Notes under the pieces: generated by a model | Seen by the model: the letters and a program-made list of their open reading frames with translations, nothing else | What the model was told of the DNA's origin: nothing | The model's database searches: none | Program-made: the position numbers and the translations under genes | Origin: Candidatus Poribacteria bacterium | GTDB lineage: Bacteria > Poribacteria > WGA-4E > PCPOR2b | NCBI GenBank assembly: GCA_028819845.1 | Contig: JAPPKS010000017.1 | Span: 199,516 to 242,189, forward strand | Reading direction: 5' to 3' | DNA: 42,674 nt | In this document: positions 1 to 42,674 of the stretch, piece after piece | Layout of the letters: each line of letters opens with the position of its first letter | How positions within the stretch are numbered: the first letter of the stretch is position 1

Positions 1-376
1 CGGGGCATCTTGCCCCGCACAACGCTGGAGTAACGTATTTCGTGAAACCAAGCGACCAAATAGAATCAACTAAGCGAATCGCGAAGGCGATTATAAATCT
101 CGCGCGATTGAGATTTCACTTGCCCCGCGTGTACCGCCACACCTTGTAGGCGGGGCATCTTGCCCGCAGGCACCTCTACCCGCCGTAGGCGGGGCATCTT
201 GCCCCGCACAACGCTGGAGTAACGTATTTCGTGAAACCAAGCGATCAAATAGTATCAACTAAGCGAATCGCGAAGGCGATTACAAATCCCGCGCCATAGA
301 ATTTCCACCCGTTATAGCAACTCAAACGCCCAACAATGGCTTTGTAACGTATTATTCAAACTGGCTCTTAACGTGG
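1..376 (+). repeat. Composite interspersed repeat, copy a (truncated by the window start)
   Basis: This non-coding stretch is built of repeat modules. Bases 1-104 recur almost unchanged at 190-294, a direct duplication with a 189-bp offset. Palindromic REP hairpins (GTAGG, then stem GCGGGGCA, loop TCT, TGCCCCGC) lie at 1-18 (cut by the window edge), 146-167 (one C missing) and 185-207. The right part, about 268-376, recurs near 34060-34143, 36453-36560 and 40640-40729; it includes the shared words GCAACTCAAAC and ATTCAAAC. The short reading frames here are read-through of the repeats and I do not call them genes. Confidence 0.85.
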
Positions 377-410
377 TCCCTCAATGCCAATTTGCGTGGA
401 GGACAATCTT

Positions 411-1598
411 ATGGATGGAGAAAGCTGGATTGGTGCAGAACTGGACCGCCTTCACAGGGCGGGGCGCCGGAGATTCCTGCGAACCGTCATGTCAGCCCCA
501 ACTGGTCGCGTTGTCCTTGATGGACGGGAAGTCATCACCCTTGGATCGAATAACTACCTCGGTTTGAGTACCCACCCGAAGGTCATTGAAGCTGCCGCTA
601 ATGCAGTGCAGGTATACGGCACGGGAGCAAGCGGCTCGCGATTGCTAACGGGCAATTGCCAACTCTACACCAATCTTGAAGCGAAGATTGCTGAAGTGAA
701 GGGAGCTGAAGCCGCGTTAGTCTTTAGTTCCGGTTATCTGGCGAATATCGGCGCAATCCCTGCACTGGCGCGCGATGAAGATCTCATCCTTAGCGACGCG
801 CTCAATCACGCCAGCATTATCGATGGTTGCCGCCTGAGCAAAGCCAAAACGCAAATCTATCGCCATCGTGATATCGACCATCTGAAATTCCTGCTGTCCC
901 AATCGGCAACTTTCCGGCGAAGGCTGATTGTTACCGACGGCGTCTTCAGTATGGACGGCAACATTGCGCCGCTGCCTGAGATTTACGGTTTGGCTGAGAG
1001 GTTCAACGCCATGGTTATGGTTGATGAAGCGCACAGCTTTGGCGTTTTAGGTAAAACGGGAGGAGGCACCGTGGAGCACTTCGGACTGGAAAACCGGGAC
1101 ATTATCCAGATGGGAACGCTGAGCAAAGCCATTGGTGGATTGGGGGGATATGTCGCGGGGGGACGCATGTTGATCGGCCTTCTGATAAACCGCGCGCGCA
1201 GCTTTATCTTCTCGACAGGCCTGCCGCCGGCAACATTGGCAGCAGCTTCGGCTGCAATTGATGTGATGCGTTCAACGCCTGAATTGCGCCGCCGTCTGTT
1301 CTCCAACATACGGCAATTGGCAACCGCGATGTCCGAAGCGGGATTCCGATGCTTGTCGACCGAAACCCAAATTCTCCCGCTGATTCTCGGTTCCGCAAAA
1401 ACCACCGCAAAGTTTGCCGATATGTTGCTTGATCACGGCGTATACGCGCCGGCTATTCGCCCTCCTACAGTACCGGAAGGCACCGGGCGTTTGCGGATTT
1501 CTGTAATGGCTACGCATACGACCGCAGATTTAAATGCAGCCATTGACGCCTTTAACGCTGCGCATTTAACCGATAGTTGCCAATCATCATCTTCATAG
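411..1598 (+). CDS. PLP-dependent alpha-oxoamine synthase (8-amino-7-oxononanoate synthase / glycine C-acetyltransferase type)
   Basis: The enzyme is predicted to condense an amino acid with an acyl-CoA, releasing CO2, in the cytoplasm. The 395-residue product has the family's usual length. Visible landmarks are the N-terminal SNNYLGLSTHP segment, GTGASGSRLLTG, the DEAHSFGVLG segment that stacks on and hydrogen-bonds the cofactor, and TLSKAIGG, whose Lys239 should form the Schiff base with PLP. The start is set at 411 rather than the upstream ATG at 384, because GGAGG (398-402) sits 8 nt before 411. No other biotin gene is in the window, so BioF, Kbl or a related synthase for lipid or secondary metabolism cannot be separated. 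It converges on the leftward operon, with a 24-bp gap. Confidence 0.88.
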   Translation: MDGESWIGAELDRLHRAGRRRFLRTVMSAPTGRVVLDGREVITLGSNNYLGLSTHPKVIEAAANAVQVYGTGASGSRLLTGNCQLYTNLEAKIAEVKGAEAALVFSSGYLANIGAIPALARDEDLILSDALNHASIIDGCRLSKAKTQIYRHRDIDHLKFLLSQSATFRRRLIVTDGVFSMDGNIAPLPEIYGLAERFNAMVMVDEAHSFGVLGKTGGGTVEHFGLENRDIIQMGTLSKAIGGLGGYVAGGRMLIGLLINRARSFIFSTGLPPATLAAASAAIDVMRSTPELRRRLFSNIRQLATAMSEAGFRCLSTETQILPLILGSAKTTAKFADMLLDHGVYAPAIRPPTVPEGTGRLRISVMATHTTADLNAAIDAFNAAHLTDSCQSSSS

Positions 1599-1622
1599 TT
1601 CGGAGCTAAACGGTTAACGGCC

Positions 1623-2582
1623 CTATGCACCCAAGAATTTTTGAGCATTGAGGCCCAATATCTTTTCAGCGTCGCTCGCCGTCAAGAATGGCGCTTCCCG
1701 AATTGCCCGTACCAATTCTGAATACGGCTGCGCTCTCAGGTACGGCCAATCGGTGCCCCAATGGATGCGTGCTGCGCCCAACTCGTCCACCAGAATCTTT
1801 AACACTCGCAATGCGCTCCAATATGGAAACGGTTCGTTCTTCGGAATGAGGTGCTGGCACGCGGATAAATCGCAGCTGAGATTTGAATACGCTCGCATGA
1901 GTTCAATCGGTTCTTGCAAGCGGTCATAATAAACGGTGCGTGCCGGATCGCCTCGATCCTGAAGACGCGGTGTGCCGTAATGCGCCAACTGGATTTTAAC
2001 AACCGGGAAATCCGCCGCCAATTCCCTCAGCCCCTGAACATAGTCGGTGTAGGTTTCATACTTCCCGTACACACGCGGCGAAAACCAAGGCTGGTCGGCA
2101 TACCACCACGACAGATCGACAATGCACGGCTTGCCGCGGTCCTGAAGCAGTTCAAAGATAGGCCGCCAGCGCGGATCGCCCAATTCGGTATCCACAAACA
2201 GCGGCAGCAGCTTGAGTCCGGCAGCGCCGCGGTTCAAATCTTGCTCGGCGCGCTCTACGTAACCGGGGACACGCGGGTCAATCGAATCCGCAAACCAAAC
2301 GAAGCGGTCTGGATTCTCTTCCCACACACGGATGAAATAGTCCTTGGTTAGATAGTGCTGAAAGACTGAAACCAGATGGTCGCGTTTGTCCGGGCGGTAA
2401 TGCGCCATAACATCCACGGCCGTGTAGCTGATGAGAAAAGCCTTGTCGACGCCCGCACCGTCCATCTGGCGGAGCAGGTCCGGCCCGCTGGCGCCGTGGG
2501 TTACCCCGGGCCAAAGAGGGAAATTTTCTTCCGCGCCTCCGACGCTGCGGTCAAACACATGTGTGTGAGAGTCGATTATCAT
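1623..2582 (-). CDS. Amidohydrolase-2 family metal-dependent hydrolase
   Basis: The 319-residue product is a TIM-barrel hydrolase of the amidohydrolase-2 (ACMSD-like) group. It opens with IIDSHTHVFD, whose H-x-H pair is the expected metal site. It also has a KLQLAHYGTPR-like strand carrying a further His, and the late HWGTDWPYL segment carries the conserved metal Asp. Its start ATG overlaps the upstream dipeptidase stop in an ATGA (2579-2582), and AGGAGG lies 10 nt ahead on the minus strand, so translational coupling is likely. The substrate is unknown. Its partners, a dipeptidase and a UxaA-like dehydratase, suggest catabolism of a sugar acid or amide. Confidence 0.85.
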   Translation of the reverse strand: MIIDSHTHVFDRSVGGAEENFPLWPGVTHGASGPDLLRQMDGAGVDKAFLISYTAVDVMAHYRPDKRDHLVSVFQHYLTKDYFIRVWEENPDRFVWFADSIDPRVPGYVERAEQDLNRGAAGLKLLPLFVDTELGDPRWRPIFELLQDRGKPCIVDLSWWYADQPWFSPRVYGKYETYTDYVQGLRELAADFPVVKIQLAHYGTPRLQDRGDPARTVYYDRLQEPIELMRAYSNLSCDLSACQHLIPKNEPFPYWSALRVLKILVDELGAARIHWGTDWPYLRAQPYSELVRAIREAPFLTASDAEKILGLNAQKFLGA

Positions 2583-3541
2583 CCTCCAAACACCTCCTGG
2601 CATACCCTAAGAAAATTGCCCCCAAGCACCTTGTGTATGTCTACCTCCGAGTAACCGTGTTCAACCAGGCATTCTGTAATTTTGGGCATTTCACTCATGT
2701 CGTTTACCGCCCAGCGAAGGTCTGACGCTCCCTGCGCAACTTGCAATTCACGCCATGCGCCCTCGGTGGGAAAAAAGTCTACGCCGAGCGCAACGTGGTC
2801 AATTCCAACCAATTCAGCCACATAATCAATCTGCCTAAAAATGTCCTCTGGAGTTGGTGTAGGGTTAAGATACGTAATGTAAAAATGGACGCCGAGCAGC
2901 CCGCCGGTTGAGGCGAGCGCGCGGAGTTGATCGTCATCCAAATCCTTTGTTAGCGATTTCGCCGTTCCGTGAGACACGATGACTGGACGTTGTGCACTGC
3001 GAATCACGTCGTAAAACGCACCTTTCGGTATGTGCGTCACGTCTACTAGTATCCCTAGTTTTTCGCATTCAGCGACAACCTCTGCTCCGAAGCGGCTGAG
3101 GCGGCCGTCAGGCACAAGCGGGTTCGGAAAAGCCCAGGTGAGTTGAAGTTCACGAAGACCCAAGCGATGGAATAATCGAAGCGGTTCGAGCGTACCTTCG
3201 AGCCACCGCGCCCCTTCGGCGCCAAGCATAATCGCGGCGCGCCCCTCCGCCTTCGCTTGTCGAATGTCGCCGGGTTTCTTTACGAGAATGCAGTCGGGGC
3301 AATGGCGTTCAATTTCGCTCAGCGCGTTTTCCAGTCCACGGGCGGCCGACCGCAGCCATCCCTCTGTCTGATATCTGGACGCTTGATAACCCGCATCTAC
3401 ATCCACGTCTAGCGTAATCTGAAAAACTTTTGCGGTAACGCCGCCTTCAGCCATCAGCGGCAAATCTTCGCCAATTGGACGGTGGTCATGCGCCACCACC
3501 ACGGTTCCGCGTCTATGAATTGCGTCAGCAACACATTCCAC
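2579..3541 (-). CDS. Membrane dipeptidase-like protein (peptidase family M19)
   Basis: The 320-residue protein matches the zinc-dependent M19 (renal dipeptidase) fold. The N-terminal VVVAHDHRPIG provides an H-x-D/H-type metal pair. MLGAEGARWLEG carries the bridging Glu. VDVTHI and VIVSHG supply the downstream histidines, and VALGVDFF the late Asp. No signal peptide is seen, so it is probably cytoplasmic. The start is a GTG at 3541 with only a weak ribosome binding site (AAGAG); an in-frame stop lies close upstream, which limits alternatives. It sits 78 nt after the UxaA-like gene and overlaps the next gene by 4 nt, so the three probably form one operon. In bacteria this family also hydrolyses D-amino-acid and other non-peptide amides, so the true substrate is open. 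Confidence 0.85.
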   Translation of the reverse strand: MECVADAIHRRGTVVVAHDHRPIGEDLPLMAEGGVTAKVFQITLDVDVDAGYQASRYQTEGWLRSAARGLENALSEIERHCPDCILVKKPGDIRQAKAEGRAAIMLGAEGARWLEGTLEPLRLFHRLGLRELQLTWAFPNPLVPDGRLSRFGAEVVAECEKLGILVDVTHIPKGAFYDVIRSAQRPVIVSHGTAKSLTKDLDDDQLRALASTGGLLGVHFYITYLNPTPTPEDIFRQIDYVAELVGIDHVALGVDFFPTEGAWRELQVAQGASDLRWAVNDMSEMPKITECLVEHGYSEVDIHKVLGGNFLRVCQEVFGG

Positions 3542-3619
3542 TGCTCTTATGCTCCAGTCCTGGGAGTTTGTGTCCTAACCAATCTGAATATGGATGGCCG
3601 AGGCAGATTAGGAAGAATA

Positions 3620-6364
3620 TCACATCGAAATGCCAAGCAACCCGCGTGTAAATTGAAAGTCCGTGTTTCCTCTGCCGAAGAGTTTTGAGGTATAGCGTCG
3701 CGAGGCAACTTCCAAAATAATTTGAAGCACTTGAAACGAAAATTCTTCGGGAGTCCAATTCTCATCCGCAGGCGATAGATCCAGATCGTCGTGATAAAAC
3801 GACTCGGTTGTCTCGTCAGTCGTAGCTTGGATCAGCGGAATCATACGGTGAGACTGTATCGGATGCCCCACAACATGCGCAAACATCACGTCCACACCTG
3901 TTCCGCCCAAACCCGTCAATGTTTCGACAACGTGGCTTGTGGGCGTGTCCATAATATGAAAGCCTGCTTCAGCAACGCTTTGACCGTAAGCCAGCGTAGG
4001 CTTGAGTATTTGATCGCCAAACACACGTTTCAGGTACGCATGTGAAACCAAACCTGTTGCATTGGCGGGGACGACAACTGTGCCGCCCGCGCCAACGATG
4101 GTTTGGATGAGGTTAACCAAACTTTGCGCTGAATTGTCGGTGACTTTGCCGATTGAGGTCAACCCAAGGCATAAATGTTCCAACCCTACATCGGTATAGT
4201 ATGGCGCGCCCAGCCCTGCTAACCGGGTGTCAAACCAATTTTCGACCTTTTGAATTGCCGCACCAATTCCCCCATCAAGTTGCACGCTTGCCCAACCGTA
4301 TCGATCAACCGGTATGCCGTCATTACCGAGCGCGTCCGCGATGTAGTCGTTGTGTGTTTTTTCACAGCCGTGTTCCAAAAGCACACCCAACGCTACAATT
4401 GGATGGGTCAGATGCCCGATCAGAGTTCTTGCGTAAATGTCCTCGGAATTGCCGCCCGACACGCCGCAACCCTCCGTATGGGGCAGCGCCGCGAATCGAG
4501 AGATGCCATAAGATTCACCGGCTCTGCGCCGATTTAAGCGGTCAGCAATCATCTGGGCAATCTGGCCGGAACACAGACTCGTCGGCAGCACCAAGCCAAT
4601 CTGATCACTCCGGTATCCATCTTTGGTTTGAATGGCATTAAACTTTAAATTAGTTGTTGCCTCGTCCTCCGCGGTGCAAGGCGGGGCGGCTGGACGCTGC
4701 GCTGTACGGATAGAGTGCGGTTCACCATCGGGAACTTCTCTCGGCAACACTGACTTTAAATCGGGTGTACGAGCTTGGCGCCAATTTCGCCAGATTGAGA
4801 CCTGAGAATGTCCCGCCTTTTCACCAACTGACTGCTCACCGCCCGCAATGTTGAGGGTTAGTTCGAACATGTCCTGACCTAATGCCCTCATCGGCACCCC
4901 ATCCAGATACGCCCCTGCATTCACATCCATCTCATTTTGCAACAAATCGTACCGCCCGGTCGTCGTGACAATCTTAATCGTCGGAACAAAAGGGAAGTTT
5001 GTAATCGAACCGTTGCCGGTCACAAAGAATATCAGATTTGACCCTGAAGCGACCTGTCCGGCAATGCTCTCAAGGTCGTTGCCCGGGCTGTCCATGAAAT
5101 AGTAACCCGATGTAAGCATGCGCTCGCCATAGGCGATAACGTCGTCTAGACGAACGTCCGGGTGCCTCTTCATGGCTGCGCCGATCGATTTGATTACAAT
5201 GTTGTACAAGCCGCGAAACTTATTGCCGCCGGAGGGATTAGCTTCTACAGTATGCCCGTGCCATGCCGCCCGCTCCTTAAATCGCGCAATCGTGTCGAGG
5301 AACTTCTGGGCGGTTTCGAAATCCTTAACGTTCTGCAATACATACGCTTCTGCGCCGATTAACTCGTCGGTTTCCGCTAGGTTAGCGCATCCGCCATGGC
5401 GAATTATCTCCTTCGCAACATAAGCTGCCAGCGGATTGCCGGAGATACCGGAAAATGCATCTGAACCGCCGCACTGAAGCGCAATCTTCAAATCTGAGAC
5501 AGGCTGCTCGGTGCGCTTGTCCGCCGCGTTTACCTCTTCCAACCAGCCGGTGATAATCGCTTCACCCTTGTCCAGACTGGCGTTGAAGCTGCCACGTAAG
5601 GTCAAAAATCGATGGCGTACGTCATGTATCGGGTAGCTATGCTGCGCGGTATACCGCTCAAGAATCTTGTTGGTGACCGACTCGGTGCCGTAGTCAACCA
5701 CTAGTATTGCCCCAACATTCGGATGCACCATAAACCCCGCGAGCGTTCTGAGCAATATATCTAGATTGTTCGGTTCATTCTCTTCTCCGCCTTCGGTGTG
5801 CCCTACCGCGGCGATTCCATCTATGTTTTCATAGTTCGCTGCGGCGCCTTTGAACCGATCCGCTAACATGTTCGCAAAGCTGGAGGTCCGGGAAGTTGTG
5901 CCCATCACAACGATATAATTTCGCGTTCCTACACCCCGGTTGCCGGTCCTTCGGTATCCGCCAAAATATTTCTCGTCGTCGTATCGGGGCACCTGTACTC
6001 CCGGGTGAAAAGAATCCTCACTGAGTAAATATGGGACAATGTCATCCCTAAAATTTGGCTCCGGCGGAAGTTCGAAATCCAAATTTCGAAGCGAGAGCGC
6101 ATCAAGAATGCCTGCGTTGCAGATGTAATCCCCGGGGTTAATCTCTGTGGTTGAGATGCCAAACGCCAAACCCCACGAAAGTAGAGATTCTCCTACATCA
6201 ATCGTCTTTACTGCGAACCGGTGCCCCTCCAAAACGGTGTGGGATACCGTGTAGCGTTCCCCGTCACCGTTGATTTCCGATCCCGCTTCTATTGTCCTCG
6301 TCGCAATTGCCACGTTATCTGTTGGGGACGGCAGCCTTGCGATATCGCCAAAATTATATGTCAA
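3620..6364 (-). CDS. Double-length UxaA / altronate dehydratase-like protein
   Basis: The 914-residue product is roughly twice the usual altronate/galactarate dehydratase length (about 500). Residues 1 to about 90 look like the SAF-type N-terminal domain. A first UxaA-type catalytic region follows from [18 protein letters not shown], with [23 protein letters not shown] and a dense Gly/Ser segment. From about residue 580 a second UxaA-like half begins ([12 protein letters not shown]), with [21 protein letters not shown] and [12 protein letters not shown]. The family dehydrates sugar acids such as altronate using Fe/Mn. The start is taken as TTG at 6364 because GGAG lies 6 nt upstream on the minus strand. 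It is probably the first gene of the leftward operon with the dipeptidase and amidohydrolase. Whether both halves are catalytic cannot be judged by eye. Confidence 0.85.
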
Positions 6365-7279
6365 CTGATTCTCCGAAGCAAATTCTAGAATATTCTGCTT
6401 TGCGATTGTTTAATGCCTGCCACGCATCTGGAACGAATTTCCATGTGTTAAGGTAGCCGAATTTCGTCGTTTATCCCATCAACTCGCATCCATAAACCAA
6501 AAAACGTACCGTCAAAAACAGGAAGGCATCTGTTCAACATATTGTAGCAATCTTACCCCAAATTACGGCGTTATTCAACGAAAATCATCGAGTTTTTAGC
6601 GCGTTTCTCAGAATCCTACGGTTCAAACCGTCAATGGCAAATCGCCCCTGCACTGATATCTACTCAGCAATCGTTCAAGATTTGTATCGAACACTCCGGT
6701 CTATTTCAGAAGGAACTTCTGCCATTGAAAAGCACAGAAAATAAGACTCCCAATGTCAAGTGTCGTTCATAAACGAAATAAGTAGCGAGCGGTTACCATA
6801 GCTAGAACTAGAGCGTGTTGACGTTTTGGTGTTACTAATGCAACATACAACCGTTTAATTCGCCAAAAACCCAAGTCGGGGGCGACGTCTGACGTTAAGG
6901 GCAACCATATGGGTTGCCGCTACAAGAATTATGTAGGGGCAGGTCTTGTGCCTGCCCAAAAACTTAGGGCATGGAGACAGGTTCAAATTTCTAATTGTCA
7001 ACAGAACGAGTAGAATCATGGCGTAACGCGGCACATTTCTGACGGCAAACGATTCCACCTCCGTAAAGATAAAATGTGCTATGCTAGTTCCAACGCTAAC
7101 TTCGATTTATTGTTTTCTTCTTGACTTAAAAAGGGGCGCATAGTAACCTTTGACACTATAGGCGGCGCTGACAACGCCCTTTCTGCGTCTCTGAGCAATA
7201 CGGTGCCCGTTTGTTCCCTTATGCCTTCAGGCATGCTGGCGGCTGGCATGATTCGCAAGCCCAAAAGAGAAAATTGATT
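6365..7279. other. Intergenic region with one inverted REP pair
   Basis: These 915 bases separate two divergently transcribed genes. I see no coding frame with a plausible start and ribosome binding site. The only clear structure is the inverted hairpin pair at 6899-6957. The upstream half holds AT-rich sequence that presumably contains the promoter of the leftward operon, but no convincing -35/-10 pair was found. Confidence 0.6.
6899..6957. repeat. Inverted pair of GTAG-headed REP hairpins (BIME-like)
   Basis: Two hairpins face each other. On the minus strand, GTAG (6923-6920) is followed by a 7-bp stem, GGCAACC/GGTTGCC (6900-6906 with 6912-6918). On the plus strand, GTAG (6933-6936) is followed by stem GGGCAGG/CCTGCCC with loop TCTTGTG, ending at 6957. 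A GTAG tetranucleotide 5' of a hairpin is the documented recognition feature of REP sequences handled by RAYT/TnpA-REP proteins. The stem sequences differ from the GCGGGGCA family elsewhere in the window. Confidence 0.7.
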
Positions 7280-8041
7280 ATGTTCGTAAAATTTTTAGCC
7301 AAATATGTAAAATTTATCGTCGCTTTTACAATTCTCGGAATTGTGGGCGTTCTCGCTTATCTGATGACGAGCGCGAGATTCGATACACTCGAGCAGAGGT
7401 TGTCTCAACTACGCGACGTCCGCCGCGAAACGCTGTTTGGGGACAACTTTGAGAGACGAACACAAATGGAGGAGCAGAACGAATGGATTTTCCCTTCCGG
7501 CGGGAGATGGGTTGTATCTACCTTGGGCAGCCGTGTATTGGAACAAGCGGATAGAAACGCCCCAAACAGCGCTGCACTAGTTGGGGAAAAGGATTGGTCG
7601 AGCTACGTCGTGCAGGTGGAACTCCGGATAGAGCATAGCGGCGATGCCGGTGTGTTTGCCTATTGGAACTCCGCTCAGGAGAATTACAGGCTCCGAACGT
7701 CCGATTTCCACAGAAAGCTTCAGATTGCCAAACGCGTGCCCATTGGTCAAGGAGGGCACGGTAATATCTACTTGAACGAAAAAACCCTTCATCTCAAAGA
7801 TAGCCGATGGTACGTTTTTCAGCTCGAGGTAACGTCCCATGACACCTACACCTATCTGAGAGGAAAGGTGTGGCCCAAGGGTGAAACAGAACCGGGAACA
7901 TGGTTGTTGGAAGCCTCAGACCATTCCCCGGAGCGCTATCAAAGTGGTCAGGCGGGTGTCTGGACAATAAAAAGTGGAGCATCGTACAGAGGCGCCAAAT
8001 TTGATAACTTTCGAGTATTTAAGAATACTAGTATTTTTTGA
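7280..8041 (+). CDS. Membrane-anchored concanavalin-fold (DUF1080/LamG-like) protein
   Basis: The 253-residue protein begins with a short basic stretch and one hydrophobic segment (about residues 8-32, ...IVAFTILGIVGVLAYLM), consistent with a type II membrane anchor. The remaining roughly 215 residues look like an extracytoplasmic beta-sandwich, with FGDNFERR near the start, a DWSSYVVQVELRI strand, GDAGVFAYWN, and a terminal GAKFDNFRVF. This resembles the DUF1080 / 3-keto-disaccharide hydrolase-like concanavalin fold, but catalytic residues cannot be assigned. The start is ATG 7280 (MFVKFLAKY), preceded by a GAGA-containing purine stretch; the earlier in-frame start at 7211 lacks a ribosome binding site. 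It converges on the BlaR1-like gene. Function is otherwise unknown. Confidence 0.7.
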   Translation: MFVKFLAKYVKFIVAFTILGIVGVLAYLMTSARFDTLEQRLSQLRDVRRETLFGDNFERRTQMEEQNEWIFPSGGRWVVSTLGSRVLEQADRNAPNSAALVGEKDWSSYVVQVELRIEHSGDAGVFAYWNSAQENYRLRTSDFHRKLQIAKRVPIGQGGHGNIYLNEKTLHLKDSRWYVFQLEVTSHDTYTYLRGKVWPKGETEPGTWLLEASDHSPERYQSGQAGVWTIKSGASYRGAKFDNFRVFKNTSIF

Positions 8042-8091
8042 CTAGCCCTGAACACCATCTAGTCGTTTGATACTATTCAATAGGCATCCCT

Positions 8092-10491
8092 TCACCTGCG
8101 CTTGTGCATCTCAAACTTTCGGTTAGCATCCGCGGCGCCTAAACTCAGGTCGTTCGTAATCAGAATAGCATCCAATTCAGTGCCCGTCTCCCGCACATAA
8201 AGACGGATTTCGTGTTTGCCTTGCGAGAAGTAGAATGCCGGTATCGTCTGCACCGATATTCGTTGAATTGCCGGTGCCGCGCCCCACCTAAAGTAACTGT
8301 CCACATCACACGCACGAGGCGTTTCAAGGTCTGTTCCGACAAAAAAGGAATCACTCCTGCCGGTATACGCGCGACCATAAAGCCAGATTGCGTAGTCGCC
8401 ATCCGCCGGAATCTCAATCTCATACGCCAGCCACGTATCCGGTATTTGGTATTGGTGGTCCAACGCCTTATTCGCAACAATGTACGCGTTATCAGATGTC
8501 GTTACGTCCTCCACTGTCAAGAACAATCTCCCGTCCGGACGAGCTCCATCTTGCCGCGTGAACTCCTCCGCTTCAAATACCGCCTCAAAATCTTTCATCG
8601 GTTTTTCGATCTTGCGTTCAATCAGGTGGAGAACCTTCATTCGCGCAAGTGCAGCTCGAATCTCGTCGATTGGTATCAAGTCCGCACTGGGTCCCCATTT
8701 GTCGTACCGCACGCTATCTTCAACCGAGATGGCGAGCAACCGGCCGTCGTAATGCACCAGTGCGTCCCCTTTAATGATTTCACCATGACCCTCATAGTGT
8801 ATAAGCACGTCGTGCCTGTCGTAACGAATCATTAAATCGTCTCTAATCCTTTCACCCGAAGGGCCAGGACATGCCGTTTTCAACCTGGCAACTTTACCGC
8901 TGTCGTCAATTTCGAGTTGCATTATGCTAGCAATTTGCACGGTGGGATGTCCAACCGCTTGTTGACGAGGTCGAAATGGTAGATTCAGGCCGCGCGCGCA
9001 GATTGCCCTTACACTCCGGTATAGGTAACCGTCCGCCGGTTTGATAAGCGGAACCGGCGCGTATTCCCGCAGGTCTCCGGCAGATCCGAGCACAATCGGT
9101 TGAAGGTACCTCTGCCCTTTAACCTGCACCACTCCCAAACCGCTCTCCGCATCGACGGCGACTACTGTCAACGGGTGATAATCGACAATATTCAGGCGAA
9201 GGAAATCAGCTTCTGTCGCCCTTGCCGGCACGAGAATATGACCAACTTCGCTCAAAATAATCCCGGTGAAAATCTCACCGCCCGCATCCACCGCCGTAAA
9301 CGATTTGAACAATGCGAACAAATCCTCCGGATATACTTTGCGCTTTCGGTTTGCTTCGTTCTGAATCTCAACATACAATGCACCTTCTTGATCAACGGCC
9401 TTTGCAAATCGCATCGTACTCATCGGCACAGCGAAACCAATCAGGACAAGCAGTCCTATCACTGCTGCAGCCTTTGTCAATGGACGCCGATTTCGATCCG
9501 CCGTGAGCACGGCTCGCAGTCGCCATTCAATTTTCGACCGCCGTGCCATCGCTACGGCCGTACGTGAAGCCGAGCCAAACGCTCTGAGGTTTCGCACCAC
9601 TTCAAGCAGATGCTGCGCGTACTCGGTCGAACGATACCCGGTATTAAGCACATGGTCATCGCATGCTATCTCCGCCTCCGCTCGCATTTGGCGCGCAACA
9701 ATCCATACCAGCGGATTAAACCAATACACCGCGCACATTATCTGTACAATGGTTTGCATTAGCCAATCGCGGCGTTGAATGTGCGCCGTTTCGTGCAGCA
9801 TAACGGCACGTAACCGTTCCGGCTCCCAACCGTTCGCATCTGCAGGCAAAAGAACCACGGGCCGAAAAATACCCCACATCATCGGCACCGTGGCAGCGTC
9901 GCTACGGCGGACGCGGCAACTTTGCTTTATATTTAGATCTAGATGCTCAATCGCGTCGCTGAAGTCATCGCCGCGAGCCGATATGTACCGCACAGCACAA
10001 ATACCGGCAATTAAACGAACGATCAGGAATAGTGCCGCCAACGCCCAACCCGCCGCTACCCAATCCGTCCAGTGCAGAGCCGCGAGGATTTTTGCTTGGG
10101 TTACGTTGCTATCCCGTGCCGCGAATAGAGGTGGGAACGGCGTCGGTGCAGCATGTGCAGGTGACGCTGCGTCCGATCCAAGCGAATGAGGTGGGATCGA
10201 AACCGGCGCCGCCGTTGGCGCGTCACCCTGCAGCAACACGTCCGTTTCATACCCGCCCGATGCCCCCGGGAGCACACCGACATCCCATTTCGGAAGTGCA
10301 ATTGAGCACAACGGGACGATAAGGCACCCGGCCATTGCCGCGCTCCAAACCAAACCGCGCAACGCCGCCGATTGGCGGCGCAAAACAAACGCTAATACAC
10401 CCGCAACAGCAAATATCACTACACTCTTCAGCGTGGCGTCTGCCAAGAATCTCAACCAAAAATTGGATTCGATGATTTCAAAGATTGGCAT
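8092..10491 (-). CDS. BlaR1/MecR1-type M56 metallopeptidase sensor with extended C-terminal domains
   Basis: The 799-residue protein has an N-terminal membrane module with helices near 22-38, 47-66 and 143-166. The M56 zinc site is HETAH (233-237), and Glu274 in the AEIACDDHVL segment is the third ligand. A further helix lies near 341-357. In BlaR1 the metalloprotease domain transmits a signal that inactivates the BlaI-type repressor. Here the sensor part is not a penicillin-binding domain. Residues about 405-480 resemble a degenerate HtrA/trypsin-like barrel (GIILSEVGHILVP, DAESGLGVVQV, LGSAGDL) without an evident catalytic Ser or His. Residues about 640-790 resemble a carbohydrate-binding beta-sandwich opening with EAEEF. 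The start is chosen at the second of two adjacent ATGs because AGGAGG lies 6 nt upstream. It is 10 nt downstream of the BlaI-like gene. The ligand is unknown. Confidence 0.85.
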   Translation of the reverse strand: MPIFEIIESNFWLRFLADATLKSVVIFAVAGVLAFVLRRQSAALRGLVWSAAMAGCLIVPLCSIALPKWDVGVLPGASGGYETDVLLQGDAPTAAPVSIPPHSLGSDAASPAHAAPTPFPPLFAARDSNVTQAKILAALHWTDWVAAGWALAALFLIVRLIAGICAVRYISARGDDFSDAIEHLDLNIKQSCRVRRSDAATVPMMWGIFRPVVLLPADANGWEPERLRAVMLHETAHIQRRDWLMQTIVQIMCAVYWFNPLVWIVARQMRAEAEIACDDHVLNTGYRSTEYAQHLLEVVRNLRAFGSASRTAVAMARRSKIEWRLRAVLTADRNRRPLTKAAAVIGLLVLIGFAVPMSTMRFAKAVDQEGALYVEIQNEANRKRKVYPEDLFALFKSFTAVDAGGEIFTGIILSEVGHILVPARATEADFLRLNIVDYHPLTVVAVDAESGLGVVQVKGQRYLQPIVLGSAGDLREYAPVPLIKPADGYLYRSVRAICARGLNLPFRPRQQAVGHPTVQIASIMQLEIDDSGKVARLKTACPGPSGERIRDDLMIRYDRHDVLIHYEGHGEIIKGDALVHYDGRLLAISVEDSVRYDKWGPSADLIPIDEIRAALARMKVLHLIERKIEKPMKDFEAVFEAEEFTRQDGARPDGRLFLTVEDVTTSDNAYIVANKALDHQYQIPDTWLAYEIEIPADGDYAIWLYGRAYTGRSDSFFVGTDLETPRACDVDSYFRWGAAPAIQRISVQTIPAFYFSQGKHEIRLYVRETGTELDAILITNDLSLGAADANRKFEMHKRR

Positions 10492-10501
10492 CATTGCCCT
10501 C

Positions 10502-10882
10502 CTAATTTCCGCTTTTCGTTTCCTCAATCAGACGGCTTAAACGATCGAGTTCTTCATCCGACACATCAGTATCGGCAACCAACGCGGCAACCGTTTTTTC
10601 GATGGATTTATCGAAGAAGGTCTGAACAATCTGCTTGAGCTCAAAGTGACCCGCCTGGTGCCGCGGTTGCGTCGAATAATAGATGTAGCGCGGTCCATCT
10701 TTTTCGTGCCTGACATGCCCTTTCTCTTCCAAGATTCGCAACAGCGCGCGGACTGTGGAATACGTTGGCGGGTCTGGAAGATCCGACAGGACATTAGCGA
10801 CCGAAGCCTGGCCCCGTTGATAGATGATATTCATAATTTGCCGTTCACGCCGGCTGAGTTTGACGATACGATAATCTTGCAC
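10502..10882 (-). CDS. BlaI/MecI/CopY-family transcriptional repressor
   Basis: The 126-residue protein has the family's size and layout. A winged helix-turn-helix occupies residues about 8-80 (LSRRERQIMNIIYQRG, then YSTVRALLRILEEKGHV, the recognition-helix region, then RYIYY as the wing). A C-terminal dimerisation helix region follows. It is expected to repress its own operon and to be inactivated through the M56 protein encoded just downstream. Translation starts at GTG 10882, behind a near-perfect Shine-Dalgarno AGGAGGTG. The family also responds to copper and other signals in some bacteria, so a beta-lactam role should not be assumed. Confidence 0.92.
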   Translation of the reverse strand: MQDYRIVKLSRRERQIMNIIYQRGQASVANVLSDLPDPPTYSTVRALLRILEEKGHVRHEKDGPRYIYYSTQPRHQAGHFELKQIVQTFFDKSIEKTVAALVADTDVSDEELDRLSRLIEETKSGN

Positions 10883-10897
10883 GTTATCACCTCCTTT

Positions 10898-10944
10898 TTA
10901 GCACAACATGCGATTATATTAGCACATCATGAATGGCCTGTCAA
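10898..10944 (-). promoter_or_regulatory. Sigma70-type promoter and candidate operator of the BlaI/BlaR1-like pair
   Basis: On the minus strand, TTGACA (10944-10939), a 17-bp spacer and TAATAT (10921-10916) form a good -35/-10 pair directed at the repressor gene. The octamer TGTGCTAA occurs twice on the minus strand (plus-strand TTAGCACA at 10919-10926 and 10898-10905), exactly 21 bp apart. One copy overlaps the -10 and the other lies between the promoter and the ribosome binding site. That placement suits repressor binding to one DNA face, but it is a direct repeat, not the classical TACA/TGTA dyad of BlaI. Confidence 0.65.
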
Positions 10945-11078
10945 GAATAATATGGGAAAATTTCAGCATAGACCATAAACATGGGGTTCCCCAGATTGCG
11001 ATGGCTATATCAAACGCCAATCTGTCGGCAACTGCTGAGCATGTAGTTCCCAACGCTGATAGCTTCATGACCAGTATT

Positions 11079-11177
11079 TCATCGACAATAAATCCCCATC
11101 CCAATGCCGCAAAACCTACCCTCTGCTACATCTGCGATAAAATGCCTTCTCATTGTTACAAAATCAACACGTTTGCA
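11079..11177 (+). repeat. Upstream block, copy A (paralogous to 17020-17120)
   Basis: This non-coding block aligns by eye with 17020-17120. Both contain CCCCA-CCC-ATGCC-CAAAA, then TACCCTC-GCTAC-TCTG, and later CGTTTG-ATG-CTTTTT. The core of about 50 bases is roughly three-quarters identical. The overlapping 86-codon frame from 10929 has no ribosome binding site and no recognisable sequence, so I treat the region as non-coding. Confidence 0.6.
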
Positions 11178-11335
11178 TGGCTTTTTTAAGACGTCTTGCA
11201 CGAAAAATCATTCGAATCTTTGCTGATTTGTCACCGCCGACTGCGATGATGACCCGGTAATCCGACTGTTGCCCATCGCTTCCATTTATGTAGATCGTTT
11301 TTCAGTCAATCCGCGAACAAGCAAAAACTCTCCTC

Positions 11336-11365
11336 TTGATATGTGTTTCAATGTTATCGTATAAT
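11336..11365 (+). promoter_or_regulatory. Predicted sigma70-type promoter of the NurA-HerA-DpdA operon
   Basis: TTGATA (11336-11341), an 18-bp spacer and TATAAT (11360-11365) precede the nuclease gene by about 160 nt. A related TTGATA-17-TAAAAT lies in the same relative place in the second copy of the upstream block, before the restriction-modification gene. Confidence 0.6.
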
Positions 11366-11438
11366 GACCTAGGTTGATGCATGTTGTTACCGGTAGTGGA
11401 TTCGAGCTGATTGCCGTTTCGATCGAGACACGTATACT

Positions 11439-11528
11439 ATGAATTTACTTGAGATGATTGGAATTAGCCGTTTGAAGCGAGTTCGGAAAACGGAAATTGG
11501 ATTTCTTGATTGTCGAAGGGAAGAGTAG
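11439..11528 (+). CDS. Candidate 29-residue leader peptide abutting the nurA start
   Basis: An open frame of 29 codons begins with ATG at 11439 (MNLLEMIGISRLKRVRK...) and ends in TAG at 11526-11528, immediately before the ATG of the NurA-like gene. The peptide is basic in its middle and resembles nothing I know. Its own ribosome binding site is weak. The exact stop/start abutment could give translational coupling, but a chance open frame in the leader is equally possible. Confidence 0.3.
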   Translation: MNLLEMIGISRLKRVRKTEIGFLDCRREE

Positions 11529-13157
11529 ATGAATGACCAACTACATTTTCAATTCTATAAAGATGCAGCATTCAGAAATGCGGCGGAGCGCGTATTAGAA
11601 AATATCCTTACACAGTTTGAAGAGTTGTCAGAGGGTGAGCTCGAGAAACGCCTAGACACAAATGTAGAATTCCTTGTGAATGACTATATGCGGAATATCA
11701 CCAACACCAAGGTCAAAAGAAATATCGAGTCATTTAACTACACTATTGGCAGAGGTACCTTCGACGCCACATTGCTTTCAAAGGTTTGCACCAAAATGAA
11801 AGGCAAATGGGTGATTTCTGTCGACGAATCCATTATCGACAAAGAGAGCTTTGTAGGAGATGTGGCATACAGACACAGTTGTGCGTTTGGCTATAAAGTT
11901 CCTCAATCCCCCCAAGAATCTGAGGAAAGAATACTTGCTGTTTCTTCAATTTTGAGGCTGGAGGGCGAGGAAGATTTTGAAAAGAAGATGGACTTTTTAC
12001 CTTATCTGTTAAATCTTTACGTCGCATTTTATACTGCAAAAATACTTCAAAATTCTGGCGAGCCGATACTTGCCGTCATCTTACACGGCCCCTTGATACG
12101 GCAAATCGGACCTTTTCTGAACCTTTTATTTAAGCAGGATATTATAAAGAAAGTTGTTACCGCCGATACCTCCCCGCCAATCGACACTAGCCAAGAAATA
12201 AAGGACATTGCTAAGGGTAAACTCTTAGATTCCATAATAGTCGATCCAAACTACCAGGAGAGTTTGAGCCAATTCGTGGACGTGTCCCTTAACGCTGATA
12301 TCAGCGAAGCGGTGGAAAAGAGAATACAAGAAGGAGAAGTTCCAGGAATATGTTTCTATTTCTGTCTGCTCAGAAAATTATCAGATTTAGCCAATGAAAT
12401 GGATTTCTATCTCATAGGCTGTGTGGAAAATGCCCGTTCTACTGAATATTCAAAGCTCTACGTTCAATACCAAATCAATGAATTTGGGCAACATCACGTG
12501 CACGAAACCGTTCTTCGAAGATTGTTCAACGCCCATGACGTGAGTTACAATAGATTGACACTCCGAGAAGGTTTCAGAGAACTCATTGAAAAATCTGGGT
12601 GGGATGATGAAATGATACAATCTTTTTCATTGAAATTTGATGACGAAAGGTCTATTGAGTCCGAATTTACATTGCCTATACCAATTCGAAGGTACTTTCC
12701 TGGCGCGAGAAATAACAGAATTTTCAATTTCAGGTTCGGGTCGTCGTTAATGTTCGCAGACCCAGCACGAGAAGCATTAATCAGCCAATTGATAGAGAAT
12801 CTGTTTTCATTCGATGGCTATAGAATGTTGATGAGTTTTGTTAGAACTAGCGATCTCAGAGCGCCGATTCGAGTAGAATTCTTAGAGCAAGGTAATGAGG
12901 ATGATTGGAAGGAGCTCTTAGCAACTACATATATTGCGAGTCTTCCTTATACTAGCTACGGACTCCCGGTATTTTTGTATTACGCGGACAAAATCGCGCG
13001 GATGCCAAAAGAAATCATCTCAACAGTTACGGAGTCTTTTCTGTTTGAACAAGCAACGAGAGCTTTAAATCAGCTTGAATTAAGTGAAATTAACTTGAAA
13101 GATGTTCTTCTAGCTGTCACGCAGAAGTTTCGTAGAGACTTTTACGATCGAAATTAA
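11529..13157 (+). CDS. nurA: NurA-like nuclease partner of HerA
   Basis: The 542-residue protein shows a NurA-type layout. A long N-terminal helical part comes first. A WVISVDES strand follows, with Asp99 at the first metal-ligand position. Next come an ILAVILHGPLI segment (where NurA proteins usually read LDGPL or similar), a later DFYLIGCVENARS strand, and a C-terminal YGLPVFLYYADKIARM where the family typically has P...AHxxAxI. NurA is an end-resecting nuclease that works inside a complex with the HerA hexamer. The identity rests on these motifs and on the directly adjacent HerA-like gene (15-bp gap). Two expected ligand positions differ (His for Asp, Asp for His), so catalysis is not assured. 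The AT-rich composition contrasts with the flanking metabolic genes. Its ribosome binding site is AAGGGA, about 10 nt upstream. Confidence 0.72.
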   Translation: MNDQLHFQFYKDAAFRNAAERVLENILTQFEELSEGELEKRLDTNVEFLVNDYMRNITNTKVKRNIESFNYTIGRGTFDATLLSKVCTKMKGKWVISVDESIIDKESFVGDVAYRHSCAFGYKVPQSPQESEERILAVSSILRLEGEEDFEKKMDFLPYLLNLYVAFYTAKILQNSGEPILAVILHGPLIRQIGPFLNLLFKQDIIKKVVTADTSPPIDTSQEIKDIAKGKLLDSIIVDPNYQESLSQFVDVSLNADISEAVEKRIQEGEVPGICFYFCLLRKLSDLANEMDFYLIGCVENARSTEYSKLYVQYQINEFGQHHVHETVLRRLFNAHDVSYNRLTLREGFRELIEKSGWDDEMIQSFSLKFDDERSIESEFTLPIPIRRYFPGARNNRIFNFRFGSSLMFADPAREALISQLIENLFSFDGYRMLMSFVRTSDLRAPIRVEFLEQGNEDDWKELLATTYIASLPYTSYGLPVFLYYADKIARMPKEIISTVTESFLFEQATRALNQLELSEINLKDVLLAVTQKFRRDFYDRN

Positions 13158-13172
13158 CAAGGGAGGACAGTA

Positions 13173-15089
13173 ATGGCTTTAGGGGTTATTTTTGGAGAAA
13201 CCTCAACAAGGGAATTTGCCTTTTTGTTCGGAGATTCGCAGGAATTGGAACAAAGTAAATTAAAGTTTGCTTATGTTCAGGTCAATCTGGACGATGCTAA
13301 TATTGCTGTCGCACGTGTAATTGATGTGAATACGGAGAATCCGCTTTTGGGAAGAGACACCGCAAAATTTTACTCAGAAGGCGACACGACCGGAATTAGG
13401 TTTCCAGATCTTATGTCACGGCGATTCACATTGTACCAAGCAAAATGTGAAGTCATTGGTCAATATAATGGCCTAACGGCTACAATTGAACCATTGACAC
13501 AGCCGATAAAGCCCGGGGTGGAGGTCAAACCTCTAACGGAAGACATCCTTAACCAGCTTTTCTCCGCTGACGAACAGTGGCATTTACGGCTTGGATATGT
13601 TGAAACACCGGGAAGACAATCGCAGGCACAAGTTTCTTTGAATGCCGACTCAATTATTACGATGCACGCGTGCGTCTTCGGCATGACGGGCATGGGGAAA
13701 ACAACCACAACAGCTGTGCTTCTTGAGGAACTGATGTTTCGGGGAGCGAAGACCATTGTATTTGATCCGCACTCTGATTACACCAATATTAATCGAATAA
13801 ATCATCGTCTATATTCTCAATTTTTCAAGGAAAAAGTCGAAACTGACGAGAATTTACGACGCAAAATCGAGGAATACAGGGAATTACTAAAAAATGTCGA
13901 ACCTGCAACGGTTGATCCTTGGAAAAATATTGATCCATCGTTCAATAATCTTACCTCTGAGGAAATCAACGAGGAACTGACGTATGAGAATGTCTTTTAT
14001 CGTTTATTAAATGTTTGTGTGATTAGAGATCCCCGGTTAATGATCGACTCTTCCCGAAACCCTCAAGAGCTGGGTTTTCAAATTGATGACGTGATTACCA
14101 GTATCATGCACCTCAACCTGCAAACCGATTTGCCTGAAACTCTGGCCCGCCGAAAATTGACAATCAAACTTAACGTCTTTCCGACTCTTAGAATGTATCC
14201 AGAGAAAGGTGTATATTTCACGCTGAGATTAATCGAGGCGATTGCGGGCGAAGCGTTTTCTCCAGCACAACAAGGTTTTTTGTTTAGGTGGTTGTCGGGA
14301 TTGACAGATCTCACTCTGTCAAATCTTGCCCTTCTCAATTTCCTTAGAACCCGTGTTAATGCTCTGAACGATGAAAACCCTTCAAAGGTGCCATTAACGC
14401 GGATAATTGCCAGAGCTATTCGTACCATACATTCTTTGGTACAGCGAAACTGTAGTCCATTAAACTTAGGTGATTTTGTTGAAGCTTTTTGCAAGCATAA
14501 CAGAGACCTATCGAATGTGTCAACGGCCGTATTCAACCTGTCAGATTTGGAGAACAATCATGTAAGAAGGGCTTTAGTTTACGCGGTTATGGAATTTGCC
14601 TTTGACGAATACAAATCACGGCGATTTGTAATGGGTGAAAATGCTCATCCGATTCTATTTGCTATTGAGGAAGCCCGGACTTTAATCCCGCGTCAAGAGG
14701 AAAGTAATTCTAGCGGCGAAATGCACCCTGCCACGAGGGCGGCTCGGCTTGCTGCAAGGCAGATTGCGACTGAAGGGCGTAAAATGGGACTCGGAATGCT
14801 AGTTATATCGCAAAGACCAGCAAGCGTTGATCCATTAACCGTTTCTCAAGCCAACACGCTTATTTTGCATAGAGCCATTAACCCCGAGGATCAGAGCTAC
14901 ATCAGAACTGTTGGGGAAGGACTCTCCGCAGAGGACTTGGAAACGCTAAAAACAGTTAAGGAAGGTGTTGCCATTGTTTCAGGCGACGCTTTAAAAACCA
15001 GAATGTCCACCCTGGTCAAGATACGAAACAGATACAGCGAACCCGGGACCGAAAAACCACGCCCTATCAGGGCATTGTGGACAGACTGA
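13173..15089 (+). CDS. herA: HerA/DUF87-type hexameric DNA-translocase ATPase
   Basis: The 638-residue protein carries an N-terminal HAS-barrel-like region, then a Walker A loop GMTGMGKTTT (170-179, Lys176) followed by TIVFDPHSDYTN. The Walker B strand is PILFAIEEA near 493-501. A conserved VISQRPASVDPL segment lies near 545, and LILHRAINPEDQSYI follows, as in HerA/FtsK-like translocases. HerA pumps DNA and drives the associated NurA nuclease. The central insertion (about 200-470) is long. It lies 15 bp after the nuclease gene, and its TGA overlaps the ATG of the DpdA-like gene in a TGATG, so the three are very probably co-translated. A GGAGG ribosome binding site precedes the start. Confidence 0.88.
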   Translation: MALGVIFGETSTREFAFLFGDSQELEQSKLKFAYVQVNLDDANIAVARVIDVNTENPLLGRDTAKFYSEGDTTGIRFPDLMSRRFTLYQAKCEVIGQYNGLTATIEPLTQPIKPGVEVKPLTEDILNQLFSADEQWHLRLGYVETPGRQSQAQVSLNADSIITMHACVFGMTGMGKTTTTAVLLEELMFRGAKTIVFDPHSDYTNINRINHRLYSQFFKEKVETDENLRRKIEEYRELLKNVEPATVDPWKNIDPSFNNLTSEEINEELTYENVFYRLLNVCVIRDPRLMIDSSRNPQELGFQIDDVITSIMHLNLQTDLPETLARRKLTIKLNVFPTLRMYPEKGVYFTLRLIEAIAGEAFSPAQQGFLFRWLSGLTDLTLSNLALLNFLRTRVNALNDENPSKVPLTRIIARAIRTIHSLVQRNCSPLNLGDFVEAFCKHNRDLSNVSTAVFNLSDLENNHVRRALVYAVMEFAFDEYKSRRFVMGENAHPILFAIEEARTLIPRQEESNSSGEMHPATRAARLAARQIATEGRKMGLGMLVISQRPASVDPLTVSQANTLILHRAINPEDQSYIRTVGEGLSAEDLETLKTVKEGVAIVSGDALKTRMSTLVKIRNRYSEPGTEKPRPIRALWTD

Positions 15090-16327
15090 TGCAATACTTC
15101 ATCCCTGATTGGGAAGATCGAATCGACCCCAACTTTAATTTTGATAGTGATTTCAAATGGATCCGAAATTCTGACAGCTATACAGGTAGAGTTTATGCCC
15201 ATGAAATCTTTAAAAAACCACCTTACGATGGGATTCTGATTAGCCTTGGTCTCTTAAACAAATTTCGACCTTCAAACAATGACGCTCAACCATCTATACG
15301 AGGATTCACAGACATTAAACAATACTTGCGAATCAATTCCAATAACCCCTTGAAGGTTATGGGAGATTGCGGCGCTTTCAGTTATGTGAATCAAGATATC
15401 GTCCCGTTTTCAGTAACACAAGTAGCGGATCTATATGATTCACTGAACTTTGATTTAGGAATTTCCTTAGACCATTTAGTGGTTAAGAGTATCGTGAATG
15501 AAAACGGAAAGAAGATTGATTTGTCGGAATCTCAGCAAGAGACGAGAAGACAATTAAGTCTCGAAAACGCCAAGGCATTTTTGAATTATTGTCGGGCAAA
15601 GAGATATTCATTCGTTCCTATCGGTGCAGCTCAAGGATTATCTACGAGAACCTACATAGACTCCGTTGATAAGCTAATTGAGATGAATTACAATTATATT
15701 GCCCTAGGCGGCTTAATCCGTTACACCACAGCACAGGTTGACGAAATTGTAACAGCAATCATGGAGGATGTGGTTTCGCGAAAACACCCGCCGATTAAAG
15801 TCCATCTTCTTGGGGTTCTAAGACCACAATTGTTGCGAAAGTTTCGACGTTTTGGCATTACAAGTTTTGACAGCGCGTCATATTTGCGGAAAGCATGGTT
15901 GCGTTCATCCATGAATTATTTTGGACCTGACGAGAAATGGTATTCGGCAATTCGAGTGCCCTATTCGTGGAATTCGAACATACGTGCTAGCGCGAAGGAA
16001 CATGGAATTTCCCTTGACAAACTTCAGCGGTTGGAAAGAGATGCCATGACCGCGTTAAAGGGATTCGCCAAATCTAACGAGGACTTAGTCTCCGCATTAG
16101 ATGCAGTCTTAGAGTACGATACGCTTCTATTTAGAGCCTCGGAGAAAACAGATCTCAAGGAAAGATATAAACAAACTTTGCAGAGCCGGATATGGGAACG
16201 GTGCTCTTGTGAAATTTGCACAGATGCGGGAATTGACGTATTGATTTTTCGTGGCGCAAATCGAAATAAGCGACGTGGTTTTCATAATGTAAAAATCTTT
16301 CATAATCTTATATTAAATCAAAATTGA
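15089..16327 (+). CDS. dpdA: DpdA-like DNA 7-deazaguanine transglycosylase (TGT superfamily)
   Basis: The 412-residue protein belongs to the tRNA-guanine transglycosylase superfamily and looks closest to DpdA, which exchanges guanine for a 7-deazaguanine base in DNA. The N-terminus MQYFIPDWEDRIDP is DpdA-like. Catalytic-type residues are in place: GDCGAF (Asp93, the TGT general acid/base position), ISLDH (Asp128), ALGGL (206-210), and ITSFDSAS (Asp261, the nucleophile position), followed by RKAW. The zinc site is intact: C372-x-C374-x2-C377 and His399 in RRGFHN. The start is the ATG overlapping the herA stop; the GTG at 15077 would add four residues. No preQ0 biosynthesis gene (folE, queD, queE, queC) is in the window, so the base donor must come from elsewhere, or the chemistry differs. 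Confidence 0.83.
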   Translation: MQYFIPDWEDRIDPNFNFDSDFKWIRNSDSYTGRVYAHEIFKKPPYDGILISLGLLNKFRPSNNDAQPSIRGFTDIKQYLRINSNNPLKVMGDCGAFSYVNQDIVPFSVTQVADLYDSLNFDLGISLDHLVVKSIVNENGKKIDLSESQQETRRQLSLENAKAFLNYCRAKRYSFVPIGAAQGLSTRTYIDSVDKLIEMNYNYIALGGLIRYTTAQVDEIVTAIMEDVVSRKHPPIKVHLLGVLRPQLLRKFRRFGITSFDSASYLRKAWLRSSMNYFGPDEKWYSAIRVPYSWNSNIRASAKEHGISLDKLQRLERDAMTALKGFAKSNEDLVSALDAVLEYDTLLFRASEKTDLKERYKQTLQSRIWERCSCEICTDAGIDVLIFRGANRNKRRGFHNVKIFHNLILNQN

Positions 16328-16339
16328 CTACCTAGAACG

Positions 16340-16813
16340 ATGAGCGACAAATTGTGGGACCGACTTAGCGATAATCAAAACAGCTTCATTATCATCTCAT
16401 GCGCAAAACAGAAAATTTGGGACAGAACTCTTAATGCCGGTCCCACTCTTGCTAAAGATGCTTACGTAAGTGCTTATTTTCGGCTATCTCGTGCGTTCGC
16501 CGAAAAATACGGAACAGGTTGGGCAATCCTCTCTGCAAAGTACGGAATCATCTCTCCTGATTTTATCATTCATCAAGATTACGATGTGTCATTCAAAACC
16601 AATCCATTTTCACCCATCGAATCAAAGTTCAGTCGGCAACTTGTTGATATGAGAATCGAAACGTACGATTCGGCAATCTTCCTCGGCGGGCAATCTTATT
16701 ATAAAAAATTGCAAAAGGCTTTCATGGATTTTAATCTTCCCCTCCAAAGTCCGCTAGCTCACCTTTTCATTGGACAACGAATGAGATTATTGAATGACGC
16801 ACTGGGCAAATAA
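16340..16813 (+). CDS. DUF6884 / YaaA-like protein
   Basis: The 157-residue protein has an IIISCAKQK strand, a helix with YFRLSRAFAEKYG, then ILSAKYGIISPD, a YDVSFK segment, and IFLGGQSYYKKL. These match the DUF6884 pattern (SCxKxK, SAKYGxxxP, YD, GGxxY), a small alpha/beta fold related to the YaaA family. Related domains occur with transglycosylases that handle 7-deazaguanine bases, which fits the location 12 bp after the DpdA-like gene. A role as an accessory to base modification or base recognition in DNA is inference. No strong ribosome binding site is seen, so coupling to the upstream frame is likely. Confidence 0.75.
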   Translation: MSDKLWDRLSDNQNSFIIISCAKQKIWDRTLNAGPTLAKDAYVSAYFRLSRAFAEKYGTGWAILSAKYGIISPDFIIHQDYDVSFKTNPFSPIESKFSRQLVDMRIETYDSAIFLGGQSYYKKLQKAFMDFNLPLQSPLAHLFIGQRMRLLNDALGK

Positions 16814-16961
16814 CGCGTGCGTGGATCGTCATAACAATCTGGTTCTAGCCAGTTTATCCAATGTCCTCTTACCCTTGGTTTTCCAAGTTGTCTATAGAAA
16901 AGGTACAACCCAATTCAGTCCTGAGACCGGGACCGTAGATATAGAATCGCAGCTGTACACT

Positions 16962-17005
16962 ATGGAAAACACGTATGACTGCAAACCCACTTTGATTGTC
17001 ACGCA
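16962..17005 (+). pseudogene. 5'-end fragment of a phytanoyl-CoA dioxygenase gene
   Basis: The first 44 bases from ATG 16962 encode MENTYDCKPTL and align with the start of the intact PhyH gene at 20999 (MKNTYDCEPTL) at about four of every five bases. Similarity then stops and the frame runs into upstream block B. It looks like a gene start cut off when the flanking modules were assembled. Confidence 0.55.
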
Positions 17006-17019
17006 TAATACAAATCTGA

Positions 17020-17120
17020 CATCATTCCAAAATAATTCCCCAGCCCGATGCCACAAAAAGTACCCTCCGCTACGTCTGGGATGTAATACACCCTCCATGT
17101 CACAGTATCATTTCGTTTGT
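17020..17120 (+). repeat. Upstream block, copy B (paralogous to 11079-11177)
   Basis: This non-coding block is alignable with the block upstream of the NurA-HerA operon, sharing CCCCA-CCC-ATGCC-CAAAA and TACCCTC-GCTAC-TCTG words. Both are followed by a TTGATA-type promoter, though copy A has about 80 extra bases in between. The two defence-like modules therefore seem to share an upstream module by duplication. Confidence 0.6.
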
Positions 17121-17194
17121 ATGCCCTTTTTATGGCGACTTTCGCCAACCGCGCGCGTCGTTGATGCGGGAGTCTTCAAAGGCATATTCTCCCC

Positions 17195-17223
17195 TTGATA
17201 TCTACTTTCTGTTTTCGTAAAAT
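17195..17223 (+). promoter_or_regulatory. Predicted promoter of the Type IIL restriction-modification gene
   Basis: TTGATA (17195-17200), a 17-bp spacer and TAAAAT (17218-17223) lie about 110 nt upstream of the start codon at 17333. The preceding bases (TCCCCTTGATAT) match the corresponding region of the first copy (TCCTCTTGATAT). Confidence 0.55.
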
Positions 17224-17332
17224 AAACTCAACTCAATCCGTTTGATTGTTCGGTGCTTATCAATTGGAAAACTGAATTTGATTTTTGTGTGCTTCGGCAT
17301 ACGTTATACCACTCTGAAAAGGACGAAACGAC

Positions 17333-20116
17333 ATGCGCCTGTCGTGGAATGAAATTCGTGTCCGTGCCGCTGCTTTCGCTCAAGATTGGGCAGATGAGGG
17401 CTACGAAAAAGGGCAAACCCAACTATTTTACCGCGACTTTTTCGAGATTTTTGGAATGCCGGTGCGCCGGGTTGCCGCGTTTGAAGAACCTGTTCAACTG
17501 CTTGGTGATAAGCGCGGCTTTATTGACCTGTTTTGGAAGGGCATGCTGCTCGTCGAACAGAAAAGTCTGGGACGCGACTTAACACAAGCCAGAGACCAAG
17601 CGTTTTCGTATTTTCCCGGTCTCACGGACGCTGACCTGCCGCGATATATCCTATTGAGCGATTTTCAGACGTTTGATTTGTGCGATCTCGACGAAGATGA
17701 TCGTGTTGCCTTTACCCTCGCCGACTTACCGCAACATGTCGAAAAGTTCGGCTTTATCTTGGGTGTGCAGAAGCGATCCTTCAGGGATCAGGATCCGGTC
17801 AACATCGAAGCTTCCGAGCGTGTTGGTCAACTACACGACGCACTAGCCGAATCCGGTTACACGGGGCATAATCTAGAACAATTCTTGGTTCGCATCGTCT
17901 TCTGCTTCTTTGCCGACGATACCGGGATTTTTGAGCCGCGTGACATTTTTCTCAATCTGTTGGAAAACCGAACGCAGGAAGATGGTTCAGACCTCGGCGG
18001 TTGGTTAGCGCAACTATTTCAAGTGCTCAACATGCCTATAGAGCATCGATCGACAATCCTAGACGAAGACCTTACCCGCTTTCCCTACGTCAACGGCGAC
18101 CTGTTCCGTGAACAACTGCTCATTCCGTCATTCAATTCCGATATGCGTCACCGGCTTATTGACGCTTGCCATTTCAACTGGTCGGAAATCTCCCCAGCAA
18201 TCTTCGGATCGCTCTTCCAATCGGTAATGGACAAAGATGAACGCCGCGCCCAAGGCGCGCACTACACCACTGAAAAGAACATCCTCAAGGTGATTGAACC
18301 GCTGTTCCTCGACGATTTGCGTGCCGAATTCCAACGCCTCAAAGCCCGAAGGGACAACCGCCGCCTTCCTGAACTGATTGCCTTTCAGCACAGACTCGGT
18401 CGGTTGCGAATATTTGACCCAGCGTGTGGTTGCGGCAACTTCCTCATCATCGCCTACCGTGAACTTCGGATGTTGGAAATAGAGGTGTTAAAAGAGATTA
18501 GTCCGCACGGCCAACTTGACATACTTGCGCAATCGCTTTCGGTGGTTGATGTAGACGGATTCTACGGGATTGAGTTGGGGGAGTTCCCGGTGCGAATCGC
18601 TGAGGTTGCCATGTGGATGATGGACCATATTATGAACAATCGTCTAAGCTTGGAATTTGGTCAGATTTATGCACGCATCCCGTTGGAAAAGTCTCCGCAT
18701 ATCAAACACGGCGACGCGCTGGAAACGGATTGGACGACGCTGCTGCCGTCAGAAGAATGCTCCTATGTACTCGGCAATCCGCCGTTTGCGGGTGCGAAAT
18801 TCCAGTCGCCGCATCAACGCGAACAGGTACGTAGCACCGCCGCGCTAGGCAAAAGCGGCGGCACCCTCGACTATGTGACCGCCTGGTTTATCAAAGCAGG
18901 TGAATACATCAAACAGAGCACAGCGCGAATCGGCTTTGTTGCAACCAATTCCATTACCCAAGGCGAACAGGTGGCGCAGCTTTGGCCGCTACTGTTTGAC
19001 CGTTGTAAGCTGGACATAACTTTCGCGCACCGTACCTTTGCATGGGGCTCGGACGCCCGCGGCATGGCGCATGTTCACGTGGTCATCCTTGGGCTAACAA
19101 AACAGGGCGCCGCATCGCGGGAGACGCGATTATTTTCCTACGACACTCCCAACAGTGAGCCGCACGAGAGTCAACATGTTGCCCTTTCGCCTTACCTGTT
19201 CGACGCAAGTGGATTGACTGATTCACGGATTGTAGTAAAAGAGGAATCTAAACAGATCAACGGTCTGCCAAAGTTGATTATTGGCTCCAAACCCATTGAT
19301 GGCGGAAACTACATTTTCAACGCGGACGAACGCACCGCTTTTTTGAGGGAAGAACCGAACGCCGAGCCGTATCTGCGCCCCTTCGTGGGAAGCCGCGAGT
19401 TTTTACAGGGCGGAGAACGGTGGATACTGTATTTGGCTGATATAGCACCCCAAGTGTTGAGGACGCTGCCGAAGGTCCGCGAGCGTATTGCGGCAGTCCG
19501 AGCCTATCGGTTGGCGAGTAAGAGCAAGCCCACGCAAGCACTCGCCGAGACACCGACCCTTTATCACGTCAACGTCGTTCCAGGAAAGCCGTTTTTGGTC
19601 ATACCGGAAACTAGCTCAGAACGACGATCGTATATCCCCATCGCGTGGCTGGAACCGCCGGCAATTCCAAGTAATTCGTTACGCATCATCGAAAACGCCA
19701 ACAAATCCCTATTCGCGTTGGTCACTTCTGCTATGCAAATGGCTTGGCTGAGGCACATTGGAGGACGCCTAGAGAGCCGCTATCGCTACTCCATCGGTCT
19801 CGTGTACAACACCTTCCCGGTACCCGAAGTCCCAGCGGAACGGCTACAGCGCCTTGAACCTTACGCAGATGCTGTCCTCGCAGCCCGCGCGGCCCATCTC
19901 GACGCCACCTTGGCTGACCTCTACGATCCGAATCTTATGCCTGTTGACCTTCGCAGAGCACACCGCGCCTTGGATAGCGCTGTCGATAAACTCTACCGGC
20001 GTTCTTCATTTTCCTCCGACCGCGAGCGGGTTGAACACCTGCTCGGTTTATATGAAAAAATGATGGTTCCGCTGGCAGCAAACGTCAAACCGAAGCGGAG
20101 GCGTCGTAGGCGATAG
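17333..20116 (+). CDS. MmeI-like Type IIL restriction-modification enzyme
   Basis: The 927-residue protein matches the single-chain MmeI family (MmeI is about 920 residues). An N-terminal PD-(D/E)xK nuclease site reads Asp65-x9-Glu75-x-Lys77, the MmeI spacing, inside FIDLF...LLVEQKS. A helical spacer follows. The gamma-class N6-adenine methyltransferase has motif I FDPACGCGNF (361-370) and motif IV NPPF (482-485). HYTTEKNIL precedes it as in the family. The C-terminal third (about 620-860) is the target-recognition region, and the tail is highly basic (KPKRRRRRR). Such enzymes methylate one strand and cut at a fixed distance with the same polypeptide. The gene is intact and stands alone. Its base composition is closer to the metabolic genes than to the preceding four-gene operon. 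Confidence 0.9.
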   Translation: MRLSWNEIRVRAAAFAQDWADEGYEKGQTQLFYRDFFEIFGMPVRRVAAFEEPVQLLGDKRGFIDLFWKGMLLVEQKSLGRDLTQARDQAFSYFPGLTDADLPRYILLSDFQTFDLCDLDEDDRVAFTLADLPQHVEKFGFILGVQKRSFRDQDPVNIEASERVGQLHDALAESGYTGHNLEQFLVRIVFCFFADDTGIFEPRDIFLNLLENRTQEDGSDLGGWLAQLFQVLNMPIEHRSTILDEDLTRFPYVNGDLFREQLLIPSFNSDMRHRLIDACHFNWSEISPAIFGSLFQSVMDKDERRAQGAHYTTEKNILKVIEPLFLDDLRAEFQRLKARRDNRRLPELIAFQHRLGRLRIFDPACGCGNFLIIAYRELRMLEIEVLKEISPHGQLDILAQSLSVVDVDGFYGIELGEFPVRIAEVAMWMMDHIMNNRLSLEFGQIYARIPLEKSPHIKHGDALETDWTTLLPSEECSYVLGNPPFAGAKFQSPHQREQVRSTAALGKSGGTLDYVTAWFIKAGEYIKQSTARIGFVATNSITQGEQVAQLWPLLFDRCKLDITFAHRTFAWGSDARGMAHVHVVILGLTKQGAASRETRLFSYDTPNSEPHESQHVALSPYLFDASGLTDSRIVVKEESKQINGLPKLIIGSKPIDGGNYIFNADERTAFLREEPNAEPYLRPFVGSREFLQGGERWILYLADIAPQVLRTLPKVRERIAAVRAYRLASKSKPTQALAETPTLYHVNVVPGKPFLVIPETSSERRSYIPIAWLEPPAIPSNSLRIIENANKSLFALVTSAMQMAWLRHIGGRLESRYRYSIGLVYNTFPVPEVPAERLQRLEPYADAVLAARAAHLDATLADLYDPNLMPVDLRRAHRALDSAVDKLYRRSSFSSDRERVEHLLGLYEKMMVPLAANVKPKRRRRRR

Positions 20117-20233
20117 TCGGACAATCCGCCCATCACCTTTTTGAAACAATCCAAAAAAGAAGGCGCCTATTGGACTTTAGCAACCTTTGGTTAAATGTAA
20201 CCGGGGCTTTAAAATGAAGGTAAATTCGCTGAA

Positions 20234-20312
20234 TCTGAATTCTCACTATGCTATTATTCTTAGGATTTTGATTCCCAATAGACAACATCAATCCTGCAAA
20301 TCCTGATTCAGA
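20234..20312. repeat. Small inverted-repeat (MITE-like) element
   Basis: A 79-base segment is bounded by TCTGAAT (20234-20240) and ATTCAGA (20306-20312) and contains internal AGGATTT and AATCCTG words in opposite orientation. It resembles short AATCCTG/CAGGATT-type dispersed repeats seen in many genomes. There is only one copy here, so the call is tentative. Confidence 0.35.
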
Positions 20313-20366
20313 CAGTTTGTTGCGAAGATTGCGCGGGAAGCCGCGTACCCGCCATCAAAAATTCCC

Positions 20367-20395
20367 TTGACAACCTTAACCCGTTTTGATATAAT
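20367..20395 (+). promoter_or_regulatory. Consensus sigma70 promoter
   Basis: TTGACA (20367-20372), a 17-bp spacer (20373-20389) and TATAAT (20390-20395) match the sigma70 consensus at every base. It lies 600 nt upstream of the PhyH gene and directly upstream of a hairpin with a T-tract. The expected transcription start is near 20402. Confidence 0.75.
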
Positions 20396-20401
20396 AAAAT
20401 T

Positions 20402-20469
20402 TCACGGCGTGCTATATTCTATTTGGAGGGGGATAACGCCTTCAAAGTAGATGGCGCGCCTTTTTTTTT
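20402..20469 (+). ncRNA. Candidate small RNA or transcription attenuator
   Basis: The predicted transcript starts just after the consensus promoter and meets a terminator within about 68 nt. Bases 406-415 (GGCGTGCTAT) can pair with 451-460 (ATGGCGCGCC) in a 10-bp stem containing two G-U pairs, followed by nine T. The loop contains GGAGG and CCTTC, which can form a small inner hairpin. GGCGT (406-410) can alternatively pair perfectly with ACGCC (436-440), which would disrupt the terminator. It could be a stand-alone sRNA or an attenuator for downstream transcription. I recognise no known RNA family. Confidence 0.5.
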
Positions 20470-20519
20470 CAAGATACACATTTAGGTGTTCAACCCAAAA
20501 AACCAATTACGCCGAAATA

Positions 20520-20807
20520 TGTGACATTTTGTGAGGTTTTGTGACATCGACCGAAGTTTCAGCAAAACTCTTCACCCCCAAAACCCGCATGGCAAGCGGA
20601 CTTTCTCGGATTATCCACGGTCCAAACACGGGCAGCGCATAACATCACAAAATGTGACATAGTGTGATATCAAAATAAACCATCGACATTCTTGAAGACT
20701 AGCAAACACCGCATGACAAGCGGACTAACACAGGTTTTGTACCTGTCAAACAGCATGTCACATTTAACCTCACAAAATGTGACATGGTGTGATATTTTGT
20801 GACATCG
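20520..20807 (+). repeat. Helically phased TGTGAYAT repeat clusters
   Basis: Three clusters of a 10-bp unit beginning TGTGA occur: 20520-20549 (TGTGACATTT, TGTGAGGTTT, TGTGACATCG), 20653-20672 (TGTGACATAG, TGTGATATCA) and 20778-20807 (TGTGACATGG, TGTGATATTT, TGTGACATCG). The second and third clusters are preceded by TCACAAAA, giving TCACA-AAA-TGTGA dyads, and an inverted octamer lies at 20755. Between clusters, CCGCATGRCAAGCGGACT occurs at 20585 and 20709, so the larger unit recurs at about 124 bp. The 10-bp spacing suits cooperative protein binding on one DNA face. Confidence 0.75.
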
Positions 20808-20998
20808 AATTGGCGGTAGGAAACTTACAATCTGCGTTTTTACTTTATAACCCTTCGAGTAAAGTGAACTTTACTTTGGTAAGCGGTGAATTAGGCGTCA
20901 AGTGTAAAACTTCATCGATCTGGTCAGGTTGAAACGCCTAAAAATATATTTATGCACATGGTATAACGATCAATGGACTAGCATTTGAGCGAAACGCC

Positions 20999-21814
20999 AT
21001 GAAGAACACCTATGACTGTGAACCCACCTTGAATGACACGCAGGTTCTAGACTTCTGCAAAAAGGGTTTCTTGTTGCTGAAAGGTGTTGTCCCGGACAGT
21101 GTGAATCGGCGGGCGTTCGCGTTTCTCGACGAATATCCTTCGGACACGCCGAGTGAGATACTCCAAGAGAGATGGTTTTTTGAGAATGTTATATGCTGCC
21201 CAAAAGCAGTTGGGGCGATTCGATCACTTCTAGGTAGGGAGTTCCGACTGCCGGGCGGGATGAACAACCATCGTGTAGAATGTCCTGCACTTGTGGGCGG
21301 CTGGCATATCGACAGCGGCGGCGATGGTGCCGCCGTATACGGTCCCGAGTTCGACATGCTTCAGGTGTTCTACTACCCCCAAGACGCACCCTTGGAGATG
21401 GGGCCAACTGAAGTGTTGCCTGGATCCCACTGCCTCTTTTGCTCTCAAGCCCATATGCAGCATTACAAGAAAATCCGTGGCGCAGTGTCCACAGCCGCAC
21501 CTGCAGGCTCAATATTCATCACAATTTGGGGCATTTGGCACCGCCGCACCGCCTCCACTGCGAGCGGGACTCGCAACCTACTGAAGTATGAGTATTCGAG
21601 GACAGTGCCGCCAACGCGAGACTGGATTCAGCAACCGAAGTTCGAGGTGAGTCATGCAAAGTCCTCTCCGCCCGGTCTAAAATTTCACCGTGAACACCAT
21701 CGAACCATAAACGACGCCGCGGAGATGTTCTATTGGTTGTGCGGACAGAAATCCGAATACCATGCGGGGAAAAAACCGATGGAAATTCGAAAATCTGGAT
21801 TTTTGCTGCGCTAG
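20999..21814 (+). CDS. Phytanoyl-CoA dioxygenase (PhyH) family protein
   Basis: The 271-residue protein is a predicted Fe(II)/2-oxoglutarate-dependent oxygenase. The facial triad is visible as His103-x-Asp105 (GWHIDSGG) and His181 (IWHRRTAS), and Arg192 is placed to hold 2-oxoglutarate. EMGPTEVLPGSH is the typical PhyH strand. A paralogue at 26747 has the same His181/Arg192 positions. The substrate cannot be inferred: bacterial members hydroxylate small metabolites as well as acyl-CoAs. The ribosome binding site is weak. The gene stands alone, downstream of the phased repeat array. A truncated copy of its 5' end lies at 16962. Confidence 0.9.
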   Translation: MKNTYDCEPTLNDTQVLDFCKKGFLLLKGVVPDSVNRRAFAFLDEYPSDTPSEILQERWFFENVICCPKAVGAIRSLLGREFRLPGGMNNHRVECPALVGGWHIDSGGDGAAVYGPEFDMLQVFYYPQDAPLEMGPTEVLPGSHCLFCSQAHMQHYKKIRGAVSTAAPAGSIFITIWGIWHRRTASTASGTRNLLKYEYSRTVPPTRDWIQQPKFEVSHAKSSPPGLKFHREHHRTINDAAEMFYWLCGQKSEYHAGKKPMEIRKSGFLLR

Positions 21815-21951
21815 CCAATCGCTGATTACCTAATCGGCGATCGTACGAGATTAGCGGATAGGCTATTGGCGAGAACCGTCCACTGGAAGGATACGTTGTT
21901 CTTCGTCTGCGTTCTCATGTCTGTTTTTCAATGGGACCCTCGCCGCCGGAA

Positions 21952-22009
21952 AGTAGTAATACCATTTCGCTTGAATAATAGTGCATATCGTGTTTTCTAT
22001 TATACTACT
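21952..22009. repeat. Short inverted-repeat element
   Basis: The segment is bounded by AGTAGTA (21952-21958) and TACTACT (22003-22009), with extended similarity inward (ATA/TAT). It is about 58 bases long, AT-rich, non-coding and single copy in the window. Confidence 0.3.
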
Positions 22010-22048
22010 ATGACGCAACCCATACGAACTGGTGCCCTTTCCACCGAA

Positions 22049-22273
22049 CCCCGTAGGCGGGGCATCTTGCCCCGCTTTGGAAAGACTTGATTGACGCTAT
22101 TAATGCACTGACAATATACCATACCCCGTAGGCGGGGCATCTTGCCACGCTTTGGAAAGACTCGATTGATGCTATTAATGAACTGACAATATACCGAACC
22201 CCGTAGGCGGGGCATCTTGCCCCGCTTTGGAAAGACTCGATTGATGCTATTAATGCACTGACAATATATAGAA
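22049..22273 (+). repeat. Three tandem 75-bp units, each headed by a REP hairpin
   Basis: The units start at 22049, 22124 and 22199. Each consists of CCCC, GTAGG, the hairpin GCGGGGCA-TCT-TGCCCCGC, and then about 45 bases (TTTGGAAAGACT ... CACTGACAATATA). The second unit has a C-to-A change in the stem (TGCCACGC) without compensation. All copies point the same way. Confidence 0.9.
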
Positions 22274-22346
22274 ACGGTATTAGGTTCTGTTGACATTTCA
22301 TCACAACTGAACAATCATGGGGGCAGTGCACACCCCGATACGATTC

Positions 22347-22369
22347 GTAGGGGTTGGGTTACCCAACCC
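22347..22369 (+). repeat. GTAG-headed REP hairpin with GGGTTGGGT stem
   Basis: GTAG (22347-22350) is followed directly by GGGTTGGGT, T, ACCCAACCC, a near-perfect palindrome. It has the same 5' tetranucleotide as the other REP hairpins but an unrelated stem. Confidence 0.65.
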
Positions 22370-22533
22370 TCTTTTCTCAATCATTTCTGTATGGTTAGGA
22401 GTTTCCCGCCCAGCGGTTGATTTGTGGGCGGGGTGACCTGATAAACACTATCGCCCTCGCTATTCACTCGGTTGATCCCCTACGGTTACGGAGGGATTTA
22501 CACAAATGTCAACACGCCCTAGTAGAGTCGACA

Positions 22534-23583
22534 TTAAATGGAAATCCCAAGCCCGCTAGCAATCTGAACCACCCTATCCCAAGTGGAGTCCTCTATCATT
22601 ATCCCGTTTGCTAACCTTACCGATTTCTCTCTAGACTCTATCTCGTAAGGAACGAGCACTTCAGCATCGGGAGTGGTCGGCGGTGAACTTTTCATGTGGC
22701 GTAACATTTCATCGACATCGTCCGTAAACTCGGTTAGCGAACGAAAAGATTCAACTTCGATCGCCATCGTTGTAAACGTGCTGCCATGCGTAAACCAAGC
22801 ATCTGCCGCTGCAGGTCGAGCGTGCCCGCCGCCGCTGAGTACACCTGAAAGTGCTTCTATCGCCAACATTAATCCGTAACCCTTGTGTCCGCCGAACGGG
22901 AGAATCGCCCCGACAGGCGGCCCATAAAGGTCTGCCGGGTTCGTCGTCGATTGCCCTTGAGAGTCAAGCACCCAGCCACGCGGAATCTCCTCCTCCCTCC
23001 GCATCATGACGCGAATCTTGCCTTCGGGAACGATGCTGGTAGCCATGTCCAATACCATGCCTCCTGACTCCCTGCCGCTGGGAATCCCCCACGCCATTGG
23101 ATTCGTACCGATTCGCGCGTCCTTGCCGCCCCATGGGGCGACGAGTTGACCTGCTCCTTCCGCGTTGCAACAGAGAAAACCGATAAATCCCTGCGACGCT
23201 ATATCCTCTACATATTCTCCAAGTCGTCCGATGTGGGAAGCATTCTTCACCGAAACCAAGCCGATTCCGTACACCTGCGCTTTTTGTACGGCGATGTCCG
23301 CAGATTGCGATGCCGCGACCTGCCCGAACGACATGTGGGCGTCAATTAAACAAGTTGCGGCTTTGTCCCTGACGACTTCAATACGGTTGTCGCCGGCAAT
23401 CTTCCCCTCCTGTAACCAGGTGGCATAATCAGCTAGACGGATGATTCCGTGGGAATCCAGACCGACTAAGTTGGACCCGATAAGGTGGCGCGCAACTCTG
23501 TCCGCAACGTCGTCGGTCGCACCCGCAGACCTCAGAACCCGCGATCCGATTTCACTCAATTCTTCATGTGACTTTATAGGCAC
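22534..23583 (-). CDS. Ldh-family (malate/L-lactate/ureidoglycolate-type) NAD(P)-dependent dehydrogenase
   Basis: The 349-residue protein belongs to the Ldh_2 oxidoreductase family, unrelated to Rossmann-fold lactate dehydrogenases. Landmarks are GLDSHGIIRLADY near the N-terminus (catalytic His region), VKNASHIGRLGEYVE, GTNPMAWGIP, VLDMATS, and PFGGHKGYGLMLAIEALSGVLSGG. It is expected to oxidise or reduce an alpha-hydroxy or alpha-keto acid in the cytoplasm. Translation begins at GTG 23583 with AAAGGA upstream. It is transcribed away from the IolD cluster. The precise substrate is not visible from sequence. Confidence 0.9.
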   Translation of the reverse strand: MPIKSHEELSEIGSRVLRSAGATDDVADRVARHLIGSNLVGLDSHGIIRLADYATWLQEGKIAGDNRIEVVRDKAATCLIDAHMSFGQVAASQSADIAVQKAQVYGIGLVSVKNASHIGRLGEYVEDIASQGFIGFLCCNAEGAGQLVAPWGGKDARIGTNPMAWGIPSGRESGGMVLDMATSIVPEGKIRVMMRREEEIPRGWVLDSQGQSTTNPADLYGPPVGAILPFGGHKGYGLMLAIEALSGVLSGGGHARPAAADAWFTHGSTFTTMAIEVESFRSLTEFTDDVDEMLRHMKSSPPTTPDAEVLVPYEIESREKSVRLANGIMIEDSTWDRVVQIASGLGISI

Positions 23584-23665
23584 TTTTCTTATCCTTTAAG
23601 AGTTACGCAGTTGAACGTCCAAAGGTTCGTAGTAGCATCAAAGGAGCGAATAGCGACTGCGATAG

Positions 23666-23806
23666 AAATCCTCCTTATTGCCCGATTTTGCACAAAAAAT
23701 ATGTCAGGTCAAGGAAGAGAACGACCTGCCGACGGCGAAAAAATTTGCGCTGCTACAAACCGAACTGCGTAAGTTCTATCCTTATTTTAATAAATTTATC
23801 CCTTGA
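23666..23806 (+). pseudogene. Possible 3'-end remnant of an unknown gene
   Basis: A 46-codon open frame between an in-frame TAG and the TGA at 23804-23806 has protein-like composition (KEENDLPTAKKFALL, then QTELRKFYPYF). It has no ATG and no ribosome binding site. I do not recognise the family. It may be the surviving tail of a lost gene or a dispersed repeat with coding origin. Confidence 0.3.
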
Positions 23807-24098
23807 GGTAACACAGCCCTTCCTGCAAACCCCGCTTCAAAGGTCGTTTACAGCAATGCCTTACGATAATAGTACCAATATTGGACACTAATTTCAATCC
23901 TTTTCAGGCATGAACGCGCGTGAATCCCGCCTCCGTTGCCGCTTGACCGCCCTAATCATCGTGTGCTAAAATGAGAAACCGATTTATCATCCGAATGAAA
24001 TCTTAACGCGGCGATTCCAAATGTAAAGACTGGAACTGTACCGCCAGGTTTCTTGTAAATTTTCTAAGATTCCTAAAATTTAACGTTCCCGTTTTGGA

Positions 24099-24127
24099 TT
24101 GCTTATTTTTCGGTTCTGTGTTATAAA
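24099..24127 (+). promoter_or_regulatory. Predicted promoter of iolD
   Basis: TTGCTT (24099-24104), a 17-bp spacer and TATAAA (24122-24127) lie about 230 nt upstream of the iolD start codon. The overlapping 64-codon frame is rejected as a gene. Confidence 0.45.
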
Positions 24128-24355
24128 TACATGCGAACTATCATTTTTCGGAGTACCGATTTTAAAGGATTGGGCAGCGACTAAATTTAGCCAATTTCAT
24201 ATTTCACACGGGTTAAGAATCCGCCGCATCTCCGTAATAGGCGGAAAACCCTATTGCGTTACTCCTCACAATCATTTGCGCAATTCCTTATGAATCCAAA
24301 TAGATGTTAGCTAGCCATCTACCAACTACGCAAAGCAAAAGGAGGCAACTAGAAA

Positions 24356-26242
24356 ATGTCACAATCACCCGGAACCATCCGATTAACCATGGCGCAGGCG
24401 CTCGTCAAATACCTGCAAGTTCAATACAGTGAGCGAGATGGAAAGACGCGCCGCCTTATCCCGTCAATCTTCGGCATTTTTGGGCACGGGAATGTCGCCG
24501 GTCTAGGACAAGCGCTGTTCGAATATGGTCAAGAATTGCCATATCGGCAGCCTCGAAATGAGCAGTCGATGGTACACGCCGCGCTTGGCTATGCCAAAGC
24601 GAATAATCGACTGGCGGCACTCGCATGCACCTCGTCAATCGGACCTGGGGCTACCAATATGGTGACTGGCGCCGCAACTGCCGTTACCAACAGGCTCCCT
24701 GTCTTGTTATTGCCGTCGGACTACTACGCCACACGATACCAGGGACCGGTGCTGCAGCAACTTGAACACCCCGTATCGGCGGATGTCAGCGTCAACGACT
24801 GCTTCCGCCCCGTCAGCCGCTTTTTCGATCGAATCACCCGGCCGGAGCAATTGCTTACGGCGCTGCCCGAAGCCATGCGTGTGCTGACCGATCCCGCCGA
24901 TACAGGTCCCGTAACCCTGTCGCTGCCACAGGACGTGCAGGCGCACGCCTACGAGTATCCCGCCCACTTTTTTGAAAGGCGCGAATGGCGAGTTGAGCGG
25001 CGGCCTCCGGATTCCCAGCGCATTTCGGAAGCGGTGGAACTGCTGAAGGCGTCTGATCGCCCAATGATTATCGCCGGCGGCGGTGTGCATTATTCCGAAG
25101 CCTGGAACGAACTACAGTCCTTCTCAGATAAATTTGGCGTTCCGGTGAGCGAAACGTCCGCCGGCAAAGGCGCGATGCGCAACGCGTCGCCGCTGCTTTT
25201 GGGTGGACAGGGCGTCAACGGCACACCCGCCGCCGCCAAAATATCAAGCCAAGCGGATTTGGTCATTAGCATTGGCGGACGCATGATGGACTTCACCACC
25301 GGTTCGCAATCCGCCTTCAACAACCCGGACGTGAAATTCATCAACATCAACGTCGGCAATCACGATGCTTATAAACAAGGTGGCGTGCCAATCACCGCGG
25401 ACGCCCGAGAAGCCCTTGCCGCTTTGACCAAAGCAGCCGACGCAGCGGGAATACAACCGAACGCTGCTTATGTGCAAGAAATCACAGCCTTGAATCACGA
25501 ATGGCGCGAGCAGTTGGAGAACGAAGTCGCCCAAGAGACGCCCGGCGAGGCGATGAGCCAAGGACAACTTATCAGTGTGCTCAATGACGCGGCGCAACCC
25601 GGTGATACTATCATCGGTGCGGCAGGGACGCCGCCCGGAGACCTTCTCAAAATGTGGGATGCAACCGGCGGCCGTTCGTGTCATCTTGAGTTCGGCTTTT
25701 CGTGCATGAGCTATGAAATTCCCGCGGGTTTGGGGGTTCGCATGACGCAGCCGGACGGTGAGGTCTATGTCTTTATTGGTGACGGTACCTACCTAATGAA
25801 TCCAACCGAGTTGGTGACCGCAATGCAAGAAAACCTGAAACTCACGCTCGTCATCTCGGAGAATCACGGCTTTCAATCCATTCGTTCGCTTCAGATGCTC
25901 CGCGCTGGTAGGAGTTTCGGGAACGAGTTTCGTTCTCGCGATATGGAGAGGAACCGCCTTGAAGGCGCATATATGAAGATAGACTTCGCCCAGAATGCGG
26001 AAAGTTTCGGCGCTAAATCTTGGCATGTGACCACGCCGGAGGGTGTTCGGCATGCGTTGCGTGAAGCCCGCGGTGAAAGTGGAACCTGCGTGATTGTTGT
26101 CGATGTCGAGCCGCACCGCTACCTGCCGGATGCTGGCGTGTGGTGGGATATCCCTGCAGCCGAATCTAGCGGCGATCCGGAGACCCAAGCCCGGCGTCAA
26201 CAGTATGAGGAAGGGCTCCCGTTGCAGCGTTTCCATTATTAG
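24356..26242 (+). CDS. iolD: 3D-(3,5/4)-trihydroxycyclohexane-1,2-dione hydrolase (IolD-type ThDP enzyme)
   Basis: The 628-residue protein has the three-domain layout of ThDP enzymes and family-specific IolD words: RLTMAQALVKYLQVQ at the start, IFGIFGHGNVAGLGQAL, and GPGATNMVTGAATA. The ThDP-binding motif starts at GDGTYLMNP and ends at the Asn of VISENHGFQS. IolD opens the ring of the diketo intermediate in myo-inositol breakdown. A strong ribosome binding site (AAAGGAGG) precedes the ATG. Downstream on the same strand are a small hypothetical, a PhyH oxygenase and a Gfo/Idh/MocA dehydrogenase (IolG-like family). Together these suggest a polyol or inositol-derivative pathway. Other iol genes (iolB, iolC, iolE) are not present, so the pathway in this window is partial or modified. 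Confidence 0.92.
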   Translation: MSQSPGTIRLTMAQALVKYLQVQYSERDGKTRRLIPSIFGIFGHGNVAGLGQALFEYGQELPYRQPRNEQSMVHAALGYAKANNRLAALACTSSIGPGATNMVTGAATAVTNRLPVLLLPSDYYATRYQGPVLQQLEHPVSADVSVNDCFRPVSRFFDRITRPEQLLTALPEAMRVLTDPADTGPVTLSLPQDVQAHAYEYPAHFFERREWRVERRPPDSQRISEAVELLKASDRPMIIAGGGVHYSEAWNELQSFSDKFGVPVSETSAGKGAMRNASPLLLGGQGVNGTPAAAKISSQADLVISIGGRMMDFTTGSQSAFNNPDVKFININVGNHDAYKQGGVPITADAREALAALTKAADAAGIQPNAAYVQEITALNHEWREQLENEVAQETPGEAMSQGQLISVLNDAAQPGDTIIGAAGTPPGDLLKMWDATGGRSCHLEFGFSCMSYEIPAGLGVRMTQPDGEVYVFIGDGTYLMNPTELVTAMQENLKLTLVISENHGFQSIRSLQMLRAGRSFGNEFRSRDMERNRLEGAYMKIDFAQNAESFGAKSWHVTTPEGVRHALREARGESGTCVIVVDVEPHRYLPDAGVWWDIPAAESSGDPETQARRQQYEEGLPLQRFHY

Positions 26243-26379
26243 ACCGGACGCCGTTACGGTAGCGGCCAATTTTCAAAATCGGACACGGTACGACGGTCTA
26301 ACCTCGGTTTTCCGATTCTCAAGACGGTAATTTCCAGGCGGGATTTGATACCCGGGTTCGACATTGTCGCTGGAGCACT

Positions 26380-26742
26380 ATGGATGCCGACCTCATGCAG
26401 TTGCTAGAAGAATGTATACAGCAACTCAATTGTGGTAATTTGACGGAAACCCAACTCCGTAATTTGGGCTACGCCATCGCCGCAAAGCATACCAAATGCC
26501 AGAGTCTGCTCTACTTGCAAACGGCAACCACCGCCGTCACTGCCGACGTGATAGGTATGCTGCTAGTCGAATCCGGAGTAGTCTCCAACGGCCCATTCGA
26601 TCCGGCAGACTGGCCCTACAAGACCGCGTTGGAGGCAATCAGTGACGGCTGGCGGGTGATTCGCTTTCCGGTTCAGTTGCCGGTCGGACATACCCAAGAT
26701 ACGCACATCGTCTGTGAATTTATCCTCGAAAAATGGGAGTAA
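26380..26742 (+). CDS. Hypothetical protein
   Basis: The 120-residue protein is not recognised. It is acidic, has an N-terminal helical stretch (MDADLMQLLEECIQQL) and ends in IVCEFILEKWE. No signal peptide or membrane segment is seen. GGAG lies 4 nt before the ATG, and the stop is only 4 nt before the PhyH start. It is therefore probably a real gene co-translated with that oxygenase, possibly an accessory protein; that role is only inferred from position. Confidence 0.65.
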   Translation: MDADLMQLLEECIQQLNCGNLTETQLRNLGYAIAAKHTKCQSLLYLQTATTAVTADVIGMLLVESGVVSNGPFDPADWPYKTALEAISDGWRVIRFPVQLPVGHTQDTHIVCEFILEKWE

Positions 26743-26746
26743 GCGC

Positions 26747-27583
26747 ATGCCACATGAATTGCGGCGGGCACCCGGCGATATAAAGCCAACGATGACCGAT
26801 CAAGATGTGCTCGACTTTTGCAAGAAAGGGCTTTTCGTACTTGAGGGGGTAATTCCAGACCGGACGAATCATTGGGTATCCGAGTATCTCAATCAAGAAG
26901 GCAACGACTCCCAGACGCTGCTTGAAGAGGAGCGTTTCGTCGAAGAAGTACTTCTCAATCCAAAGGTTTCCGGTGTCACAAGATCGCTGCTCGGAGAGCG
27001 TTTTCAACTGCCGGATTGGATGGCAAACCACCGCCTAGTCGGGCCGCAAAAAACGAAAAATTGGCACATGGACGCCGGTTCAAAGTTTGAGCGAACTTGT
27101 AATCTGCTTCAGGTTTTCTATATTCCGCAGGCAAACACCAACGAAATGGGGCCCACACTGTTTCTACCGGGCTCCCACCTCGTGCCGATTCCTAGGGAGG
27201 AGTTGGAGCACTTTGGACATCTCGCCGGTCAAGTGGCGACTGTTGGCCCCGCAGGCTCGGTGTTTTTCACGGCCTATTCAATTTGGCACCGGCAATCGGA
27301 AAAGGTCGATTCATCCACGCGCAATGTGTTGAAATGGGTCACATGGCGCACCGTGCCTCCAAAACGGGACTGGATTATAGGCAACGACTTCGAATTCACG
27401 CGCGTTGACTATTCATATACGAACGATTACTTTTGTGGTCCTGCCCGTAAATGGCAGTCTGTTCTTCGGGTTTCTGAAATGTTTTACTGGCTCTGCGGAA
27501 AGTCGGAAGAATTTCACGTTGTTGGTGGAGCCGGCTGGCCATTTTCTGCATCCGACCCGCGCGGTTGGGCGCCGCAGCGATAA
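26747..27583 (+). CDS. Phytanoyl-CoA dioxygenase (PhyH) family protein, second copy
   Basis: The 278-residue protein is a Fe(II)/2-oxoglutarate oxygenase. His107-x-Asp109 (NWHMDAG) and His181 (IWHRQSEK) form the metal triad, and Arg192 is the likely 2-oxoglutarate ligand. EMGPTLFLPGSH is the conserved strand. It is clearly paralogous to the protein at 20999, including the N-terminal VLDFCKKG segment and the C-terminal EMFYWLCG. The start is set at ATG 26747 with GGGAG upstream; the in-frame start at 26714 lies inside the preceding gene. Its location between IolD and a Gfo/Idh/MocA dehydrogenase suggests it hydroxylates a polyol- or cyclitol-derived metabolite, which is inference. Confidence 0.9.
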   Translation: MPHELRRAPGDIKPTMTDQDVLDFCKKGLFVLEGVIPDRTNHWVSEYLNQEGNDSQTLLEEERFVEEVLLNPKVSGVTRSLLGERFQLPDWMANHRLVGPQKTKNWHMDAGSKFERTCNLLQVFYIPQANTNEMGPTLFLPGSHLVPIPREELEHFGHLAGQVATVGPAGSVFFTAYSIWHRQSEKVDSSTRNVLKWVTWRTVPPKRDWIIGNDFEFTRVDYSYTNDYFCGPARKWQSVLRVSEMFYWLCGKSEEFHVVGGAGWPFSASDPRGWAPQR

Positions 27584-27736
27584 AATTCACTCGCAGCGCC
27601 TCCGTAGAAGCAATCTCCGAATCGCGGCGTTTTCGCTCACTCTTACACAAAACCTGAAACAAACGCCGCTATCTGCAGCAACTATCATTTCCACACTCAA
27701 TCCTGAAGGCAAATATACGGAAATCGGAGAAATACG

Positions 27737-28903
27737 ATGGGGAGAACAATTGGTATTGGCGTGATCGGACTAGGCTGGATGGGTACGGCGCATAGCCGAT
27801 GCTACCGGCAAATCCCGCATCGCTTCGAAGACAGCGGAATCCAACCGCGTTTGGTTGTCTGCGCAGATGAGGTGGAAGTTCGTGCGCGTCGTGCCGAATC
27901 TCTTTACGGATTCGAGCGTTACACTACAGACTGGGGTAAGGTCATCACCGACGCAGACGTTGAAGTTGTAAATATTGCCGCCCCCAACTTCATGCATTTG
28001 GAAATCGTGCGTGCGGCAGCCGATGCGGGCAAGCATGTTTTCTGTGAGAAGCCCGTCGGCCGCAATCCACAGGAAACCTCGGACATTGAAGACGCGGCGC
28101 GCCAGGCGGGTGTTCTGAGTTTTGTGGGTTACAATTACAGGTGGGCGCCGCTTGTACAGTATGCCCACCAACTGATTCAACAAGGCCGGCTCGGTGAATT
28201 GACTCACTATCGAGGCCGCTTCTTTCCGGGTTACGCGAAAAATCCCTACGGCGTGCTGTCGTGGCGATTTCAACGCGAGTTCGCCGGTTTGGGTACCTTG
28301 GGCGATCTCATGTCACACGTCGTGGACATGGCGCATCTCATCGCGGGACCTATCAAACGCGTCGTCGGCAGCCGCGAGACGTTCATTCCGCAACGGCCGC
28401 TTGCGACGCCTGGAGAAGGCACGCATTTTTCAGTCCGCAAAGACGGGCCAATGGGTGATGTCAGCAACGAAGATTATGTTGGAGTGTTGGCGCAGTTTGC
28501 CAATGGAGCACACGGTTCACTTGAAGCGTGTCGTATCATCAGCGGTCCAAAGTGTCAGATGGCATTTGAGGTAAATGGAACGCTCGGCGCGCTAAGCTGG
28601 GATTTCGAACGGATGAATGAGCTCGACCTATATCTCCCCGATGAAGATGGCAGCCACGACGGCTATACCCGCATCGTGGGCGGTCCCGAACACCCATTTC
28701 ACGCGCGGTTTAATCCCGGACCCGGTATCGGACTCGGATATGAAGATCTCAAAGTCATTGAACTTCACCAATTCCTGAAGTCCGTCGCGGATGGTGTGCA
28801 AGGCGCGCCCGGATTCACCGAAGCCCTAGCGGTCGCAAATGTGCAGGCGGCAATTGAACAATCTTGGGATACAAGGTGTTGGGAAAGCGTATTTCAATCC
28901 TAA
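27737..28903 (+). CDS. Gfo/Idh/MocA-family NAD(P)-dependent oxidoreductase
   Basis: The 388-residue protein has an N-terminal Rossmann fold (GLGWMG, 11-16) and the EKP motif with Lys105 (104-106). The substrate domain has Asp190, His194 and Asp197 in [12 protein letters not shown], matching the catalytic Lys/Asp/His set of myo-inositol 2-dehydrogenase-like enzymes. It should oxidise a ring or sugar hydroxyl, passing electrons to NAD(P)+. Proximity to IolD makes an inositol or sugar-lactone substrate plausible, but the family is broad. GGAG precedes the ATG. A gap of about 150 bp separates it from the PhyH gene; no terminator is seen between them. Confidence 0.9.
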
Positions 28904-28999
28904 TTCGGCACCTCGGAATTGCAGCATACGCCGGGTTATGCACGTGGTCACACAGGCAAACTAAGATGCAACTTCGCTGCAGGCAGTAGGAGGACGGAT

Positions 29000-31372
29000 T
29001 TGGACAACCGCCGTCGGTTGGTTTCGCCAGAAAGAATAGAAACCCTAAACACCATTCAACAACGTGTGTTGTGGCTTGCAACGCTTATCATTCATCATGC
29101 GAATGAGGTACGCACGAATCCTGATGGGATGAAGGTCGGCGGCCATCAGGCATCATCGGCATCGGTCGTTTCAATCATGACCGCGCTCTATTTTCACTTC
29201 TTGAAATCGGGCGACCGGGTCTCTGTCAAACCGCATGCATCGCCTGTCTTTCACGCTATCCAATACCTTTTGGGTCAATTGCCAAAGGAGTACCTGTCTC
29301 AATTCAGATCGTACGGCGGTTTGCAAGCGTACCCAAGCCGAACGAAAGATCCGGACATCGTTGATTTTTCGACGGGTTCGGTTGGACTTGGGGCAGTTGC
29401 ACCTGCGTTTGGTGCCTTAGCCCATCACTATGCCATGTCCCACTTCGGGCAGGCGAATTCGCGGCGTTTTGTTGGACTCATAGGCGATGCCGAGCTGGAC
29501 GAAGGCAACGTGTGGGAGGCAATCCTTGAGCAATCACTGGCAGGGTTGGGTAACCTGTTGTGGATTGTCGATCTCAACCGTCAAAGTCTTGACCGGGTTG
29601 TACCCGGTATTAGAGCCGGTCAGCTTCAACGCCTCTTTGAAGAGAGCGGCTGGCAGGTACTTGAAACCAAGTACGGTCGTACGCTGCAGAACCTGTTCGA
29701 ACAGCCCGGCGGGGACGCATTACGCCAACGCATTGATGAAATGAGCAATGAAGAATACCAGGCGGTCATTCGTTTGCCAGGCGATCAAATCCGTCGCCAT
29801 CTCCTTCATGGTCATGCGGAAAAATACCCGGAACTGGCATCGGGGATTCAAAATCTACCGGATAACACCTTACCGACTGTCCTGAGCAACCTCGGCGGTC
29901 ACGACATGGAAGAGTTGCTGAGTGTGTTCTCACAAGTAGACGAAGAGCCCGATCAACCGTCAATTATTTTCGCTTACACCATCAAAGGTTGGGGATTGCC
30001 GATCGCCGGTCACCCGCTCAATCATTCCATGCTGCTGAATGAAAAGCAAATTGACGAACTGCGGCAAGTATTGGACGTTCCCCCTGACGACGATTGGGCG
30101 CGGTTTGATTCTAATTCTTCGCCCGGTCAACTCTGCGACGAAACCGCTTCTGAGCTTTATCCCGCTTATACCGCACCGCCTGTAGCGCTCTCTCCCAATG
30201 AAATTCCGGAAAAGCTCTCTATTCCAGCCAAAGGCGTTTTGAGTACCCAACAAGCGTTTGGACGGCTGCTCCTCCAGCTCACGCGCGTGCCAAACTTGTC
30301 TAATCGGATCATCACCGCGTCGCCCGATGTGACGTCGTCTACGGGTATGTCAAGCTGGGTTAACAAAATGGGTGTGTTTGCACTAGAGGAATTGCCGGAC
30401 TACGAGACCGAAGCCAATGAACTCCGAAAATGGAAATACAGCCCGCAGGGGCAGCATATTGAATTGGGAATCTCTGAAATGAACTTCTTCATGATGCTAG
30501 GCATGTTCGGGCTGTCGGCCGAGCTTTCTGGACAGCACCTGATTCCCATTGGCACGGTTTACGACCCGTTTATTTGTCGCGGGCTCGACGCGCTGATTTA
30601 TGCACAGTATTCAGGCGCAAAGTTCATTTTTGCCGGCACACCGTCGGGAATAACGTTGTCCCCGGAAGGCGGAGCCCACCAGTCCACCGTTACCCCATCA
30701 CTGGGCGCAGAGTTGCCCGGGCTGAATGCGTACGAACCGTGCTTCGCCAAGGAGCTAGAGTGGATTTTGCTTGATGCACTTCGTCAATGCTGCGACCGGT
30801 CACACGGACGCTCAACCTATTTGCGCTTATCTACCAAACCCATTGACAATCAGCTTTTTGCATCAGCCATGGCGCGGTTGGGAGAGGAAGAATTGCGGCG
30901 GCAGGTACTCGCCGGCGGTTACAGGCTTGTCGATTGGCGAACGGCGGACCCGGTACGCCCCAAAGAGCGCTTAATTCACATTGCAACAACAGGCACCATG
31001 ATTCCGGAGGTGGCAGCCTCCGTGAACGCGCTGCATCGGAAGGGAATCGCCGTAAACGTGTTAAACCTGACGAGCGCCCGCCGTCTGTTTGAGGCTTGGC
31101 AAACCATGCAATGGGAAGATACACACGGCCCTTTTGATTGGCTTATTCCACAAAGTGAACGGCATGCGCCCATTATCACCGTTCATGACGGCGCATCTCA
31201 TGCCCTCGCATGGTTAGGCAGTGTGTACGGATCGCTGGTCGTACCGCTCGGCGTGGACGAGTTTGGACAATCTGGCGCGCGCACCGATCTCTATAAACAT
31301 TTTGGGATTGACCCCGACGGTATCGTTGAAGCCACGCTGATAGCGCTAAATCGTTGCGGGTTGTTTGTCTGA
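29000..31372 (+). CDS. AceE-like (homodimeric E1 / transketolase-type) ThDP enzyme
   Basis: The 790-residue protein resembles the homodimeric pyruvate dehydrogenase E1 (AceE). It has GGHQASSASVVSIMTALYFHF, the ThDP motif GDAELDEGN ending in WIVDLNRQ, a GHPLNHS histidine region, a central pyrimidine-domain segment with GISEMNFF, and EGGAHQST near 585. It is about 100 residues shorter than AceE. The start is taken as TTG 29000 because AGGAGG lies 6 nt upstream; the longer frame from 28919 lacks a ribosome binding site. No E2 or E3 gene is adjacent. The enzyme may therefore decarboxylate or transfer two-carbon units from a catabolic intermediate rather than feed a standard dehydrogenase complex; that is inference. 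Confidence 0.85.
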   Translation: MDNRRRLVSPERIETLNTIQQRVLWLATLIIHHANEVRTNPDGMKVGGHQASSASVVSIMTALYFHFLKSGDRVSVKPHASPVFHAIQYLLGQLPKEYLSQFRSYGGLQAYPSRTKDPDIVDFSTGSVGLGAVAPAFGALAHHYAMSHFGQANSRRFVGLIGDAELDEGNVWEAILEQSLAGLGNLLWIVDLNRQSLDRVVPGIRAGQLQRLFEESGWQVLETKYGRTLQNLFEQPGGDALRQRIDEMSNEEYQAVIRLPGDQIRRHLLHGHAEKYPELASGIQNLPDNTLPTVLSNLGGHDMEELLSVFSQVDEEPDQPSIIFAYTIKGWGLPIAGHPLNHSMLLNEKQIDELRQVLDVPPDDDWARFDSNSSPGQLCDETASELYPAYTAPPVALSPNEIPEKLSIPAKGVLSTQQAFGRLLLQLTRVPNLSNRIITASPDVTSSTGMSSWVNKMGVFALEELPDYETEANELRKWKYSPQGQHIELGISEMNFFMMLGMFGLSAELSGQHLIPIGTVYDPFICRGLDALIYAQYSGAKFIFAGTPSGITLSPEGGAHQSTVTPSLGAELPGLNAYEPCFAKELEWILLDALRQCCDRSHGRSTYLRLSTKPIDNQLFASAMARLGEEELRRQVLAGGYRLVDWRTADPVRPKERLIHIATTGTMIPEVAASVNALHRKGIAVNVLNLTSARRLFEAWQTMQWEDTHGPFDWLIPQSERHAPIITVHDGASHALAWLGSVYGSLVVPLGVDEFGQSGARTDLYKHFGIDPDGIVEATLIALNRCGLFV

Positions 31373-31403
31373 ATTCACTGCGCAAAGTTAAGGATGGTAA
31401 AAT

Positions 31404-31790
31404 ATGGATGCAAGCTTATGGAACATTGGCGTCAAAGTCGAGGACCTTGAAAAAGAGATGGAATTTTTTGAAGCGCTTGGGGCAGAAGTTTTGATGCACG
31501 AACGTGGAACCGCATTTATCGGGTTTGGTGGGACGCGCCTCTTTTTGACGCCGCACCTGGCCTTCGAAGACAAACTCGACCATCAGCCTAGGCCGGGATT
31601 GACTCACGCCGTGTTTGAGGTAGAAGATTTCGAAGCGGCGTTCGAGGAGCTCATGGAACTGGGTACTGAAATTCTTGTTGATCCGAAAACCATCAGTGGT
31701 ACCTTCGGATCGCGCCGCCTCGCATTTTTCCGGTCGCCCAATGGTCTCGTCTTCGAGATAATGCAGATTTTTGAATCGACGATAAAATAA
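31404..31790 (+). CDS. VOC-superfamily (glyoxalase/bleomycin-resistance fold) protein
   Basis: The 128-residue protein has the paired beta-alpha-beta-beta-beta modules of the vicinal-oxygen-chelate fold: IGVKVEDLEKEMEFFEALG in the first half, THAVFEVEDFEAAFEEL in the second, and SPNGLVFEIMQ at the end. His in THAVF and Glu in VFEIM are plausible metal ligands; the usual first His is Asn or absent. It may isomerise or cleave a small intermediate of this pathway. AAGGA precedes the ATG, 31 bp after the AceE-like gene, so co-transcription is likely. Confidence 0.82.
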   Translation: MDASLWNIGVKVEDLEKEMEFFEALGAEVLMHERGTAFIGFGGTRLFLTPHLAFEDKLDHQPRPGLTHAVFEVEDFEAAFEELMELGTEILVDPKTISGTFGSRRLAFFRSPNGLVFEIMQIFESTIK

Positions 31791-31808
31791 ATCAGAGGAG
31801 ATTTTGAT

Positions 31809-33038
31809 ATGAGATTTGGAACACAAGGAACAATGGGCGTTGACTACGAAGAGCGAATCAACTTCGACCGTCTGCGCAAAGACCGTCTCGACCGAGTCAA
31901 AGCCGAACTAGAGAAAACCGATTTCGGCTGCTTGCTGCTCTTTGACAACCACAACAAGCGCTACGCGACTTCGACAGCCGTGTGTTCTCCTGAAATTGAC
32001 AACATGGGGCGTTACGCCATTGTACCTCGCAACGGTGAACCATACATCTTCGGATTTGGGTCGGAGGTTGCCGCTGAAAAATTGCATTGCCCATGGATTG
32101 CCGATCGCGCATATCCCGCGCATACCACCCTGTTCGGAGCATTGCCTAGCAACTGGGATGCTCACAAAAAGTTTATCAGGGATTTGCGGATGGTACTTGA
32201 TGAAAACGGCATCAGCCCCAAAGAACCTATCGGGATCGACGTGCTTGACTCTCAATTAATCTTGGCGCTGCAGAAGGAAGGCGTTCGATTTGTCGACGGT
32301 CAAGATGTCATGATGAAAGCCAGGTTAATCAAGACTGACGACGAGATCCAGATTATGCGCAATGCCGCTGCTACGGTCGATGCCGCGTTTGACCGCGTGG
32401 CGCGAACACTCAGGCCGGGTATACGCGAAAACGACATTCAAGCGGAAGCTTCCCACGAACTTCACAGACTCGGCAGCCAATGGGTGTTAAACGTGCAAGT
32501 CACTAGCGGTTCGCGTACACATCCACACCCGCATCTGAGTTCGGACCGGCTTGTACAACCGGGCGACCTTGTTTTCCTCGACATACAGATGATGTATAAC
32601 GGCTACCAGACATGCTACTACCGGACACTCTGCTGCGGTAAGCCGACCCAGCGGCAAAAGGCGGTCTACAAACGCACCTACGACATGCTGCGTGAGGGAA
32701 TGGAGGTCATCCGTCCTGGCGCAACCACAGCCGATCTTGCACGCGCATGGCCCTCCGCTGACTACTGGGGTTTCGAAAACGAATCCCAGGCATTCGGCCT
32801 GGCATACGCGCACGGACTCGGCGTCGGTTTGTGGGAACGTCCCATCGTGTCGAGGTTGTATAGCCTCGATCATCCCGTCGAATTCCAAGAGGGCATGGTA
32901 ATCGCTGTCGAAACATATGATGCTGAAGGAATGGACGGGGCTAGGATAGAAGAGGAAGTCGTCGTCACTTCGACAGGAATAGATGTCATCACCAAATTCC
33001 CGTGTGAAGAGCTGATAGGGTGCGGTGTGAACTATTGA
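31809..33038 (+). CDS. M24-family (creatinase / Xaa-Pro aminopeptidase fold) hydrolase
   Basis: The 409-residue protein has an N-terminal creatinase-like domain and a C-terminal pita-bread domain. Asp258 in VFLDIQMMYNGY is the first metal ligand. The second Asp position is Cys269 (GYQTCYYRT where peptidases have GYxSDxTRT). The later His (AYAHGLGVG), Glu (IAVETY) and Glu (ARIEEEV) are present. The altered ligand set argues against a standard dinuclear aminopeptidase and points towards creatinase-like or DddP-like hydrolases or lyases that reuse this fold. GGAG precedes the ATG, 18 bp after the VOC gene. The exact reaction is unknown. Confidence 0.87.
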   Translation: MRFGTQGTMGVDYEERINFDRLRKDRLDRVKAELEKTDFGCLLLFDNHNKRYATSTAVCSPEIDNMGRYAIVPRNGEPYIFGFGSEVAAEKLHCPWIADRAYPAHTTLFGALPSNWDAHKKFIRDLRMVLDENGISPKEPIGIDVLDSQLILALQKEGVRFVDGQDVMMKARLIKTDDEIQIMRNAAATVDAAFDRVARTLRPGIRENDIQAEASHELHRLGSQWVLNVQVTSGSRTHPHPHLSSDRLVQPGDLVFLDIQMMYNGYQTCYYRTLCCGKPTQRQKAVYKRTYDMLREGMEVIRPGATTADLARAWPSADYWGFENESQAFGLAYAHGLGVGLWERPIVSRLYSLDHPVEFQEGMVIAVETYDAEGMDGARIEEEVVVTSTGIDVITKFPCEELIGCGVNY

Positions 33039-33096
33039 CGGCGGTGTCCCTACCGTTAAACGCAGCTATTGTGCAGTTGCTTCAAGGAGGTGGACA

Positions 33097-33885
33097 GTGA
33101 GCGGACTTTTGGAGGATCAGGTAGCTATCGTTACGGGAGCCGCCCAAGGACTGGGACGCGGTACGGCGCTCCGGCTGGCGGCTGAGGGTGCCGAAGTCGT
33201 ACCCGCTGACATACAACCCCAAGTCGAAGACACATGGACGGCAGTCCGGGAACGTTTCCCCGAAAATGGCGGCTTCCCGATTAACGTTGACGTTACATCG
33301 GCATCATCGGTGGATGCAATGATTGATCAGGTCCTCGAGCGGCTGGGCGGGTTGGATCTTATCGTAAACAACGCCGGCGTCGTACAGCCAATGGTACCGG
33401 TAGCGGATACGTCCGATGAAATCTTTGACCGCGTGATAGGCGTCAACGTGCGCGGCGTGTTCAACGGTTGTCGATCCGCAGCACGAGTAATGCGCGAACA
33501 AGGCAGCGGATGCATCATTAACCTCGGTTCATGGTATGGCAAACAAGGCTTCGCCAATTTCGGAGTCTATTGCGCATCCAAGTCGGCGGTAATCCGCATG
33601 ACAGAAACGCTTGCGCTCGAGCTCGCGCCGTACGGCGTACGTGCCAACAGCATCTGCCCCGGAAACATGGCAACCGAGATGCACTGGCAGGCGCTGCGCG
33701 ATGAGTCGGAAATTCGCGGTATTTCGTTTGACGAGATGAATCAGCTCGTAAAAGACAGTATCCCATTGGGAAAACAGGGCACACCTGAAGACATCGGCGC
33801 CGCTGTCGTATACTTGGCTTCCTCCGAGGGTGCATACCTTACCGGTCAAGCGCTTAACATCAACGGCGGCTGCCTGTTTCATTAG
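33097..33885 (+). CDS. Short-chain dehydrogenase/reductase (SDR)
   Basis: The 262-residue classical SDR has the cofactor loop TGAAQGLG (13-20), NNAG (91-94) and the catalytic Ser145, Tyr158 and Lys162 (SWYGK, YCASK). Asp38 after the second strand favours NAD over NADP. It starts at GTG 33097 behind AAGGAGG. The likely role is oxidation of a polyol or sugar hydroxyl, in the same cluster as the M24 and AceE-like genes. A composite repeat separates it from a second SDR. Confidence 0.92.
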   Translation: MSGLLEDQVAIVTGAAQGLGRGTALRLAAEGAEVVPADIQPQVEDTWTAVRERFPENGGFPINVDVTSASSVDAMIDQVLERLGGLDLIVNNAGVVQPMVPVADTSDEIFDRVIGVNVRGVFNGCRSAARVMREQGSGCIINLGSWYGKQGFANFGVYCASKSAVIRMTETLALELAPYGVRANSICPGNMATEMHWQALRDESEIRGISFDEMNQLVKDSIPLGKQGTPEDIGAAVVYLASSEGAYLTGQALNINGGCLFH

Positions 33886-33892
33886 AACCTGA

Positions 33893-34143
33893 TTGAAAAT
33901 TCATTTTATAATGCGCCGCATCGCCTTGTAGGCGGGAATCAAGCGACTGAATAGTACGCCGCCACACTCCGTAGGCGGGGCATTTTGCCCCGCTTTCTCC
34001 ACCTTGCCCCGCCCAATGCTGGCGTAAGGTATTCGATGGAATCAAATCCACTGAATAGAGAGCACCATAGAAATCCCAACCATTTTAGCAACTCAAACGC
34101 CTAAAATTGCTCAGTCACCTATTGTTGAATCAAGCTTTTAAAA
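33893..34143 (+). repeat. Composite interspersed repeat, copy b
   Basis: It begins near TTGAAAATTCATTTTAT and ends near GTTGAATCAAGCTTTTAA, matching both ends of copy d (40542-40729). It contains a degenerate REP at 33931 (GTAGGCGGG then AATCAAGCGACTGAATAG) and a full REP hairpin at 33971-33993 (loop TTT). Its right part shares GCAACTCAAACGCC with copies a and c. The remaining bases up to the next SDR gene (34261) show nothing further except its ribosome binding site. Confidence 0.8.
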
Positions 34144-34260
34144 TACATAAAAGACATGGGCATAACGCGCTGGATTAACCGCTCGTTTGCCCAAATCTCA
34201 TGTAACGGCTGACAATGGTAGTTTAATCAAACTTAGTACCAATCAGGAGGCAATACGAAT

Positions 34261-35043
34261 ATGGCAGAACAGCGACTTGAAGGAAAGGTATGCGTAGTTA
34301 CGGGCGGCGGACAAGGCATTGGACGCGGCATTGCTTTGCGAATGGCCGCCGAAGGCGCGAAAGTGTGCATTGCAGACATCAACGAGGACAACGCAAAAAA
34401 CACTGCGTCCGAAATTGGCGGTAACGCAATCGGGTGCCGATGTGACGTTGCGGATCGCACTAGTGTAAAAAACATGGTCCAAAGTACCGTTGACGCGTTC
34501 GGCCGTTTGGATGTCATCTTTAACAACGCTGCGGTCGCGGAAATCAAACCGTTTATGGATGTGACCGAGAGTGATTGGGAGCGGTTGATGCGAGTTAACG
34601 CGCTAGGGGTGATGATCTGCATGCAGGAGGCAGCGCGGCAAATGATTGGCCAAGGCGAAGGCGGAAAGATAATCAACACCGCCTCTATCGCTGGCAAGGA
34701 GGGGTATGAGATTCAACCGCACTATTGTGCGAGTAAATTCTCCGTAGTAGCGCTTACACAAGCGGGTGCGCGCGCCTTCGCCGAAAACGGAATCTGCGTC
34801 AACGCTTTTTGTCCAGGTGTAGTGCAAACCACACTCTGGGACCAGCTCGACAAAGAGTTCTTGGACCACGGCCTGTTTGAGCAGCCCGGAGACGCCATGG
34901 CGGAGTTTGGCAGACGCATCCTGTTGGGACGTCCGTCAACCCCAAATGACATTGCTGGACTCGCGGCATTCTTGGCATCAGACGATTCCAACTACATCAC
35001 CGGTCAGTCAATAATGGTGGATGGCGGGATGGTGCTGCTGTAG
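34261..35043 (+). CDS. Short-chain dehydrogenase/reductase (SDR), second
   Basis: The 260-residue classical SDR has TGGGQGIG (14-21), Asp39 for NAD preference, NNAA at 88-91, and Ser142, Tyr155 and Lys159 (TASIAGK, YCASK). The C-terminal half resembles sorbitol/galactitol and acetoin-type dehydrogenases (ENGICVNAFCPGVVQTTLWDQL). AGGAGG precedes the ATG. It is related to, but clearly distinct from, the SDR at 33097, so a pair acting on different positions or stereoisomers is plausible. Confidence 0.92.
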   Translation: MAEQRLEGKVCVVTGGGQGIGRGIALRMAAEGAKVCIADINEDNAKNTASEIGGNAIGCRCDVADRTSVKNMVQSTVDAFGRLDVIFNNAAVAEIKPFMDVTESDWERLMRVNALGVMICMQEAARQMIGQGEGGKIINTASIAGKEGYEIQPHYCASKFSVVALTQAGARAFAENGICVNAFCPGVVQTTLWDQLDKEFLDHGLFEQPGDAMAEFGRRILLGRPSTPNDIAGLAAFLASDDSNYITGQSIMVDGGMVLL

Positions 35044-35178
35044 CTTTGCTAGGCTGGATTTACGCTATGTCAACGATTCCGCAAGCAGGACGTGGTCTCC
35101 TTTTGCGCATAACAATCTTAAAATAATATAAATCTGCGGATTCCTCAACCGGTTGCGCGCAAATTGGTAAGGTTGATA

Positions 35179-36195
35179 ATGAAAACACACATTGTGTCCC
35201 TTATAAACCTGCTTCTGTCCATTTCGATGTGCGGTTGCGCATCGGTCCAGAACACCGCTGTAACAGACAATCTCCCGGTATCCAACGCGCAGGTACCTGT
35301 CGCCGCTCCCAAAAACGCGGACGAACCAGACACAAAGGACACAACCTCCCAAGACGTGTTTGCCCTAAATGACGAACGAAAGCAACCAAAAGAGATCACA
35401 TCCGAAAAGGACGGTGCGAAGATGCGCCTAATACCCGCCGGTGAGTTTGAGATGGGCAATTCCTTCGGCGGCGGCGGGGATGATGAACGCCCGGTCCACA
35501 CCGTTTACGTCGGCAGTTTTTATTTAGACGTACACGAGGTGACAAACGCACAATACAAACAGTTCATGCACGAAACTGGACACGCCGCACCGGCATTCTG
35601 GGAAGACCCCGATCTCAACCCGCCGAATCACCCAGTGGTCGGCGTGAGTTGGTACGATGCCGTAGCATATTGCCAATGGGCGGGAAAGCGGCTTCCCACC
35701 GAAGCAGAATGGGAAAAGGCGGCGCGCGGCGGTCTCATCGGAAAACACTACCCGTGGATCGACGGTAGCCCCGAAGCATTCAAATGCAACTTTGCAGACA
35801 AACAGGCGCCAGACTGGGCAAATTGGGCGGACAGAAGTCTTGACGACGGTAATCAATTTACCGCACCTGTCGGCGCGTATCCGTCGAACGGTTACGGGTT
35901 GCATGACATGGCGGGCAACGTGTGGGAGTGGTGCATGGATGCATACGACCCCCGCGCATACGCGAGCAGTCCAAAGGATAACCCTGTCGCCGGCGGCTTG
36001 ATCGCCTTTGACAACAACGACTATACGAATGTTACCACGCATCGTGTACATCGGGGCGGAAGTTGGTTGCATCCGCCCAGTAATCTTCGCGTCTCCAATC
36101 GCAACAGCCTCCATCCGGCGAATGCCAGTATCTACTTGGGGTTTCGCTGCGCTGTGCGCACGCATAAAGTAGTAGGAACACTCCGTGTGCCGTAA
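35179..36195 (+). CDS. SUMF1/FGE-fold lipoprotein, probably not a functional FGE
   Basis: The 338-residue product starts MKTHIVSLINLLLSISMCGC, a lipoprotein-type signal with candidate lipidated Cys18 or Cys20. A Thr/Asp/Pro-rich linker follows. The formylglycine-generating-enzyme-like domain then has MGNSFGGGGDDERPVH, VGVSWYDAVAYCQWAGKRLPTEAEWE in pieces, GNVWEW, and a terminal YLGFRCA. The catalytic Cys pair of true FGE is absent (SNRNSLHPAN stands at that region), so a binding or structural role is more likely. The last eight codons (VVGTLRVP) are formed by a GTAG-type REP hairpin. ATG 35179 is chosen over the upstream TTG because AAGG lies 7 nt before it. Confidence 0.85.
   Translation: MKTHIVSLINLLLSISMCGCASVQNTAVTDNLPVSNAQVPVAAPKNADEPDTKDTTSQDVFALNDERKQPKEITSEKDGAKMRLIPAGEFEMGNSFGGGGDDERPVHTVYVGSFYLDVHEVTNAQYKQFMHETGHAAPAFWEDPDLNPPNHPVVGVSWYDAVAYCQWAGKRLPTEAEWEKAARGGLIGKHYPWIDGSPEAFKCNFADKQAPDWANWADRSLDDGNQFTAPVGAYPSNGYGLHDMAGNVWEWCMDAYDPRAYASSPKDNPVAGGLIAFDNNDYTNVTTHRVHRGGSWLHPPSNLRVSNRNSLHPANASIYLGFRCAVRTHKVVGTLRVP
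36172..36191 (+). repeat. GTAG-headed REP hairpin overlapping a gene end
   Basis: GTAG is followed by GAACAC-TCC-GTGTGCC, an imperfect hairpin. It lies inside the final codons of the SUMF1-type gene and supplies its C-terminal GTLRVP, one base from the TAA. Its stem differs from the other REP families of the window. Confidence 0.6.
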
Positions 36196-36334
36196 TCCTT
36201 TACGGTTCTTTAAAGTATTCACCCGCCGCATGCCGTTATCTTCTCGAAATTGTACTACCGACACGCTGTGCGCCGCCACGCACAACCTTAATACCACCAT
36301 CCGACTTCCGCACATAATCTGCACCTTCCTACCG

Positions 36335-36560
36335 TAGGCGGGGATCAAGCGACTGAATAGGGAGTGCGATAGAGATCTTACTTGCCCCGCACGTGCCACC
36401 TCACCATGTAGGCGGGAATCAAGCGGCCAAACAGGATAAATTGACCGAATAGCAAAGGCGATAGTAAATCCCGCGCCATAGAAGTTCCACCGGTTATAGC
36501 AACTCAAACACCCAAGAATGGCTTTGTCACATATTATTCAAACAGACTCTTAAAGTGCTC
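36335..36560 (+). repeat. Composite interspersed repeat, copy c
   Basis: Two degenerate REP heads (GTAGGCGGGGATCAAGCG at about 36335 and GTAGGCGGGAATCAAGCG at about 36412) flank sequence shared with copy a. The block from about 36453 (AAGGCGATAGTAAATCCCGC onward) to about 36560 matches 268-376 at most positions, ending in TTATTCAAAC and CTCTTAA. It is non-coding. Together with the promoter at 36595 it makes up the gap of almost 700 bases before the first LamG gene. Confidence 0.8.
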
Positions 36561-36594
36561 GTATTCATCAGCGTAAACTGTGCAATAATTTTTA

Positions 36595-36623
36595 TTGCCA
36601 TTTTTATCCGATTCTGTTATAAT
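36595..36623 (+). promoter_or_regulatory. Predicted promoter of the LamG gene cluster
   Basis: TTGCCA (36595-36600), a 17-bp spacer and TATAAT (36618-36623) form a strong sigma70-type site. The leader to the first LamG start codon is about 260 nt and has no obvious structure. Confidence 0.6.
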
Positions 36624-36892
36624 GTGCCTAGGTGAGAGTGATTTTCGGTACAACGGACACCTGTCTTACAATTACAACGCTAGGGCGAGTCAATGCGAGG
36701 CCGAAACTCCCGTTGCGTTTTGAAGGGGTTTTTCATACTGATAGACGCTCACAGTAGGCTTGAATAAAACCGTAGTTGACTTACGCACCTTAACGAATCT
36801 TTACAACTCGTAATGATTGGCGAACGTTAATTTCAACGTCAAATCGCGCGTGTAATTTTTGGCAGAAACCGTATAATCAGGAGGTAAGGACA

Positions 36893-37657
36893 ATGTTTAA
36901 CAAAAACATCGCTATGATTTTCATTGTGATGAGTGTCGCTGTGGTCGTTTGCCATACAGCGGCAGCTCAAATCGTCGAAGATGGGCTTGTTAGTTACTGG
37001 CATCTGGACAATCTTGATGTAGAAGATGCGGTTGGCCCGAATAACGGTAAAGTTATCGGCAAGCCAAAACTGGTCGAAGGTAAACACGGTATGGCACTGG
37101 AGTTCAGCGGGCAAATAGACAGTGTCTCTTTCGACAATGAAGGTTTCCCAACAGGTAATTCCGCCATGACCTGGTCGGCTTGGTTTATGCGAGAGACCGG
37201 CGACAACAACTCCGTTCAATATATTGTGGCTTTTGGCATTGCGGGTTGCTGCGGTCAATTCTTTGGGATTGGGACTCGGAACAACGAGCAGCTTTTCATG
37301 ACCCAATGGGGCGCCCACTTTGACGTTTTTGGCCCTGTTATTTCATTCGACAAATGGCACTATATTGCTGCAATCTATGATGGCGATCAGAATGATATAC
37401 TCTATCTAAACGGGGAATTGGTGAAAGAAATGGCGCTAGCTGAAGAGCCAAACACCGTAAATGATAGGAAGGGCGCCATCGGGAGCAATTCGGAGGGAGG
37501 CGAAAATTTTGAGGGTTTCATTGATGAAGTCGGGCTTTATGACCGTGCGTTAAACGCGGATGAAGTCATGCAGAATTATGAGGCCAAACTAATATTTGCC
37601 GTAAACCCGGCGGATAAAATAACGACTACATGGGGGAACATCAAGGATACAAAATAG
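36893..37657 (+). CDS. Secreted LamG-domain protein 1
   Basis: The 254-residue protein has a signal peptide (cut after about residue 25, CHTAAA). A single LamG/concanavalin-fold domain follows: GLVSYWHLD, ALEFSGQ, MTWSAWF, WHYIAAIYDG, ILYLNGELV, GFIDEVGLYDRALNADEV. The protein ends in ADKITTTWGNIKDTK, a tail shared with the four following paralogues. LamG domains bind glycans or proteins; no catalytic site is seen. It is closest to LamG protein 2 (shared CCG-FFGIGTR and FMTQWG). AGGAGG precedes the ATG. It is probably exported and retained at the surface or released, perhaps for adhesion. Confidence 0.88.
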   Translation: MFNKNIAMIFIVMSVAVVVCHTAAAQIVEDGLVSYWHLDNLDVEDAVGPNNGKVIGKPKLVEGKHGMALEFSGQIDSVSFDNEGFPTGNSAMTWSAWFMRETGDNNSVQYIVAFGIAGCCGQFFGIGTRNNEQLFMTQWGAHFDVFGPVISFDKWHYIAAIYDGDQNDILYLNGELVKEMALAEEPNTVNDRKGAIGSNSEGGENFEGFIDEVGLYDRALNADEVMQNYEAKLIFAVNPADKITTTWGNIKDTK

Positions 37658-37733
37658 CCGCAACCAATAATTCGGACGACTCACTACCGTCCGAAACCAA
37701 TGCAAAACTCACTAAACAGGAGGCTTTTTTTCA

Positions 37734-38534
37734 ATGTTAAACAAAAGCATCATGCTTTTCTTTGTCATCGCTGGATTTGTTGCATTCGCATGTATTGCAG
37801 AAGCACAAGTCGTCCAAGATGGTCTCGTTAGCTACTGGGGCTTCGAAGGCGGGGATGTCTCAGACCAAGTTGGAGATAACGACGGCACCATTAACGGGGA
37901 TCCGGAAGTCGTCGCCGGTAAAATCGGTGACGCCCTAAAGTTCGATAAGGATGGTGATAATGTTACATTTCCGACAAACGGCGTGCCAACAGGCAATTCG
38001 CCTATGACATGGTCGGCTTGGTTTAAACGAGAGGTATCTGACGCAGGTGGGGTTCAGTATATCGCCACCTACGGTTTTCCACACTGCTGCGGTAGATTCT
38101 TCGGCATCGGTACTCGCGGCGGTGATCAGGTCTTCATGACCCAATGGGGCGGTGGGTTTGATGTTTTTGGGCCTGTCGTGTCTCTCGGTGACTGGCACCA
38201 CGTTGTTGCTGTTTACAACGGCAGTCAGAACGATACCATCTACCTGAACGGAGAAATGGTCGCTAGCATGGATCTTCCTGAAATGCCGGACGTCGTAGAT
38301 ACCAATGCTGGAGCCATTGGAAGCAATCCCGGCATCAATCCCGGTCCCCATGAAACCAATGATGGTCAACCCGGCCCCCCAGGCGAATTCTTTGAGGGCT
38401 TAATTGACGATGTCGGACTTTACAACCGCGCACTTAGCGCCGACGAAGTTATACAAAATTTCGCGGCGACCGTCGCTGTTGAGCCCGTTGGAAAACTCGC
38501 AAGTACATGGGCACACATAAAGTCTACAAAGTAG
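37734..38534 (+). CDS. Secreted LamG-domain protein 2
   Basis: The 266-residue protein has a signal peptide ending near CIAEAQ. A LamG domain follows, very similar to protein 1 (GLVSYWGFEG, HCCGRFFGIGTR, VFMTQWGGGFDVFGP, WHHVVAVYNG, TIYLNGEMV). A Gly/Pro-rich insertion sits near residues 200-220. It ends in GKLASTWAHIKSTK. The ribosome binding site is AGGAGG. It lies 76 bp after protein 1 and is followed by an efficient terminator, so the first two genes probably form one transcription unit. Confidence 0.88.
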   Translation: MLNKSIMLFFVIAGFVAFACIAEAQVVQDGLVSYWGFEGGDVSDQVGDNDGTINGDPEVVAGKIGDALKFDKDGDNVTFPTNGVPTGNSPMTWSAWFKREVSDAGGVQYIATYGFPHCCGRFFGIGTRGGDQVFMTQWGGGFDVFGPVVSLGDWHHVVAVYNGSQNDTIYLNGEMVASMDLPEMPDVVDTNAGAIGSNPGINPGPHETNDGQPGPPGEFFEGLIDDVGLYNRALSADEVIQNFAATVAVEPVGKLASTWAHIKSTK

Positions 38535-38547
38535 ACGGTTTAATTAA

Positions 38548-38575
38548 CCCCGATCTTCGGATCGGGGTTTTTTTT
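38548..38575 (+). terminator. Intrinsic terminator with UUCG tetraloop
   Basis: Stem CCCCGATC (38548-38555) pairs with GATCGGGG (38560-38567) around TTCG, the very stable C(UUCG)G loop, followed by eight T. It closes the first LamG pair; the rest of the gap to 38735 shows no other structure. Confidence 0.92.
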
Positions 38576-38734
38576 ATCTATCGGTTAAAATAGAACGCTC
38601 AACGCGGATTCACCAAGTGCCTCGTCTGTTCTTGAACTCGTCGCCGGCAAAAATTGAAGCGTTAGTCAACTGTTGAGCGTGAGACACCTTCATAAAACAA
38701 TACCCCAAATGAAGATAAAGGAGGCACAACGGAT

Positions 38735-39571
38735 ATGTTTAACAAAGTTTTGGCGGCTGTTTCTGCGCTAGCCATCTTTTCAACCGGGCTAATGGTTGGC
38801 GCTGCGAACGCTGGTGTCGTTATGGAAGGGTTAATCGGTTACTGGTCCTTCGATGACGTTCAAGGCGGCATCGCATCGGATTTGGTTGGGAACAACGATG
38901 TGGCGCTCATGCACGGGGATTCGCCGGAACTGTTCGGCGACGGACCTAGCGATCCGCAAATTACATCGGGTAAAATCGGCATGGGCGTAGAGTTTGACGG
39001 AGATGGTGATTATGCAGAATCCATGGGCAACATTCCCATTACAGGGTCTGCACCGCGGACATTGAGCGCCTGGATTAAGTTCAACGGCTTTGTCTCGCAG
39101 AAACAGGTGCCGGTCGGATGGGGCTGGGAAGGCGAAACCGAACAAATATGTCAGGGCGAATTGTACGCCATCACCGCTTGGGACGGTCCCCGGATTGCCC
39201 TGTGGGGAGTCTGTAATGACCATGTATCCACAGAGAGATTTGAACAGGACGTATGGGCGCACGTTACCGCAACCTACGAGAACGACATCGAGCTTAAAAT
39301 CTATGTCAACGCGGAAGAGGTCTACAACAAGACGGATGTAACGCCGCTTCAGACGGGCGATTCAAAGATGACCTTGGGAAAGCAAATTTTCACTTTCGGC
39401 GATAGAGCGTGGACAAACGGCGTTGTCGATGAAGTCGCCATATATGATAGGGCGCTCAACCCGGATGAGGTCATGCAGAACTACACGGCAGACGAATTTG
39501 GGGCAGTAGCAGTGGATACTGCTGGTACGATCGCCGCGGTCTGGGGTGTGATAAAACGCGCATCACGGTAA
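38735..39571 (+). CDS. Secreted LamG-domain protein 3
   Basis: The 278-residue protein has a signal peptide (cut near GAANA). A LamG domain follows (LIGYWSFDD, GVEFDGDGDYAES, TLSAWIKF, WAHVTATYEN, LKIYVNAEEV, GVVDEVAIYDRAL). It is closest to protein 4: both share a VPVxWGWEGE...ICQGELYxITAWDG segment and two conserved cysteines (ICQG, CNDH) that may form a disulfide. It ends in GTIAAVWGVIKRASR. AAAGGAGG precedes the ATG. It follows the terminator, so it must have its own promoter, which I could not place. Confidence 0.88.
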   Translation: MFNKVLAAVSALAIFSTGLMVGAANAGVVMEGLIGYWSFDDVQGGIASDLVGNNDVALMHGDSPELFGDGPSDPQITSGKIGMGVEFDGDGDYAESMGNIPITGSAPRTLSAWIKFNGFVSQKQVPVGWGWEGETEQICQGELYAITAWDGPRIALWGVCNDHVSTERFEQDVWAHVTATYENDIELKIYVNAEEVYNKTDVTPLQTGDSKMTLGKQIFTFGDRAWTNGVVDEVAIYDRALNPDEVMQNYTADEFGAVAVDTAGTIAAVWGVIKRASR

Positions 39572-39692
39572 TCATCATAAAGGCCCACGCAATGTGCAGT
39601 TTGCCGTACCGCATCATTTCGCTGATCAAAGTGGACGATTTATAGCTTTGTGCCAAACAGCATTTCATTAAGAATCCATGAGGAGGACGAGT

Positions 39693-40523
39693 ATGCCTCG
39701 CTCTGCATTGAAAATAACCTCGGTACTGGCGGTTATCATCATTGTTCTGATGGCGACCGCTGAAGGCGTGGAAGCAAAAATTGTCGCGGATGGGCTCGTT
39801 CACTACTGGTCGTTTGATAATGCTGATAATGACACGGTGCCGGACCTCGCAGGAAACAATGATGTCGAACTCGTCCGCGGCAAATCGCCGCCGCTGCTTG
39901 GAGGCGGGCAAAGCCAACCCAAGATTATAGAAGGGAGAATTGGGAGTGCAGTGGAATTTGACGGCGACGGCGATTACGCACAGTCAAAACAGGAAATCGA
40001 AATCACCGGCACAGACCCCCGTACATTGAGCGCATGGGTGCGATTCAACAAATTTGCTCTTAAACAGGTGCCGGTTGCTTGGGGATGGGAAGGAGAATCT
40101 GCGCAAATTTGTCAAGGGGAGCTGTACGGTATCACCGCGTGGGATGGCGCGGGAATTGCATTGTGGGGAATTTGCAATGACCACGTCGCGCCGAAACGTT
40201 TTGAGCCCGACACATGGACCCACGTGACAGCAACATACGACAACAAGACGGAATTGAAAATCTATGTAGACGGCGAACTCGTCTACGATAACGAGACTAT
40301 AAATCCGCTCCAAACCGGAGAGGACACCAGAGCCACCTTTGGAAAAAAGATTTTCACATTCGCAGATAGAGCCTGGATGGATGGCGCCGTGGATGAAGTG
40401 GCTATATATGATCGGCCGCTCAACGCGGGGGAAGTCAAGCAAAATTTCCTGTCCGGAGGATTTAGTGTCAATCCCGCAGGGAGACTCGCCGTCTCGTGGG
40501 GCGCAATTAAGGATTTTAAGTAA
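39693..40523 (+). CDS. Secreted LamG-domain protein 4
   Basis: The 276-residue protein has a signal peptide ending near EGVEA. A LamG domain follows, very like protein 3 (VEFDGDGDYAQS, TLSAWVRFNKF, VTATYDNKTELKIYVDGE, AVDEVAIYDRPL), including the ICQG and CNDH cysteines. It ends in GRLAVSWGAIKDFK. The start is ATG 39693, because AGGAGG lies 6 nt before it; the ATG at 39678 precedes that site and is rejected. It appears to be a tandem duplicate of protein 3. Confidence 0.88.
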   Translation: MPRSALKITSVLAVIIIVLMATAEGVEAKIVADGLVHYWSFDNADNDTVPDLAGNNDVELVRGKSPPLLGGGQSQPKIIEGRIGSAVEFDGDGDYAQSKQEIEITGTDPRTLSAWVRFNKFALKQVPVAWGWEGESAQICQGELYGITAWDGAGIALWGICNDHVAPKRFEPDTWTHVTATYDNKTELKIYVDGELVYDNETINPLQTGEDTRATFGKKIFTFADRAWMDGAVDEVAIYDRPLNAGEVKQNFLSGGFSVNPAGRLAVSWGAIKDFK

Positions 40524-40541
40524 TGCAGGTTAAACACCGGT

Positions 40542-40729
40542 TTGAAAATGCCTTTTATGCCGTACGCACCCACGCACCGTAGGCGGGGCATCTTGCCCCG
40601 CGTACACCACCACGCACCGTAGGCGGCGATCAAACGACAGAAAAACTCGTGCGCTCGTAGTTCCAACCGTTACAGCAACTCAAACTCAAATGAATCGGTT
40701 TGCCGCCTAATATTCAAACAAGCTCTAAG
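40542..40729 (+). repeat. Composite interspersed repeat, copy d
   Basis: It runs from TTTGAAAATGCCTTTTAT to ATTCAAACAAGCTCTAA and fills the gap before the fifth LamG gene. It contains one full REP hairpin (40579-40601) and one degenerate REP at 40619. Its right part shares CCGTTACAGCAACTCAAAC with copies a, b and c, and it ends about 8 bases before the gene's start codon, so it carries the ribosome binding site region. Confidence 0.8.
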
Positions 40730-40737
40730 GAATTAGC

Positions 40738-41517
40738 ATGAACGCTCACACTGCGAACCGGGTTGCGCTCGCTGCGGCAATCGCCGTCTCTCTGTTCTTG
40801 TCCACCAGCGTGATGGCGAATTTCCAAGACGCGTTAGTTGTATACTATCCATTCGAAGGGAACGGCAACTTAATCACCGACAAGAGCGGAGAAGAGAACC
40901 ACGGAGACCTGCGCACTGCAAAACGCGAGGCGGAAGGAAAGTTCGGCAAAGCCATCCGCTTTGACACAGTCACTGATGGCGCGGAAACAACTGATTCGGC
41001 GAGCTACCTGATTACCAAGCAGGATGGAGGTTTTACATGTTCCTTTTGGGTGTATCCGGAGAAACTGGACTTCGCCGGCGAGAACCGCGCCGTGTTTCGC
41101 CGTAAGCAGTTCAATCTCGATTTACTTAAAGGCAACGGTAGATTGGAAGTCCACGTCGCTGGCAGTTGGCTGCAGAGCGGCGAAGGGCCGGCGCTAAAAC
41201 AGGGTGAGTGGCATTTCGTCGCGGGCACGTGGTCGCCGAAGAACGGTTCTAAGCTTTACCGGGACGGACTGCTGGTTAAAGCCAATCCAGGGGCGGTCGG
41301 CAAAATTGGGGAGCAGGGCGACGCCCTGTATCTCGGAGGCATTCCCAAGTTCCAACTGAACGGGTTTGTGGGGCGTCTGGACGAAGTGCGCATCTACAAA
41401 CGCGTCTTGGACGGGGATGAAGTCTTCGCGTTGTCTGAGTCCGAACCCCGCGCGCAGGCTGTCGCTTCCGTAGGTTCACTGGTGACCCTTTGGGCGGCAA
41501 TCAAGAGTCGCTTGTAA
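40738..41517 (+). CDS. Secreted LamG-domain protein 5
   Basis: The 259-residue protein has a signal peptide (cut near SVMA). A more divergent LamG domain follows (ALVVYYPFEGNG, KAIRFDT, FTCSFWVYPE, EWHFVAGTWS, KLYRDGLLVK, GFVGRLDEVRIYKRVL). It ends in GSLVTLWAAIKSRL, the same kind of tail as the four upstream paralogues. AAGGA precedes the ATG and lies within the end of the composite repeat. No Cys motif is shared with proteins 3 and 4. It converges on the isomerase-like gene. Confidence 0.87.
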   Translation: MNAHTANRVALAAAIAVSLFLSTSVMANFQDALVVYYPFEGNGNLITDKSGEENHGDLRTAKREAEGKFGKAIRFDTVTDGAETTDSASYLITKQDGGFTCSFWVYPEKLDFAGENRAVFRRKQFNLDLLKGNGRLEVHVAGSWLQSGEGPALKQGEWHFVAGTWSPKNGSKLYRDGLLVKANPGAVGKIGEQGDALYLGGIPKFQLNGFVGRLDEVRIYKRVLDGDEVFALSESEPRAQAVASVGSLVTLWAAIKSRL

Positions 41518-41603
41518 TTTTCAGGCGGCGTTGCACCTCTCCTGTCAACCCGTCTCTTTCAATTTACGTATATCTCTTCCTCACACGTTTGGGATTGAAC
41601 TCC

Positions 41604-42410
41604 TCAGCGGAGCCCTAGCCCCGCCAGTGTACTACTCATCATCTCGTATGCAATCCTGTCCTTATCGTCTCGCATGTGCGGGAATGTCTCGACCGAGATG
41701 TAACCGTTGTATCCCACCGTTCTAAGTGCGCTCGCCAACGCTTCAAAGTCCATCTCATCGCCTTCCTCGCCGGGAACTAAAAAGTGCGTAAATGGATATT
41801 TCCCTGTTATACCCTTGAGATGGCAGTGGTTGAGATGCGGCCCAAGGTACGCCGCGGCTTGTGGGACATCTACGTTGAGCAGATAACAGTTAGTCGCGTC
41901 GAACGTGACTTTCAGATTCGGCGAGCCAACGTGCTGGATCATCAGCGTACATTTCTCAACCGTGTCCAAGATATTTGCCTCGTGGTTGTGAATTGACAGG
42001 CAGATGCCGATTGATTCTGCGTGCCGGGTTAGCTCTTTGAAAAAATCAATTAGAATCTTCCACCCCTCCCTGTCTCCACCGGCAAAAAAGCCGCTCAGAC
42101 AGTTCACGGTTGGCGTTTCCAAATCCGCCGCAAGCTCCATTATGGCGCCGTAAAAGTCTCGCGCTGTCCCTTCATTTGCCATGTTGACCATTGACTCTCG
42201 ATACGGATTCAGAACAGGAATTGTCATACCGTGTTCCGTAAGGAGTGACCGCAGATCGCGTCTGTCGCTGTCCCTCAATTCCGATGGCTTCAACTGTCCT
42301 TCGGGACCGGCTAACGGTTCAACACCGTCATATCCGACCTTCGAAAGCCGCGGTACAATTTCCTCGAACGGCGTATCAGCGTAGGCTTGAGTCATAAATG
42401 AAATTTTCAT
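41604..42410 (-). CDS. Sugar phosphate isomerase/epimerase-like TIM-barrel protein
   Basis: The 268-residue protein is of the AP-endonuclease-2/xylose-isomerase-like barrel type. It has VGYDGVEPL, IHNHEAN, VTFDATN, LNHCHLKG and GYISVETF, which supply the His, Asp and Glu metal ligands of this family. Members include inosose dehydratase/isomerase and tagatose or hydroxypyruvate epimerases, so a role beside the IolD cluster is possible but not proven. The start is ATG 42410 (MKISFMTQAY) with AGGAG 6 nt upstream. The open frame continues upstream only because REP repeats lack stops; those residues are not part of the protein. Confidence 0.9.
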   Translation of the reverse strand: MKISFMTQAYADTPFEEIVPRLSKVGYDGVEPLAGPEGQLKPSELRDSDRRDLRSLLTEHGMTIPVLNPYRESMVNMANEGTARDFYGAIMELAADLETPTVNCLSGFFAGGDREGWKILIDFFKELTRHAESIGICLSIHNHEANILDTVEKCTLMIQHVGSPNLKVTFDATNCYLLNVDVPQAAAYLGPHLNHCHLKGITGKYPFTHFLVPGEEGDEMDFEALASALRTVGYNGYISVETFPHMRDDKDRIAYEMMSSTLAGLGLR

Positions 42411-42426
42411 AAAGCACTCCTCCCCG

Positions 42427-42674
42427 CACCGTAGGCGGGGCATCTTGCCCCGCGTACACCGCCACGCACCGTAGGCGGGGCATCTTGCCCCGCGTATAAC
42501 GCCACGCACCGTAGGCGGGGCATCTTGCCCCGCGTATACCGCCGCGCACCGTAGGCGGGGCATCTTGCCCCGTGTATACCGCCACGCACCGTAGGCGGGG
42601 CATCTTGCCCCGTGTATACCGCCACGCACCGTAGGCGGGGCATCTTGCCCCGCGTATAACGCCACGCACCGTAG
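42427..42674 (+). repeat. Tandem 40-bp REP array running off the window
   Basis: Six complete 40-bp units begin with GTAGG at 42431, 42471, 42511, 42551, 42591 and 42631, and a seventh is cut at 42671. Each has the hairpin GCGGGGCA-TCT-TGCCCCGC and a short linker (GTAYACCGCC or GTATAACGCC, then ACGCACC). There are no unique spacers, so it is not a CRISPR array. It abuts the ribosome binding site of the isomerase-like gene. Confidence 0.95.

What the first reader, a model, noticed from the sequence alone, without database searches (positions are those of the whole stretch)
11336..16813. NurA-HerA-DpdA-DUF6884 operon: a possible undescribed DNA-modification/defence system
Four genes sit in one strand with gaps of 15 bp, a TGATG overlap and 12 bp. 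They encode a NurA-like nuclease, a HerA-like translocase, a TGT-superfamily protein with DpdA hallmarks (Asp93, Asp261, C-x-C-x2-C...H zinc site) and a DUF6884-like protein. HerA-NurA pairs resect DNA. DpdA inserts 7-deazaguanine bases in DNA, normally beside dpdB and other dpd genes that are absent here. The combination suggests base exchange coupled to a DNA motor-nuclease, either marking self DNA and degrading unmarked DNA or recognising modified phage DNA. A hand count in nurA (12541-12600) gives 38% GC against 50% in a metabolic gene (29521-29580), consistent with transfer. I do not know this exact set as a characterised system.
Basis: partly seen in the sequence, partly recalled or inferred. 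Interest (0 to 1): 0.88.

Follow-up and report, generated by a model that had tools for sequence, protein, structure and literature searches.

The report
DNA-base-swapping enzyme with motor nuclease
A four-gene operon in a Poribacteria genome couples enzymes that probably replace guanine in DNA with a 7-deazaguanine base to a DNA-pumping motor and nuclease; the same set recurs in two other bacterial phyla and is probably an undescribed restriction-modification-like defence system.

Summary
Window 11529-16813 holds a tight operon: nurA (borderline Pfam hit, firm through relatives), herA, dpdA (NCBIfam DpdA 397 bits, cut-off 200; its family profile hits solved DNA-guanine transglycosylase 7ui4 at E 2e-90, archaeal tRNA TGT only at 1e-7) and DUF6884.

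The set is not a one-off. Fourteen loci keep nurA, herA, a TGT-fold enzyme and a DUF6884 or ArcS-type domain: nine in Poribacteria, five in Chloroflexota. A partly deleted copy lies in Bacteroidota. In six relatives DUF6884 is fused to DpdA.

The two halves exchange partners. The window keeps a NurA-HerA 59-68% identical to its relatives but has a different DpdA (38-42%). One DpdA 81% identical to a HerA-linked copy sits instead with a UvrD helicase and PD-(D/E)XK nuclease. At one chromosomal site five genomes keep only dpdA 3' scraps.

DUF6884 shares the CxxxK motif and fold of YaaA and archaeosine synthase, so it may act on the preQ0 nitrile. Most likely reading: DpdA+DUF6884 mark self DNA; HerA-NurA destroys unmarked DNA. 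No chemistry or phage assay exists. I found no published description of this set. New variant of a known kind.

The parts
11529..13157 (+). nurA: NurA-type nuclease, 542 aa; conserved columns across the wider family include D99 (VDES), H186-G-P-L, E300, R448, E450, D487-K488
   Evidence: Pfam NurA 21.6 bits (cut-off 21); orthologues 24.1-36.9 bits, the distant ones matching nearly the whole NurA profile; hhalign to distant NurA prob 90.7; first four PDB fold hits are NurA, but the model has low confidence; conservation
13173..15089 (+). herA: HerA/FtsK-type hexameric DNA translocase, 638 aa; Walker A GMTGMGKTT, Walker B ILFAIEE
   Evidence: Pfam DUF87 1.2e-21; PADLOC HerA 5.7e-39; family profile hits solved HerA structures; motifs read
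15089..16327 (+). dpdA: DNA-guanine transglycosylase, 412 aa; Asp93, Asp261, C-x-C-x2-C...H zinc site; ATG in the TGATG overlap with the herA stop (GTG at 15077 is an alternative start)
   Evidence: NF041059 397.5 bits; PADLOC DpdA 5.7e-115; family profile to PDB 7ui4 E 2.4e-90; alignment
16340..16813 (+). DUF6884 protein, 157 aa: YaaA/DpdC/ArcS-like; invariant C21-x3-K25, S65-A66-x2-G69, Y42, Y81, Y120; predicted to act on the nitrile of the inserted preQ0
   Evidence: PF21818 1.6e-19; alignment; hhalign to ArcS-type domain prob 88.5, E 2.8e-6; model pLDDT 86.6 with top PDB fold hits AF0587 (2q07) and YaaA (5caj), prob 0.99, E 0.004-0.01
11336..11365 (+). promoter-like match TTGATA-N18-TATAAT (11/12) upstream of nurA; weak evidence
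   Evidence: number of promoter-like sites not above shuffles
11087..11197 (+). left copy of a 111-bp imperfect direct repeat flanking the operon
   Evidence: blastn 73.9% over 111 bp, E 5e-15, to 17031-17141
17031..17141 (+). right copy of the 111-bp imperfect direct repeat

Best explanation
A compact restriction-modification-like system. (1) Inferred from family membership: DpdA swaps selected guanines in double-stranded DNA for preQ0, which the host can make (QueC shown; the rest of the pathway not searched). (2) Inferred from motif and fold: the DUF6884 protein uses its CxxxK active site on the nitrile of the inserted preQ0, giving an amide (ADG-like) or related group, the role of DpdC or ArcS. 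(3) Inferred from the HerA-NurA literature: the HerA hexamer threads duplex DNA into the NurA dimer, which degrades both strands. (4) Inferred from gene association: the mark protects resident DNA, and incoming unmarked DNA is captured and destroyed. Shown here: the genes, their families, intact catalytic motifs, recurrence of the set, fusion of DUF6884 to DpdA, independent exchange of the modification pair and the nuclease pair, and repeated loss at one chromosomal site.
For: DpdA is of the DNA-acting kind and the genome has its own canonical tRNA Tgt (534.6 bits) and QueC. Relatives of this DpdA lie beside QueC, QueD, QueE, FolE2 and, in some loci, DpdD/E/F/J or a DpdH-like protein. DUF6884 is fused to the DpdA N-terminus in relatives, and one DUF6884 next to DpdA matches DpdC at 8.5e-11 (L066). 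NurA-HerA-TGT plus DUF6884/ArcS recurs: window; L030-L035; L092, L093; L101-L105; partly deleted in Bacteroidota L117. Catalytic residues persist in the distant TGTs. Exchange of parts: window DpdA 38-42% against 58-86% among Poribacteria relatives, while NurA is 59-65% and HerA 62-68%; L029 DpdA is 81% identical to L030 DpdA but sits with UvrD-PDDEXK. The same NurA-HerA unit also occurs as C5-MTase-NurA-HerA-Vsr. Low GC; five dpdA deletion scars at one site. T. kodakarensis HerA-NurA cleaves both strands of dsDNA and is proposed to be antiviral (PMC12977600). dpd islands inhibit unmodified DNA (cited in PMC11888242).
Against: No nucleoside, phage or transformation data exist for any member. 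dpdB, which the S. Montevideo Dpd system uses for insertion, is absent from the operon. No sequence-specificity subunit is evident, so how DpdA chooses guanines and how HerA-NurA senses the mark is unknown. The short TGTs of L092/L093/L102-L105 lie between DpdA and arcTGT by profile, so a DNA substrate is less sure for them. In Myxococcota, Cyanobacteriota and Pseudomonadota samples this NurA with a TGT was not found. NurA itself is only just over the Pfam cut-off.
Confidence: 0.6

Rival explanations
1. Type IV-like system: HerA-NurA attacks DNA that already carries foreign 7-deazaguanine bases (as some phages do); DpdA and DUF6884 detect or process such bases rather than mark self DNA.
For: Phages carry dPreQ0, dADG and dG+ (PMC6884629). 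DUF6884 protein YfjM was found among proteins that bind DNA lesions (PMC11701544). No specificity subunit for self-marking is visible.
Against: DpdA keeps both catalytic Asp residues and the zinc site in every copy, which a reader would not need. Related DpdA-DUF6884 pairs are linked to preQ0 synthesis genes and dpdD-J. The same NurA-HerA also pairs with a C5 methyltransferase plus Vsr.
Confidence: 0.13
2. DNA repair module: HerA-NurA processes ends, the transglycosylase exchanges damaged guanine and DUF6884 (YaaA-like) acts in oxidative damage tolerance.
For: Classical role of HerA-NurA in end processing; YaaA is tied to oxidative stress (PMC11701544).
Against: Sporadic presence (full-length NurA in 8 of 85 genomes of the phylum), scars of loss at one site, aberrant GC, exchange of the nuclease pair for UvrD-PDDEXK. 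The T. kodakarensis study argues HerA-NurA does not do end resection.
Confidence: 0.12
3. Independent modules merely neighbouring in a defence island: a HerA-NurA nuclease system and a DpdA-DUF6884 DNA modification that do not work together.
For: Each half occurs without the other: UvrD-PDDEXK with DpdA (L029, L036), MTase-Vsr with NurA-HerA (L106, L107, L112).
Against: Close packing with a stop/start overlap, and the same combination built from at least three divergent TGT lineages in two phyla, are hard to get from chance neighbours.
Confidence: 0.1
4. The transglycosylase modifies tRNA, for example depleting or marking tRNA in infected cells, with HerA-NurA as a separate effector.
For: TGT superfamily; some short TGTs in distant loci score a little above DpdA with arcTGT models.
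Against: Window DpdA scores 397 bits with DpdA against 24.5 with arcTGT (cut-off 350) and its family matches a DNA-guanine transglycosylase structure at 2.4e-90; canonical Tgt is present elsewhere.
Confidence: 0.05

Closest known systems
Dpd (7-deazapurine in DNA) genomic islands, dpdA-dpdK
   Same: DpdA of the same NCBIfam equivalog; a DpdC-like DUF6884/YaaA protein; expected to mark DNA with preQ0-derived bases; relatives of this DpdA sit with dpdD/E/F/J and queC/D/E/folE2
   Different: no dpdB and none of dpdD-K beside it; HerA-NurA takes the place of the restriction genes; DUF6884 is a short single-domain protein, or a fusion with DpdA in relatives
BREX-Related Capture (BRC) systems (PMC12839542)
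   Same: HerA/FtsK translocase with a TGT in one locus, proposed as capture plus self-marking
   Different: BRC is defined by PglZ, DUF6079, STAND NTPase and DUF4007 with optional GNAT and TGT; none of these is in this operon, the paper reports no DpdC homologue there, and 'NurA' does not occur in its text
HerA-NurA complexes (archaea, Deinococcus) and HerA-based defence (HerA-Sir2, HerA-DUF4297)
   Same: HerA hexamer delivering DNA to a partner; NurA fold
   Different: no DNA-base modification genes are described with those; this NurA family is divergent (542 aa, just over the Pfam cut-off)
Archaeosine pathway (arcTGT + ArcS) and phage DpdA/ArcS (phage nt-1)
   Same: TGT plus an enzyme with a CxxxK active-site motif acting on preQ0; L101 even has a TGT-ArcS(DUF5591) fusion after NurA-HerA
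   Different: archaeal targets are tRNA; phage versions protect phage DNA and have no motor-nuclease partner

Membership tests
Dpd system | DpdA DNA-guanine transglycosylase | tested here: met
   NF041059 397.5 bits, cut-off 200; PADLOC DpdA 5.7e-115; family profile to PDB 7ui4 2.4e-90
Dpd system | DpdB (DndB/ParB-like ATPase) next to dpdA | tested here: not met
   no such ORF in the operon; the only PF14072 protein in the genome lies on another contig close to a PAPS-reductase gene, so it is probably Dnd-type
Dpd system | DpdC, acting on inserted preQ0 | tested here: inconclusive
   PF21818 70.9 bits, DpdC profiles only E 0.036-0.049; a related DUF6884 in L066 hits DpdC 8.5e-11
Dpd system | dpdD-K restriction genes in the same island | tested here: not met
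   PADLOC scan of the operon and the next gene shows none; genes further off were not scanned with PADLOC
Dpd system | dPreQ0 or dADG in DNA | not testable with these tools
   needs LC-MS/MS of carrier DNA
NurA-HerA pair | NurA domain | tested here: met
   21.6 bits, cut-off 21; relatives 24.1 to 36.9 bits; hhalign prob 90.7
NurA-HerA pair | HerA ATPase with Walker A and B motifs | tested here: met
   DUF87 1.2e-21; GMTGMGKTT and ILFAIEE
NurA-HerA pair | ATP-dependent dsDNA degradation | not testable with these tools
   biochemistry needed
tRNA transglycosylase (Tgt/arcTGT) | score over curated cut-off | tested here: not met
   TIGR00432 24.5 bits against 350; TIGR00449 24.2 against 47.6
BREX-Related Capture system | PglZ, DUF6079, DUF4007 and STAND NTPase with HerA | tested here: not met
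   Pfam scan of the operon and adjacent ORFs, 8.1-23.6 kb, finds none
DUF6884 (PF21818) | CxxxK and LSAxxG motifs (PMC11701544) | tested here: met
   SCAKQK and LSAKYG in the window protein

The most novel reading that the evidence does not exclude
HerA-NurA is a general 'restriction cassette' that has been joined repeatedly to different DNA-marking chemistries (DpdA+DUF6884, short TGT+DUF6884, TGT-ArcS fusion, C5-MTase+Vsr). The DpdA form is then a four-gene 7-deazaguanine restriction-modification system without DpdB, in which HerA may also supply the ATPase needed for base insertion, and the TGT-ArcS form would put archaeosine-type bases into bacterial DNA.
Probability: 0.3. Interest if true: 0.9.

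Novelty: new variant of a known kind. Interest (0 to 1): 0.78.

Why it matters
Known Dpd islands need up to eleven genes and the restriction half has no worked-out mechanism. A four-gene version with a well-studied motor-nuclease as the apparent restriction part would make the question of how 7-deazaguanine-marked DNA is told from unmarked DNA testable with a few purified proteins. It also gives a role to the uncharacterised DUF6884 family by linking it, through motif, fold and operon context, to chemistry on the preQ0 nitrile, and it supports an antiviral rather than repair role for bacterial HerA-NurA pairs.

Tried and rejected
Single-sequence NurA scan of GTDB contigs and tblastn in phages and plasmids: nothing; NurA and DpdA scans of viral contigs: no relatives, so no sign that it is phage-borne. 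NurA-family searches in Myxococcota (312) and Cyanobacteriota (319) genomes: no hit; Pseudomonadota (329): one hit, with an MTase and Vsr rather than a TGT. AlphaFold of NurA from 7 sequences has low confidence (pLDDT 50.6); its NurA fold hits are only suggestive. The MmeI-type gene 17333-20116 was considered as part of the system and rejected: 53% GC against 42%, 519-nt gap, no counterpart in the relatives' loci. The genome's DndB-family protein was considered as a remote DpdB and set aside because of the nearby PAPS-reductase gene. The idea that L103 lacked the transglycosylase was wrong: it was hidden by the ORF picker and is intact. The S. Montevideo DpdA structure paper and the 2024 deazaguanine review are not in the library, so their details are cited second-hand.
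Full report
What is there. The four ORFs are present at the given coordinates, all on the + strand, with gaps of 15 nt, a TGATG stop/start overlap and 12 nt. The operon is 41.9% GC in a 52.4% GC neighbourhood. The genome is a Poribacteria-type MAG: relatives of the same phylum appear in GenBank as Candidatus Poribacteria. A 111-bp imperfect direct repeat (74%) lies on both sides of the operon.

Gene by gene. Gene 1 is NurA-like: Pfam NurA 21.6 bits against a cut-off of 21. The link is firmer through its relatives: distant family members match the NurA profile over nearly its full length at 33.7-36.9 bits, they align to the window family by hhalign (prob 90.7, E 1.2e-6), and D99, H186-G-P-L, E300, R448, E450 and D487-K488 are invariant in ten sequences. 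Gene 2 is HerA with intact Walker motifs. Gene 3 is DpdA: NCBIfam equivalog at 397 bits, against 24 bits for tRNA TGT models; the family profile matches 'DNA-guanine transglycosylase' 7ui4 at 2.4e-90 and archaeal tRNA TGT only at 1e-7. Both catalytic Asp and the zinc ligands are kept. The genome has a separate canonical tRNA Tgt, and QueC is found in all 85 genomes of the phylum, so preQ0 should be available; the other steps of its synthesis were not searched. Gene 4 is DUF6884.

What DUF6884 does. Pfam curators relate DUF6884 to YaaA and note CxxxK and LSAxxG motifs (PMC11701544); a genome-mining paper lists DUF6884 as the domain of dpdC (PMC11888242). Here the window protein keeps both motifs, its model (pLDDT 86.6) has AF0587 and YaaA as first fold hits, AF0587 is also the PDB match of an ArcS-type domain, and a profile comparison of DUF6884 with that ArcS-type domain aligns the CxxxK and SxxYG motifs (prob 88.5, E 2.8e-6). 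ArcS modifies the nitrile of preQ0 (PMC11298593) and DpdC is called an amidohydrolase (PMC6884629). I infer that DUF6884 acts on the nitrile of the preQ0 that DpdA inserts. This is an inference from motif, fold and context.

Recurrence. In Poribacteria, six genomes carry NurA-HerA-[DUF6884-DpdA fusion] (L030-L035), and one contig breaks after NurA-HerA (L083). Two genomes carry a very divergent DUF6884-NurA-HerA-TGT version (L092, L093), and one has DUF6884-NurA-HerA up to the contig end (L091). In 400 Chloroflexota genomes the NurA family was found in seven: four have DUF6884-NurA-HerA-TGT (L102-L105) and one NurA-HerA-TGT/ArcS fusion (L101); the other two have a C5-methyltransferase and a Vsr endonuclease in place of the TGT and DUF6884 (L106, L107). 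A Pseudomonadota genome has the same MTase-NurA-HerA-Vsr set (L112). A Bacteroidota genome holds DUF6884-truncated NurA-TGT with HerA gone (L117). Counting the window, fourteen loci hold complete sets.

Exchange of parts. NurA and HerA of the window are as similar to the other Poribacteria copies (59-65% and 62-68%) as the more distant of those are to each other, but its DpdA is only 38-42% identical to theirs, which are 58-86% identical among themselves and 53-59% to a deltaproteobacterial DpdA; a tree puts the window DpdA on its own long branch beside that group. So the window has a different modification pair on the same motor-nuclease. Conversely, L029 DpdA is 81% identical to L030 DpdA but is preceded by a UvrD helicase and PD-(D/E)XK nuclease instead of NurA-HerA, and both lie next to the same tricorn-like gene. 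L034 and L035 have both nuclease pairs. The DUF6884-DpdA/UvrD/PD-(D/E)XK combination also occurs in Deltaproteobacteria and Chloroflexota (L045, L046), and other relatives of this DpdA sit with DpdD, DpdE, DpdF, DpdJ or a DpdH-like protein and with QueC/D/E and FolE2.

Gain and loss. In one genus-level group the system lies between an acetate-kinase-like and a tricorn-like gene. Five genomes have lost it from this site (in L042 the tricorn-like gene is not seen in the stretch fetched) and keep 26-126 codons of the dpdA 3' end (L040-L044). Patchy presence and scars fit a defence function better than housekeeping repair.

Mechanism. The T. kodakarensis HerA-NurA complex cleaves both strands of duplex DNA in an ATP-dependent way, and its authors propose an antiviral role (PMC12977600). 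Together with the modification pair, the simplest reading is marking of self and destruction of unmarked DNA. Shown: genes, families, motifs, recurrence, fusion, exchange and loss. Inferred: DNA as the substrate of this DpdA, nitrile chemistry by DUF6884, discrimination by the mark, and defence.

Known or new. The parts are known. The nearest described systems are Dpd islands (different restriction genes, plus dpdB) and BREX-Related Capture systems (HerA plus optional TGT, but with PglZ and other BREX-like parts and with no DpdC homologue reported). Full-text searches for HerA/NurA with transglycosylase, deazaguanine or DpdA found no description of this set; the library lacks many subscription papers and holds no bioRxiv collection, so this is not proof of novelty. 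I rate it a new variant of a known kind.

Noticed in passing
L106:6669-12495; L107:723-6461; L112:519-6239: C5-methyltransferase - NurA - HerA - Vsr operons in two Chloroflexota genomes and one Pseudomonadota genome: an apparent restriction-modification system using HerA-NurA as the nuclease.
   Followed up: partly
L029:7267-12391, L036:5746-11446, L045:9464-14863, L046:3050-8197: A second recurrent combination: UvrD-type helicase, PD-(D/E)XK nuclease and a DUF6884-DpdA fusion, without NurA-HerA.
   Followed up: partly
L101:13031-14977; L039:8609-10489: TGT fused to an ArcS-type DUF5591 domain in bacteria: one copy follows NurA-HerA, the other stands alone elsewhere in the window's own genome.
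   Followed up: partly
L114:4653-9828 (G000 contig 8): PAPS-reductase-like gene and a DndB-family gene close together in the window's genome, possibly a phosphorothioate-type locus.
   Followed up: no
window:17333-20116: MmeI-family Type IIG restriction-methylase (PADLOC 1154 bits) just downstream, with host-like GC, so apparently a separate acquisition.
   Followed up: partly
window:22043-22268: Three 75-nt tandem repeats, each with a GGCGGGGCATCTTGCCCCGC hairpin.
   Followed up: no
window:20507-20808: Repeated direct and inverted TCACAAAATGTGACAT elements in an AT-rich intergenic stretch.
   Followed up: no
window:16962-17005 and window:20999-21042: 82% identical 44-bp stretches on the two sides of the MmeI gene; the second begins a PhyH-like ORF, so the first may be a fragment of a similar gene.
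   Followed up: no
L054:3-9597: DruE1-type Druantia helicase next to a DpdH-like ATPase, a short TGT and a DpdA in Chloroflexota.
   Followed up: no
L070:9209-21152: Noviherbaspirillum: DUF6884-DpdA fusion, an unknown 405-aa protein, HerA, a 607-aa protein, a DEAD helicase, UvrD and PD-(D/E)XK in one row; the 405-aa protein could be a diverged NurA equivalent but matched no Pfam family.
   Followed up: partly
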